Assembly: GCA_022510705.1 (NCBI GenBank)
Contig: JAFLSX010000011.1
Coordinates: 1-54,139, forward strand
Direction of reading: 5' to 3'
Origin: Lachnospiraceae bacterium
GTDB taxonomy: Bacteria > Bacillota > Clostridia > Lachnospirales > Lachnospiraceae
DNA: 54,139 nt
Under the pieces are notes generated by a model. It was given only the letters and a program-made list of their open reading frames with translations, had not been told where the DNA came from and ran no database searches. The position numbers and the translations under genes were made by a program. Each line of letters starts with the position of its first letter. Position 1 is the stretch's first letter. Positions 1 to 54,139 of the stretch are shown in pieces.

Positions 1-2
1 AA

Positions 3-404
3 CGATCATGTATAAACTGGGGATATGAATCAGAAAAATATAGACGAATTTTAAGCAACTTATTGATTACTGAGGAATTTATAAATTTTATTGTAGCACT
101 GGCAGAACTGGATGAAAGTTATCAAAAAAAGGAACAAGAAAAAGAGATTTTACCTCAACTATCTAACGAATTGGGAGAAGAATTATTTAACAAAGCAATG
201 GATTGGCGTGATGTAACTCCCGAAGATGAAGGAGCATCCGATTTAACAGTGGAGGAATGCAATGCAATAAAAAAAGTTAATTCGGCTTTGGACAAGTGTT
301 ATGAATTACATCATGAATTTATGCAAGAAATGAAGGTCCATCGATTTTCTGTGCAAGAAGTTCTCACTTTAATATTGAATGAAATGTATCCCATATTAAA
401 TTAA
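3..404 (+). CDS. Hypothetical protein, 5'-truncated by window edge (frame is open from position 3; the listed TTG start at 63 is probably internal)
   Basis: Frame reads RSCINWGYESEKYRRILSNLLITEEFINFIVALAELD... without stop from the first bases to the stop at 404; no family recognised. Confidence 0.55.
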   Translation, partial: RSCINWGYESEKYRRILSNLLITEEFINFIVALAELDESYQKKEQEKEILPQLSNELGEELFNKAMDWRDVTPEDEGASDLTVEECNAIKKVNSALDKCYELHHEFMQEMKVHRFSVQEVLTLILNEMYPILN

Positions 405-578
405 TTCTATTATTTCAAAGAAGATAATAAAGTTAGCTGCACCAGTTAACAGTAAAATGACCCTGATCTTTAGGATAATCTATTGTGCGGAACTATAGTC
501 GGCTAACTGCCGACTGCTAAAGGCTGAAATTATTTTTACGAAATAATATTGATACTATTTCATATATGCAGTCAAAAT

Positions 579-689
579 TTACACAGTTTTATTCTTTTTC
601 AAAAGATGAGCCTGTGGGATAATCGAGTCTATGTCCAATATAACCATCGAATTTGGTTGTCCTGCTTTCCCATCATAAAAAATGATCTC
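579..689 (-). mobile_element. Possible transposase N-terminal remnant (decayed)
   Basis: Minus-strand frame reads EIIFYDGKAGQPNSMVILDIDSIIPQAHLLKKNKTV*, similar in layout to IS1182-like transposase N-termini (M-V-x-L-D-x-L-V-P-x-D-H-L-L-R-K); no full gene. Confidence 0.3.
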
Positions 690-1020
690 CTAACATTGAT
701 ACAACAATTATAACATACAGAAGATCATAATTATTCAGTGAAAATTCTGATAGTATTTCAACAGTGGTCCGGTAAAATGTAAACCACCGATAGATTATCT
801 ACTTTGTCATTTTTGATAATATTCTGTATCCATAAATCTATCAAGGCTGTTACGCACCGCTGACACGGCAAGGTCTTGACAGTTTTCTGAATACATAATG
901 CATATTAATAAAGACGGAGTTAGGTACTTTGCAGATGTCGAAATCCTAATTTCCAATTTGCTGGAGAACTACTTCCCATAGGCAGGAATATTCACCTTAG
1001 TTGGTCAACAGCTATTTTTG

Positions 1021-2064
1021 TCACAGACTCACAATTCTATTTTCTATACCATCACCATAAGGATACGGCTCTTCTGTTTCGCAAACAAATAATTCAATTA
1101 ACTGACGGCAATTACGTACATATAGATCCGAAGCATCTAGAGACGCAAAATGAAACTGCTCATAAACATCATGAGCAATAGCTTGTAGCTCAGAATTATC
1201 ACCTGCTCTTTTTGAATCATAGTCTTTCACTTTTTCATAATAAATAGACATTTTACATAATGCAGAAAGTAAATATACATAAGTGCGATTTATGGATGCC
1301 TGAATTTCTATTGAATCTTTTTTACAACGTTCAAGCAAATTAAATGATTCCATAAAGTTAATACCCATCGAATAATAGTAATCAGCCAAATTTAAATCGC
1401 ATTTTGGTGTTCTTTTTAGCCTATACTTCCCATCAGTTACATCTTTGAGAACACTTTCATAAGTTTCTTCACCCCAAAGAGATATTCGTTCTGATTGTGG
1501 CATTTTTTTTAACCACTCTGCCTTAGATAAATATGCTTCTTCTCGTTCTGGAATTTCTGTGAGAAATGCTTTAACTAAATCATTTATTTTATGAACATCG
1601 CATTTTGATCCATAGTTTTCAATTTCCAGTAAATAATTAATTGCAAATTGGTAAGCTCGCCAATTCCAAGTATCCTGACGAGCACATAATTCGGCGAAGA
1701 AAGCATCACATTTTTCTTGTCGATTACATCTGCAGCCATAATTCAAATAGTCTGCAAGCAAATCAACAGAAGTTGCACTTTTCTTAATACCTAATTCCAA
1801 AATATCACACGCATAATCAAATGCCTCATTACGTGCCAATACTACAGCCACATTATGGTATGAACTTGAATTTCCAATTAGCGTTTTTGCTGTAAACACT
1901 TGTTCAATGAGAGTATCTATTTTACAATACTGTTCTATCGCATCTCCTGTCTCCTCTGTTTCTGCATATAGACGTTCAAGGACCTCTTGCACATGCTCCA
2001 AAGTCACTCGACCTGTTCTTTCACATATATTTATAATTGTTTCATAATTCATAGACATAATCAT
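1021..2064 (-). CDS. Alpha-helical (TPR-like) repeat protein, third gene of MPE-ATPase operon
   Basis: 347 aa, helix-rich with repeated ~35-aa A/Y/L spacing; ATGA overlap with the upstream ATPase gene. Confidence 0.6.
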   Translation of the reverse strand: MIMSMNYETIINICERTGRVTLEHVQEVLERLYAETEETGDAIEQYCKIDTLIEQVFTAKTLIGNSSSYHNVAVVLARNEAFDYACDILELGIKKSATSVDLLADYLNYGCRCNRQEKCDAFFAELCARQDTWNWRAYQFAINYLLEIENYGSKCDVHKINDLVKAFLTEIPEREEAYLSKAEWLKKMPQSERISLWGEETYESVLKDVTDGKYRLKRTPKCDLNLADYYYSMGINFMESFNLLERCKKDSIEIQASINRTYVYLLSALCKMSIYYEKVKDYDSKRAGDNSELQAIAHDVYEQFHFASLDASDLYVRNCRQLIELFVCETEEPYPYGDGIENRIVSL

Positions 2065-3737
2065 TCTCCTTTTTTAAATTTATTATCAGCTGTTACAGTG
2101 GATAGTTGTTCCTCTTGTTCCAATTCTGCAATTTTTCTATCAATTTCTTTTATTAAATCATCTGGCTTTTTTAAACCTGATAGTTCCATATGATTTTTAT
2201 ACGGAAGCACATCAAGAATTTCTTCAATGCGTTCTTTAGACTTGAAATCAATTTGTGACCACATTGGATAACTTCTTTTATCATATTGATATTTAAAATC
2301 ACTTGACACCAAGGGTATATTAAGCTCGTCAATATCTGCTAAGTTACTAATAAAAGGTTTAAAACGTCCATGTAATACAAGTACCTCTCCAACAATTTTA
2401 TCTAACCTCTGTAACTCTGAAGTCGTAAGTACTGGTTTCCCTTGTGAATTCCCCGCATCACCACAAAGTTCAGACATTTCATGTAAAAATTCAATTTCTC
2501 TGCTTGCTAGAAAAATCCAGTTTTCACAGTTAGCCATAATTGTATCAGCCTCTTCTCTATATCGAAGTTTAAGCTGATGCTTACTCTGTAGAAAAAGGTT
2601 AAACCTAATGTTTCGACTCCGAGCCGCTGTGATCATTGCCGGGAAATCATTAATGGTTGGAAGTGCTGAAAATTCATCCAAAATATAATTAACCCTACAG
2701 CCAATACTAACATCATTTTCAAAAGCCATCTGGGCCTTATATACAAGATACTCATAACTCTGTTTAATAAACAGCGAAACCAGTCCATGAAACCCAGTCT
2801 TTTCATCAGGAACAATCAGAAAGATTGCCGTTGGTTTCTCAGTTATCAAATCATAATCAATATCATTTTGTGCAAGCATATTCATCAATGAAGGCTGAAT
2901 TGCTAAGGAACGCATCTTCTGATCAAACACACTTAGAATTCCCGCCCTTGTATCATTAGCGGTTTCAATAGTACCAATAAGTGTAGAAGTTATAAAACTA
3001 TCCGTTTTTGCATATTGCCACCAAGGACTATTCTTATTTGTCAACCAGTTACCGGAGCACAAAGCATCGCGTAATCGCATAATATTACCAATATTAACAT
3101 TTTCTCTAGGTAAATTGTAATCTTTACAGTATTTAAAAAGTAATAAAATAAGTCCAAAGAAAAATGAACCCGCACTATTGTCCCAAAAGGGGTCTGAATT
3201 CGATTTATCTGTAGAAGTTAGATTGATAGCAATATCATTTGCAAATTCATAGGCCCTATCTATATCTCCATCCAAAAACCATTTATATGGTATTGCTAAT
3301 GGATTCCACGCAAAACCATATTGCGGATCTCTAAGATTAATTGCCACTACATTATAATTAAGGTTTTTTAAATACTTAGATGTTTTTGAAAACAATTCCG
3401 CTTTTGGATCAGAGATAATCATTGACTCACTCGCTGCACCTAAAGTAATAATTGTCGGCATTGCTAATAATCTACTTTTTTTTGACCCAGTTGAACCAAT
3501 AACCAGTGAATGCTTATCCGTGTGATCAACATATAGCAATTTATTAGCTTTATTATAGAAAAGTGGAATGCCACCTCTACCATTTCTATCATATGGTTGA
3601 GCATTCTTTGGTTGAATTAATTCAATAGTTACAGATTTACTATCATTAATTTTACAAGCACATAGTTCATTAGTAATCTCAGACTCTTTAGCAAAGCTAT
3701 TGGGATTATTCCTAACTTTCAACGCAACTTCTGACAT
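2061..3737 (-). CDS. VirD4/TraG-like type IV coupling protein family ATPase (soluble, no N-terminal TM helices)
   Basis: LVIGSTGSKKSRLLAMPTI (Walker A region), SMIISDPKAELFSKTSKYL, NPLAIPY, Walker B VNYILDEFSALP, FNLFLQSKHQL: signature blocks of VirD4/TraG ATPases. Confidence 0.85.
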   Translation of the reverse strand: MSEVALKVRNNPNSFAKESEITNELCACKINDSKSVTIELIQPKNAQPYDRNGRGGIPLFYNKANKLLYVDHTDKHSLVIGSTGSKKSRLLAMPTIITLGAASESMIISDPKAELFSKTSKYLKNLNYNVVAINLRDPQYGFAWNPLAIPYKWFLDGDIDRAYEFANDIAINLTSTDKSNSDPFWDNSAGSFFFGLILLLFKYCKDYNLPRENVNIGNIMRLRDALCSGNWLTNKNSPWWQYAKTDSFITSTLIGTIETANDTRAGILSVFDQKMRSLAIQPSLMNMLAQNDIDYDLITEKPTAIFLIVPDEKTGFHGLVSLFIKQSYEYLVYKAQMAFENDVSIGCRVNYILDEFSALPTINDFPAMITAARSRNIRFNLFLQSKHQLKLRYREEADTIMANCENWIFLASREIEFLHEMSELCGDAGNSQGKPVLTTSELQRLDKIVGEVLVLHGRFKPFISNLADIDELNIPLVSSDFKYQYDKRSYPMWSQIDFKSKERIEEILDVLPYKNHMELSGLKKPDDLIKEIDRKIAELEQEEQLSTVTADNKFKKGE

Positions 3738-3744
3738 ATAATTA

Positions 3745-5256
3745 CTACTCCTTTATCGTATGCCGTAGAGTATAAACTTCATTATTTTCGTGTTCCAAGT
3801 ACTCTTTTATAAAATATTCAAATAGATCACTATTAAATTCTGAGTTGTTAATGGCTAATGAAATAATACGTGACACTAATTGAGAAATGACTTCGAATTT
3901 CTCCTTTGAATTTAATAGTAATTCAGACGATACAATTTGTGTTATTTCTTTCTTTACTTGAATTGCAGCTTCTTGATTAAGCAATTCTCTATCGACTCTA
4001 TTGCCTGGATGAAACGATATTTCCCAATCACCTGATGTGTTTCCAGCTGTATTAGATAAGTCAATATAACTAAGACTTCCTCCTCGACGTATCTTAATAA
4101 CTCGGCAGTGATATGTTGATGTATCATTTGATAAAAGAGTTCCACAAATAGACCAAAACCCCATTTGCATATCATTTCCCAAATATATTGGTGTCTTTTT
4201 TTCGTGTACATGACCATTCATAATACATTTAGCACTATTATTTATTCGACTAACAAAATAGTCTTCTCCCTTATTAATAGGGTACTGCTCAGAAGGTGCT
4301 AACCAATTACATTTTTTTCTTCCTCCATGCCCATCATCTATATCAATCGTCATATGGGGATGATGAAATACCGCGCATATAATTGAATCTTCTGGACCTT
4401 TTTCTTTAGACTGCATTAACGCTTCATTTAGAAAATCTAATCCAACACGGAGCTTACCTTCATCTTCGTCATCTCGACAATCCCATGCAGAATTAAGTGC
4501 TATAAAATGAACCCACGGCCATTTATTGGGAATCTGTAAGCGCACAAGTTTCTGTGGATCTCCATCACAACATTTGACAATATAATCATGAAAATGCTTG
4601 GCACGTGGTTTATTAATATTAGTTCCAATTTGTTCGCGGCATACCTTACCTTCATCAAATTTACGGAGACTTTCAAGTTCATCCCCAATACTAATCCCTG
4701 CATTTTGTGGTCGAGGATATAACATACCTTTTCCATTTGCAATTGTACCTACTATTGTGTTTTTTCTGATAATATCATGGTTGCCAGGACACACCACAAT
4801 ACAATCTTCATCAATATTAAAACCCTTTTTTATAGCTTCATAAAAATCTTTTTTATACTGATCATATTCTCTTGTCGCACCTTTGAAAGCCAAATCACCA
4901 GAAACTACTACCACATCAGGTTTCCAATATCCAACTCTATTTTGATATGCACACAATTGAGATATCAAACAATCAATCATTTCTTTTCTCTGATGTTGAT
5001 ATAATTCCTTCTTGGAAGTAGAATCTCCTACGCCAAAGTGCAAATCTGAAATATGGAGAATATTAATTTCTTGAGACTCTTCTTTTGTTCCTTCTAAAAT
5101 AACCTTATCCATTATCGTTCCCATACTATTATATCCAGTCAATTCTAGCAATAGATGCAACTCACTGCATCTATTGTAATAGATTTTCTCATACTTCCAG
5201 TATCTTATATTCCGTCTTGCTATGCGTAAGATCTTGTAAAGAAAATCTGCCAGCAT
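3745..5256 (-). CDS. Calcineurin-like metallophosphoesterase
   Basis: ISDLHFG, VVSGDLAFKG, CPGNHD, FHHPHM and MNGHVHEK motifs, all metal ligands present. Confidence 0.88.
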   Translation of the reverse strand: MLADFLYKILRIARRNIRYWKYEKIYYNRCSELHLLLELTGYNSMGTIMDKVILEGTKEESQEINILHISDLHFGVGDSTSKKELYQHQRKEMIDCLISQLCAYQNRVGYWKPDVVVVSGDLAFKGATREYDQYKKDFYEAIKKGFNIDEDCIVVCPGNHDIIRKNTIVGTIANGKGMLYPRPQNAGISIGDELESLRKFDEGKVCREQIGTNINKPRAKHFHDYIVKCCDGDPQKLVRLQIPNKWPWVHFIALNSAWDCRDDEDEGKLRVGLDFLNEALMQSKEKGPEDSIICAVFHHPHMTIDIDDGHGGRKKCNWLAPSEQYPINKGEDYFVSRINNSAKCIMNGHVHEKKTPIYLGNDMQMGFWSICGTLLSNDTSTYHCRVIKIRRGGSLSYIDLSNTAGNTSGDWEISFHPGNRVDRELLNQEAAIQVKKEITQIVSSELLLNSKEKFEVISQLVSRIISLAINNSEFNSDLFEYFIKEYLEHENNEVYTLRHTIKE

Positions 5257-5269
5257 ATAAAATCACCAT
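5189..5269 (-). CDS. Candidate 26-aa upstream ORF overlapping the phosphoesterase start
   Basis: MVILYAGRFSLQDLTHSKTEYKILEV*; preceded by AAGGAGG 6 nt before its ATG, whereas the phosphoesterase ATG at 5256 is 19 nt from that SD and out of frame. Confidence 0.3.
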   Translation of the reverse strand: MVILYAGRFSLQDLTHSKTEYKILEV

Positions 5270-5434
5270 ATGGGTCCTCCTTAACTATAATTTAATTACA
5301 TGAGCATTTAACAGTACATAACGTAGTAATGATATCATATTACATTAAGTAAATCCTTACATTTTTCTTACATATCACCATAAATCGACAAAAATTTTGT
5401 TAATTATATTTTTTATAATTATCCCACAAAAAAT

Positions 5435-5459
5435 CAGCGGCTAAAACTTAGCCGCTGAC
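5435..5459 (-). terminator. Rho-independent terminator
   Basis: Perfect 11-bp inverted repeat TCAGCGGCTAA-AAC-TTAGCCGCTGA followed by T6 on the minus strand; downstream of the rlmD-like gene. Confidence 0.75.
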
Positions 5460-5651
5460 CGCTCTCCACTTAAAGGTAAAGAATCCCTTTTACTATTACA
5501 ATGTATAAACCAATAAAATATATCAAATACCCTTATTTCATAATAAGACTCCTACAAAATCTCTCAGTTAATAGGATATTATATACTATTGTCAATCTTT
5601 AGTCTCTGTAGTCTATCTAGAGTCTCAACCACCCTCCCTACAATGCCCAAC

Positions 5652-7145
5652 CTATCGTTTAACCAAAAGTGCCGTACACTCACAATGCACTGTATGCCCG
5701 AACTGGTCCACCGGCCGCACCTTTTTTAACTCATACCCACCGTCACACAACACCCTCAAATCCCTTGCCAAGGTAGCAGAATCGCAGCTCACATAGACAA
5801 TACGAGACGGAGCCATTTTTAGCATGGTGGAGAGGCATTTCTCGTCGCAGCCCTTGCGGGGAGGATCCACTACAATTACGTCCGGATACAGCATGTCAGC
5901 AGTCAAAGCCGGCAGACTTTCAAAAATTCCGGCAGATTCGGCTTTGCCTTTATGCCGCTCATAGAATTCAGGCAGCACTTCCTCCGCTTTTCCCACAAAA
6001 AACTCGGCATTGGAAATGCCGTTGCGGGCAGCGTTGGCTTTGGCGTCCTCTATGGCCTGGGGAATGATTTCCACGCCGTAGACCTGCTTGGCTTTGGCTG
6101 CCAGGAAAAGAGAAATGGTGCCGATGCCGCAGTACAGATCCCAAACGGTTTCTTTCCCGGTCAGTCCCGCATACTGCAGGGCCAGACTGTAGAGCTTCTC
6201 CGTCTGGAGGGGATTGACCTGATAAAAGGACAGGGGAGAAATCGCAAACTCCAGCTTATCTCCTGTAAAATCCATATCCGGCTTTTGCATATTCCGAACC
6301 CGGATACTGTCCCGAATAGTGTCACTACCCCAAATGGTATGTGTCTCTTTTCCCAAAATCACATTGGTATTTTCGGTATTGATATTTATCGACACACTTG
6401 TCATATTTTGTATTTTGGATAATCTCTCCAGCAGAATCTCCTGATGGGGCAGGTACTGAACCGTACCTGCTTTGCCCCGGTAATTTAACACCAGACACAC
6501 CATAATCTCCCCACTGGCAAAGCCGGTGCGGATCAGGATATGGCGGATGAGCCCCTTGCCGCTTTCTTCCTCATAGGGCGCTACATGAAATTCCCGCATA
6601 TAGTTAAGAATAGTATCCAGAATTTCCTTATTCTCTTTTCTGCCCAAGAAGCACTCCGTATTGGCAATAATGGAATGGGTTCGGCCCGCATAAAACCCGG
6701 CTATGGGATTTCCCTCCTTATCCCGCCCCACAGGGTACTGAGCCTTGTTCCGATAGTGAAACGGTTCCTCCATTCCTACAATGGGTTCCATGACGCTGTC
6801 AATTTCCGCTTCCGAAAAGCCGCCGATGCGCAGCAGATGATTCTTAACCTTGTCCTGCTTAAATGCAAGCTGTTTCTCATAATGAAGCGCCTGAAGCTGG
6901 CAGCCGCCGCACTGTCTGTGACTTTTACAGCGGGGCTGCACACGAAAAGGAGAAGGCGTTATCACCTTCTCTAATTTTGCATAGGCATAGTTCTTTTTAC
7001 TTTTCATGATTTTGGCTTCGACGATATCACCGATCACGGCATCCTTAATAAAGAGGATGAAGCCTTCCAGCTTGCCGATTCCTTCTCCTTCGGTACCGAT
7101 ATCCGTGATTTCCACCGTCACCCGGTCATTCTTTTTCCATTCCAT
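5652..7145 (-). CDS. rlmD: 23S rRNA (uracil-C5)-methyltransferase RlmD/RumA family
   Basis: TRAM domain N-terminus, C-x5-CGGCQLQ Fe-S cysteines, WDLYCGIGTISLFLA, VVDPPRKGCD, YVSCDSATLARDL. Confidence 0.9.
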   Translation of the reverse strand: MEWKKNDRVTVEITDIGTEGEGIGKLEGFILFIKDAVIGDIVEAKIMKSKKNYAYAKLEKVITPSPFRVQPRCKSHRQCGGCQLQALHYEKQLAFKQDKVKNHLLRIGGFSEAEIDSVMEPIVGMEEPFHYRNKAQYPVGRDKEGNPIAGFYAGRTHSIIANTECFLGRKENKEILDTILNYMREFHVAPYEEESGKGLIRHILIRTGFASGEIMVCLVLNYRGKAGTVQYLPHQEILLERLSKIQNMTSVSININTENTNVILGKETHTIWGSDTIRDSIRVRNMQKPDMDFTGDKLEFAISPLSFYQVNPLQTEKLYSLALQYAGLTGKETVWDLYCGIGTISLFLAAKAKQVYGVEIIPQAIEDAKANAARNGISNAEFFVGKAEEVLPEFYERHKGKAESAGIFESLPALTADMLYPDVIVVDPPRKGCDEKCLSTMLKMAPSRIVYVSCDSATLARDLRVLCDGGYELKKVRPVDQFGHTVHCECTALLVKR

Positions 7146-7149
7146 TATG

Positions 7150-8094
7150 TTACTCCAACCTCGTACCCCTTAAATTGGATTCAAATACCCGGTTATAGCC
7201 CAGCCAGCCATTATCCGTTGTACTGCCGAAGATTTCATTCATCATTTCCAGTTTTGCATCCGTGTTATCCGCCATATTCAGGGCCACCGCCTCAAAGAGT
7301 GCGGGCTTCTTGGGCGAGCCGAATTCATACTCCCCGTGGTGGGTCAGAATACAGTGCTTTAATTCGGAAGCCAGCACCGGCGGAAAGCCGGAAATGGTGC
7401 TGATTTTCTCTCCTATCATTTCACAGCCCATCACAATATGCCCCAATAGCTGCCCGTCGTCCGTATAGTCATTTTCGGGGAACAGGGAAATTTCCTTTGT
7501 TTTCCCAATATCATGGAACATAGCGGCCGCTAACAGCAAATCTCTTTTTAAAAGGGGATAGGCACTGCATAAATAGTCGCAGAGCTTTGTCACGCTTAAG
7601 GTATGCTCCAACAGACCGCCCACAAAGCCATGGTGCATGGTCTTGGCTGCAGAGGATTGGCGGAAGCGTTTGATAAAAGCAGCATCCTCCACAAAGAATG
7701 CCTCTAACAGTTTCTTAAGGTAAACATTTTCTACGGAATTTACATATTGCAACAGTTCCGTATACATTTCATCTATATTCTTACTGCTGACGGGCAGATA
7801 GTCCGCAGGATTATATTCTTCTTCCCTACATGCACGCACACGCTTTACATTTACCTGTAAAGCGCCCAAAAAATTATTGACTTCTCCGTATACTTCTATA
7901 TAGTCCAGAGTGTCAAATTCCTCTATCCCCGCGCTGTTTGGTTCCCAGATCTTTGCATCTATGGTCCCGGTTTTATCCTGCAGGATGACATTCTCATAGG
8001 ACTTCCCGTTCTTTGTGACCGCCGACTGCTTATGCTTACAGAGGTAAATATCGGAAACTCTGTCACCTTCTTTAAAATCCTTAATATACTTCAT
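7150..8094 (-). CDS. yhaM: YhaM-like 3'-5' exoribonuclease (OB-fold + HD domain)
   Basis: N-terminal OB-fold, HGFVGGLLEHTLSV, AAAMFHDIGKTKE HD motif, HHGEYEFGSPKKP. Confidence 0.85.
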   Translation of the reverse strand: MKYIKDFKEGDRVSDIYLCKHKQSAVTKNGKSYENVILQDKTGTIDAKIWEPNSAGIEEFDTLDYIEVYGEVNNFLGALQVNVKRVRACREEEYNPADYLPVSSKNIDEMYTELLQYVNSVENVYLKKLLEAFFVEDAAFIKRFRQSSAAKTMHHGFVGGLLEHTLSVTKLCDYLCSAYPLLKRDLLLAAAMFHDIGKTKEISLFPENDYTDDGQLLGHIVMGCEMIGEKISTISGFPPVLASELKHCILTHHGEYEFGSPKKPALFEAVALNMADNTDAKLEMMNEIFGSTTDNGWLGYNRVFESNLRGTRLE

Positions 8095-8155
8095 AGTTCT
8101 ATCCTTTCTATGGGCCTTCTGTAAAAATATCCTTCCGTAATGCCCGCAGCTTACA

Positions 8156-9478
8156 CTAATTTGCTGCTCCCAGCGTGATTTCCATACTCATTTCCCGGTA
8201 ACTGTTCTGGGAAAGCCTTTGCACAACTATAGTAACAGTCTGCCCCGCCTCCAAACGCTGCAGAGTGGTCGTATAGTTGGTAAAATTCTCAATACTGCTG
8301 CCATCTAATTCCACAATGATGTCGCCTCGCTGAATGCCTGCCAGCATAGCGGGAGAATCCATTGCAACTTCCCGCACATAGGCGCCGTAGGGCACGCCCA
8401 TTTCCTTGTTGGCTGCCGCCGTCACATCCACGCCGCTTACACCCAGATAGGCCAATTCTTTTCCGTTGGACATATTTTCAATGAGCTTGCGCAGCTCGGA
8501 AATCCCAATTGCCGTAACCGCATTTCTTCTGTCCGTTCCGCCACCTCCCGGAATGATAATTCCAATGATCTGTGAACGCATATTGAAAAGCACGCCCGTA
8601 GCCTGCTGACTTCCGTAAATATCCGTTGTCAGCAGTTTGTAAGTGGCATCCACCTTACTCCAGATACTGCCCGCAGAGACCAGCATACCGTATCCCGCGG
8701 ATCCTACCGTTCCCATGGGTGCACCCAGCGCAACCACCGGAACCCCCACCGGATCCCGCATATTGGAGGAACCCAGATCGGCAATTTTCACCTTGTCCCG
8801 GGTGCTCTCGGGCAGACCGTCAATCTGTACCGCTACTACCGCCAGGCCCGTCTGTCTGTCCCATTGCCTGAGTTCAGCCTCTGCACCCGTACCATCGATA
8901 AAGGTCACCAAAATGCTCTCGGTACCCCTTACGGTAGCACTGTCCGTCAGAATTAAGTATTCCGATCCGTTTGTAGCAATTATGACACCGCTGGTTCTGC
9001 CTTCGCTTTCGTAGGTATTATTCAGCCAGTCCACATCGGAGGTCATCACTGTCACAACCACCATAGATGCTTCCAGTTCCTTTACATAGGCATCCATAGC
9101 GCTATAAAACTGCTCATAATGTGTTTTATCCAGCTGTAGGTTCTCCAAAATTTTCTGCAGCTGTTCATCCTCTAAGATAACGGACTCTACCACTTCCTGG
9201 ATGGAGGACTCATCCTCGTCTTCCACCAGCATATCCTCCGGTGCCATTTCATCCGATTCCTCCGGCAAAATAACTAAGGGGGGCTCTTCCTCCGGGTAGA
9301 GCCAGTTACTGAATACCGGTTCCAGAATCAAAAAGGTTAAGCAGGCAATCAGACCGAAGATCACTGCCATACATACCGTTATCAAGGTCTTTCTCAACAG
9401 TTTCTTTTTGTTGAGAGGTCTTTCTTTAATTTTCTCCATTATGAAATCCGACTGCTTGTTCTGCTCGGTATCCGGCAT
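8156..9478 (-). CDS. HtrA/DegP-like membrane-anchored trypsin-fold + PDZ protein, predicted catalytically inactive
   Basis: N-terminal TM, S1C-fold core (GVIIATNGSEYLILTDSATV..., VALGAPMG..., TDIYGSQQATGVLFN), C-terminal PDZ (AMLAGIQRGDIIVELDGSSI); His, Asp and Ser positions replaced. Confidence 0.8.
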   Translation of the reverse strand: MPDTEQNKQSDFIMEKIKERPLNKKKLLRKTLITVCMAVIFGLIACLTFLILEPVFSNWLYPEEEPPLVILPEESDEMAPEDMLVEDEDESSIQEVVESVILEDEQLQKILENLQLDKTHYEQFYSAMDAYVKELEASMVVVTVMTSDVDWLNNTYESEGRTSGVIIATNGSEYLILTDSATVRGTESILVTFIDGTGAEAELRQWDRQTGLAVVAVQIDGLPESTRDKVKIADLGSSNMRDPVGVPVVALGAPMGTVGSAGYGMLVSAGSIWSKVDATYKLLTTDIYGSQQATGVLFNMRSQIIGIIIPGGGGTDRRNAVTAIGISELRKLIENMSNGKELAYLGVSGVDVTAAANKEMGVPYGAYVREVAMDSPAMLAGIQRGDIIVELDGSSIENFTNYTTTLQRLEAGQTVTIVVQRLSQNSYREMSMEITLGAAN

Positions 9479-9564
9479 GCGCTTATGACCTCCTGCATTT
9501 TCCGATTCTTTCAGTTAAGAGTATAGCCGATTGTACGTCGATTGTAAATGTTTTATGCGTACAA

Positions 9565-9590
9565 AAAAGACCTGAAAGCTCAGGTCTTTT
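9565..9590 (-). terminator. Terminator downstream of tRNA-Gly (potentially bidirectional)
   Basis: AAAAGACCTGA-AAGC-TCAGGTCTTTT perfect hairpin. Confidence 0.8.
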
Positions 9591-9591
9591 A

Positions 9592-9662
9592 AGCAGCTAG
9601 CGGGAATCGAACCCGTCTCTCCAGCTTGGGAAGCTAGCATTCTACCGATGAACTATAGCTGC
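9592..9662 (-). tRNA. tRNA-Gly(CCC)
   Basis: Minus strand GCAGCTA...TAGCTGC acceptor, anticodon loop TTCCCAA, TTCGATT T-loop; CCA not encoded. Confidence 0.93.
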
Positions 9663-9721
9663 ATGTATTCTACGTTAGCAGAATCATTATACCATAGTCC
9701 CGGCAAAAATGCCAGTTTATT

Positions 9722-11029
9722 TTATTGTACTGCTTTGAAGGCCTCTTCCAGGTCTTCAATAATGTCGTCGATATTCTCTGTACCGATAGATAAGCGGATA
9801 GTATTGGGGGCAATACCCTGATCTTCCAGTTCCTCATCGTTTAACTGAGAATGAGTCGTGGATGCAGGATGGATTACTAAGGACTTCACATCTGCTACAT
9901 TTGCTAACAGGCTGAAAAGTTCCAGATTGTCAATGAAATCCTGTGCTTTCTTAGCATCTCCTTTAATCTCAAAGGTAAAAATGGAGCCGCCGCCATTAGG
10001 GAAATATTTCTTATACAGTGCCTGCTGCCCTGCATCCTCGGAAACAGAGGGATGATGTACTGCTTCTACCTGAGGATGATTCTTTAAATACTGTACTACC
10101 TTCAACGCATTCTCTACATGTCTTTCCACACGCAGGGACAGAGTTTCCAGCCCCTGCAGGAAGAAGAATGCATGGAACGGAGATAAGGTTGCACCCGTAT
10201 CACGCAACAAGATAGCACGAATCTTGGTCACAAATGCTGCCGCTCCTACTGCCTTGGTGAAGCTTACACCATGATAGCTGGGATTGGGATCAACCAGGGA
10301 AGGGAACTTTCCGCTTGCTTCCCAATCGAACTTACCGCTGTCCACAATAACACCGCCGATGGTGGTGCCGTGACCACCGATAAATTTGGTTGCAGAATGT
10401 ACCACGATGTCTGCACCGTATTCAATGGGGCGAACCAGATAAGGTGTTGCAAAGGTATTGTCAATTACCAAAGGAATCTTATGCGCATGGGCAATACCTG
10501 CCAGCTTTTCAATATCCACAACATCTGATTTGGGATTTCCCAGAGTTTCAATAAAGAGTGCCTTGGTATTGTCTTTAATTGCGGCTTCTACTTCCTCATA
10601 GTTGAAGGGATCCACAAAGGTGGTAGTGATACCGTATTCCGGCAGCGTATGTGCTAACAGGTTGTAAGTCCCGCCGTAGATATTCTTTGCGGATACAATG
10701 TGATCACCTGCATGCGCCAGATTTTCAAAGGTATATGTAATGGCTGCTGCACCGGACGCTACCGCCAAAGCTGCAACGCCGCCTTCTAAGGCTGCGATTC
10801 TCTGTTCAAAAACATCCTCGGTGGGATTGGTCAGTCTGCCGTAGATATTGCCGGCATCCCTTAACCCAAATCTGTCCGCTGCATGCTGGCTGTTGTGGAA
10901 TACAAAGGATGACGTCTGGTAAATGGGAACGGCTCTTGCGTCCGTAACCGGATCGGCCTGCTCCTGTCCAACGTGTAACTGTAAAGTTTCAAATTTTAAG
11001 TTTCTGTCTTTATACGCTTTCTTGCTCAT
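9722..11029 (-). CDS. metY: O-acetylhomoserine sulfhydrylase (Cys/Met metabolism PLP enzyme)
   Basis: FETLQLHVGQE, YGRLTNPT, VVHSATKFIGGHGT PLP lysine motif, full length. Confidence 0.92.
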   Translation of the reverse strand: MSKKAYKDRNLKFETLQLHVGQEQADPVTDARAVPIYQTSSFVFHNSQHAADRFGLRDAGNIYGRLTNPTEDVFEQRIAALEGGVAALAVASGAAAITYTFENLAHAGDHIVSAKNIYGGTYNLLAHTLPEYGITTTFVDPFNYEEVEAAIKDNTKALFIETLGNPKSDVVDIEKLAGIAHAHKIPLVIDNTFATPYLVRPIEYGADIVVHSATKFIGGHGTTIGGVIVDSGKFDWEASGKFPSLVDPNPSYHGVSFTKAVGAAAFVTKIRAILLRDTGATLSPFHAFFFLQGLETLSLRVERHVENALKVVQYLKNHPQVEAVHHPSVSEDAGQQALYKKYFPNGGGSIFTFEIKGDAKKAQDFIDNLELFSLLANVADVKSLVIHPASTTHSQLNDEELEDQGIAPNTIRLSIGTENIDDIIEDLEEAFKAVQ

Positions 11030-11138
11030 AATTCTCCTCTTTCCGCGGTACCTCCCGCTGTTATTTCATGCACTTATCCTAGCACGCTTTCCCATACTTG
11101 TCTAATACTTAAAAAAGTTGGCTGGTTATAGGAAAAAG

Positions 11139-12074
11139 TTATAGCAGGGATTTATTCTCCTCCATTTCCTCAAAGCTATAACTTATCCGCAGCACGTTCT
11201 GTATCAGTTTTACATCCACGTTACCGCCCATGGCTTCAGTCAGTAATTTATTGATGGTAAGACCCAGACCACTGCTCTGTTGTGTTCGGGAATTTTCCTG
11301 CACATAGAAGCGTTCAAACAGATGAGGAATATCTTTTTCGTTTAAAACAGAAGTATCATTTTCAAAGATCAGGCAGATTTTTCCTTCTGCTCTGCATACA
11401 GAAATGTGCAGAAAACTTTCCGCATAGCGCAAAGCGTTCTGCAGCATATTGTTAAAGATGCGTTCCATGGCAGCACTGTCCGCCATGATAAAAAGAGGCG
11501 TCTCTTCAATAGCAAAATCCACAAGCAGGCCTCGCTTTTCAAAAAGCTGATAATAAAGCAGACTGGTCTCTTCCGTAAAGCGCGCAATGTTCAACCGCTC
11601 CATACATAGATGATAATCATCCATTTCCAGCCGGGACATATCGTAAAAATTCCCTATCAGACTCTGCAGCGTTTTTGCTTTTTTGCCGGCACGCTCCAAA
11701 TTGCTCTTATCCTCCGCGCTTAAACCTTCACCCTCCAAAAGTTCCAAATATCCGATAATGGCCGTCAGCGGTGTACGCAGATCATGGCTGATATTTTCAA
11801 TCTGTGCGCGCAGCTGCCTCTCTCGGTTTTTATAACCAATACGTTCTATTTTAGAGAACCGAATGTACTCATTCATTGTCCGTATAAAGGCCTCTGCCTC
11901 TTTATTTGGATAGGAAAGCAGGAGGATCCGGTTTTCTTCCGGATTCTCCCGAATCTCTTTTAAGTCCTTCTCTGCCTTTTTTAAATTTGCTTTCAGACAA
12001 TAGAAGCGCACCATATAAAAAGCAGTGATACAGATGATAACAACGAGTAAAACCCAAACCATATGAACATCCAT
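11139..12074 (-). CDS. Sensor histidine kinase
   Basis: ISHDLRTPLTAIIGYLELLEG H-box, N-box NNMLQNALRYA, SSGLGLTI. Confidence 0.9.
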   Translation of the reverse strand: MDVHMVWVLLVVIICITAFYMVRFYCLKANLKKAEKDLKEIRENPEENRILLLSYPNKEAEAFIRTMNEYIRFSKIERIGYKNRERQLRAQIENISHDLRTPLTAIIGYLELLEGEGLSAEDKSNLERAGKKAKTLQSLIGNFYDMSRLEMDDYHLCMERLNIARFTEETSLLYYQLFEKRGLLVDFAIEETPLFIMADSAAMERIFNNMLQNALRYAESFLHISVCRAEGKICLIFENDTSVLNEKDIPHLFERFYVQENSRTQQSSGLGLTINKLLTEAMGGNVDVKLIQNVLRISYSFEEMEENKSLL

Positions 12075-12112
12075 GCCTTTCTAAAGACCGATAACCGCCA
12101 TCCGGGAAGAAA

Positions 12113-12937
12113 CTATATTTCCTTCCGACGCATGCCCACAATTCCTATCACTAAAAATATGACTATGCCAAACAAGCCAACCAACAGCGTCCGAAGCAAA
12201 CCTTCCGGAACCTGCCATAGCCATTGCACGTGAAAATCTTCCGCTCCTACAATATTCTGGGTAGAACCTATCACATTGACTGCCAGCCAATTATAGAGCT
12301 CCGCAAAAAAAGCAAACTTCATACCCAAAAATAAACAGATAATAGGAACGCCTTCAAATATGATCAGCCAACTCCAGCTTGCAGTTGTTTCCGATCTAAG
12401 CAGAAAACAGAGAGTCAGCGCGGCCAGTAATCCCGCAACCAAAATCGGACTGTTGGCCAAATAAGTTCCCAGAAATGCTTGTAGCATTTCTATACCGCTG
12501 TCTTCCAAAAGAAGATAACTGCTGGCAATAAAAATAGCCAGAACAACTGTTAATGACAAAAAAGCGACAATGAGCGACACAATAATCTTTCCCAGATATA
12601 TTTTAATAGGACTGCCGCCAAAGGCAATACTGTTTCCCAGGGTTCTGTTCTTATACTCATCTCCAAAGACAATAGCGCCCATCACAATAGTCAGCATAAG
12701 CACCACATTTATAAAAGTACATGCCGTATAGAACACAAATGTTGTATTGGCATATCCGAAAGTAGGCTCACTCTGCCATATTGCATTTAGCAGCAAATTC
12801 ATGATCAACAAAAGTGCCGTACATATCCCGCAAAGAATATAAATCCCCTTGCTGTGGCTTATCCTGTATAATTCACTCTTAATATAGTTAAGCATGTTAC
12901 ACCTCCCCTTTAGGCATTTCTGCCTCTTCTCTTTCAC
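12113..12937 (-). CDS. ABC-2 type permease
   Basis: Six hydrophobic segments, FGDEYKNRTLGNSIAFG motif, next to ABC ATPase. Confidence 0.85.
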   Translation of the reverse strand: MKEKRQKCLKGRCNMLNYIKSELYRISHSKGIYILCGICTALLLIMNLLLNAIWQSEPTFGYANTTFVFYTACTFINVVLMLTIVMGAIVFGDEYKNRTLGNSIAFGGSPIKIYLGKIIVSLIVAFLSLTVVLAIFIASSYLLLEDSGIEMLQAFLGTYLANSPILVAGLLAALTLCFLLRSETTASWSWLIIFEGVPIICLFLGMKFAFFAELYNWLAVNVIGSTQNIVGAEDFHVQWLWQVPEGLLRTLLVGLFGIVIFLVIGIVGMRRKEI

Positions 12938-13844
12938 CTACCAGATTCATGTAGTAATTTTCCAGATTGATCTCCTTCATTTCAAATCCCAGCAGACCGA
13001 TTCCATGATTTACTGCCAGTGCGCTGTAATCAGCAATATTGTCCACCTTCTCCAGAATATGAATACAGTTATCCGGCAGCACCCGGTAATTGCTGCAGAG
13101 CATTTCTGCTTCCAAAAGGGCTGTGTAAGCCGCCGCATCCGTAACCTTAATTTCCAAAAAGGCACGACATTTTTCCCGCAGTTTCTCCGCGCTGATCTGC
13201 TCCGCTAACTCTCCACGACTCAAAAAGCCGTAATCGGTAGCAATATTTTCCAGTTCCGTCAATATGTGACTGGAAATGAGGATGGTAACACCTTGTTCTT
13301 TATTCAGTTTTAACAGTAAGTTTCTTATTTCCACAATTCCTGCCGGATCCAGGCCGTTTATCGGCTCGTCCAATATCAACAGCTCCGGATCTCCCATCAG
13401 TGCCAGCGCCAGTCCCAGCCTCTGCTTCATACCTAAAGACAGATTTACAAATTTTTTCTTCGCGGCATGGGAAAGGCCCACCAGTTCTAACATTTTATCC
13501 ACAGAGTCTTTTCCGGGAATCCCTCTCTGTATGCGGTAATATTCCAGATTCTGTCTGGCGGTCAGCTTGGGATAAAAACCCGGCATCTCTATGATGGCTC
13601 CCGTTTGGGTTCGGGCTTTCCTGTATCCGGCCTCTGTCTCTTCTCCCATTATGGTAAAGTTTCCGCTTGTGGGTCGAATCTGTCCGGTAAGTATTTTTAA
13701 AAAAGTGGTTTTTCCCGCTCCGTTATTTCCCACCAGTCCGTAAATACTGCCCTTTTTTATCCGGATATTTGCATCCTTTAAGGCCGCAGTCTGCCCATAG
13801 AGCTTCGTCAGCCTATCCGATTTTATGATCCATTCCTCGCTCAT
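12897..13844 (-). CDS. ABC transporter ATP-binding protein (peptide/bacitracin-resistance-like)
   Basis: GNNGAGKTTFLK, LSLGMKQRLGLALAL, LLILDEPINGLDP. Confidence 0.92.
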   Translation of the reverse strand: MSEEWIIKSDRLTKLYGQTAALKDANIRIKKGSIYGLVGNNGAGKTTFLKILTGQIRPTSGNFTIMGEETEAGYRKARTQTGAIIEMPGFYPKLTARQNLEYYRIQRGIPGKDSVDKMLELVGLSHAAKKKFVNLSLGMKQRLGLALALMGDPELLILDEPINGLDPAGIVEIRNLLLKLNKEQGVTILISSHILTELENIATDYGFLSRGELAEQISAEKLREKCRAFLEIKVTDAAAYTALLEAEMLCSNYRVLPDNCIHILEKVDNIADYSALAVNHGIGLLGFEMKEINLENYYMNLVGEREEAEMPKGEV

Positions 13845-13950
13845 AATTTCTCTCCTTTCCGAAATCTGGCTTTATCATACTCTTATTAGCTTAAATTAGT
13901 CCTTTAGAAAGTTTAAAGAAATTATAAAGCTTAAAATACCGCTTTCCTTC

Positions 13951-14664
13951 CTACGCCATTTTAAACCCGATGCCCCAAACCGTCTTAATATATTCTTCCG
14001 TATCCAGTGCCGCTATCTTTTTGCGCAGATTACTTACATGCACATTTATGGTATTGTCCTCTCCCAGATAACTGCCCTGCCAGATCAATTCATAGAGGCT
14101 CTCACGAGAAAAGACCTTTCCCGGATTCTGTACCAACAAACACAAAATATCATATTCATGAGCCGTCAGTAAAAGCGGCTTTTCACTCACTGTAGCTTCC
14201 CTGGCTTCGGGATAAATTTTCAATTTCTTATAGGAAAGAATCTGCTCCTGCATCCCTGTAATCGAATTCTTACCCCTGCCGTAACGGCGTAGAGCAGAAT
14301 TGACTCTGGCAATCACCTCTTCCTTCTCAAAGGGCTTTGTGAGGTAATCGTCCGCACCCATATTTAATACTTCAACCCTGTCCTCTAAGGAAGATTTCGC
14401 AGACAGCACTATAATGGGGACATCACTGGTTTGTCTGATTTTCCCGATCAGCTCTTCCCCTGTCACTCCCGGCAGCATCAGATCCAACAAAATCAAGTCA
14501 TACTGCTCTCTGCCCGTGCCTTCAGAGAAAAGCCTTAAGCTCGCTTCGGAGCCGGAAAACGCCTGCGTGGGCACATATCCCTGCAGATGCATGATCTTTG
14601 ACAGTATCTCAGAAATATCCGCATCATCTTCCACTATCAATATCTTAACTTCATCCTCTGTCAT
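13951..14664 (-). CDS. OmpR-family response regulator (ORF start at 14967 is too far upstream)
   Basis: MTEDEVKILIVEDDADISEI receiver plus winged helix; ATG at 14664 overlaps the stop of the upstream gene (ATGA). Confidence 0.92.
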   Translation of the reverse strand: MTEDEVKILIVEDDADISEILSKIMHLQGYVPTQAFSGSEASLRLFSEGTGREQYDLILLDLMLPGVTGEELIGKIRQTSDVPIIVLSAKSSLEDRVEVLNMGADDYLTKPFEKEEVIARVNSALRRYGRGKNSITGMQEQILSYKKLKIYPEAREATVSEKPLLLTAHEYDILCLLVQNPGKVFSRESLYELIWQGSYLGEDNTINVHVSNLRKKIAALDTEEYIKTVWGIGFKMA

Positions 14665-16409
14665 GATTCTCGCCTTTCTCCCTGCTGCCGCAGCATATAT
14701 TCTCCCAATCCCATGATCAGAAAAACCTGCGTCATCTGCATGGTCTGCTGGAAACTGAAAATATTGTTTACCGTATATGTAAACAGACTCAACCCGCAGC
14801 CTATCGCTGCTGCAATTGTTCCCGCCGCGTTCTCCGCTCCTTGCGGCGCCCTTGCTTCTGCCCCGATCATCGTACTTCCCTTTACAAAACGCCAGATGGC
14901 GCTTACCACTACTCCGGCATAACCGATCAGGCCAAAAATTCCTAAGTTTGCCAGTATGGTAATCCACTCACCATGGGCATTTGTCAGTCTGCTTTCTCCA
15001 AACTGCTCCTGCACCGCCTGCAGCAGATCAGGTGCTTTTCCGCTGTCGATATAGTACCACATACCGTCCGGCCCCACGCCCACTGCTTTATGCAGCGTAT
15101 CCTGTGCCTGCCAGGTACCGATGCCTGCCATCCAGGTGCCGCCCCGGCTGCTTCCCCATTCTCTGTCAAAAACAAACAGCGGATTTTCTGACAGGGCTCC
15201 CAGACTGCCGGGATGCCGGGTATTGATTATGATTGCCGCAATAAATGACGTAAGCGTCACAAGCAAACAGATTGCCAGACAAAACCAGATTTTACGGATA
15301 CCTCTACAGTCTATCAGCCGCTTATGCCGGGCTGTATAGAACAGATAGAGAAGCAGCGCCACCACTCCCCACACCCAGGGCAACGCCCCTTTCGTCAGCA
15401 TGGTGTAAAGCGATGTCTGATAAGTATTTTGCTCCGGCCATGCAAACTGCACCAGCGCTAACGTACACAGCGTAACTCCAAATAGGAGCTGTAACTCCAG
15501 AAAATGCCCAAAGGTTTCCTTTCCTTCTTCTCCCTTGCCTGCCGCAGCAAGACCAAAGAGCAGTATCATCATAGCCGCCAGCGCCAATATTCCGCTATCA
15601 CTTCCCTGGGTAATTCCCGTTGCAAACCCTATTGCGCAGTTTATCCCCAACAAAATGCGTCTGCACTTATAGAGCCATTGGGGCTCCGAAGACTCCCTTT
15701 TACAAAACACAAACAGCGCCGCCGTCAGTGGAAAGAGAACCACGAAGTAACCGCAAAACCAGTTGATATTTCCTATGGTTGATATGTAACTGGGACCGCT
15801 GGAAGTCATGCCGGGCGCCAGATAGCCGTATCGGTTTAAAAGTCCCAGTAAAAAAACCGGCATGGAAATAACCGACAATATGAACGGAAGCCATTTTCCC
15901 AAGTGCCGGGGCAGAAAACGGGAAATCGCAAAATAAGAGCCGATCAAGACTAACTGAGGCAGAAATCCCATGTACCAGCCACTGATTCCCAAAAGTAGTT
16001 TTTGTCTATAATCTGAATAATAATAGGAAAGGCATAGGGCCACAACATAGATGATCATAAATCGATCCGTTAGCGACAGTGTATCCAGACCATCGTTGAT
16101 CAAAAGGGGGACTTTCCCTTTGGCTTCACGATTTTTCTTCCACCATAGCCACAGGGAAAATAATCCATAAAAAAACAGCAGAGCCAAAAAGACCTTGCCG
16201 GCCGCAAAACCGTACTTTCTAAAAAACTCCGCCTTATTGGTGCCAATGCGGGAATAATCTGTTTCCCAATTATAATAGTAGGGCAGGATCATCCCCATTG
16301 CCAGCACATAAAGCGCAGTAATAAACTGCAGCAGATAACGCAGCCCCTTATGACAAAGCACAACCAAAGAATCTATCTTCTTCATTGAAAACCATGTAAA
16401 CATCCACAT
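14661..16409 (-). CDS. O-antigen ligase-like polytopic membrane protein
   Basis: Many TM segments; RGGTWMAGIGTWQA...GVGPDGMWYY...NAHGEWITILANLGIFGLIGY pattern of Wzy_C/O-antigen ligase family. Confidence 0.75.
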   Translation of the reverse strand: MWMFTWFSMKKIDSLVVLCHKGLRYLLQFITALYVLAMGMILPYYYNWETDYSRIGTNKAEFFRKYGFAAGKVFLALLFFYGLFSLWLWWKKNREAKGKVPLLINDGLDTLSLTDRFMIIYVVALCLSYYYSDYRQKLLLGISGWYMGFLPQLVLIGSYFAISRFLPRHLGKWLPFILSVISMPVFLLGLLNRYGYLAPGMTSSGPSYISTIGNINWFCGYFVVLFPLTAALFVFCKRESSEPQWLYKCRRILLGINCAIGFATGITQGSDSGILALAAMMILLFGLAAAGKGEEGKETFGHFLELQLLFGVTLCTLALVQFAWPEQNTYQTSLYTMLTKGALPWVWGVVALLLYLFYTARHKRLIDCRGIRKIWFCLAICLLVTLTSFIAAIIINTRHPGSLGALSENPLFVFDREWGSSRGGTWMAGIGTWQAQDTLHKAVGVGPDGMWYYIDSGKAPDLLQAVQEQFGESRLTNAHGEWITILANLGIFGLIGYAGVVVSAIWRFVKGSTMIGAEARAPQGAENAAGTIAAAIGCGLSLFTYTVNNIFSFQQTMQMTQVFLIMGLGEYMLRQQGERRES

Positions 16410-16415
16410 AGATAT

Positions 16416-17528
16416 TTACTCTGAATGTTCACGTATCCTCCCGCCAGGAATCTTATTTTCATCATAATCCTTTTGTTTCCCGTCGTCAACCTGACGGCGG
16501 TATGCCTCATAAGCTTGCTTTATCATGACCAGTCCCACCGGTCCCTTAATAATTCCCGCAACTCCAAACAGCTTCAGTCCGGCATAAACGGCGATCAATA
16601 TTACCACGGGATAAAATCCCGCTTCTTTTCCGATCAGTTTCGGCTCCATAAACTGCCGCACCAAAGCGCATGCCACATAGATGCCCAGACATAGCAGAGC
16701 CTTTCCGAAATAACCCTGTATGAGCTGCCAGAGGGCGAGGGGCACTAAGACCACGCCGGTACCGATAAAAGGCAGGGCATCCAGTGCACCTGCAACAAGC
16801 CCGAATATCCAACCGTTTGCCACTCTCCCCAAGGACAACAGCAATACACAAATTGTCGCGATTATCAACATAATCAAAAACTGGGCCTTTACAAAAGTTG
16901 CCAGATAGCGGATAACCCGCAGGGCAATTTCCAAAATCATGCGGCTTTCTCTGTGTGCTCCCACCTTGGAAAGAATGGCATCATAGTCCTTTGCCAACAG
17001 CACGGTTGCAATCATGGTAACCGCCAATACCGCAATAACAGAAATAAGATGCAGAATATATCCCCAGGATTCTCCCAGCACATCGGGAAGCGCCTGTGCT
17101 TGAAAATTTTCCATAAAGATATCCATTTGCTCTATGAGCGCAGAGCTTAGATTTTCTGTATCTATCCCAAAAAGATTTCCTACATTTTCACAACCCTGTC
17201 TCACTACTACCCGCAGATTTTCCTGTAACAGGTCTATATCTTCCACCCAGGCGGGAACCTGTTTTAGCAGCAGGGAACCGCAAAACCATACCAGAACAAT
17301 CAATGCCGCACAGATCAGTAGCAAAATGGCACTGGCCAGATACTGCTTTTTTATCCGGGTCTTTTTCTGTATATCATCAAAGGTGGGATAACAGAGCGTG
17401 AGAAAAATACCTGCCAGCATGACCGGTGTAAAAAGGGGACTGATAAAGCGCAGAAAAAAATAGACTGCTCCTGTAATAAGAAGCAGTACTATTGTTTTAT
17501 TTTCCATCCACTTTTTTCCGTCCCGCAT
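16416..17528 (-). CDS. AI-2E family transporter-like membrane protein
   Basis: VANGWIFGLVAGALDALPFIGTGVVLVPLALWQLI, MEPKLIGKEAGFYPVVILIAVYAGLKLFGVAGIIKGP. Confidence 0.88.
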   Translation of the reverse strand: MRDGKKWMENKTIVLLLITGAVYFFLRFISPLFTPVMLAGIFLTLCYPTFDDIQKKTRIKKQYLASAILLLICAALIVLVWFCGSLLLKQVPAWVEDIDLLQENLRVVVRQGCENVGNLFGIDTENLSSALIEQMDIFMENFQAQALPDVLGESWGYILHLISVIAVLAVTMIATVLLAKDYDAILSKVGAHRESRMILEIALRVIRYLATFVKAQFLIMLIIATICVLLLSLGRVANGWIFGLVAGALDALPFIGTGVVLVPLALWQLIQGYFGKALLCLGIYVACALVRQFMEPKLIGKEAGFYPVVILIAVYAGLKLFGVAGIIKGPVGLVMIKQAYEAYRRQVDDGKQKDYDENKIPGGRIREHSE

Positions 17529-17588
17529 ACTAAAACCAGCCTTTCCAAAATATCCTTTTGGTATTTAGTATGGGGGTTTTGGCAGAAA

Positions 17589-18296
17589 TTATTTGTCTGT
17601 ATCAAAGAAAGAAAAAGCCGGATTGTCCGGATGCACGGTATATTCCATTTCCTGCCCGCTTGCAGGATGATAAAAACGCAGTCTGCATGCGCACAGAGCC
17701 GTATGCCGGATTCCCAGTGTGCCGGACATTTGTCCGGAAATTTCGCTTCCGTATTTACTGTCTCCCAATATTGGAAAACCCGCATGGGAAAGCTGAGCTC
17801 TGATTTGGTGAAAACGTCCTGTTTCCAGCTTTATACGCAAAAGAGAAATCATTCCTGCCGCAGTTTCTCTCTCCCTCTCCATTTGATAATGCAGAACCGC
17901 CTGTTTGGCTTCCGCAGGCAGTTTGTCCTTCTGTTCAAACACAAGCGCCCTGCCTTTATCTTTCAGCAGATAATTCATCAGCTCCCGCTCCGTATCTGCC
18001 GGCTTTCCGCAAACCACCGCCAAATATTCCTTACAGAAGGCATTGTGCTGCAGCTGTCTGTTTAAATCTGCAGCGGCCGCACGGGTTTTTGCAAATACTA
18101 AAAGCCCCTCCACCGGTTGGTCCAGCCTGTGTATAATTCCCACATAGGGCGATGCCTTTGTGGCCCCGCTTATCAGGTAATTCTTCAGTTCACTCTCCAC
18201 ATCCTGCTGTCCGACATGGGCCGTCTGCACCGCCAGACCTGCCGGCTTATGCACAACCAAGATGTCCTCATCTTCATAAAGAATTTTTATCCGCAT
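17589..18296 (-). CDS. RluA-family pseudouridine synthase (start at MRIKILYEDED)
   Basis: EDEDILVVHKPAGLAVQT, IIHRLDQPVEGLLVFAKT, GRFHQIRAQLSHAGFPILGDSKYG. Confidence 0.9.
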   Translation of the reverse strand: MRIKILYEDEDILVVHKPAGLAVQTAHVGQQDVESELKNYLISGATKASPYVGIIHRLDQPVEGLLVFAKTRAAAADLNRQLQHNAFCKEYLAVVCGKPADTERELMNYLLKDKGRALVFEQKDKLPAEAKQAVLHYQMERERETAAGMISLLRIKLETGRFHQIRAQLSHAGFPILGDSKYGSEISGQMSGTLGIRHTALCACRLRFYHPASGQEMEYTVHPDNPAFSFFDTDK

Positions 18297-18307
18297 GCCA
18301 ACTCCTG

Positions 18308-19006
18308 CTAAATCTTGAAGCGATATCCGACGCCCCAAATGGTTTCAATATACTGGGGTTTCGCAGTATCGTATTCTATTTTCTCCCGGATCTTTTTGAT
18401 ATGAACGGTTACGGTAGCAATATCTCCGATAGAATCCATATCCCAGATTTCCCTAAACAGTTCTTCTTTGGTAAAAACGTGATTGGGATTCTCCGCCAGG
18501 AAAGTGAGCAGATCAAATTCCTTGGTGGTGAATGTTCTCTCCTCTCCGTCCACATACACCCGTCTAGCAGTCTTATCAATCCGGATACCCCGGATCTCCA
18601 CAATGTCATTCCTGGACTTTGCAGCGGTTCCCACCAGTCTGTCATAACGCGCCATATGCGCTTTGACTCTTGCTACCAGCTCACTGGGGCTGAAAGGCTT
18701 CGTCATGTAATCATCGGCACCCAGTCCCAATCCACGGATTTTATCAATATCGTCCTTCTTTGCAGAAACCATGATAATGGGAATATCCTTTTCTTCCCGG
18801 ATTTTCTTGCAGACTTCAAATCCGTCCATACCCGGCAGCATTAAATCCAATACGACCAGGTCAAACTGTCCCTGCAGCGCTGCCTCCAGACCTTCGTTTC
18901 CGGTATTCTTGATTTCCACTTCAAAACCACTGAGTTCCAGATAATCTTTTTCCAGATCGGCAATTTCTTCTTCATCCTCAATAATCAAGATCTTACTCAT
19001 AATCAT
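18308..19006 (-). CDS. OmpR-family response regulator
   Basis: Receiver LIIEDEEEI...DLVVLDLMLPGMDGFEV...VSAKKDD plus winged-helix output. Confidence 0.93.
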   Translation of the reverse strand: MIMSKILIIEDEEEIADLEKDYLELSGFEVEIKNTGNEGLEAALQGQFDLVVLDLMLPGMDGFEVCKKIREEKDIPIIMVSAKKDDIDKIRGLGLGADDYMTKPFSPSELVARVKAHMARYDRLVGTAAKSRNDIVEIRGIRIDKTARRVYVDGEERTFTTKEFDLLTFLAENPNHVFTKEELFREIWDMDSIGDIATVTVHIKKIREKIEYDTAKPQYIETIWGVGYRFKI

Positions 19007-19019
19007 CTACCTCCACTCA

Positions 19020-20513
19020 TTATAACTCCATGCTTCGATTCAGCTCTTTATATTTTCTGATCACAAAATGCATACATGTGCCTTCCTCTTCCTTACTGGT
19101 GGCCCAGATATAGCCTCCATGGTCCTCCACAATCTTCTTGACAATGGAAAGCCCAATGCCGTTTCCACCCGTAGAGGAGTTGCGGGAAGCGTCCGTCCGA
19201 TAAAACCGCTCAAATATGTTGGATAAATCCTTGGCGGCAATTCCTTTGCCGTTGTCCTCAATTTCAATGCGGATGGCATCTACTTCATCCAAAATACGAA
19301 TGTCGATAATACCCTTTGCCTTGTCCATATATTTGATGCTGTTGCTGATGATATTGCTGATGACCCGCTTCATCTGCTCCGGATCCGCAATGATCACGGT
19401 ATCCGGCGACACCAGATTGGAGTAATTTAATTCAATATTCTTGGACTCTAGTTCCAATCCCACCTCTTCCACACAGTCACCGAAATAATCGGCTACATTG
19501 ATCCGGTGGAAATGATAGGGAATACGGTTGTTGTCAATTCCCGAATAAATGGTCAGCTCATTGATGAGTCTGTCCATATCGTTGGCTTTATTGTAAACGG
19601 TTTTAATGTACTTATCCATCTTCTCCGGTGTGTCCGCCACACCGTCCATGATACCTTCTACATACCCTTTAATAGCAGTGATCGGCGTCTTCAGATCATG
19701 GGAGATATTACTGATAAGCTCTCTGTTCTGGTTCTCCTGCTGCAATTTTTCTTCTGCAGACTCTTTTAGGCGCAGCCGCATATCTTCATAGTTGCGGTAC
19801 AGATCCCCGATCTCTCCCTTGGAATCATTGGAGAGCCTATAGTCAAAATTGCCATCCTTTATCTTACGCATGGCGATATTCAGTTGATTGATCGGATCAA
19901 ATACACCTCTGTGTATCCAGAGAGTCAGCAGAAAACTGGTGAAAACCAAGACTGCCACAATTGCCACTACCATATCGACTAACAGCCTGCGGGAAATCAG
20001 GCTGTTTACCCGCGTAATAATAAAGAGACTGCCCTGCGTGCCGTCCGAGAAAACAAAATCCAACTGCTTTACATATTTTTGAAGTTCGCTGAAATAATAA
20101 CCGGTCCTGCTTTCCGTTCCGTTCTGCCCATATGGGGGTAGTCTGTCCCATATCTGCTCCGTTGCATAACTGTTGCCGGTATAAAAAATTTCTCCACCTT
20201 TTCTGACCAAAATATATGAGGTCTTTTTATTGATACTGTCAGCAACACTCTCCAGGTACTCCGTATCTTCAAACGCGGCCGGATTTGCCTCTAACTGGAG
20301 CAGCAATTTCTCATAGAGCGCCTGTGTCTGGGCTCCTACCGTTTCCATGCTCTCCGACATGGTAGAATAGTCAATCTCGTTAAAGCCATTCAGTCTCTGA
20401 CTCCGCATCAGGAAAGTGCCTATGATCAAAAAGGCCGCCACCGTTAGCACCAGCGGTATAATGACAATGATAGCAAAGGTTACCCACAGCCTTGTCCTGA
20501 ATTTCATATCCAC
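19020..20513 (-). CDS. Membrane sensor histidine kinase (HAMP)
   Basis: Two TM, HAMP, ISNISHDLKTPITAIKGYVEG, GGNGIGLSIVKKIVE. Confidence 0.93.
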   Translation of the reverse strand: MDMKFRTRLWVTFAIIVIIPLVLTVAAFLIIGTFLMRSQRLNGFNEIDYSTMSESMETVGAQTQALYEKLLLQLEANPAAFEDTEYLESVADSINKKTSYILVRKGGEIFYTGNSYATEQIWDRLPPYGQNGTESRTGYYFSELQKYVKQLDFVFSDGTQGSLFIITRVNSLISRRLLVDMVVAIVAVLVFTSFLLTLWIHRGVFDPINQLNIAMRKIKDGNFDYRLSNDSKGEIGDLYRNYEDMRLRLKESAEEKLQQENQNRELISNISHDLKTPITAIKGYVEGIMDGVADTPEKMDKYIKTVYNKANDMDRLINELTIYSGIDNNRIPYHFHRINVADYFGDCVEEVGLELESKNIELNYSNLVSPDTVIIADPEQMKRVISNIISNSIKYMDKAKGIIDIRILDEVDAIRIEIEDNGKGIAAKDLSNIFERFYRTDASRNSSTGGNGIGLSIVKKIVEDHGGYIWATSKEEEGTCMHFVIRKYKELNRSMEL

Positions 20514-20601
20514 CCTCCACTTTTCTTCTGTTCTGATTATACCATTCTTTTATCCAAAAGGAAATTAACTGGAAAGAAGAATATCCTAAAAAAAGTATAA
20601 A

Positions 20602-20653
20602 CCAATTGACAATTGGATAAATTTTTTTATAATAAAATTAGTAATTATTACTA
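20602..20653 (+). promoter_or_regulatory. perR promoter with two 7-1-7 palindromic operators
   Basis: TTGACA(20606)-16 bp-TATAAT(20628); CCAATTG-A-CAATTGG at 20602-20616 and TAGTAAT-T-ATTACTA at 20639-20653. Confidence 0.7.
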
Positions 20654-20670
20654 TTTTGAAAGGAGGAAAC

Positions 20671-21078
20671 ATGGCTACCAAGTACAGTAGACAAAGAGAA
20701 GAGATCAAGGCTTATCTCTGCTCCCGTACAGATCACCCCACCGCAGATAATGTCTATACTGCTATACGTAAGAAGCTTCCCAATATCAGTTTGGGAACTG
20801 TCTACCGCAATCTTACTCTTTTGGCAGAGCAGGGGGAAATCGTACGTCTGCATCTTGGAGATGGAATCGATCATTTTGACCATGATACTTCTTTACATTA
20901 TCATTTTGTTTGTAAGCAATGCGGTAGTATTACGGACTTCCCTCTGGCATATGGCAATTTCCCGTCTGATATTTCCGATGCGGATTTTACCGGAAAAATA
21001 GAGGGACATGTAACCTACTTTTACGGTACCTGCGCCCACTGCTTACAAAACACAACACAGAAAGGACTCACTCTATGA
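20671..21078 (+). CDS. perR: Fur-family regulator, PerR-like
   Basis: MATKYSRQREEIKAYL, LGTVYRNLTLLAEQG, HDTSLHYHFVCKQCG, C-terminal CAHC; AGGAGG upstream of ATG 20671. Confidence 0.85.
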   Translation: MATKYSRQREEIKAYLCSRTDHPTADNVYTAIRKKLPNISLGTVYRNLTLLAEQGEIVRLHLGDGIDHFDHDTSLHYHFVCKQCGSITDFPLAYGNFPSDISDADFTGKIEGHVTYFYGTCAHCLQNTTQKGLTL

Positions 21079-21698
21079 ACAAAAAAGCAATGTATAATCT
21101 TACTTATGGTTTATTTGTTCTTACTGCAAATTTGGACGGTAAGGACAACGGCTGTATCATCAATACCGCCGGCCAGGTTACTTCAGAGCCTAACCGTATC
21201 AGTATTGCGGTCAACAAGGCAAATTATACTCATGATATCATTCAAAAAACAGGCATTTTCAATGTTTCCATTATTAGTGAAGCGGCAAGTTTTGACCTTT
21301 TTAAACGCTTTGGTTTTCAGTCCGGCAAAGATGCCGATAAGTTTGAAGGACTGGAAGGCTGGGGACGTGCCGAAAACGGCGTAGCATATATTGCGATAGG
21401 TACCAATGCCTATATCTCCGCCAAGGTAGTTTCCTCTCAGGATTTAGGCACCCACACCCTGTTTATTGCAGAGGTAACGGATATGGAGGTCCTTAGCAGC
21501 GTACCTTCCACAACCTATGCCTACTATCAGGAACATATCAAACCCAAGCCCCAGGCAGCAGATACTTCCCAAAGCGGCAAAACCGTTTGGCGCTGCACCG
21601 TCTGCGGTTACGAATATGAAGGCGAGGAGCTGCCGGCAGATTTTATCTGCCCTCTGTGCAAACATCCTGCTTCCGATTTTGAAAAGGTAGTAAAATAA
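21075..21698 (+). CDS. Flavin reductase-rubredoxin fusion (high-molecular-weight rubredoxin type)
   Basis: FMN-binding split-barrel N-terminus plus WRCTVCGYEYEGEELPADFICPLCKHPASDFEKV rubredoxin; ATGA overlap with perR. Confidence 0.9.
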   Translation: MNKKAMYNLTYGLFVLTANLDGKDNGCIINTAGQVTSEPNRISIAVNKANYTHDIIQKTGIFNVSIISEAASFDLFKRFGFQSGKDADKFEGLEGWGRAENGVAYIAIGTNAYISAKVVSSQDLGTHTLFIAEVTDMEVLSSVPSTTYAYYQEHIKPKPQAADTSQSGKTVWRCTVCGYEYEGEELPADFICPLCKHPASDFEKVVK

Positions 21699-21705
21699 AA
21701 GATAA

Positions 21706-21739
21706 GCCCATCTACCGACACGCATGTCAGTAGATGGGC
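21706..21739. terminator. Terminator between convergent genes
   Basis: GCCCATCTAC...GTAGATGGGC 10-bp stem. Confidence 0.7.
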
Positions 21740-21753
21740 CTATTTATTTCTCG

Positions 21754-22965
21754 TTAATATTCCACGCCTTCTCTGGCGGCAACCCCTTTTTCAAAAGGAT
21801 GCCGGATGCATTTCATTTCTGTGATATAATCGGCTTGCTCTAACAGAAAATCTGCAGGATCACGACCGGTACAAACGACTTCCGCCCTTCCTTTGGCGTT
21901 TTGTAGAAAGCTCTGTAATTTTTCAATATCTATCAGTCCCCAATTCCAAGGGTAAGTGATCTCGTCCAGTACCGCAAGTCCGCAGTTCCCGTCATTAACC
22001 CTCGCTGTGAGTTCTTCCAGAATGGCATTATGAATATCCGTAAGTTCCGCCTTTTGCAATTCCGTCATCTCTTCATAAAAAGGAAAATTTTTTTCACTTC
22101 TTAAGATCGTTACTTGTTCTAATTGAGAAAGTGTTACCACCTCTCCGCTTCTGCCGCCTTTCATGAATTGTGCAAAGACCACCTTTTCTCCTGCCGCTGC
22201 CGCACGCAGCGCCAGACCTGCCGCGGCAGTGGTTTTGCCCTTACCGTCCCCACAATAGATATGCATTAGTCCTTTTTTACCAAAAATGCGCTGATAACCA
22301 TAGGTGTTTATTGCCGTACTAAAGGGCAGTTTCCTGCCAAATGATATCTCTTCCTCTGCCTGCGCGCTTTCCGTTACAGTTTCATCTCTAAGGATGCAGG
22401 ATGTGTTTTTGCAGTTTTGACATATATGACAGGAGGCATTTTCCCTACCCTCCTGCATAGGAATCATCGGCAGTAAAAATACTACGCTCTTTTTAGGCTG
22501 CAAGACATACTGCGCATTAAAGGTAATCGGTATTCCTTCAAAATCCATGTACAACTTTTCCATCAGTTCCAGCGGATAGGTATCTCCCAGAAAGTCAATT
22601 TTTTCTGCCCATTTCCCGCGCTCTGCCTGCAGCTGTCTGACACATTCCTGATATGCCATAAACAGCAGTTCAGAAGCCAGACATTCGATCATATATCCTT
22701 CTGTCACGGCCTCCTTTTCCAGACAAATCTCCTGCAATGCATCCACACCATTTCCCAGGCTCAAAAAAACTACTGCATAGTCTTCATAAGATACAGGAGC
22801 CTCTTCCCGTTTCCAAATATAATAGGCTCTGGGTTGTATTAATGACTGCAGAACCCGGGAGAGTGCCGACAGTTGAGCAAAATCCGATTCCTTAAAATGA
22901 TATCTGTGTAACAGCCTTTTTAAATTTTCCTCATTCAGTTGTATCTCCAGGCCGATCGTCTGCAC
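21754..22965 (-). CDS. CobA/CobO-type corrinoid adenosyltransferase with N-terminal MetH-activation-like, Cys-rich-ended domain
   Basis: C-terminus GLMHIYCGDGKGKTTAAAGLALRAAAAGEKVVFAQFMKG...DEITYPWNWGLID; N-terminal ~200 aa ending CHICQNCKNTSC. Confidence 0.8.
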   Translation of the reverse strand: MQTIGLEIQLNEENLKRLLHRYHFKESDFAQLSALSRVLQSLIQPRAYYIWKREEAPVSYEDYAVVFLSLGNGVDALQEICLEKEAVTEGYMIECLASELLFMAYQECVRQLQAERGKWAEKIDFLGDTYPLELMEKLYMDFEGIPITFNAQYVLQPKKSVVFLLPMIPMQEGRENASCHICQNCKNTSCILRDETVTESAQAEEEISFGRKLPFSTAINTYGYQRIFGKKGLMHIYCGDGKGKTTAAAGLALRAAAAGEKVVFAQFMKGGRSGEVVTLSQLEQVTILRSEKNFPFYEEMTELQKAELTDIHNAILEELTARVNDGNCGLAVLDEITYPWNWGLIDIEKLQSFLQNAKGRAEVVCTGRDPADFLLEQADYITEMKCIRHPFEKGVAAREGVEY

Positions 22966-22983
22966 TTCTTACATCCTTTCCTT

Positions 22984-23961
22984 TTACACTTCCTGATCGC
23001 AGGGATAGACTAGCCCCCACTCTGCCCGCAGCCCATCCATCAGCCGCATGATGCGCAGTATTTCACTGTGGGGCATTTCTTCACACTCGGTCTTGCCCTC
23101 CCGTATGGCTTTCATGCAGGAAAGCACCTCATACTCGAAACCGTTGATCTGTTCCGGTACTTTCAAGCAATCCGTCATACGGTAGTGTAGATCAAAGACA
23201 CGAATTTCCTCACCGTTATTGATATTGACAAATTCTATATAGCCCTTATCCCCGTAAATCATACCGCTGCGGTCTGTCAGTGCCCGCATATTACTGTGCA
23301 GCAATGCTGTTTTTCCGGAAGAAAAAGTGAGGGTGATGCTGTTTTGCCAGTCCACGCCCGCAGGGGATAGGACTGCTGCGGAACTGACTGTCTTTATTTC
23401 CTCCGGAATAGCCATCAGAGCAAAATTAATGGGATAGACACCCAAATCCAAAAGTGCGCCTCCCGCAAGTTCAGGCTTTTCCAGCCTTTCTATACCGGTC
23501 AATACATAGCCCAAATTGGCGGTCAGCGAGCTTACTTCGCCGATCACTCCGTCCGCCAGCAGCTTCTCAAGCATAAATCTACTGGGCATATATCTGGTCC
23601 AAATGGCCTCTGCGATGAGCAATCCCTTTTCCTCTGCCAGACGTATCAGTTCCTCCGCCTGCTTTGCGTTTACGGTAAAAGGCTTCTCTACCAGTACATG
23701 CTTTCCATGCTCCAGACACATTTTTGCATATGCATAGTGAAGGGAATGCGGTGGGGCGACATAGATAAGTTCCACAGCTCCATCCTCCAGCATGGCTTCG
23801 TAAGAGCCGTAGGCTTTTTCAAATTTCCACTTGTTTGCAAAATCCTGTGCTTTGGCTATGTCCCTGGACGCTACCGCATATTTTTCCAGGTCCGGTATTC
23901 CCGATACCGCCTCTGCCATTTTGTGGGCAATTTTACCCGGTGCCAGAATCCCAAATTTCAT
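22984..23961 (-). CDS. Gfo/Idh/MocA family oxidoreductase
   Basis: FGILAPGKIAHKMAEAV, YVAPPHSLHYAYAKMCLEHGKHVLVEKPFTVNAKQAEELI. Confidence 0.9.
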   Translation of the reverse strand: MKFGILAPGKIAHKMAEAVSGIPDLEKYAVASRDIAKAQDFANKWKFEKAYGSYEAMLEDGAVELIYVAPPHSLHYAYAKMCLEHGKHVLVEKPFTVNAKQAEELIRLAEEKGLLIAEAIWTRYMPSRFMLEKLLADGVIGEVSSLTANLGYVLTGIERLEKPELAGGALLDLGVYPINFALMAIPEEIKTVSSAAVLSPAGVDWQNSITLTFSSGKTALLHSNMRALTDRSGMIYGDKGYIEFVNINNGEEIRVFDLHYRMTDCLKVPEQINGFEYEVLSCMKAIREGKTECEEMPHSEILRIMRLMDGLRAEWGLVYPCDQEV

Positions 23962-24587
23962 GACTCTTCTACCTCCTCATCTTCCTGCTTGATCAAATGT
24001 GCCATCACAAACTGCATCATGGGGCCCAGTACCACCACACAGATTACCGTACCGATACCAACCACGCCGCCACATAGAAATCCCAATACCAGATAAAATG
24101 CGTCTATGCAGACTCTCACAATTCCGTAGGGCTTTTTCAGCCGTTTGGATACCGCCAGATAGAGCGCATCATTGGGTGCTACCCCGATTCCTGCAGATTT
24201 TAAAAGCGGAAAGCCAATGGAGACCACTAAACAGGTAAGCATAAATTCTACAAATATAAGTACCGGATGGGGATTTTTCGGCAAAATAAAATCCACCACC
24301 CTCGTCATCCCGTTTAAGATGAGTCCTGCAAATGCCACCGACAGTACCATACCTATATGGAATTGCGTTCTGTCCAGCCAGAACACAATCAATAACAATA
24401 CAAAAGTCAAAATGAGATTGGCGGCTCCCACACTAATGTGCAGTACCTTGGATAGTCCCTGCATAAATACGGTGAAGGAATCGGAGCCGATGTTAATCTG
24501 CAAAAAGGAGGCCACTGCCAACTGGATGATCGCCAGTCCCACAAAAAATTTCACAAGTCTTTTTATGGTGATTCTCTGTCTTTTCAT
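23958..24587 (-). CDS. YczE/YitT-like integral membrane protein
   Basis: Multiple TM segments, GIGVAPNDALYLAVSKRL motif; 4-bp overlap with downstream oxidoreductase. Confidence 0.75.
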   Translation of the reverse strand: MKRQRITIKRLVKFFVGLAIIQLAVASFLQINIGSDSFTVFMQGLSKVLHISVGAANLILTFVLLLIVFWLDRTQFHIGMVLSVAFAGLILNGMTRVVDFILPKNPHPVLIFVEFMLTCLVVSIGFPLLKSAGIGVAPNDALYLAVSKRLKKPYGIVRVCIDAFYLVLGFLCGGVVGIGTVICVVVLGPMMQFVMAHLIKQEDEEVEES

Positions 24588-24809
24588 TCTACCGACGCCC
24601 TTCCGCCTGAATTTCTCCTGTTTCCTTCTAAGCATAAGCCGTTTTTTCCTTATTTTCAAGGCTTAGATTTGACTTTGTGTATTTTCCATTCTATGGTGCT
24701 GTTTCAGCCCCCAATTTTCTTGACTTTTTCCCTTAAATCCGCTACTCTATTGGTTGGGTACGGTTGTTTGTACAACCGCCCCTATCATACTTTAGAAAGG
24801 ATATAAGCT

Positions 24810-25289
24810 ATGGAGAAAATCACAAGCTTTACCATTGATCATATCAAACTTCAACCCGGTGTCTATGTTTCCCGAAAAGACAAGGCCGGCGCGGAGACCA
24901 TTACTACCTTTGATCTGCGTATGACCAGTCCCAACGAGGAACCCGTTATGAATACGGCGGAAGTGCACACTATCGAGCACTTGGGCGCCACTTTTTTGAG
25001 AAACCATCCCGTCTATAAAGAGAAGACTCTCTATTTCGGCCCCATGGGCTGCCGTACCGGCTTTTATCTGCTTTTGACAGGGGACTATGCTTCTAAGGAT
25101 ATTGTCCCCCTGATGATCGAGATGTTTGAATTTATCCGTGACTATAAAGACGAGGTCCCCGGGGCCTCCCCCATGGACTGCGGCAACTATCTGGATATGA
25201 ATCTGCGTATGGCTAATTATCTGGCCAAAAAATATTTGGATCAGGTTTTATACCATATTGATGATAGCCGTTTGATTTATCCCGAATAA
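24810..25289 (+). CDS. luxS: S-ribosylhomocysteine lyase
   Basis: FDLRMTSPNEE, HTIEHLGATFLRNH, YFGPMGCRTGFYLLL. Confidence 0.96.
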   Translation: MEKITSFTIDHIKLQPGVYVSRKDKAGAETITTFDLRMTSPNEEPVMNTAEVHTIEHLGATFLRNHPVYKEKTLYFGPMGCRTGFYLLLTGDYASKDIVPLMIEMFEFIRDYKDEVPGASPMDCGNYLDMNLRMANYLAKKYLDQVLYHIDDSRLIYPE

Positions 25290-25334
25290 TATCGGAACAG
25301 GGAAGAAAGCTGTAAAGAGAAAGGATGCTATGAG

Positions 25335-26033
25335 ATGAAAAGAGTTGGAATTATCGGCGCCATGGATTTAGAGGTAGAGCAGTTAAAGAGCCAAATGACG
25401 CTGGAGCGCGTTGTCACCAAAGCCTCCATGGATTTTTGTGTAGGACGCTTGAATGAAACTGAAGTTGTTATCGTACGATGCGGCATCGGTAAAGTCAATG
25501 CTGCTCTCTGCGTACAGATTCTGGCGGATTTATTTGAAGTTACCCATATTATCAATACCGGAGTGGCCGGCTCCTTAAATGCTGCTTTGGACATTGGAGA
25601 TATACTGGTTTCCAAAGACGCTCTTCATCATGACATAGATGTCACAATTTTTGGTTATCAGCCGGGCGAAGTGCCCCAGATGGGCTTTCGTGAATTTAAA
25701 GCGGATGATGACATGATTGATGCTGCTGTAACTACCTGCAAAAAAGTAAATCCCAACCTGCAAGTACGGGTGGGAAGAGTGGTGAGCGGTGATCAGTTTA
25801 TTTCCGACAAAGAAGTGAAGCAGCGTCTTATCACCGTCTTTGAGGGAGACTGTGCCGAGATGGAGGGGGCTTCCATTGCCCACGCCGCATATTTAAACGA
25901 TATTCCCTTTGTCATTATTAGAGCCATCTCAGATAAGGCTGACGACAGTGCAGAAATGGACTACCCCACCTTTGAAAAAGCGGCCGCCGCACATTCTGCC
26001 GCACTGGTAGCGCATATGCTTACATTGCTTTAA
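25335..26033 (+). CDS. mtnN: 5'-methylthioadenosine/S-adenosylhomocysteine nucleosidase
   Basis: MKRVGIIGAMDLEVEQL, VVRCGIGKVNAALC, MEGASIAHAAYLNDIPFVIIRAISDKAD; adjacent to luxS. Confidence 0.95.
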   Translation: MKRVGIIGAMDLEVEQLKSQMTLERVVTKASMDFCVGRLNETEVVIVRCGIGKVNAALCVQILADLFEVTHIINTGVAGSLNAALDIGDILVSKDALHHDIDVTIFGYQPGEVPQMGFREFKADDDMIDAAVTTCKKVNPNLQVRVGRVVSGDQFISDKEVKQRLITVFEGDCAEMEGASIAHAAYLNDIPFVIIRAISDKADDSAEMDYPTFEKAAAAHSAALVAHMLTLL

Positions 26034-26058
26034 CCAAACAGAAAAAGGAGGATTTATT

Positions 26059-27255
26059 ATGCCTAAGTTAAATGAAAACTATCTAAACTTAAAGGAAAGT
26101 TATCTTTTCTCCGAAATTGCGCACCGTGTAGCAGCGTATACCGAAGCCAATCCTGACAAAAAGGTGATTCGTTTAGGGATAGGTGACGTCACCCGCCCCA
26201 TCGGCAGTAATGTGATTGACGCGCTCCACGAAGGCGTGGACGCACAGGCTGCTTCCGAAACATTCAAAGGTTACGGCCCTGAGCAGGGCTATGATTTCCT
26301 GCGAAATGCTATTGTAGAATACTATGCACATGGCGGTGTTACTATTGACGCAAAGGAAGTCTTTGTTTCTGACGGTGCAAAGAGTGACACCGGAAATATT
26401 ACAGATTTATTTGCACAGGATAATGTCATTCTGATTCCCGACCCTGTGTATCCCGTGTATGTTGACACGAATGTCATGAATGGCAGAAAAGTTACTTACA
26501 TAAATGCAACAGCAGAAAATAATTTCCTTCCTATGCCGGATAAGAGCGTACATGCGGACATCATTTATATCTGCTCTCCCAACAATCCCACCGGCGCTGC
26601 TTACAATAAAGAGCAGTTAAAGGAATGGGTGGACTACGCCTTAGCGAACGACGCTATTATTCTCTATGATTCCGCTTATGAATGCTTTATTACCGACGAG
26701 AGTCTGCCCCGCAGTATCTTTGCTATTGAGGGAGCCAAGAAATGTGCGATTGAATTCTGCTCCTTAAGTAAAACAGCAGGCTTTACCGGTACCCGCTGCG
26801 GTTATACCGTAGTGCCTCTGGAGTTGAAATTTGCTGCTTCCGACGGCAGAGAATTATCCTTAAATGCAATGTGGAACCGCAGACAGACTACGAAGTTTAA
26901 CGGTGTTTCCTATATTGTACAGAAGGGCGCCGCACAGGTCTTCTCTGAGGAAGGTATGGCTCAGTGCCGTGATAATATTAAATACTATCAGGAAAACGCC
27001 CGCATCATTGCAGCGACCATGGAGAAGAAAGGCATCCGTTACTTTGGTGGTATCAATTCTCCCTATATCTGGTTTGAATGTCCCATGGGCATGGAATCCT
27101 GGGAATTCTTTGACTTCATGTTAAATAAGATCCAGGTTGTGGGAACTCCCGGCGCCGGCTTCGGAAACAACGGCAAGAACTTCTTCCGTTTGACCGCCTT
27201 TGGCACCAAGGAGAATACGATAGAAGCAATGGAGCGGTTTGAGACACTATTTTAA
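26059..27255 (+). CDS. dapL: LL-diaminopimelate aminotransferase
   Basis: KVIRLGIGDVTRPIG, YGPEQGYDFLRNAI, CSLSKTAGFTGTRCGYTVVP. Confidence 0.95.
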   Translation: MPKLNENYLNLKESYLFSEIAHRVAAYTEANPDKKVIRLGIGDVTRPIGSNVIDALHEGVDAQAASETFKGYGPEQGYDFLRNAIVEYYAHGGVTIDAKEVFVSDGAKSDTGNITDLFAQDNVILIPDPVYPVYVDTNVMNGRKVTYINATAENNFLPMPDKSVHADIIYICSPNNPTGAAYNKEQLKEWVDYALANDAIILYDSAYECFITDESLPRSIFAIEGAKKCAIEFCSLSKTAGFTGTRCGYTVVPLELKFAASDGRELSLNAMWNRRQTTKFNGVSYIVQKGAAQVFSEEGMAQCRDNIKYYQENARIIAATMEKKGIRYFGGINSPYIWFECPMGMESWEFFDFMLNKIQVVGTPGAGFGNNGKNFFRLTAFGTKENTIEAMERFETLF

Positions 27256-27275
27256 GTAAATAAGGGGTAAATATC

Positions 27276-28751
27276 ATGCTGTTTAACTCGGTCATCTTTA
27301 TCCTGCTGTTTTTGCCCCTTAGCCTAATTGGCTGGTATGGGCTGCAGAGATTTACCGATCCACGGTATGCCAGACTGTTTTTGGTTGGTATGTCTCTGTG
27401 GTTCTATGGCTATTACAATCCATGGTATCTGGCATTGTTAGGGGGCAGCGTTCTCTGCAATCAGTGCTTCAGTAAACTGTTTACCTGCTGCAGCACACGC
27501 ACCGGCCGCAGATGGGTGCTTGGCACCGGATTGGTTTTTAATCTGGGGCTGCTGTTTTATTTTAAATACTTCAATTTTTTTATTAACAACTGCAATTTCT
27601 TTCTGCATACGGATCTGCAGGTAGAAAAGATTGCTTTGCCCCTTGGCATCAGCTTTTTTACCTTTCAGCAGGTCTCCTTTTTAGTGGATCGTTACAGAGA
27701 GGACGCACCCTGTTACGGCTTTTTAGAATATGCCTGTTTTGTGACCTATTTTCCTCAGTTAGTAGCTGGGCCCATTGTATTACACAGCGAATTCATCCCT
27801 CAGCTCAGAGAGCGAAAAAACAGAACGCCCTATGCAGAACAGTTTTTTGACGGTGCGGCGCTGTTTATATTAGGACTGGGCAAAAAAGTCCTTTTAGCGG
27901 ATGTTCTTGCCATTATGGTAAACACCGTATTTGATGATATTGCCATCATTCCCTATTATCTGGATGCTCCTACCGGGATTTTGGCAATTCTTTTTTATAT
28001 GCTGGAACTCTATTTTGATTTCAGCGGTTACTGTGATATGGCAAGAGGCATTGCCGCCATGTTCGGATTTATACTGCCGGTAAACTTCCACTCGCCGTTA
28101 AAAGCGGAGTCCGTGCAGGATTTCTGGCGCAGATGGCATATTACCCTGTCCCGCTTTCTTACCACTTATATTTATATTCCGCTGGGCGGCAATCGAAAGG
28201 GAAAGTTCTTTCAGTGTCTTAACTTATTTATTGTTTTTATAGCCAGCGGCTTTTGGCACGGTGCCAACTGGACTTTTGTCGTCTTCGGCATTCTGCATGG
28301 GACTGCAATAGTTTTAGAAGCCCTTTTCCCTATATTGCAAAAGGGTCCCAGGCACCTGAAGCAATTTATCACTATGCTGTTTTTTATGATGACGTTAATA
28401 CTGTTCCGTAGTGATTCCCTGACTACGGCATTTATCTATTTCCGCAGGATGTTTACCGTGGGCTGGAGCGGCTATTTGACACGGTTTGCAACGCATTTAC
28501 AGATACCGGAAAATTATGCAGTCATAAAACTTTTGCAACTGCGCTTTCCCCAGTATCTTACACCCTTCTATCTGATCTGTATGGGGATATTACTGTTTGT
28601 TGCTCTCTTATTTATCCGAGGCAGGGAAGCAGAGGAATGGATACGGGAGAAGGCTTGCACTTTGCGAGGCATCCTCTGCCTTGCCACCGTATTTACCTGG
28701 TCTTTTATTTCTTTATCCCAGGTCAGCACCTTTTTATACTTTAATTTTTAG
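27276..28751 (+). CDS. MBOAT family O-acyltransferase
   Basis: MLFNSVIFILLFLPL, FYFDFSGYCDMARGIA-like, QDFWRRWHITLSRFL, SGFWHGANWTFVVFG. Confidence 0.93.
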   Translation: MLFNSVIFILLFLPLSLIGWYGLQRFTDPRYARLFLVGMSLWFYGYYNPWYLALLGGSVLCNQCFSKLFTCCSTRTGRRWVLGTGLVFNLGLLFYFKYFNFFINNCNFFLHTDLQVEKIALPLGISFFTFQQVSFLVDRYREDAPCYGFLEYACFVTYFPQLVAGPIVLHSEFIPQLRERKNRTPYAEQFFDGAALFILGLGKKVLLADVLAIMVNTVFDDIAIIPYYLDAPTGILAILFYMLELYFDFSGYCDMARGIAAMFGFILPVNFHSPLKAESVQDFWRRWHITLSRFLTTYIYIPLGGNRKGKFFQCLNLFIVFIASGFWHGANWTFVVFGILHGTAIVLEALFPILQKGPRHLKQFITMLFFMMTLILFRSDSLTTAFIYFRRMFTVGWSGYLTRFATHLQIPENYAVIKLLQLRFPQYLTPFYLICMGILLFVALLFIRGREAEEWIREKACTLRGILCLATVFTWSFISLSQVSTFLYFNF

Positions 28752-28762
28752 GGGGATCACTT

Positions 28763-29848
28763 TTGAAAGAATCGGCAAAGACGCAAAACAAGATATGGGG
28801 CAAGCATAAGGCCTTAAAGGGGCTGGCTATTGCTGTGGCTGCAGAACTTTTGCTGTTGGCAGCCGTAGTTTTTGTATTGGATCCTTTTTATCAGTACCAT
28901 GCACCTTGGCTAGGGTTGCAGCAAACATTGTTTGACAGAGAAACCCAGATGGCGGGATCCATCCGTAACCTCTCCTATGACAGCGTACTGTTGGGCTCTT
29001 CCATGGTGGAGAACTGTGACAGTACCTATTTGGATGCACGGTACAACTGTCACACCTTAAAGATCATAAAGGCCTCCGGTTCCGTAGCCGATCTTCTGTA
29101 TTATTTAGGACTTGCCCATAACGAGCAGGAGCTGACCTATATTTTCTGGGGACTGGATCTCTCAGCACTGACCGCATCCAATGCGGTTACCCTGCCGGAT
29201 GTCTACAGTCCGTCCTATCTTTTTACAGAGATGCCGTTTGATGATCTTCCCTATCTGTTCAACAAGGATGTATTACTGGAAAAGATTCCGTTAATGCTCG
29301 CCTATTCCTATACCGGAATCAATACAGGCGGAGCGGCCTATGACTGGTCGGACGGCAAGAATTTTAGTGCGGCCAAGGCAATGGAGGACTATCAGAAACC
29401 TGAAGAACCTTTACCGGAGCAGCCCATTGCAGATAAGATTCCTGTAATTGAAGAAAACATCCGAATGGTTTTGGAAGAGATAAGCACCCATCCCGAAACC
29501 AATTATCGGATATTCTTCCCGCCGTATTCCATGATGATGTGGGATTACAGATATACGAGCGGTACTGCAGAAGAATTGTTTTATGCATTGGAACAGATAC
29601 TGCCCGCATTGCTTACCTGTGAAAATGTGGAGGTTTACTATTTCCAGTCGGATGTGGATATTATTTGTAATCTGGACAATTACATGGACAAAAATCATTA
29701 TTCTCCTTCGATCAATCAGTATATGCTGGAATGCATGGCGGCAGGAGAATATCGGGTGACAGAAGAAAATATGGATGAAGTGCTTTCCGGTATGCGGGAG
29801 GTTTACGAATACATTATAACTGAGGGTATTTACAAATATTATGACTGA
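28763..29848 (+). CDS. Membrane-anchored SGNH/AlgX-like acyltransferase partner of the MBOAT protein
   Basis: N-terminal TM; VLLGSSMVENCDSTYLD (SGNH Ser block), YMDKNHYSPSIN (D-x-x-H block); TTG start. Confidence 0.75.
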   Translation: MKESAKTQNKIWGKHKALKGLAIAVAAELLLLAAVVFVLDPFYQYHAPWLGLQQTLFDRETQMAGSIRNLSYDSVLLGSSMVENCDSTYLDARYNCHTLKIIKASGSVADLLYYLGLAHNEQELTYIFWGLDLSALTASNAVTLPDVYSPSYLFTEMPFDDLPYLFNKDVLLEKIPLMLAYSYTGINTGGAAYDWSDGKNFSAAKAMEDYQKPEEPLPEQPIADKIPVIEENIRMVLEEISTHPETNYRIFFPPYSMMMWDYRYTSGTAEELFYALEQILPALLTCENVEVYYFQSDVDIICNLDNYMDKNHYSPSINQYMLECMAAGEYRVTEENMDEVLSGMREVYEYIITEGIYKYYD

Positions 29849-29930
29849 GAAGATTTAAAATAAGTTATCGAGAGAATCGCAGTTCTGCCGCAAACACGTG
29901 GATTTTGGTGGTTTTGTTGCGCCATCTATT

Positions 29931-29987
29931 TATAGCCGGAAATCAAAACTCGCCATAAATGGCTCAAACAGTTGATTTCCGGCTATA
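29931..29987. repeat. Nested inverted repeat
   Basis: 16-bp perfect arms TATAGCCGGAAATCAA / TTGATTTCCGGCTATA, inner GCCAT-AA-ATGGC at 29952-29963. Confidence 0.85.
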
Positions 29988-30024
29988 TTAAAAAGCCTCC
30001 TCTAACTTACATTTATCATTAAAC

Positions 30025-30340
30025 CTACCTCTTTACAAATGGGAACGTTTCCGTAAGTTTTGCATCCAGCTCCATCATGTTCAAAATACGGCTGGCGGCA
30101 CCAGAGGGTTTATTGGTACCCGCCTCCCTGGCCTCTACAGATTTAACGGACACGCCCATATAACCGGCAAACAGTTTTGGGGAAAGGCCGGTTTCTTTTC
30201 TTATTCTCTGCACTTCTTTCGCACTATAACTTTTTACGGGCTCGATTTCCACAACCCGCCTTTCAAGTTTTTTCCTCACTTTTAGCATCCTCGACGGCCT
30301 CTGTCAGGCCCGCTAAAATACTTTCATATACGTGTGCCAT
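30025..30340 (-). pseudogene. HTH antitoxin (HigA-like), reading frame split at an A6 run
   Basis: Frame 1 MAHVYESILAGLTEAVEDAKSEEK(T*) from 30340; frame 2 LERRVVEIEPVKSYSAKEVQRIRKETGLSPKLFAGYMGVSVKSVEAREAG... to 30025; joined by removal of one A at 30268-30273. Confidence 0.75.
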
Positions 30341-30368
30341 GAGCGCCTCCTTTACAGTCTAAAAATAT

Positions 30369-30389
30369 AATTAGTTTAGAGTTCTAATT
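30369..30389. promoter_or_regulatory. Candidate antitoxin operator (inverted repeat)
   Basis: AATTAG-TTTAGAGTT-CTAATT, about 30 bp upstream of the antitoxin start. Confidence 0.35.
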
Positions 30390-30984
30390 TTGTAATCAAT
30401 AACAATGTTTCTTATTTGTTTTGCTGCTTCTTCCGCGACTTCTTTATCCTTATATCTTTTTCTCTTGTCCATAAAATATTTCTACAACACTTTGCACTGT
30501 TTCATGTGGTTCAAGATTTGAGTATATTTGAGAGGATTCTTCATTTTCATATGCAATTATTGCATTTAGAATGCTCCCATTATATTTAACGCCGAGAATT
30601 AGATGTAGTGTTAACAGCTTCAAAAGCATCTGCCAATAATGAAACACCGCCGATCAGAGTATCCGTGACAGAGCTGCGGGGAGCTGATTTTGTTCGATTC
30701 CATTACATATGTCCATGACAGATATATTGTTATAGTTGAAAACAGGTCAGCTTTGATGTTTTCAAATATTGCTTCGGTCGAATTCTTAATAGCGGTGTCT
30801 GTAGCGTTTACAGAGATTGGAAGATCATAGAACTTTAAAACAGAATCATTAGGCTCCGCAACTAGTTCATAGATATCAAATAAAGTTATTTGGGAAAGAT
30901 CACAACATAAAGTGGTACCCCCGGTCTTAAATCCAATAATGAATCCAACGGAAATAAAGTACTCCACAATAAAAACAGTATCAG

Positions 30985-31308
30985 TTGAACGATGAGCGGG
31001 ATCTCATTTGGATGAAATTTACCACAGATAAATTTGTGGGCGTGATTGCCCAGAGCAGTGATATTAACTTCCAGCTGCCAATCAGTGCGGATGATTATAA
31101 CAAGAAGGAAAAGGGACGGTGGCAATTCAATACCAGCGGTATAATTATTCATAAATTGGGCAAGTCTTGGGATACCACCAAGGTCTTGGTGTTTCCTTTG
31201 CAATTGAACAATATTAGTTACAGCAGGCATGAGATCGAAACGGCAGTCGGCAATTTTCTGGTTGATCAGGGTATTCCAGTGTTGGATTACTATTCCCATA
31301 ACTATTAA
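30985..31308 (+). CDS. Hypothetical protein, possibly a truncated C-terminal domain
   Basis: ORF of 107 aa with TTG start after an in-frame stop; ends ...SRHEIETAVGNFLVDQGIPVLDYYSHNY; followed by a closely spaced ORF. Confidence 0.45.
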   Translation: MNDERDLIWMKFTTDKFVGVIAQSSDINFQLPISADDYNKKEKGRWQFNTSGIIIHKLGKSWDTTKVLVFPLQLNNISYSRHEIETAVGNFLVDQGIPVLDYYSHNY

Positions 31309-31321
31309 ATGAGGTGCTGCA

Positions 31322-31672
31322 ATGACAAAATATGAATTTTACAAACAGATTGCTTCTATTTTATCACCGAATAATTCTGAGGCATTATTTGATTATATCA
31401 TCCACTCGATGGATAACGATGGCTTTTTCTTGCGTAGTAGATATTGTTATAGCAATAAGCCGCTTCCAGACAGTCTATTATATCGAGATGTACAAATTAC
31501 ACTGGCAGCACTCAGGGCGCCCTTTGCGTTTGAAAGCAATACCAATTATTATGAAGACAGAGATGGTATTATAAAAAGTACCGTCCTAAAAATGGAGCTC
31601 TTTCTGATAGACCTATCGGATGTGCGGGCTTTTGAAAACGCAATATCTGACCAAACGAAAATACCATTTTAG
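31322..31672 (+). CDS. Hypothetical protein
   Basis: 116 aa, ATG with GAGGTG 7 nt upstream, 13 bp after the preceding ORF. Confidence 0.6.
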   Translation: MTKYEFYKQIASILSPNNSEALFDYIIHSMDNDGFFLRSRYCYSNKPLPDSLLYRDVQITLAALRAPFAFESNTNYYEDRDGIIKSTVLKMELFLIDLSDVRAFENAISDQTKIPF

Positions 31673-31712
31673 AATAGCCAAGGCAATGTGAACGGGTTGC
31701 CGATTATAACAT

Positions 31713-31740
31713 AAAAAAGCGGGGATATCCCCGCTTTTTT
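31713..31740. terminator. Bidirectional terminator between convergent genes
   Basis: Fully palindromic 28-mer AAAAAAGCGGGGATATCCCCGCTTTTTT. Confidence 0.9.
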
Positions 31741-33484
31741 ATATCACTATAACTTTATTTTTCCCGTTTTTCTTTGCTTTGTACAGCGCCGTATCAACTC
31801 TGGTACAAAGTGTATCAAATGTATCCTTGGCATTAGCCTGTGTCACCCCGACACTGATCGTCTGAGCCGGAATAGACGAAAAGGCGGTATTCTCAAAGCA
31901 CTGTCGAACCAAATCTGCAATTAAAGTAGCTGTGGAAACATCCGTATTGGCAAGTACCAGCATAAACTCCTCGCCGCCCCACCTTCCGGCAGAAATCTTC
32001 TCGGATATACGTTTTTGCTCTTTGAGCAGAATATTAGCCAGTGCTATAAGAACCGTATCTCCCTCTTGATGTCCGTATGTATCATTGACCTGCTTAAAGT
32101 CATCAATATCTATCATGACAAGAGATAGCGGATTGTTCTGCACATTGGTAAGATTCTCTTCAATGCGCCTTTGCGTTTCTGCACGGTTATACAATCCTGT
32201 CAGACCATCGCTAATCGCAGCAATTGTAAGTTTTTTATTCATTTCCTCCAGTTCTATCGAGGTTGCACTGATAAATGTTGCAAGGCGGGACACAAGTGTT
32301 TTCTTTGATGACGCTGTTTTATCCTCAAACATATCCTGCATTTGGTTCTGTTCTGCCTCGCCTTCACGCATTGCAGCAACTACCAATGTTACATTGTGCA
32401 TACTCAGACGATTGTCACCACGCAGAAATTCCCCCAGCGTAAAAAATCCGGAAGAAGGAGCAATGTCCTTGAACGGTTTCAGCTCATAAGTAGGCTCCCC
32501 GGCAGCCCAATATGTCCGGCGTGCTACACATGAAAAGAAATGTATCACATCCGGTCGGAATTTTTTAATTCTCTGACTGTCATTGTCAACACTTTCTATA
32601 ATTGTTTGGGGATCACCATAGGTTATCCTAACCGCTGAGCCTACTTCGACATCCGCTGATGTTGAAATAGAGTGATCCGGATTGCTTGCCATAGGAGTGC
32701 GAAGGACAGTGATTCCATTAAATTCATAAAGCAATGGAAATTCCAGTGTATTATAAAAGAAGTTTTCATCATTGCTGATATCGAGATACTTATTATACAC
32801 ATCGTATGCAGGTACGCCATCCAATTCCTGTAATATACTTCCCTCGGACTTGGTTACTTTGAACTTTTTACCCAGTGGCTTCCATCCTGTTATTTTAATC
32901 GAATCCACATAAAAATCATCTCCGCCATAAAATACAACTGTAATCGCATGATTGGAATAACCGCCCGTCTTCGAGAAAACGTACGATATACTTTTTGTCA
33001 TATCATCGTTGCCCGAAACCCCGCCGAAAATATGTACTTTAGGGTCAATATCCTGCAGACCTTCACAGAATTTTGTTGTTGATTCTTCCGGAAATGAATA
33101 GTACAGTTCGATTGCCTTCACCCAAGGCTTGTCTTCTGCATCCTCGATTATTTTCTGTGTGATCCATTCCAACGACTTTTCATGTGTATCATATTGAAAC
33201 ACTTCGAACTGAGAGGATTCCTTTTCAAAAACAATTGCTACAACTGTGATTCCCGGAACAAGCTCGCAGTCCACTAAAGTACCGCTTGTAGAACAACCAA
33301 ACCATGGGGTATCAGGAAAAATCTTTTCTATAGCACGACCTATTTTCTCTATTGGTTCTGCTTCAAGAACTTCTGAAAGAATCTGAAACATCATTTTAGG
33401 CGTATGCCCCCACATCCGTTGAAACTTTTTAAGCTCCTTGAGGAATTCCCTTTCCCCATTAAACACAATCTGATGCTGCTTCAT
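31739..33484 (-). CDS. FIST-domain sensor diguanylate cyclase (GGDEF)
   Basis: FIST-N/FIST-C-like region (FGCSTSGTL, FGGVSGND, VIHFFSCVARR) and C-terminal DGLTGLYNRAETQRRI...RWGGEEFMLVL. Confidence 0.88.
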   Translation of the reverse strand: MKQHQIVFNGEREFLKELKKFQRMWGHTPKMMFQILSEVLEAEPIEKIGRAIEKIFPDTPWFGCSTSGTLVDCELVPGITVVAIVFEKESSQFEVFQYDTHEKSLEWITQKIIEDAEDKPWVKAIELYYSFPEESTTKFCEGLQDIDPKVHIFGGVSGNDDMTKSISYVFSKTGGYSNHAITVVFYGGDDFYVDSIKITGWKPLGKKFKVTKSEGSILQELDGVPAYDVYNKYLDISNDENFFYNTLEFPLLYEFNGITVLRTPMASNPDHSISTSADVEVGSAVRITYGDPQTIIESVDNDSQRIKKFRPDVIHFFSCVARRTYWAAGEPTYELKPFKDIAPSSGFFTLGEFLRGDNRLSMHNVTLVVAAMREGEAEQNQMQDMFEDKTASSKKTLVSRLATFISATSIELEEMNKKLTIAAISDGLTGLYNRAETQRRIEENLTNVQNNPLSLVMIDIDDFKQVNDTYGHQEGDTVLIALANILLKEQKRISEKISAGRWGGEEFMLVLANTDVSTATLIADLVRQCFENTAFSSIPAQTISVGVTQANAKDTFDTLCTRVDTALYKAKKNGKNKVIVI

Positions 33485-33524
33485 ATTTTCTCCTTTTCAT
33501 ATCTTGAACGCTTTTATATTGGCG

Positions 33525-33989
33525 CTACTTCTTTTTATTAAATATCAGCAGCTTACTGAATACATAATTTGCAATGGTTACGAGTACCGCGGAAATGAAA
33601 ATTTTTGCGATCCAATAGTTCATGTTCCACATATTTACCGTGAGCCACATGATGACTACATCCAGTATCCAAGTGGAGACCCTGGAAAGCGCAAAGCCAC
33701 AGAACTCTTTCATTACATGGGGATTCTTGCTGCGGAATACCCAACGGCGGTTCAAGGGGTAAGAAAAGCAAACGCCCGCCACCCAGCCTATACTGTTGAT
33801 TAAAAAATTCTGCCAGGAAATATTCGTATCTAAAAACCGTTCCGCTACAAAGCAGGCCCCCCAGGAAACGACGGTAGTCATACCCCCAACTATAATATAA
33901 ATAATGATTTCCCTGTATTTTATCAATAAGGCTTTACATTTTTCAATCATTTCGGCAACCTTCCTTTTGTTCCTTCTCCGGTACTGCAA
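33525..33989 (-). CDS. GtrA-like membrane protein
   Basis: Four TM segments, IIYIIVGGMTTVVSWGACFVAERFLD, FSYPLNRRWVFRSK. Confidence 0.88.
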   Translation of the reverse strand: MQYRRRNKRKVAEMIEKCKALLIKYREIIIYIIVGGMTTVVSWGACFVAERFLDTNISWQNFLINSIGWVAGVCFSYPLNRRWVFRSKNPHVMKEFCGFALSRVSTWILDVVIMWLTVNMWNMNYWIAKIFISAVLVTIANYVFSKLLIFNKKK

Positions 33990-33998
33990 CGGCTCTTT

Positions 33999-34757
33999 CT
34001 ATTCTCCTGCAAGATGGCCAATAAATTCCTTGACACGTTCATTGTCAGTACCAAAAAGTTCATCCGGGGTACCCTGTTCCTTAATAATACCCTCTTCCAT
34101 GAAAATAATGCGGTCAGAAACCTCTCTTGCAAACTGCATTTCATGAGTGACGATGATCATGGTCATATGCTCTTTTGCCAGCTCTTTGATTACCTTAAGA
34201 ACCTCCACAGTCAGCTCCGGATCCAATGCTGAAGTGGGCTCGTCAAAAAACAGTAATTTCGGCTGTTTAGCTAACGCTCTGGCAATGGAAACTCTCTGCT
34301 GCTGCCCACCGGAGAGCTGATAGGGATAGGCATCCCTCTTGTCAGCAAGTCCCAGCTGCGTGAGCAGTTTTTCTGCACGTTCCACCGCTTCCTGCTTGGG
34401 TATCTTATCCACTGAAATCAGAGAATCCGTAATATTTTTTAAAACATTATAGTGGGGAAATAAATTAAAATTTTGAAATACCAGTCCAAAATAGCGGTGC
34501 AGCTTTTTTAATTCTGCTTTGGATGCATATACACATTTTCCGTCTTGCATCCTAGCCGCATATTCACCCATATAGATCAATTCCCCGCCGTCCATCTGCT
34601 CGAGCATGGTTGCACAACGTAACAGAGTAGACTTGCCGGAACCGGAAGGCCCGATAATGGAAACCACCTCTCCTTCCTCTACAGACAGCGAAATATCCTG
34701 TAGCACTCCCAAACCGTCAAATTCTTTTTTTACATGATGCATCTCTAAGAGTTTCAT
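33999..34757 (-). CDS. Amino-acid ABC transporter ATP-binding protein
   Basis: GPSGSGKSTLLRC, LSGGQQQRVSIARAL, FFDEPTSALDPE. Confidence 0.95.
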   Translation of the reverse strand: MKLLEMHHVKKEFDGLGVLQDISLSVEEGEVVSIIGPSGSGKSTLLRCATMLEQMDGGELIYMGEYAARMQDGKCVYASKAELKKLHRYFGLVFQNFNLFPHYNVLKNITDSLISVDKIPKQEAVERAEKLLTQLGLADKRDAYPYQLSGGQQQRVSIARALAKQPKLLFFDEPTSALDPELTVEVLKVIKELAKEHMTMIIVTHEMQFAREVSDRIIFMEEGIIKEQGTPDELFGTDNERVKEFIGHLAGE

Positions 34758-34770
34758 ATTAAGTTCCTCT

Positions 34771-35421
34771 CTATCGGTAGTAGGAGCAGGCTTTTTCTAT
34801 CCGTTCCATTGCTGTTGCCACAACCAGGTTAAGTATATAATAGAACACCCCGGCAACCATCAACGGCATGATCGTCGTCTGTGCGGCCGCTATCTGCTTA
34901 GCAATGGTGAACATCTCCGCCTGTGCAATTGCAAAGGCCAATGAGGTATCTTTTACCAACGTAATGATTTCATTTGTAACAGCAGGAAGTATCCGCTTGA
35001 TCACCTGCGGCAGAATAATCTTAAAGAATGTCTGAACCTTTCCGTAGCCTAAAACCTTGGCTGCCTCATACTGCCCCACCGGCATGGATTCAATACCGGA
35101 ACGGTAAATTTCCGCAAAATAGGCGGCATAGTTAATGGCAAAAGCGATAATGACCGCAATGAAACGATAATGATTGCTGATCCGTACTCTAAAAACATAA
35201 TAAGGGCCAAAGTAAACCACCAGAAGCTGGAGCATCAGCGGCGTTCCCCTCATGATGGATATGTATATCTTCGCAATCCAGCGAATGATCACATTTTTAG
35301 ACATCCGTCCAAAAGAGACTATCAGTCCTAACGGCAATGAAAAAAGCAGGGTCAACACGAATATCTCAATCGATACAATCAATCCTTTTCCTAATTGTAA
35401 CAGCATCACTTGAATACTCAT
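34771..35421 (-). CDS. Amino-acid ABC transporter permease
   Basis: RGTPLMLQLLVVYF, YAAYFAEIYRSGIESMPVGQYEAAKVLGYG. Confidence 0.94.
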   Translation of the reverse strand: MSIQVMLLQLGKGLIVSIEIFVLTLLFSLPLGLIVSFGRMSKNVIIRWIAKIYISIMRGTPLMLQLLVVYFGPYYVFRVRISNHYRFIAVIIAFAINYAAYFAEIYRSGIESMPVGQYEAAKVLGYGKVQTFFKIILPQVIKRILPAVTNEIITLVKDTSLAFAIAQAEMFTIAKQIAAAQTTIMPLMVAGVFYYILNLVVATAMERIEKACSYYR

Positions 35422-35469
35422 GTTAAAACCCCGCTTATCCTATTTTGTCTGTATAGTTTGTGCTCTGTC

Positions 35470-36252
35470 TTACTTTCCGAAGCAAACACTGTCGGTTAAT
35501 CCCCATTCCTCTGCAATCCGTGCAAAAGTACCGTCTTCGGCCATTTCCTTTAACGTAGCCTCTACGGTATCACGCAGTTTTTCGTTACCAAGTAAAAAGC
35601 CTACGCCGTACTGCTCTGTTGCCAAACGCTGCTCTAAAATGATGAAACCGCCGCCTCTGGATTCAATCTGATAATTTGCCACACCGATGTCCATAGCTAC
35701 TGCATCCAACGCACCTGCTTCCAGATCCATAAAGGCTGTGTTATAATCCGCATACTCCGTTAGGCTGCCGAAGCTGTCTCTGAGTGCAATATTCTCAGGT
35801 ACTTCTTCATCATTCAGTGCACTCAGTGCAGAAGAATCTCTTTGCACACCTATGGCCTCGCCTTCTAAATCTGCAAAAGTACTAATGCCCGCATCTGCTG
35901 CTACCACAAATACCTGACTGTTGTCCACATAGGGAGAACTCCATGTATAAGCGTCTTCACGTCCGTTCATGGTGAAGCCGTTCCAGATACAGTCAATGGA
36001 ACCGCTGGATAATTCCATATCCTTGGAATCCCAGTCAATAGGACGCTTTACCAGTTCCCAACCGTTTCTCTTACACACTTCTGCTGCCAGATCCAAGTCA
36101 AAGCCCACATACTCCCCATTATCATCCATATAGCCATACGGAGGAAACTCTGCGTCGAAACCTACGGTAAAGGTATCAGCCTTGCTTTCTCCGCATGCCG
36201 CCAATAAAGCTGTCATGCAAACAAGTAATAATAAACTAATCTTCTTTTTCAT
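35470..36252 (-). CDS. Amino-acid ABC transporter substrate-binding lipoprotein
   Basis: Lipobox LLAACGES, FTVGFDAEFPPYGYMDDNGEYVGFDLDLA. Confidence 0.94.
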   Translation of the reverse strand: MKKKISLLLLVCMTALLAACGESKADTFTVGFDAEFPPYGYMDDNGEYVGFDLDLAAEVCKRNGWELVKRPIDWDSKDMELSSGSIDCIWNGFTMNGREDAYTWSSPYVDNSQVFVVAADAGISTFADLEGEAIGVQRDSSALSALNDEEVPENIALRDSFGSLTEYADYNTAFMDLEAGALDAVAMDIGVANYQIESRGGGFIILEQRLATEQYGVGFLLGNEKLRDTVEATLKEMAEDGTFARIAEEWGLTDSVCFGK

Positions 36253-36307
36253 AGTAAACCTTCCTTTCCTTGGTACTTTTGTATGTTATCACGGTAAAGT
36301 GCCCCTG

Positions 36308-37285
36308 TCAAATAGAATTCACAATATTTCTATCCTCACCCCGCAAAAAAGCTTCTATATTTTTACAAGTTTCCTCAACGCATCGGATCCTTGCCTCCAC
36401 ACTTCCCCAAGCCAAGTGGGGCGTAATGATCAACTGATTGCTGTCCTTCAATTTACTTAATGGATTGCTCAGTTCCAGAGGTTCCTTTTCCAGCACGTCC
36501 AATCCCGCAGCCATAATTTCCCCTGCTGTCAGTCCCTCGTATAGATCGGTATTATTCACCACCGGTCCTCTTGCCACATTAATGAGCACCGCTGTCTTCT
36601 TCATTTTCCGCAACGCTTCTTTATCAATAAAGTTACGGGACAGATCGCTTAAGGGACAGTGCAGGGATAAGAAATCACTCTCTGCCAGCAGCGTATCTTT
36701 GTCCACCTGCGGATATTCCGTCACAGTACTCTTTCCTGTTATGGAATGGAAGATCACACGGCAGCCAAAAGCGGAAGCAATTTTTGCCACCTGCCTGCCG
36801 ATGTTGCCCATGCCTACAATACCCCATGTCTTGCCGTCCAGTTCGATAAAGGGCTGATCAAAATGGGAGAATCTGTCTTGTGCACTGTATTTTCCAGACT
36901 TGACATAGTTGTCATAATATGCCAGCTTCTGCACCAGTGCCAGTGCCAGCGTAAAGGTATGCTGTGCAACCATAGCCGTAGAATAGTTCACTACATTAGC
37001 CACCTTTATGCCCCTGCTGCTGCAGTAAGACAGATCACAGTTGTCATAACCCGTAGCAAACTCACAGATGAGACGCACATTGGGAGCATCCTGCAGCGCT
37101 TCTTCCTTCATGGGCGCTTTGTTGGCAATGACAATATCCGCTTCTTTAATACGCTCCTTAACCTCCTCCACCGTAGTAGTATTAGGATATGCGGTTACAT
37201 TACCCAGTTTCTCAAAGCATTCCATGGAAACATCCGTCCCCACGCTGTTTCTCTCTAAAATCACAATATTGGGAGTCTTCATCAT
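36308..37285 (-). CDS. D-2-hydroxyacid dehydrogenase family
   Basis: WGIVGMGNIGRQVAKIASAFGC, LHCPLSDLSRNFI, INVARGPVVN, catalytic H in ITPHLAW. Confidence 0.92.
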   Translation of the reverse strand: MMKTPNIVILERNSVGTDVSMECFEKLGNVTAYPNTTTVEEVKERIKEADIVIANKAPMKEEALQDAPNVRLICEFATGYDNCDLSYCSSRGIKVANVVNYSTAMVAQHTFTLALALVQKLAYYDNYVKSGKYSAQDRFSHFDQPFIELDGKTWGIVGMGNIGRQVAKIASAFGCRVIFHSITGKSTVTEYPQVDKDTLLAESDFLSLHCPLSDLSRNFIDKEALRKMKKTAVLINVARGPVVNNTDLYEGLTAGEIMAAGLDVLEKEPLELSNPLSKLKDSNQLIITPHLAWGSVEARIRCVEETCKNIEAFLRGEDRNIVNSI

Positions 37286-37358
37286 ACGCTTTCCTCTCTT
37301 TCTATATCCCATGCCTCTATGGGGCACATCTTTCTATTTATACCATTCAAGGAAAATA

Positions 37359-37383
37359 CGCAGACGTAATAAATACGTCTGCG
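37359..37383. terminator. Hairpin downstream of pgi
   Basis: CGCAGACGTA-ATAAA-TACGTCTGCG, weak T tract on minus strand. Confidence 0.5.
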
Positions 37384-37415
37384 CATCATGACTTATCAAT
37401 CCACGTTCTCTAATT

Positions 37416-38765
37416 TTATAATCTCTTTAACAGCTCCTCACGCTGCGCCTCATAGCCGGGCTTGCCAAGCAGAGCGAACATATTTTTCTTGTAGCTTTCC
37501 ACGCCGGGCTGGTCGAAAGGATTCACACCGTTCATATAACCGCTGACACCGCAGGCAAACTCAAAGAAATAGAAGAGCTGACCCAAATAAAATTCACTGA
37601 CTTCGGGAATTTTGATCATAAGATTGGGCACCTGACCATCGGTATGTGCCAAAATAGTACCGTTCATAGCACTCTTATTTACAAAATCCACGGTCTTGCC
37701 GGCCAGATAATTCAAACCATCCAGATCCACCGGCTCCTCACCAATAAACAGTTCTTCTTTGGATGTCTCTAACTCCAGTACGGTTTCAAAGAGAATACGG
37801 GCACCGTCCTGAATGAACTGGCCCATGGAATGTAAATCGGTAGTCAGATCTACACTTGCAGGGAAGATTCCCTTCTGATCTTTACCTTCACTCTCCCCGT
37901 AAAGCTGCTTCCACCATTCGGATATGTAGTGCAGGCTGGGCTCGTAATTGGCCAGAATCTCAACGGATTTGCCCTTTCTTAAAAGAATGTTTCTCACAGC
38001 GGCATACTGCAGGGCATCATTGTTCTCAAAAGCATTTTCCAGCGCGCTCTTTCTTGCGCTTGCCGCACCCTCCATCAGTTTGTCGATATCAGCACCGCTG
38101 ACTGCAATAGGCAGAAGGCCTACAGCGGTCAGTACGGAGAAACGGCCTCCGATATTATCCGGAACCACAAAGGTTTCATAACCTTCTTCATCTGCAACAT
38201 GCTTTAAGGATCCCTTTGCCCTGTCGGTGGTGGCATAGATTCTTCCTGCCGCACCTTCCTTACCATATTTCTTTTCCAACAGATTCTTAAACACGCGGAA
38301 GGCGATTGCCGGCTCAGTGGTCGTGCCGGATTTGGAAATCATGTTGATAGAGAAATCCCTGTCCCCTACAACGTCCATCAGATGTTTGATATAGGTAGAA
38401 CTAATGGAATTACCAACATAGTAAATTTCCGGAGTTTTGCGGATACTCTTATCCACCATGTTATAAAAGCTGTGTCTTAAAAACTCAATGGCAGCGCGGG
38501 CACCTAAATAGGAACCGCCAATACCGATAACGAGTAAGACCTCGGAATCCTCCTGAATCTTCTTAGCCGCTGCTTTAATGCGGCTAAACTCTTCCTTATC
38601 GTAGTCCACCGGCAAATTAATCCAGCCCAAAAAATCATTGCCCGCACCCGTGCCGGATACCAGCGTTTCTTTTGCTGCCAGTACCTGCGGCTTTATGTTC
38701 TCAATCTCCGCTTCCTTAATAAAGGGCGCTGTTTTCGCATAATCAAACGTCACTTTCGTACTCAT
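37416..38765 (-). CDS. pgi: Glucose-6-phosphate isomerase
   Basis: [47 protein letters not shown]. Confidence 0.95.
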
Positions 38766-38862
38766 CTCTTCTGCTCCTTTTCTTTCGCCTTTCGGCATGT
38801 TTTACACTTTCATAGTGTAGCAGAATTGCTTTCTAAATTCAATATACACCTTGCAAAATGTC

Positions 38863-39567
38863 TTACGAGGTGAGAAATTCTTTCAGTAACTCTTCCAATT
38901 CCTTTTCTTCTGAACGGGAGAAAATCCGTTTTTCCTCCTCCGGCGGCAACTCCTGCTCCTCTTTGTGCATAGGCATCAATTCTATTTTTGTACGCCCCTC
39001 TTTTTTCTCATTCCGTATTCCTTCCGCACCAGTCTCTTCTGTGTAGCCACCCTCGGCCAGACGGTTTGCCATATGATTTTCCAAGTAATCTACCAGATTG
39101 GTCTTTAAAATACGACGCCTGCCTTTGATATCCGCTACGGCAGAAACTGCAAAATACAAATAGAGTCCTAAAAAGCTTACTATGTAGAAAGGAAGAATAT
39201 CCCCAATACTGTAGCCTGCCAGAATGCTTTTGCATATACCGACCCCTGCAACGACTACGGACAGCATCATCATCTGTCCCGACAGATGATACAGCGTCAG
39301 ATAGGAAAAGGGTCCTATCTTCAGCCGATTCATAAACTTGTCCACGAAGATTGAAATATTGGAAACCCGGTTATTCAGTTGATAGCAGTTGGCAAATTTT
39401 AGTTTACACTGCTTCAGCGCCTTGTTCTTGGTAGCAGACATATTATCCGCTTCCTTTATCATATTCTGATATAGTATACCTATGATAATTCTGCTGCAAA
39501 TGCTGCATAATAAAAGGACGAACATCAGAATGGTAATCAGCCTCTCTTCATAAAATATTTGAAACAT
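38863..39567 (-). CDS. Hypothetical membrane protein with charged C-terminal tail
   Basis: Three predicted TM segments; AAGGAGG before ATG 39567; no family recognised. Confidence 0.65.
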   Translation of the reverse strand: MFQIFYEERLITILMFVLLLCSICSRIIIGILYQNMIKEADNMSATKNKALKQCKLKFANCYQLNNRVSNISIFVDKFMNRLKIGPFSYLTLYHLSGQMMMLSVVVAGVGICKSILAGYSIGDILPFYIVSFLGLYLYFAVSAVADIKGRRRILKTNLVDYLENHMANRLAEGGYTEETGAEGIRNEKKEGRTKIELMPMHKEEQELPPEEEKRIFSRSEEKELEELLKEFLTS

Positions 39568-39821
39568 AGACTCCTCCTTCATGCATAAATATGATATTGC
39601 TGATCCTCATAAAATTATTATAAATGCCCCGTCTTGTCGAAACAATATGGCACTAACGGAATTTCGTCGATAAATTATGTTCTTTTTCTACATAGATACC
39701 CAAAGTTTTCCTAAAAGTTGGGGAAATCTGCCCTAGGGACTGGAATCCCGGCTCCGTTTCTGCTATAATCCTACATTAGAACCAGCTTGATTTATTTATT
39801 TGCTATTTTAGGAGGTATACT

Positions 39822-40058
39822 ATGAGATATCAGACATCCGGAACCTGCTCCACCGCTATTGACATTGAAGTAACGGACGGCATCATTGATTCCGTCACCT
39901 TTTTAGGCGGCTGCAACGGCAACTTGCAAGGTATCAGCAAATTGGTGGCCGGCATGAAAGTGGAAGATGCCATTGAAAGATTAAGAGGCATTAAGTGTGG
40001 GTTTAAATCCACCTCCTGCCCCGATCAGTTGGCGAAAGCGTTGGAATCCTTAAAATAA
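39822..40058 (+). CDS. TSCPD domain protein
   Basis: YQTSGTCSTAIDIEV...VTFLGGCNGNLQGISKLV...GIKCGFKSTSCPDQLAKAL. Confidence 0.9.
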   Translation: MRYQTSGTCSTAIDIEVTDGIIDSVTFLGGCNGNLQGISKLVAGMKVEDAIERLRGIKCGFKSTSCPDQLAKALESLK

Positions 40059-40077
40059 TTTTTAGAGAGGCCCAATT

Positions 40078-41142
40078 ATGAAAAAGATCGTATTGACCGG
40101 AGGCGGCACTGCCGGACATGTAACACCCAACATTGCACTGCTGCCTCATTTAAAGAAAGCCGGTTTTGAGGTGTTCTATATGGGCTCCTATGACGGCATT
40201 GAAAAAAGATTGATTGCGGATTTTGACATTCCCTATACCGGCATATCCACAGGTAAATTTCGCCGGTACTTAGATCCTAAAAACTTTACTGATCCCTTCC
40301 GTGTACTGAAAGGCTGCTCGGAAGCCAAAAAATATTTAAAGGAATTAAAACCGGATGTAGTGTTTTCCAAGGGCGGCTTTGTCAGTGTTCCCGTTGTACG
40401 GGCTGCAGCAGCCCTAAAGATTCCCTGCATTATCCATGAATCGGATATGACGCCGGGACTTGCCAATAAGCTCTGTATTCCGGTCGCAACAAAGGTCTGT
40501 TGTAACTTCCCGGAAACCCTGCAGAATCTGCCTTCTTCCAAAGCAGTACTGACCGGCTCCCCCATTCGGGAGGAACTGGCAAGCGGCAGTCGTCTGGAAG
40601 GTTTAAAGTTCTGTGGCTTTACCGCCAATAAGCCGGTGGTCATGGTCATAGGCGGCAGTCAGGGCGCCGTCAGCGTCAACGCAGTGGTACGGAAAGCCTT
40701 GCCTGCACTTTTGGCGGATTTTCAGGTCGTACATCTCTGCGGCAAGGAGAAGATCGATAATACCTTGCTGGCATTAGATGGGTATAAGCAGTTTGAATAT
40801 TTAAAAGCGGAATTGAAAGATATCTTTGCCATGGCGGACGTGGTAATTTCCCGCGCCGGGGCCAATGCTATCTGTGAACTCTTAGCTCTTGCAAAACCCA
40901 ATATCCTGATTCCCTTGCCTGCGACCAAGAGCAGAGGGGATCAACTGCTAAATGCCCGTTCCTTTGCTTCCCAGGGCTTTTCCATCGTATTGGATGAAGA
41001 TGAATTGAGCGAAACCCTATTGGTCGAGAAGGTACAGGAAATCTACTGCTCCAGACAGACCTACATTGACGCCATGAAGCAGAGTCGTCAGCTGAATGCC
41101 ATCGGCACTATTTTAGAACTGATCAAGGAGATCAGCGCATAA
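40078..41142 (+). CDS. murG: UDP-GlcNAc:undecaprenyl-PP-MurNAc-pentapeptide GlcNAc transferase
   Basis: LTGGGTAGHVTPNIAL, HESDMTPGLANKLC, VIGGSQGAVSVN, ISRAGANAICELLALAKPNILIPLP. Confidence 0.93.
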   Translation: MKKIVLTGGGTAGHVTPNIALLPHLKKAGFEVFYMGSYDGIEKRLIADFDIPYTGISTGKFRRYLDPKNFTDPFRVLKGCSEAKKYLKELKPDVVFSKGGFVSVPVVRAAAALKIPCIIHESDMTPGLANKLCIPVATKVCCNFPETLQNLPSSKAVLTGSPIREELASGSRLEGLKFCGFTANKPVVMVIGGSQGAVSVNAVVRKALPALLADFQVVHLCGKEKIDNTLLALDGYKQFEYLKAELKDIFAMADVVISRAGANAICELLALAKPNILIPLPATKSRGDQLLNARSFASQGFSIVLDEDELSETLLVEKVQEIYCSRQTYIDAMKQSRQLNAIGTILELIKEISA

Positions 41143-41160
41143 CGTTTTACAGGAATTAAT

Positions 41161-43548
41161 ATGAACAAAAAAGTATTACACACCTTAGAATATGATAAGA
41201 TAATTGCCCTTTTAACAGAAAAAGCCGATTCGGAACCGGGCAGACGTCTGTGCGGTGATCTTGTCCCAGATACGGATATACAAAATATCCGCAATGCGCA
41301 GACCGAAACCGCCGACGCGCTTTCTCGGCTTTTCCGTTACGGCAGCACCTCCTTTGGGGGCAATAAGGACCTGGGTTATTCCCTGAAATCCTTAGAAGTC
41401 GGCAGCGCACTGTCCATAGCCGAGCTGCTAAAAATAGCCGGTTTTTTGGAAAATGTATCCCGCATCAAGGCTTACGGCCGCAATGAGCGGGAAGAGGAAA
41501 TGCAAGATTCCCTGCAGACATATTTCGAAAATCTGACACCCTTGTCGCATATTGCCGAAGAAATACGACGCTGTCTGCTGTCGGAAGAGGAAGTAGCCGA
41601 TGATGCCAGTCCGGAATTAAAACACATTCGCCGCAGCATGCAGCAGACCGGTGAGAAAATACACACACAGTTAGGCTCTATGCTAAACGGCTCCTACCGC
41701 ACCTATTTACAGGATGCGGTGATCACCATGCGTGACAACCGCTACTGTATTCCCGTAAAAGCAGAGTACAAAGGACAGGTGCCGGGTATGGTACACGACC
41801 AGTCTGCAACCGGCTCCACTTTCTTTATCGAGCCTGCTGCCGTAGTGGAATTAAACAATCGGTTGAAAGAGTTGGCCATAGAGGAGCAGAAGGAGATTGA
41901 AAAGATCCTGCAGGAGCTTTCTCTGCAGGTATCCGCCCACACTGTGGAATTAGCAACCGATCAACGGCTGATGACAGCGCTGGACTTTATTTTTGCCAAA
42001 GGAAAGCTGGCCATGGACCAAAATGCCACTATGCCGCTTTTTAACCGGAAGCACTATATCCATATCCGAAAGGGACGACATCCCCTTTTAGACAAGAAGA
42101 AGGTTGTTCCCATTGACATTCATTTGGGTAGGGAATTTGATTTACTCATAATTACCGGCCCCAATACCGGTGGTAAGACAGTTTCTCTAAAAACCGTGGG
42201 CCTTTTTACCCTAATGGGACAAGCCGGCCTGCATATTCCTGCATTGGACCGTTCGGAACTTTCCGTTTTTGAAGAGGTATATGCGGATATCGGAGATGAA
42301 CAGAGCATCGAACAGAGTCTGTCCACCTTTTCTTCTCACATGACATCCATTGTGACAATCCTGTCATGTGCAAACGAGAACTCTCTCTGTCTTTTTGACG
42401 AACTGGGAGCCGGTACGGATCCTACAGAGGGTGCCGCTCTGGCCATTGCCATACTGAATCATCTGCATGCCAGGGGCATTCGGACCATGGCAACTACCCA
42501 CTATAGCGAGCTGAAACTCTATGCCCTTTCCACTCCCTTGGTGGAAAATGCCAGTTGTGAGTTTGATGTGGAATCTTTAAAACCCACCTATAGACTTCTA
42601 ATCGGTATTCCCGGCAAGAGCAATGCTTTTGCCATTTCTTCCAGACTGGGCTTGCCGGATACCATTATTGAGGCCGCTAAAGAGCAGATAGATAAAGAAG
42701 ACTTAAGCTTTGAGGATGTGATAGCGGATTTAGAGAACAGCCGCAGAACCATAGAAAAAGAACAGCAAGAACTGACCGCCTACAAAGAACGTATTAAAAC
42801 TCTGGAGGGGCAGTTGAAAGCCAAGAACGAGAAACTGGACAACGCTAAGGATAAAATTCTGCGGGAGGCAAATGAACAGGCCCGCGCCATCTTACAGGAG
42901 GCCAAGGACGTAGCAGATGCAGCTATTCGGGATTTTAATAAGGCGGATAGCAGCACCGATATCCGGGAGCTGGAGAAGAAACGCCAGAAACTGCGTAGCC
43001 GGATTGACGACAAAAACGAGCGTCTGGCTCTTAAGACACCTCCCAAAAGCGCCTCTGCGGAAAAAGGGGTAACCCCGGAAAAGCTAAAAAAAGGCGATAC
43101 TGTAAAAATTCTTTCCATGGGCCTAAAAGGCACGGTCAGCACGCTTCCGGATGCCAAGGGCAATCTTTTTGTGCAGTGCGGAATTATCCGTACCAGTACC
43201 AATGTAAAAGACTTGGTACTTCTGCAGGATGAAGATGCGGCGTCTGCAGCCGCAAAAGCATCCCGCAGCAGCAGTTCTAAGATAAAAATGTCCAAGTCCC
43301 TCTCCATTTCTCCGGAGATCAATCTGTTAGGCATGACCTGTGATGAGGCCGTTGCCGCTCTGGATAAATATTTGGATGATGCCTATCTGGCGCATCTTTC
43401 CAGCGTCCGCGTAGTACACGGAAAGGGTACCGGCGCCCTGCGCAGTGCAGTACACGGTCATGTAAAGCGACTGTCCTATGTAAAAGACTACCGATTGGGT
43501 GAATTTGGAGAAGGTGACGCAGGTGTCACCATTGTAACATTTAAATAA
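41161..43548 (+). CDS. mutS2: MutS2 family protein with C-terminal Smr domain
   Basis: ITGPNTGGKTVSLKTVGL, ADIGDEQSIEQSLSTFSSHM, LFDELGAGTDPTEGAAL, C-terminal Smr VRVVHGKGTGALR. Confidence 0.95.
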   Translation: MNKKVLHTLEYDKIIALLTEKADSEPGRRLCGDLVPDTDIQNIRNAQTETADALSRLFRYGSTSFGGNKDLGYSLKSLEVGSALSIAELLKIAGFLENVSRIKAYGRNEREEEMQDSLQTYFENLTPLSHIAEEIRRCLLSEEEVADDASPELKHIRRSMQQTGEKIHTQLGSMLNGSYRTYLQDAVITMRDNRYCIPVKAEYKGQVPGMVHDQSATGSTFFIEPAAVVELNNRLKELAIEEQKEIEKILQELSLQVSAHTVELATDQRLMTALDFIFAKGKLAMDQNATMPLFNRKHYIHIRKGRHPLLDKKKVVPIDIHLGREFDLLIITGPNTGGKTVSLKTVGLFTLMGQAGLHIPALDRSELSVFEEVYADIGDEQSIEQSLSTFSSHMTSIVTILSCANENSLCLFDELGAGTDPTEGAALAIAILNHLHARGIRTMATTHYSELKLYALSTPLVENASCEFDVESLKPTYRLLIGIPGKSNAFAISSRLGLPDTIIEAAKEQIDKEDLSFEDVIADLENSRRTIEKEQQELTAYKERIKTLEGQLKAKNEKLDNAKDKILREANEQARAILQEAKDVADAAIRDFNKADSSTDIRELEKKRQKLRSRIDDKNERLALKTPPKSASAEKGVTPEKLKKGDTVKILSMGLKGTVSTLPDAKGNLFVQCGIIRTSTNVKDLVLLQDEDAASAAAKASRSSSSKIKMSKSLSISPEINLLGMTCDEAVAALDKYLDDAYLAHLSSVRVVHGKGTGALRSAVHGHVKRLSYVKDYRLGEFGEGDAGVTIVTFK

Positions 43549-43563
43549 TTAGGGAGGTTAAGA

Positions 43564-44274
43564 ATGGCAAGTAAACAAAAAATTCTGATTGTAGATGACG
43601 ATGAGAATATTGCAGAGTTGATTTCTCTTTATCTGATCAAGGAATGCTTTGAAACCATGATCGTGGGGGACGGAGAATCCGCACTTACCGCTGTAGACTC
43701 CTTTGACCCGAATTTGATCTTATTGGATTTGATGCTGCCCGGTATTGACGGCTATCAGGTTTGCCGTGAGGTGCGTGCTAAGCACCAGACTCCTATTATC
43801 ATTCTCTCTGCCAAGGGCGAAGTGTTTGACAAGGTTCTAGGGTTGGAACTGGGTGCTGACGACTTTATGGAAAAGCCCTTCGATTCCAAAGAGCTGGTTG
43901 CACGGGTGAAGGCAGTACTGCGGCGTTATAAGCCGGTGGTTTCCGTTCCCGAGGTCAGCTCCGATAGACGGGTGGAATACCCCGACCTCATCATCAATCA
44001 GACCAACTATTCCGTTATCTATATGGGTAAAACCGTGGAAATGCCTCCCAAGGAGCTGGAATTACTTTATTTCTTGGCATCCTCACCCAATCATGTTTTT
44101 ACCAGAGAGCAGCTTTTGGATCAAATCTGGGGATATGAATATATCGGAGATACCCGTACCGTGGACGTACATATCAAACGTTTGCGGGAAAAGATCAAGG
44201 ACCACACTTCCTGGAAAATTTCCACCATCTGGGGTATTGGCTATAAATTTGAGGTCAAAGGAAATCCGTCATGA
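43564..44274 (+). CDS. OmpR-family response regulator
   Basis: ILIVDDDENIAELI...LILLDLMLPGIDGYQV...ILSAKGEV plus winged helix. Confidence 0.94.
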   Translation: MASKQKILIVDDDENIAELISLYLIKECFETMIVGDGESALTAVDSFDPNLILLDLMLPGIDGYQVCREVRAKHQTPIIILSAKGEVFDKVLGLELGADDFMEKPFDSKELVARVKAVLRRYKPVVSVPEVSSDRRVEYPDLIINQTNYSVIYMGKTVEMPPKELELLYFLASSPNHVFTREQLLDQIWGYEYIGDTRTVDVHIKRLREKIKDHTSWKISTIWGIGYKFEVKGNPS

Positions 44275-45698
44275 AAAAAACCCTGTATTTAAAATTTATA
44301 CTGGCTTACGTTATCTTTGGTATCTTTGGTTTTATCATCATTACTACCTTTGTGCCAAGCATGACGAGGGAGCAGCTTATCCGCGAAAAGGCTAATGCCT
44401 TATATTCCGAGGCCACTCTGATCGCGGGCACCTATGCTCCGGGACTGTATACCAACGATACCTCCTTAGAGACAGTAAAGTCCCAGCTGGACGCCCTCTC
44501 CCTTTATTTGGAGTCCGTCATATGGATCATCAACCCTTCCGGCAGAATGGTTTTAAGCACGGATTCTCCGCTAAATGTGGAAGACGTTGTGGTGATCGAA
44601 GATTTTGATCCTACCGTCACAGCCGGTTCCTACTACAATGTGAGTGACTTTTTTGGCAGTTATGAAGAAGATATGCTGAATGTGATTGTACCCATTATCT
44701 CAGCCTACAAGGTCAACGGCTATGTGGTGATCCATGCTCCCATGGCGGATATCGAGAAATCCTGCAACAGCCTGCTTACCATTTCCTATATTACACTGGG
44801 CATCCTTTTTTTACTGTCTCTGATCATTTTAATATTTTTTACGGAAATCGTTTATATTCCGCTGCGCAAGATTACTTATGCCACGGAGCAGTATGCCTCC
44901 GGTAACATGCATTATGAGTTTCAGGTAGAAAGTGAAGATGAGATCGGCTATCTGGCAGCCAGCCTAAACTACATGGCAAGTGAGATTGCCCGCTCAGAGG
45001 ATAACCAAAAGCAATTTGTTGCCAATATTTCTCACGATTTCCGCTCCCCTCTAACCTCTGTCAGGGGATACCTGGAGGCCATGCTGGACGGCACGATCCC
45101 TTCGGAGCTGCACGAGCGCTACCTTCAGATAGTGTTGAATGAGACGGACCGTCTGACAAAGCTGACAAACAGCCTGCTAACCCTGAATAATTTAAATACC
45201 AAGGGTATGCTTTTGGACAAGACCGATTTTGACATTAATCAAGTCATTCGCTCCACTGCCGCATCTTTTGAGGGCACCTGCCGCAAAAAAATGCTTGCCA
45301 TTGAGCTGGTTCTTACCGGGGACATGATGTATGTAAATGCCGATATGGGCAAAATTCAACAGGTACTTTACAATCTATTGGACAATGCCATAAAATTCAG
45401 CCACCACGACTCCGTTATCCGTATTGAAACCTCTGTCAAAAAGAATAAGCTTTTTGTTTCCGTCAAGGACAGTGGCATAGGCATCCCCAAGGAAGATTTA
45501 AAGCTCATCTGGGAGCGGTTTTATAAATCCGATGCTTCCCGCGGTAAAGACAAGAAGGGTACGGGACTTGGCCTCTCCATTGTAAAGGAGATCATTGCCT
45601 CCCACGGGGAACATATCAATGTCATCAGTACCGAAGGTGTAGGAACGGAATTTATTTTCTCCCTGCCCTGTTCTAAAATCAATGAAGAGGATGATTAA
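44271..45698 (+). CDS. Membrane sensor histidine kinase (HAMP)
   Basis: VANISHDFRSPLTSVRGYLEAM, NLLDNAIKFSHHD, GTGLGLSIVKEIIASHG; ATGA overlap with the regulator. Confidence 0.94.
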   Translation: MKKTLYLKFILAYVIFGIFGFIIITTFVPSMTREQLIREKANALYSEATLIAGTYAPGLYTNDTSLETVKSQLDALSLYLESVIWIINPSGRMVLSTDSPLNVEDVVVIEDFDPTVTAGSYYNVSDFFGSYEEDMLNVIVPIISAYKVNGYVVIHAPMADIEKSCNSLLTISYITLGILFLLSLIILIFFTEIVYIPLRKITYATEQYASGNMHYEFQVESEDEIGYLAASLNYMASEIARSEDNQKQFVANISHDFRSPLTSVRGYLEAMLDGTIPSELHERYLQIVLNETDRLTKLTNSLLTLNNLNTKGMLLDKTDFDINQVIRSTAASFEGTCRKKMLAIELVLTGDMMYVNADMGKIQQVLYNLLDNAIKFSHHDSVIRIETSVKKNKLFVSVKDSGIGIPKEDLKLIWERFYKSDASRGKDKKGTGLGLSIVKEIIASHGEHINVISTEGVGTEFIFSLPCSKINEEDD

Positions 45699-45740
45699 AA
45701 ACGGCTTCCCGCACCGATATGATGCAGGAAGCCGTTTTTT
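45697..45740. terminator. Terminator
   Basis: AAAAACGGCTTCC...GGAAGCCGTTTTTT. Confidence 0.85.
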
Positions 45741-45761
45741 AATTACCAATACGCTTAAACC

Positions 45762-47993
45762 TTACTCTGCCAGATACATACGCAATCCGCTCTCTATGGT
45801 GGAAATCGTCTGTTCCAACGTAGCGCTGCCGTTTAAGTAAGCCGGCAGAGATTCCATGATCACCTTTTCTATCTGCTCATCCTCCACCAGCCTCTTGTGC
45901 ACATTTTTACACATTTCTATTAGCCGCTCAGCATTTTTTTCACTTACTGCAATGATCGGAAACTCTATCACATCACCGTTTGGATGTGCGAACATGGCAT
46001 AGGCTTCATAGGCGCTTCTGTCTTTATCTTTTTGGTTTTCCAAAGCCTGTATATTGACAGCAAACCCGTCTCTGAAATCACTGTCCTGTACCTCCGCAGA
46101 AAGCGCATACTTCAGAAAATCCTTTGCCACATCCGGGGCATCGGTCCCTTTCAAAATTGCAATTTCACCTATTGGTCTGAATGCGCCTTCAAATGATTCA
46201 AAATTGCCGTTGGTATCCGTCAGGATGGACAGGGGCATCATAGCGGCAAGGAATCCCTCCAATTCGTCGAAAACAACACCCTCTCGGAAGGAATAATCCG
46301 ACAAATGATACGGTGTGATCTCGTCCGTGAAACGATCCACCATCTGACAGTAATCCGTCATATGTTTTAAGCTTTCCAACAATTCTTCCAATTTTCCCTT
46401 ATTTAACTCTTTTTCATTTACCAGCTCCTGTACCATAAAAGGTACAAAGATGGAAGTCAGTTCATCCACCGTCATAGGACCTAACAGCGGCTCTTCATAA
46501 CCGGCCATCACCTTTGACAAATTTTCCATATTCTCTGCTGTGGACGTATTCAGCATGGTACTGCATATAATGCTTAAGGAAATCCTTAAAGGTATGCAGT
46601 ATATCGCACCGTCAGTTCCCGTATAATTGTCTGCCACATTTTTTAATATCTCCCCTTGTTCTGACATTGGTGTCACGATGTCACTGATATCTGCCAGCAT
46701 GCCCTGCTCTACAAAAGCATCTGCATCCAGACCGTCCAATAACAACACATCCAGCTTTTCTCCTGCCAGCAACCGCGTATAAAGGTTCTGTATCTTTGCT
46801 TTTACATCTGCGGTTTCCTGCTCTTCATAAGGAATCCCTATTTCTACCTGCACCTGTACTTCCGGATGCAGTCTGGTGTACATGGCTGCCGCATGTCTGA
46901 TCGTAGTATTATCATAAAGACTGTATACAATAAGCTGTGTTTCCGGCAGCCTGACCAGTTCTGCGTCATAGGTATATTCCATTAAATAGTACGCACCCTC
47001 CTCCGAAAACAAGGCATAATAAGTTGTCGGGTCGGTTGCCGCAATACCTTGGCAATACATGGTTTCCAACGCAAATGTGGTATAGCTTCCCTTTATAATG
47101 CAACTCCATTCGCCCTCCGGTGAATACCTAAACAATCCGCCCCGCCCGCATAGCAGCAGTGAACCGTCTGAGAGGATTGTCAAATGATTATTGGCCCCGA
47201 CACCCATGTCACATTTTGCATTTTCTTCCGGTGCGTCTTTTCCTTGCAGGTATACCTGCAATTCTGAAAATTCCTCATTACTATTTTCGGAGATGACATA
47301 AAATTTATCCCGTGCACCGTATATTTTTCCTGTATACAATTCCGAGGGAAGCTTAACCTCCTGCAGTATCGTTCCATCCTCCCCACTGTATACTTTGACA
47401 TCATTATAAGAAATGCTTGCAATACTACCGTCCTCCAAAACGGCTATATCATCCGGATATTCATAATAATGCCATTCCGGATCCTCTATCCGCCAATCCT
47501 GCGGCGTTATTTCCTCTGCCGTAACACCATCCCCACTGCGATAGAGATAGCCCAGCAGATTTTCTCCCACCATACCTACGAAGTACAGATAAGAATTTCC
47601 GTTTACATTTTCCACCACTCTGCACTGAAAAAGCGCATCTGCATAAGTTATGTTCGTTAGCCATTTGGGCGTATCCAATATAAAACTTCCGTCCTGATAT
47701 AAATAGCGTACAAATCCTATTTCCTGCCCCGTTTCTTTCAGCGAATAAAGGCAAAGCTGTCCCTCCACCTCACCTATTTGAAAAATGTCCTCCCCATTTA
47801 CCCCTTCCGGCAGCCCGATCTCCCGCTCCACATAACCGCCTTTTTCACTACTTTCCGCCCCTGCAGTCCCTTGCATTGCTTCTGTAGGTGTATCTCCGCC
47901 TTCTGATCCCGGACTGCTTTCTGCTTTTCCACAGCCCAATATTCCGCATGATAATGCTGCTGTAAGTAGAATAGCCATAAATTTTTTCAACAT
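45762..47993 (-). CDS. Lipoprotein: N-terminal beta-propeller-like region fused to extracellular solute-binding protein-like domain
   Basis: Lipobox CGILGCGK; blade-like repeats (GSLLLCGRGGLFRYSPEGEW); from ~residue 360 IRHAAAMYTRLHPEVQVQVEIG...LDVLLLDGLDADAFVEQGMLADISDIV typical of SBPs. Confidence 0.65.
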   Translation of the reverse strand: MLKKFMAILLTAALSCGILGCGKAESSPGSEGGDTPTEAMQGTAGAESSEKGGYVEREIGLPEGVNGEDIFQIGEVEGQLCLYSLKETGQEIGFVRYLYQDGSFILDTPKWLTNITYADALFQCRVVENVNGNSYLYFVGMVGENLLGYLYRSGDGVTAEEITPQDWRIEDPEWHYYEYPDDIAVLEDGSIASISYNDVKVYSGEDGTILQEVKLPSELYTGKIYGARDKFYVISENSNEEFSELQVYLQGKDAPEENAKCDMGVGANNHLTILSDGSLLLCGRGGLFRYSPEGEWSCIIKGSYTTFALETMYCQGIAATDPTTYYALFSEEGAYYLMEYTYDAELVRLPETQLIVYSLYDNTTIRHAAAMYTRLHPEVQVQVEIGIPYEEQETADVKAKIQNLYTRLLAGEKLDVLLLDGLDADAFVEQGMLADISDIVTPMSEQGEILKNVADNYTGTDGAIYCIPLRISLSIICSTMLNTSTAENMENLSKVMAGYEEPLLGPMTVDELTSIFVPFMVQELVNEKELNKGKLEELLESLKHMTDYCQMVDRFTDEITPYHLSDYSFREGVVFDELEGFLAAMMPLSILTDTNGNFESFEGAFRPIGEIAILKGTDAPDVAKDFLKYALSAEVQDSDFRDGFAVNIQALENQKDKDRSAYEAYAMFAHPNGDVIEFPIIAVSEKNAERLIEMCKNVHKRLVEDEQIEKVIMESLPAYLNGSATLEQTISTIESGLRMYLAE

Positions 47994-48137
47994 ATTTTCC
48001 TCCCGCTTCTGTTAAATTCGGCCCTTAAAAGTCTTCCTGGCCTGAGCACTATTATGGCGTATTTCTTTTAAGATTGTTTTAGGATTAATTTAATTTATAA
48101 ATAATATTTCTTAATATTCCCATAAAAAGACAAAGGA

Positions 48138-48167
48138 TTGACGTATCCTAATAAAGAGGCATAAAAT
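48138..48167 (+). promoter_or_regulatory. Putative sigma-A promoter for the Cys-rich/rSAM pair
   Basis: TTGACG at 48138-48143, 18-bp spacer, TAAAAT at 48162-48167. Confidence 0.5.
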
Positions 48168-48215
48168 GAATTTATTACCGACACCTGCTCCCGCAGGCGG
48201 TGGAAAGGCGGATAT

Positions 48216-48833
48216 ATGCAAGGTAAAGAGAAATGTAAAGCATTAAAAGAAATTCGCAGGCAGATTGCCGAGAAAAACGATATTCCCTATGCGGTTTCTC
48301 AGTGCTCTCATCAGGGGGACTGTAAAGGCACCTGCCCCAAATGTGAATCGGAACTGCGATATCTGGAGAGAGAACTTGCCGTCAGAAAAAATTTAGGAAA
48401 AGCTGTAGCCATAGCCGGTATTTCCATAGGCGCTTGCTCTTCTCTTACCGCATGCGCTCCCATAGAGTCTGCACAAAATACCGTGATTCCTTCCCCCATA
48501 GCAATGCCTGACGGAGAAATGCCGATCGGAACAGTGCCTCCGGAAACACCCGGAACAACTGAAGCCGAATGGCAGCTTCTTTTACCTAATCCCGATGACT
48601 ATCCGGTAATCCCGGCTCCTTCGCCGGATGCGGATAATGGTTATCCAATAAATACACTGGAAACAGAGGGCAGCCTTCCGATAAATACACCGGAGATCGA
48701 GGGTGGTCTGGAAATTGCTCCGGAATTCTTTCCCGAACCGATGACGGGAGAAATCATAGAGGGAGAAGACATCATCACAACTTCGGTGCTGGAAGGAGAT
48801 ATTGCTCTGCCGGAGGATGGCAGCCTTGAGTAA
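48216..48833 (+). CDS. Cys-rich N-terminal motif protein with internal hydrophobic/lipobox-like segment and acidic Pro-rich tail
   Basis: QCSHQGDCKGTCPKCESELRYLERELAVRKNLGKAVAIAGISIGACSSLTACAP; tail with PINTxExEGxL repeat. Confidence 0.75.
   Translation: MQGKEKCKALKEIRRQIAEKNDIPYAVSQCSHQGDCKGTCPKCESELRYLERELAVRKNLGKAVAIAGISIGACSSLTACAPIESAQNTVIPSPIAMPDGEMPIGTVPPETPGTTEAEWQLLLPNPDDYPVIPAPSPDADNGYPINTLETEGSLPINTPEIEGGLEIAPEFFPEPMTGEIIEGEDIITTSVLEGDIALPEDGSLE
48645..48710 (+). repeat. Imperfect 33-bp tandem duplication (2 copies) in the acidic tail
   Basis: 48645-48677 and 48678-48710 encode PINTLETEGSL / PINTPEIEGGL. Confidence 0.75.
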
Positions 48834-49476
48834 TGCCGTTCCCACCCTGCCCGTTTTTGCGATCAGAAGGCACCGTCTTACTACGGATGGAAACGGGGTG
48901 TCTACCCTGGTGGGCGCCTATGGCTGTCCCTTGTCCTGTCGTTATTGCATTAATCCTCATGCCTGGAACCCGAAAACTTTAGAAAAATGTATTTCCCTCA
49001 CGCCGGAAGAACTCTATGAACGGGTGAAGATCGACGATTTATACTTTCGTGCCACCGGCGGCGGCATTACCTTCGGCGGCGGGGAATCTCTTTTACATAC
49101 GGAATTTATTTGTGCTTTTCGCAAAGTCTGCGGCCCGGACTGGACCTTAAGTGTGGAGACCTCTTTAAATCTTCCCGGCCACCGGTTAGAGCGGATACTT
49201 GATGTGGTGGATGACTATATTATAGACATTAAAGATCTGGATCCTCTCGTTTACGAATCCTATACCGGGATGCCCATTGACCGGGTTTTATCCAATCTGC
49301 AGTTCTTAAGCGAACGGCTTGCTGCATCGGCCGAAAACGGAAAACCCGGACATGTCCGTATCCGCGTTCCTCTGATTCCGAACTATAATAGCCCTGCACA
49401 TCTGGAACAATCTGTTAGCAAACTGCGCTCTATGGGCTTTTCTGATATCGAAACTTTCTCATATACCATTAGATAA
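48817..49476 (+). CDS. Radical SAM protein (PFL-activase-like, no ferredoxin insert)
   Basis: GCPLSCRYCINP (CxxxCxxC), GGGITFGGGESLLH, DDYIIDIKDLDPLVYESYTGMP; overlaps the upstream gene by 17 bp. Confidence 0.88.
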   Translation: MAALSNAVPTLPVFAIRRHRLTTDGNGVSTLVGAYGCPLSCRYCINPHAWNPKTLEKCISLTPEELYERVKIDDLYFRATGGGITFGGGESLLHTEFICAFRKVCGPDWTLSVETSLNLPGHRLERILDVVDDYIIDIKDLDPLVYESYTGMPIDRVLSNLQFLSERLAASAENGKPGHVRIRVPLIPNYNSPAHLEQSVSKLRSMGFSDIETFSYTIR

Positions 49477-49561
49477 TCCCTTTTTAAAATATTTTATAGA
49501 AATCTATTGACCTTCCACCTTGTGGAAGGTATATCATATGTTCATAAAAGGGGGAATTCAG

Positions 49562-51502
49562 ATGAAGATCAACGAAGTGGAACAATCCATAGGCATGACC
49601 AAAAAGAATATCCGCTTCTATGAGCAGGAAGGTCTTTTAACGCCGTCCCGCAGCCCCGGCAACGGATATCGGGACTATTCCACGAAAGATTTGGAGACAC
49701 TACGCCAGATTAAGCTTCTTCGAAAATTGGGAATTTCCATTGAGGACATCAAAAAGCTGCAGAATGATTCTCTCACTTTGGAGGATTGTCTTAAACAACA
49801 TCTGATTGCATTGGAGCAGGAACGTAAGAACCTAGAAGCTGTCACAAAATTCTGCCGCCGGCTGTTGGCCACAGATGCCACTTTAAAGAGTATGCCGGCG
49901 GAGCAGCTTCTTACCGATATGGAAAATATGGAGGAAGGAGGAACCCGTTTTATGGGCGCTAAGAACCGGAACGAAAAGGAAGAGGAGAGTATGTCTTCTT
50001 TCGCAATCGTTTTTCTCGTCGCCATTATACTGCCTGCTGTTGTGACAGCGTTCATTATTGGCAGACGTTCTGCGCCGATGGACCAAATGTCTCAAAATGC
50101 GGTACTCTATTCTTTTTACGAGTCCGGTGACTTCTTTTATAACCTAAATGGGGATGTCTATGAACCGGAAAACCAAGTGCGCACGCATTGGTATGGTCAC
50201 GCAGCCGACTCCTCTCTGCTGGCCTATTGGCTTTATGAAGAGGACTCCAGCTATCCCAGTGGAATCCGTAGTGATCTATACTACATCACCGGAGATTTGG
50301 AACCGGTGAAGGTGGCAGAATCAGTGAGAGAGTATATGGTGAGTTATGACGGTTCCTACATTGCCTACTTTCAAAGCTTTGAAAATAATACACATTCCGA
50401 TTTGTATCTGTATGAGGTAAGCAGTGGGGAGTCCACTAAAATTGACGAAGATATTGGGGGCAGCTTCTTTTGCCTCTCTCCAAACGGTAAGATCATAGCC
50501 TACCAAAAAGATTTCTACGGAACACTTTATATAGGCGGCCTGGATATGGAGATCTCCAAAGTAGCCGAGGACGATATAACGCCACTCGGGGTCGTTCCTT
50601 TGGCCGTTTCCGATGACGGAGAGCATCTATATTACATTCACAATAGGGGGTTATATTATTATAATTATAATGAAAAAGATTCCGTAGAGGTAGCATCCAA
50701 TATAGACCCCAACGGTATCTTAGCCTACCGTTTTTGTTTCAACAGAGATATTTCCGAACTGCTGTATGTGGTAAACTTTGAAACCTATTACTATGCACCG
50801 GACTTGGATACTCCCATTAAGATAGTCGATGACCGGATTTATCATGTTCTTGAAAACTCTACTGCAGCTGACGAATATTCATGCAGCACATATGCCGGAA
50901 TTGCCAGGGTTGATACCTTTAAGAACCATGTCCTGCAATCATCGGGTTACGGTCACCAATTGTACTGGCTTAATGAGAATGCAACGAATACGGTAGCGAT
51001 ATCCGCAGACGCTCGTTATAGTATGCTGTCCGCAGACGGAAGATCTCTTTTATATTTAGAGGACGGCATCCTCTACCGATTGGATAGCTTTGGCGAGGAG
51101 ATGAAACCCACCGTTGTATGCGAAAAAACCGACATACAGTATTTTACAGCAAACAGTGATCTGTCAAAGGTTTATATTTCTACAGCACGGGATTTGTATT
51201 ACGTAAAGAATCGTGAAGAAACTGAACAGCTTTCCGACAATTTGGCATATGCGGAATTTGAAGAATACGGTTATTACGAATATTACCCTGTATATGATAA
51301 TACAAGCGGGAAGATTTATTTCTTGGAAGACGGAGCTCTCTATGCAGCAGATAAAAACGAAACCTCTAAAAATAAGGTTGCAGAGAATGCCACACAGCTG
51401 GCCTTGCTGCCGGGTGGTATTTCTTATCTCTGCAACGAGGATGAACAAGCGGTGCGTTATTATCTCCATAACGGAAATGCCATTAAAATTTATACAGAAT
51501 AA
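49562..51502 (+). CDS. MerR-type HTH - single TM - extracytoplasmic beta-propeller-like protein
   Basis: MKINEVEQSIGMTKKNIRFYEQEGLLTPSRSPGNGYRDYS MerR HTH; TM FAIVFLVAIILPAVVTAFIIG; C-terminal repeats of SPNGKIIAYQKD / SDDGEHLYYIHN / SADGRSLLYLEDGILYRLD type. Confidence 0.85.
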   Translation: MKINEVEQSIGMTKKNIRFYEQEGLLTPSRSPGNGYRDYSTKDLETLRQIKLLRKLGISIEDIKKLQNDSLTLEDCLKQHLIALEQERKNLEAVTKFCRRLLATDATLKSMPAEQLLTDMENMEEGGTRFMGAKNRNEKEEESMSSFAIVFLVAIILPAVVTAFIIGRRSAPMDQMSQNAVLYSFYESGDFFYNLNGDVYEPENQVRTHWYGHAADSSLLAYWLYEEDSSYPSGIRSDLYYITGDLEPVKVAESVREYMVSYDGSYIAYFQSFENNTHSDLYLYEVSSGESTKIDEDIGGSFFCLSPNGKIIAYQKDFYGTLYIGGLDMEISKVAEDDITPLGVVPLAVSDDGEHLYYIHNRGLYYYNYNEKDSVEVASNIDPNGILAYRFCFNRDISELLYVVNFETYYYAPDLDTPIKIVDDRIYHVLENSTAADEYSCSTYAGIARVDTFKNHVLQSSGYGHQLYWLNENATNTVAISADARYSMLSADGRSLLYLEDGILYRLDSFGEEMKPTVVCEKTDIQYFTANSDLSKVYISTARDLYYVKNREETEQLSDNLAYAEFEEYGYYEYYPVYDNTSGKIYFLEDGALYAADKNETSKNKVAENATQLALLPGGISYLCNEDEQAVRYYLHNGNAIKIYTE

Positions 51503-51517
51503 AAACTGCCGGGCAGC

Positions 51518-53134
51518 TTAAAAGCTATGCAGCAGTCCGTTTATTCCCTCTTCTTTAAAGATTTGTTTATAGTAACCGATCTCATCGAATATCAGCTCGT
51601 CGATGACCTGCATACCCAAAAGCTCCACTGCGGCACGGTCATCGGTGAGCAGGTATTCGCTTTTTTCATATCTTACCATATTCTCCGCTGCCCTGACCAT
51701 CAAAGCCTGCAACCCGGGACTGTCCAAGGTTTCCGCCTTTTTTGTAAAATTATCCATGACAGAGGAATCCATAAAGGCAAATAACTCTCTGTTGGTGGTT
51801 CCCGGCACATTCACCGTATACACATCGGGAAATACACTGGCAATGGTATCCGAGAGGTATTGATTGATATTCCCCTCTTTATCCGTATGCATATTCATAT
51901 TCACGACCATGACACCGTCTTCTTTCAAATGGTCTTTTACCAGCGTAAAAAATTCTACGGAAGACATCTGAAAAGGAATGGTAATATCTTGATAGGCATC
52001 TACCATGATGACGTCATACTTTTCCTCTATGGCGTTTAAATACGCCCGGCCGTCATAGGTCACCACTTCAATATCTGCGGGCAGATCAAAATACTGTCCG
52101 GCCAGATCCGTAATTTTCTGGTCGATTTCCACCCCTTCTATCTCCACATCCCCAAAGTACTGTCTGCACTGCCTGGCAAAGGTACCGGTGCCCATGCCCA
52201 GTACCAGAATTTTTGCATCTTCTTTTTCGGCAACCCCTCCCATGACCGGTGCTGCCAGCGCATAATCATAATACATACCTGTCAGGGAATCGTCTTTCAT
52301 CATAATGGACTGTACGCCAAAAAGCACATTGGTGGAAAGAATGACCCTGTCCTCATCTTCTTTTACCTGCAGATAGTTATAGATGGATTCTCCTTCAAAT
52401 ACCAGCCCGCTCTCCCAAAAAGCAAACCGGCTGCCGACACCAAGGCCACAGCAGAGCAGGTACAGCACTATGCTCACCGCACAGGCTGCTCCCTTCTTTT
52501 TGGGGCTGCCAAAGCCGGTGCTGATAAAATAAATAAGTCCCAGAACTAACAGGATACCTGCAAAGAGCAAAAAGGTAACGGAAGTACCCACTGCCGGGAT
52601 GGTGACAAAAGTGGGAACAAAGGTACCGATAATGCTGCCGATAGTATTGAATGCACCCAGTGTGCCCACCGTCCTGCCGCTGTCATCTAAGCTGTCCACC
52701 GTGTATTTCACTAGTGAAGGTGTTACGGTACCCAGTAAGAATAAGGGAAACACAAAGATAACCATGCAGGCTAAAAAGGCCGCCCAGATCAAAAAATTCT
52801 GGTTGACTGCCAAAATCAGGATACCCGATATACCCAGAATAATATACTTACCTAAAAAAGGGATGGCTGCTATCCATACTGCAGCAATTAAAATCCTGAT
52901 ATAGAGCTTGTCCGGATTGGGATTTTTATCTGCACTCTTGCCTCCCCAGACATTACCCAACGCCATCGCTATCATAATGGTGCCTATGATGATGGTCCAT
53001 ACGATCTGGGAAGAGCTGAAATACGGGGCCAACAGACGGCTTGCGCCAAGTTCCACCGCCATGACGGACATTCCCGCAAAGAACTCCGTCATATAGAGAT
53101 AATATTTATTTTTTAAAATCTTCTTATTTTGCAT
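51518..53134 (-). CDS. Polytopic membrane protein fused to spermidine synthase-like domain (start at MQNKKIL preferred; ORF opens at 53188)
   Basis: N-terminal TM bundle (EFFAGMSVMAVELGASRLLAPYFSSS) and C-terminal ILVLGMGTGTFARQ...DVIMVDAYQDITIPFQMSSVEFFTLVKDHLK. Confidence 0.88.
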   Translation of the reverse strand: MQNKKILKNKYYLYMTEFFAGMSVMAVELGASRLLAPYFSSSQIVWTIIIGTIMIAMALGNVWGGKSADKNPNPDKLYIRILIAAVWIAAIPFLGKYIILGISGILILAVNQNFLIWAAFLACMVIFVFPLFLLGTVTPSLVKYTVDSLDDSGRTVGTLGAFNTIGSIIGTFVPTFVTIPAVGTSVTFLLFAGILLVLGLIYFISTGFGSPKKKGAACAVSIVLYLLCCGLGVGSRFAFWESGLVFEGESIYNYLQVKEDEDRVILSTNVLFGVQSIMMKDDSLTGMYYDYALAAPVMGGVAEKEDAKILVLGMGTGTFARQCRQYFGDVEIEGVEIDQKITDLAGQYFDLPADIEVVTYDGRAYLNAIEEKYDVIMVDAYQDITIPFQMSSVEFFTLVKDHLKEDGVMVVNMNMHTDKEGNINQYLSDTIASVFPDVYTVNVPGTTNRELFAFMDSSVMDNFTKKAETLDSPGLQALMVRAAENMVRYEKSEYLLTDDRAAVELLGMQVIDELIFDEIGYYKQIFKEEGINGLLHSF

Positions 53135-53191
53135 TGCGGGTACTATTCCTTTCACGTGGTCTGTAAATATACCTGTTAAGCATAGCACAGA

Positions 53192-53335
53192 TCAGCCTCT
53201 TCCGCAATGACCTCCGCAGCCCTTGCAGTCCCCGCCGCACTGCAGGGATTTTCCGTTCTTTTTGTCCCGAATCATGCTTTTAATCACCAAAGCCACGATT
53301 CCTATTAAAACAACCAATACTACCGCTGTTCCCAT
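53192..53335 (-). CDS. FeoB-associated Cys-rich membrane protein
   Basis: MGTAVVLVVLIGIVALVIKSMIRDKKNGKSLQCGGDCKGCGGHCGRG* (47 aa, absent from ORF track), directly downstream of feoB. Confidence 0.88.
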   Translation of the reverse strand: MGTAVVLVVLIGIVALVIKSMIRDKKNGKSLQCGGDCKGCGGHCGRG

Positions 53336-53381
53336 AATTACCTCTTTTCTCAAACATCACAGCCTATAGTAACTTTTGCCT

Positions 53382-54139
53382 TTATTTTGCGCGAGCCAGT
53401 TTTCCGCTCACCTTTCGTGTCCGGCTTTCCTTATAGGGCCTGAAAAGGAGATATATAAACCCAATGATCAAAAGGAATGCCGCTACGGAACCGATACCAA
53501 AGGTACCTGCAGAAATCAGCATACCTGCCTGGTATATACAAAGCGCTACAATGTAGGCAAATACACACTGATATCCGATTGCAAACCAAAACCACTTCGC
53601 ATTGTTCATCTCTCTTTTGATAGCTCCCATCGCCGCAAAGCAGGGTGCACACAACAGATTGAATACCAGGAAGGAATATCCCGCAAGCGCGCTCATACTG
53701 CCTGCCAGTGTTGCCCAGATAGCTTCACCGTTATCTCCCAGTTCCTCTATACCTGCAGCCCATTCGGGATACAGAATACCTAAAGTACCTACTACATTTT
53801 CCTTAGCAACCAGACCGGTAACCGCCGCTACCGCAGAGCGCCAATCACCCCAGCCCAAGGGTGTGAATATCCATGCAACAGCATTGCCGATTGCTGCCAG
53901 TATACTGGAATCCAGTTCGGATTCCTCCAACATCCTGAAGGAGCCGTCCACCCAGCCGAAGAAAGAAGTAAACCATACTAAAATGGTGGATAACAGAATA
54001 ATGGTTCCCGCTTTCTTAATGAAAGACCAGCCGCGCTCCCACATGCTTCTGAGTACATTTCCTACGGTAGGAAGATGGTAAGCCGGAAGCTCCATAACAA
54101 AGGGAGCCGGATCCCCTGCAAACATTTTGGTCTTCTTTA
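53382..54139 (-). CDS. feoB: Ferrous iron transport protein B, C-terminal part (runs off window end)
   Basis: ELPAYHLPTVGNVLRSMWERGWSFIKKAGTIIL, TGLVAKENVVGTLGIL, LLCAPCFAAMGAIKREMN; frame continues upstream of 54125 to the window edge. Confidence 0.92.
   Translation of the reverse strand, partial: KKTKMFAGDPAPFVMELPAYHLPTVGNVLRSMWERGWSFIKKAGTIILLSTILVWFTSFFGWVDGSFRMLEESELDSSILAAIGNAVAWIFTPLGWGDWRSAVAAVTGLVAKENVVGTLGILYPEWAAGIEELGDNGEAIWATLAGSMSALAGYSFLVFNLLCAPCFAAMGAIKREMNNAKWFWFAIGYQCVFAYIVALCIYQAGMLISAGTFGIGSVAAFLLIIGFIYLLFRPYKESRTRKVSGKLARAK

Follow-up and report, generated by a model that had tools for sequence, protein, structure and literature searches.

Three co-directional genes and their genomic setting

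The window, that is the whole stretch of DNA that was analysed (54,139 nucleotides of a Lachnospiraceae bacterium contig), carries near its left end three co-directional minus-strand genes that encode, in 5' to 3' order according to the ORF calls, a metallophosphoesterase (MPE), a VirD4-like ATPase and a TPR-like protein. An earlier note on this DNA had claimed such a three-gene arrangement, and the open reading frames confirm it. The features referred to below are:

1..5500, unstranded: block of low GC content (about 33%; about 47% to its right); the contig end cuts it at base 1
1021-2064 (start may be 2058), minus strand: TPR-like helical-repeat protein, 347 aa, operon gene 3
2061-3737, minus strand: soluble VirD4/TraG-like ATPase, 558 aa, operon gene 2
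2670..2687, minus strand: canonical Walker B motif YILDEF of the ATPase, residues 351-356
3474..3497, minus strand: unusual Walker A motif GSTGSKKS of the ATPase, residues 81-88; Lys replaces the usual Gly of GK[ST]
3745-5256, minus strand: MPE, 503 aa, operon gene 1; likely effector
4204..4215, minus strand: MPE motif V, G-H-V-H, residues 348-351 (alignment)
4360..4365, minus strand: MPE motif IV, H-H, residues 298-299 (alignment)
4774..4785, minus strand: MPE motif III, G-N-H-D, residues 158-161 (alignment)
4894..4899, minus strand: MPE motif II, G-D, residues 120-121 (alignment)
5038..5046, minus strand: MPE motif I, D-L-H, residues 71-73; also in L007 and in two of three other aligned MPEs
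5432..5460, minus strand: terminator-like hairpin between rlmD and the operon (sequence scan)

The gap between the MPE and ATPase genes is short, as had been claimed, but it measures 7 nt (3738-3744) and not 8 nt. The ATGA overlap proposed for the ATPase and TPR genes is present in the sequence; however, the genes may instead lie end to end, since a GGAG resembling a Shine-Dalgarno sequence has a more suitable distance from an ATG 6 nt further on in the TPR gene, at 2058, and since the homologue at a second locus (L007, see below) starts at about the matching position. The start codon of the MPE gene is unsure, a good Shine-Dalgarno sequence being located too far upstream of the annotated ATG. 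Because the terminator-like hairpin parts the operon from the upstream rlmD gene, the operon may form its own transcription unit; nine terminator-like sites were found where 3.7 are expected.

The host is a gut-type Clostridia genome in which the operon looks foreign, and the low-GC block is an acquired island; the only att-like repeats seen around it are chance-like pairs. The operon lies downstream of rlmD, a site whose content varies among congeners: it holds GmrSD (L115), an HsdS fragment (L114), Schlafen/AlbA genes (L116) or an AAA_14 PDC-S01 protein (L107), and some congeners carry no defence genes there. A search of the whole host assembly (84.7% complete) with the relaxase family PF03432 gave no match, in keeping with the relaxase absence reported earlier, and the assembly contains only one CD1115-type match.

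On another Clostridia contig (L007) we found the same trio in the same order, with identities of 57% (ATPase), 35% (TPR-like protein) and 32% (MPE), followed downstream by AbiLi (257 bits), AbiLii (54 bits) and HicAB-type genes. No conjugation genes, relaxase included, are present on that contig. The earlier note had counted against its own reading that homologues might always be embedded in complete conjugative elements, or that the three genes might show no conserved co-occurrence; neither came out, as the L007 copy lies outside such elements and again holds all three genes together. Judged from these sequence comparisons, the three genes are a real, conserved unit found outside conjugative elements, whose full form is known from these two loci only. 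A scan of viral contigs and a PDB sequence search with the profiles gave no match, and the open-access literature yielded neither the operon nor anything that pairs VirD4 and a (metallo)phosphoesterase with anti-phage activity.

Predicted properties of the three proteins

The ATPase exceeds the Pfam cut-offs for T4SS-DNA_transf (125.4 bits), TraG-D_C (77.8 bits) and TrwB_AAD_bind (48 bits) and hence possesses a VirD4/TraG ATPase core. Its 19-residue hydropathy maximum before Walker A is 0.34, as opposed to 1.45-2.9 in VirD4 proteins of integrative and conjugative elements (ICEs) from the genus, so that no N-terminal transmembrane helix is seen in this region; the description of a VirD4/TraG-type protein devoid of such helices is thus borne out. 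Against the NCBIfam model of CD1115 VirD4-like proteins (NF045973; cut-off 250 bits) the window and L007 ATPases score 242.9 and 239.5 bits, a shortfall so small that it is weak evidence alone. Moreover, this model cannot alone split the soluble from the conjugative groups, because soluble relatives in L026, L030 and L068 exceed its cut-off. In the tree, the ATPase forms a clade with its L007 counterpart (100/99) inside a soluble clade that is set apart from the ICE coupling proteins and whose Walker A motifs are mostly odd. An assignment as HerA was rejected (PADLOC HerA E 0.0035, 13.9 bits; no Pfam DUF87 match), and a phage search returned only distant (<33%) VirD4-like matches. Profiles, hydropathy and tree together place the ATPase in the FtsK/HerA superfamily, as a predicted cytosolic-type member of its VirD4 branch.

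Other members of the soluble clade keep different company. ClpP peptidase genes directly adjoin clade ATPases in L033, L073, L074, L075, L076 and L028; the five tested match PF00574 with E-values of 4e-55 to 4e-71, and the catalytic Ser/His/Asp residues of these neighbours are present in the aligned columns. The ClpP-linked ATPases branch deeper than the sub-clade of the window ATPase. Hsp70 adjoins clade ATPases in L067-L070, and in L025-L028 ubiquitin-like, ThiF, JAB, transglutaminase and SPFH genes lie beside clade ATPases that have a TPR partner as in the window. Since relatives adjoin ClpP, ubiquitin-like/E1/JAB or Hsp70 genes, the substrate of the window ATPase may be a protein.

The MPE passes the cut-off of Pfam Metallophos (34.4 against 21.5 bits) and contains DxH, GD, GNH, H and GHxH, the full motif set of calcineurin-type MPEs; with all five conserved, its metal-ligand motifs are predicted to form an intact active site. 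It matches PADLOC PDC-S60 in part (8.5e-20), and its matches to the anti-phage MPE models DS9_1 (68.2 bits, cut-off 420) and DS8 (60.2 bits, cut-off 790) of NCBIfam are confined to the MPE core and lie far under both curated cut-offs. The SbcD model TIGR00619 is not passed either (E 6.5e-4; 19.6 bits, cut-off 77.65), and a further weak SbcD match is to phrog_100. The AlphaFold model is poor (pLDDT 44.8); its matches to SMPDL3A/B, Rv0805 and Mre11/SbcD PDB chains only confirm the predicted MPE fold, without choosing a subfamily. The match of the MPE to effectors of its kind that are predicted nucleotidyl phosphodiesterases is no poorer than that to SbcD nucleases. In the host's genus, this type of MPE is fused to a NACHT/STAND-like NTPase (G006, L118) and to GAAD in a GASH/DO-GTPase/GAP1 system (G081, L117), and calcineurin-superfamily phosphoesterases, predicted nucleotidyl phosphodiesterases, are the commonest effector of GTPase-centred systems (PMC7159879). 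The MPE is of a swappable, recurrent effector type and a predicted nucleotide cutter. The MPE is not a fused form of the small genes that lie upstream of the other soluble VirD4-like ATPases, since hhalign detected no relation to them.

No Pfam family reaches its cut-off on the TPR-like protein itself. Its L007 homologue passes TPR_14 (25.3 bits, cut-off 23.5), and its AlphaFold model consists of helical hairpins throughout and has TPR proteins as best PDB matches, although the model is modest and the best E-value is about 1e-3; the claim of a helical-repeat protein thus stands. The family is seen solely beside the sub-clade of the window ATPase, to which the TPR-like protein appears to be a common partner. 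A profile search of 300 genomes of the phylum found the host itself only, and no plasmid copies were found. An adaptor or sensor is the likely role.

A candidate defence module and its alternatives

As best explanation, and with a confidence that is evenly poised, we regard the operon as a stand-alone, horizontally acquired and probably anti-phage or anti-element module in which effector, motor and adaptor are combined. The ATPase would assemble into a hexamer in the cytosol and bind or thread invader nucleic acid or protein; the TPR-like protein would recruit or recognise the trigger and dock it on the ATPase ring; and the MPE would be the effector, held inactive or aimed by this ring. Once triggered, it would cut a phosphodiester in nucleic acid or in a signalling nucleotide, and thereby block the invader or stop growth of the infected cell. 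The defence role is inferred from gene context: L007 keeps the trio order with AbiL and HicAB genes downstream, the host assembly lacks a relaxase match, the low-GC island occupies a variable post-rlmD site that holds defence genes in congeners, the MPE type recurs as an effector (L118, L117; PMC7159879), and the MPE matches DS8, DS9 and PDC-S60 with its five metal-ligand motifs conserved. Against it stand the restriction of the full triple to two loci, the partial nature of the PADLOC and NCBIfam matches (the latter far under curated cut-offs), the congener rlmD sites devoid of defence genes, and the protein-handling look of other clade loci, which may point to a role in housekeeping or in stress.

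That look gives substance to a rather unlikely alternative, in which the VirD4-like ring is a protein unfoldase or translocase with the TPR-like protein as substrate adaptor. The MPE would then act on a signal, either a nucleotide or a phosphoprotein, within a pathway linked to stress or proteolysis that may or may not serve defence. Conjugative VirD4 also passes protein substrates, and the ClpP, Hsp70 and ubiquitin-like neighbourhoods, the last with the same TPR partner, favour this possibility; yet genes for a protease, a chaperone or ubiquitin are lacking in both the studied operon and that of L007, the MPE looks like an effector of the nucleotide or nuclease type, and the ClpP-linked ATPases lie deeper in the tree. 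VirD4 relatives pump DNA, and the weak SbcD matches (TIGR00619, phrog_100, SbcD/Mre11 PDB chains) would fit a DNA-processing nuclease-motor pair like HerA-NurA or SbcC-SbcD, with a Mre11-like MPE fed by a VirD4-like pump. We consider this improbable, with the SbcD score far under its cut-off, Rv0805-type and SMPDL3-type phosphodiesterases matching equally or better (on a low-confidence model), and a clade context of protein handling.

The main alternative of the earlier note, a conjugative-element fragment whose other genes lie past the contig end, is unsupported and in our view very unlikely, also for a cargo of such an element. The contig does end at base 1, the block is low in GC, and the VirD4-like gene of G041 (L066) has a relaxase and a helicase fragment in its surroundings; but the host assembly (84.7% complete) offers no relaxase match and a single CD1115-type match, the ATPase falls in a separate clade and, without transmembrane helices and with its odd Walker A, is unlike genus ICE VirD4 proteins, and the L007 trio has no conjugation genes. 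If ICE-borne, the operon would be cargo, not transfer apparatus. Hence, of the stand-alone defence or DNA-targeting module proposed earlier, the stand-alone and probably defensive parts hold, while DNA targeting is not supported, and the operon is probably no scrap of a conjugative element but a hitherto undescribed defence module.

More tentatively, and with somewhat less than even confidence, a clade of VirD4 coupling ATPases may have abandoned conjugation and turned into a general motor of the cytosol, which serves modular systems of stress response or immunity and can swap its partners (MPE and TPR, ClpP, Hsp70, ubiquitin-like/E1/JAB). The module studied would then be the version with a nucleotide effector, while the version with ubiquitin and ClpP would be a bacterial counterpart of the ubiquitin-proteasome system. 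If the defence reading is true, soluble VirD4 would be a new motor type in effector-ATPase immunity. The clade connects coupling ATPases with partners such as ClpP, ubiquitin-like proteins and TPR proteins, and makes cytosolic protein unfolding by a VirD4 ring a directly testable question in small operons. Among the Clostridia proteins annotated as 'conjugal transfer protein' are some that probably do not act in conjugation, given that some soluble members exceed the CD1115 cut-off.

Comparison with known systems

With the CD1115 (NF045973) and VirD4/TraG/TrwB coupling proteins the window ATPase shares the core fold, Walker B and the TraM-recognition region; it differs by the absence of N-terminal transmembrane helices, by GSTGSKKS in place of GGSG[SA]GKT at Walker A, and by having an MPE and a TPR-like protein as partners instead of relaxase and mating genes. 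HerA-NurA, SIR2-HerA and DUF4297-HerA likewise combine an effector gene with a ring ATPase of the FtsK/HerA superfamily in one operon, but here the ATPase belongs to the VirD4 branch, the effector is an MPE and a TPR-like protein is added. The GASH/DO-GTPase/GAP1 and NACHT/STAND systems (PMC7159879, from which VirD4, TraG and ClpP are absent), DS8/DS9_1 and PDC-S60 also place a calcineurin-type MPE beside an NTP-dependent regulator; in the operon, by contrast to the GTPase and STAND systems, a soluble VirD4-like ATPase encoded separately takes the place of the NTPase, with no GTPase, STAND or GAP1 gene. The ubiquitin-like/E1/JAB loci (G129, G139, G153, G387; L025-L028) share with the operon the ATPase sub-clade, the TPR partner and their relative order, but carry a protein of about 335 aa in place of the MPE; a second VirD4-like gene lies nearby, as do genes for ubiquitin-like, E1, JAB, transglutaminase, SPFH and ClpP proteins.

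Layout of the operon and the site that it occupies

Three closely packed open reading frames, all located on the minus strand of the window, make up the operon:

3745-5256, minus strand: first gene, calcineurin-type metallophosphoesterase (MPE) with five of five metal-ligand motifs present
2061-3737, minus strand: second gene, VirD4/TraG-type ATPase, assigned by domain match
1021-2064, minus strand: third gene, helical-repeat (TPR-like) protein, read as an open frame

The MPE and ATPase genes are separated by 7 nt, rather than by the 8-nt spacer described in the earlier note. The ATGA overlap that it reported between the ATPase and repeat-protein genes is present, and a better ribosome-binding site fits an ATG positioned 6 nt downstream of the overlapping one. 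The start codon of the MPE gene is unsure, since a strong AGGAGG precedes an ATG that is out of frame and begins an open frame of 26 codons (5190-5280). This frame and a nearby 12-bp inverted repeat (5148-5177) might possibly represent a leader peptide or an operator. A terminator-like hairpin lies between the operon and the upstream rlmD gene.

At 5.5 kb of the window, the GC content falls from about 0.47 to 0.33; the other end of this low-GC island is not seen because the contig stops at base 1. A 133-aa open frame without a family match (3-404, plus strand), cut by the contig end, is convergent with the operon. The stretch following rlmD varies among genomes of the host's genus: GmrSD directly adjoins rlmD in G016, and an HsdS fragment (G021), a Schlafen/AlbA protein (G014), an AAA_14 protein (G045) or KilA-N (G002) is found in others, while further congeners carry ordinary genes. 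The pattern is consistent with a changeable locus where defence genes are acquired on occasion.

Conservation of the three genes and affiliation of the ATPase

Scanning a collection of 85,462 genomes with a few exact peptide patterns yielded a single close relative, contig L007 (8.2 kb) from a Clostridia MAG of roe-deer caecum; the searches did not find the triple in any further genome. The earlier note had made its reading depend on a conserved co-occurrence of the three genes, and all three recur together in L007 in identical order and with nearly equal spacing. Over full alignments, the ATPases are 57% identical, the repeat proteins 35% and the phosphoesterases 32%. Given such divergence, chance alone would not be expected to retain the order and the active-site motifs; the three genes are a conserved unit. 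In L007, the triple is followed by a defence-type AbiLi/AbiLii pair and HicA/HicB-type genes, and no conjugation gene is present on this contig.

The main alternative in the earlier note is a fragment of a conjugative element beyond the left edge of the window. The operon ATPase is the single match to the VirD4-like CD1115 family in the host assembly (84.7% complete), in which no relaxase was matched. As previously noted, it is devoid of N-terminal membrane helices, and its Walker A motif reads GSTGSKKS, whereas the typical VirD4 protein of conjugative elements (ICEs) of the same genus possesses such helices and the motif GGSG[SA]GKT. In a maximum-likelihood tree that took in seven ICE sequences, the window and L007 ATPases pair (support 100/99) and belong to a clade (92/92) whose 22 members are mostly soluble and which stands apart from the ICE sequences. 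Within it, L031 carries a hydrophobic helix at its N-terminus and reads GSTGSGKT. An ICE-type sequence (L042) misses the Walker A glycine as well, so that this change is typical of the soluble clade, not unique to it. The missing relaxase match in the 84.7% complete assembly, the lack of membrane helices and the separate clade speak against the ATPase being a piece of a mating apparatus; together with the conjugation-free L007 contig, they leave the fragment reading unsupported. The nearest VirD4-like relative that has neither MPE nor TPR protein beside it (L066 in G041; 654 aa, a 222-aa partner being encoded upstream) resides among relaxase, MobC-like, DUF4062 and helicase-fragment genes and could be mobile-element cargo.

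Changing partners of the soluble clade

Six ATPases form a sub-clade accompanied by the repeat protein. It comprises two types, one with the phosphoesterase (window, L007) and one from four genomes, two of one genus (L025-L028), in which a gene of about 335 codons precedes the ATPase. Support for this grouping is 83/73 only; it is favoured because the repeat protein is common to both types. Among 392 genomes of the order, host included, the repeat-protein profile gives five strong hits, each of which adjoins such an ATPase. Deeper in the clade, ATPases directly adjoin ClpP peptidases (L033, L073-L076, L028) or Hsp70 (L067-L070), which suggests that proteins may be among the substrates of the ring. 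In the peptidases paired with the ATPases of L033 and L073-L075, the catalytic Ser, His and Asp are retained, and the four congeneric Hsp70 loci also encode a partner of about 255 aa.

Domains of L025-L028 and L076 (G129, G139, G153, G387) were annotated mainly in L026, where ubiquitin-like, ThiF/E1, JAB-like (14.9 bits, a weak match under the cut-off), transglutaminase and SPFH genes lie downstream. With their soluble VirD4-like ATPases (two each in G129 and G387), TPR protein and ClpP, these loci are a possible bacterial ubiquitin/protease-like system; a C-terminal GG is missing from their ubiquitin-like proteins.

A putative effector module compared with known systems

Chances are about even, in our judgment, that the operon serves as a defence module and that its effector is the MPE. 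We infer this role, along with a hexameric ATPase, a trigger and a substrate, for an effector-motor-adaptor conflict module in which the TPR protein would sense or recruit, the cytosolic VirD4-like ring would transduce through binding or threading powered by ATP, and the MPE would cleave phosphodiesters once released or aimed.

Judged from its sequence relatives, the phosphoesterase looks like an effector. Within the genus, a related MPE domain is fused to a NACHT/STAND-like NTPase (L118:2320-7527 in G006; 1735 aa; NACHT match just under the cut-off, NPHP3_N match above it), and another to GAAD, accompanied by GASH, DO-GTPase and GAP1 genes (L117:283-6389 in G081). According to a published survey, such GTPase systems use calcineurin-superfamily phosphoesterases as effectors more often than any other type, and these are predicted to be nucleotidyl phosphodiesterases (PMC7159879). 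The window MPE matches SbcD weakly, and its predicted structure is a poor model that does not tell nuclease and nucleotide phosphodiesterase apart. With the anti-phage MPEs PDC-S60, DS9_1 and DS8 it shares a core match only, the two NCBIfam models (DS9_1 and DS8) scoring far below the cut-off. Neither PADLOC nor NCBIfam has a curated system that corresponds to the triple, and searches of the open-access literature did not turn it up; with respect to these sources, the operon is a new combination of already known fold families.
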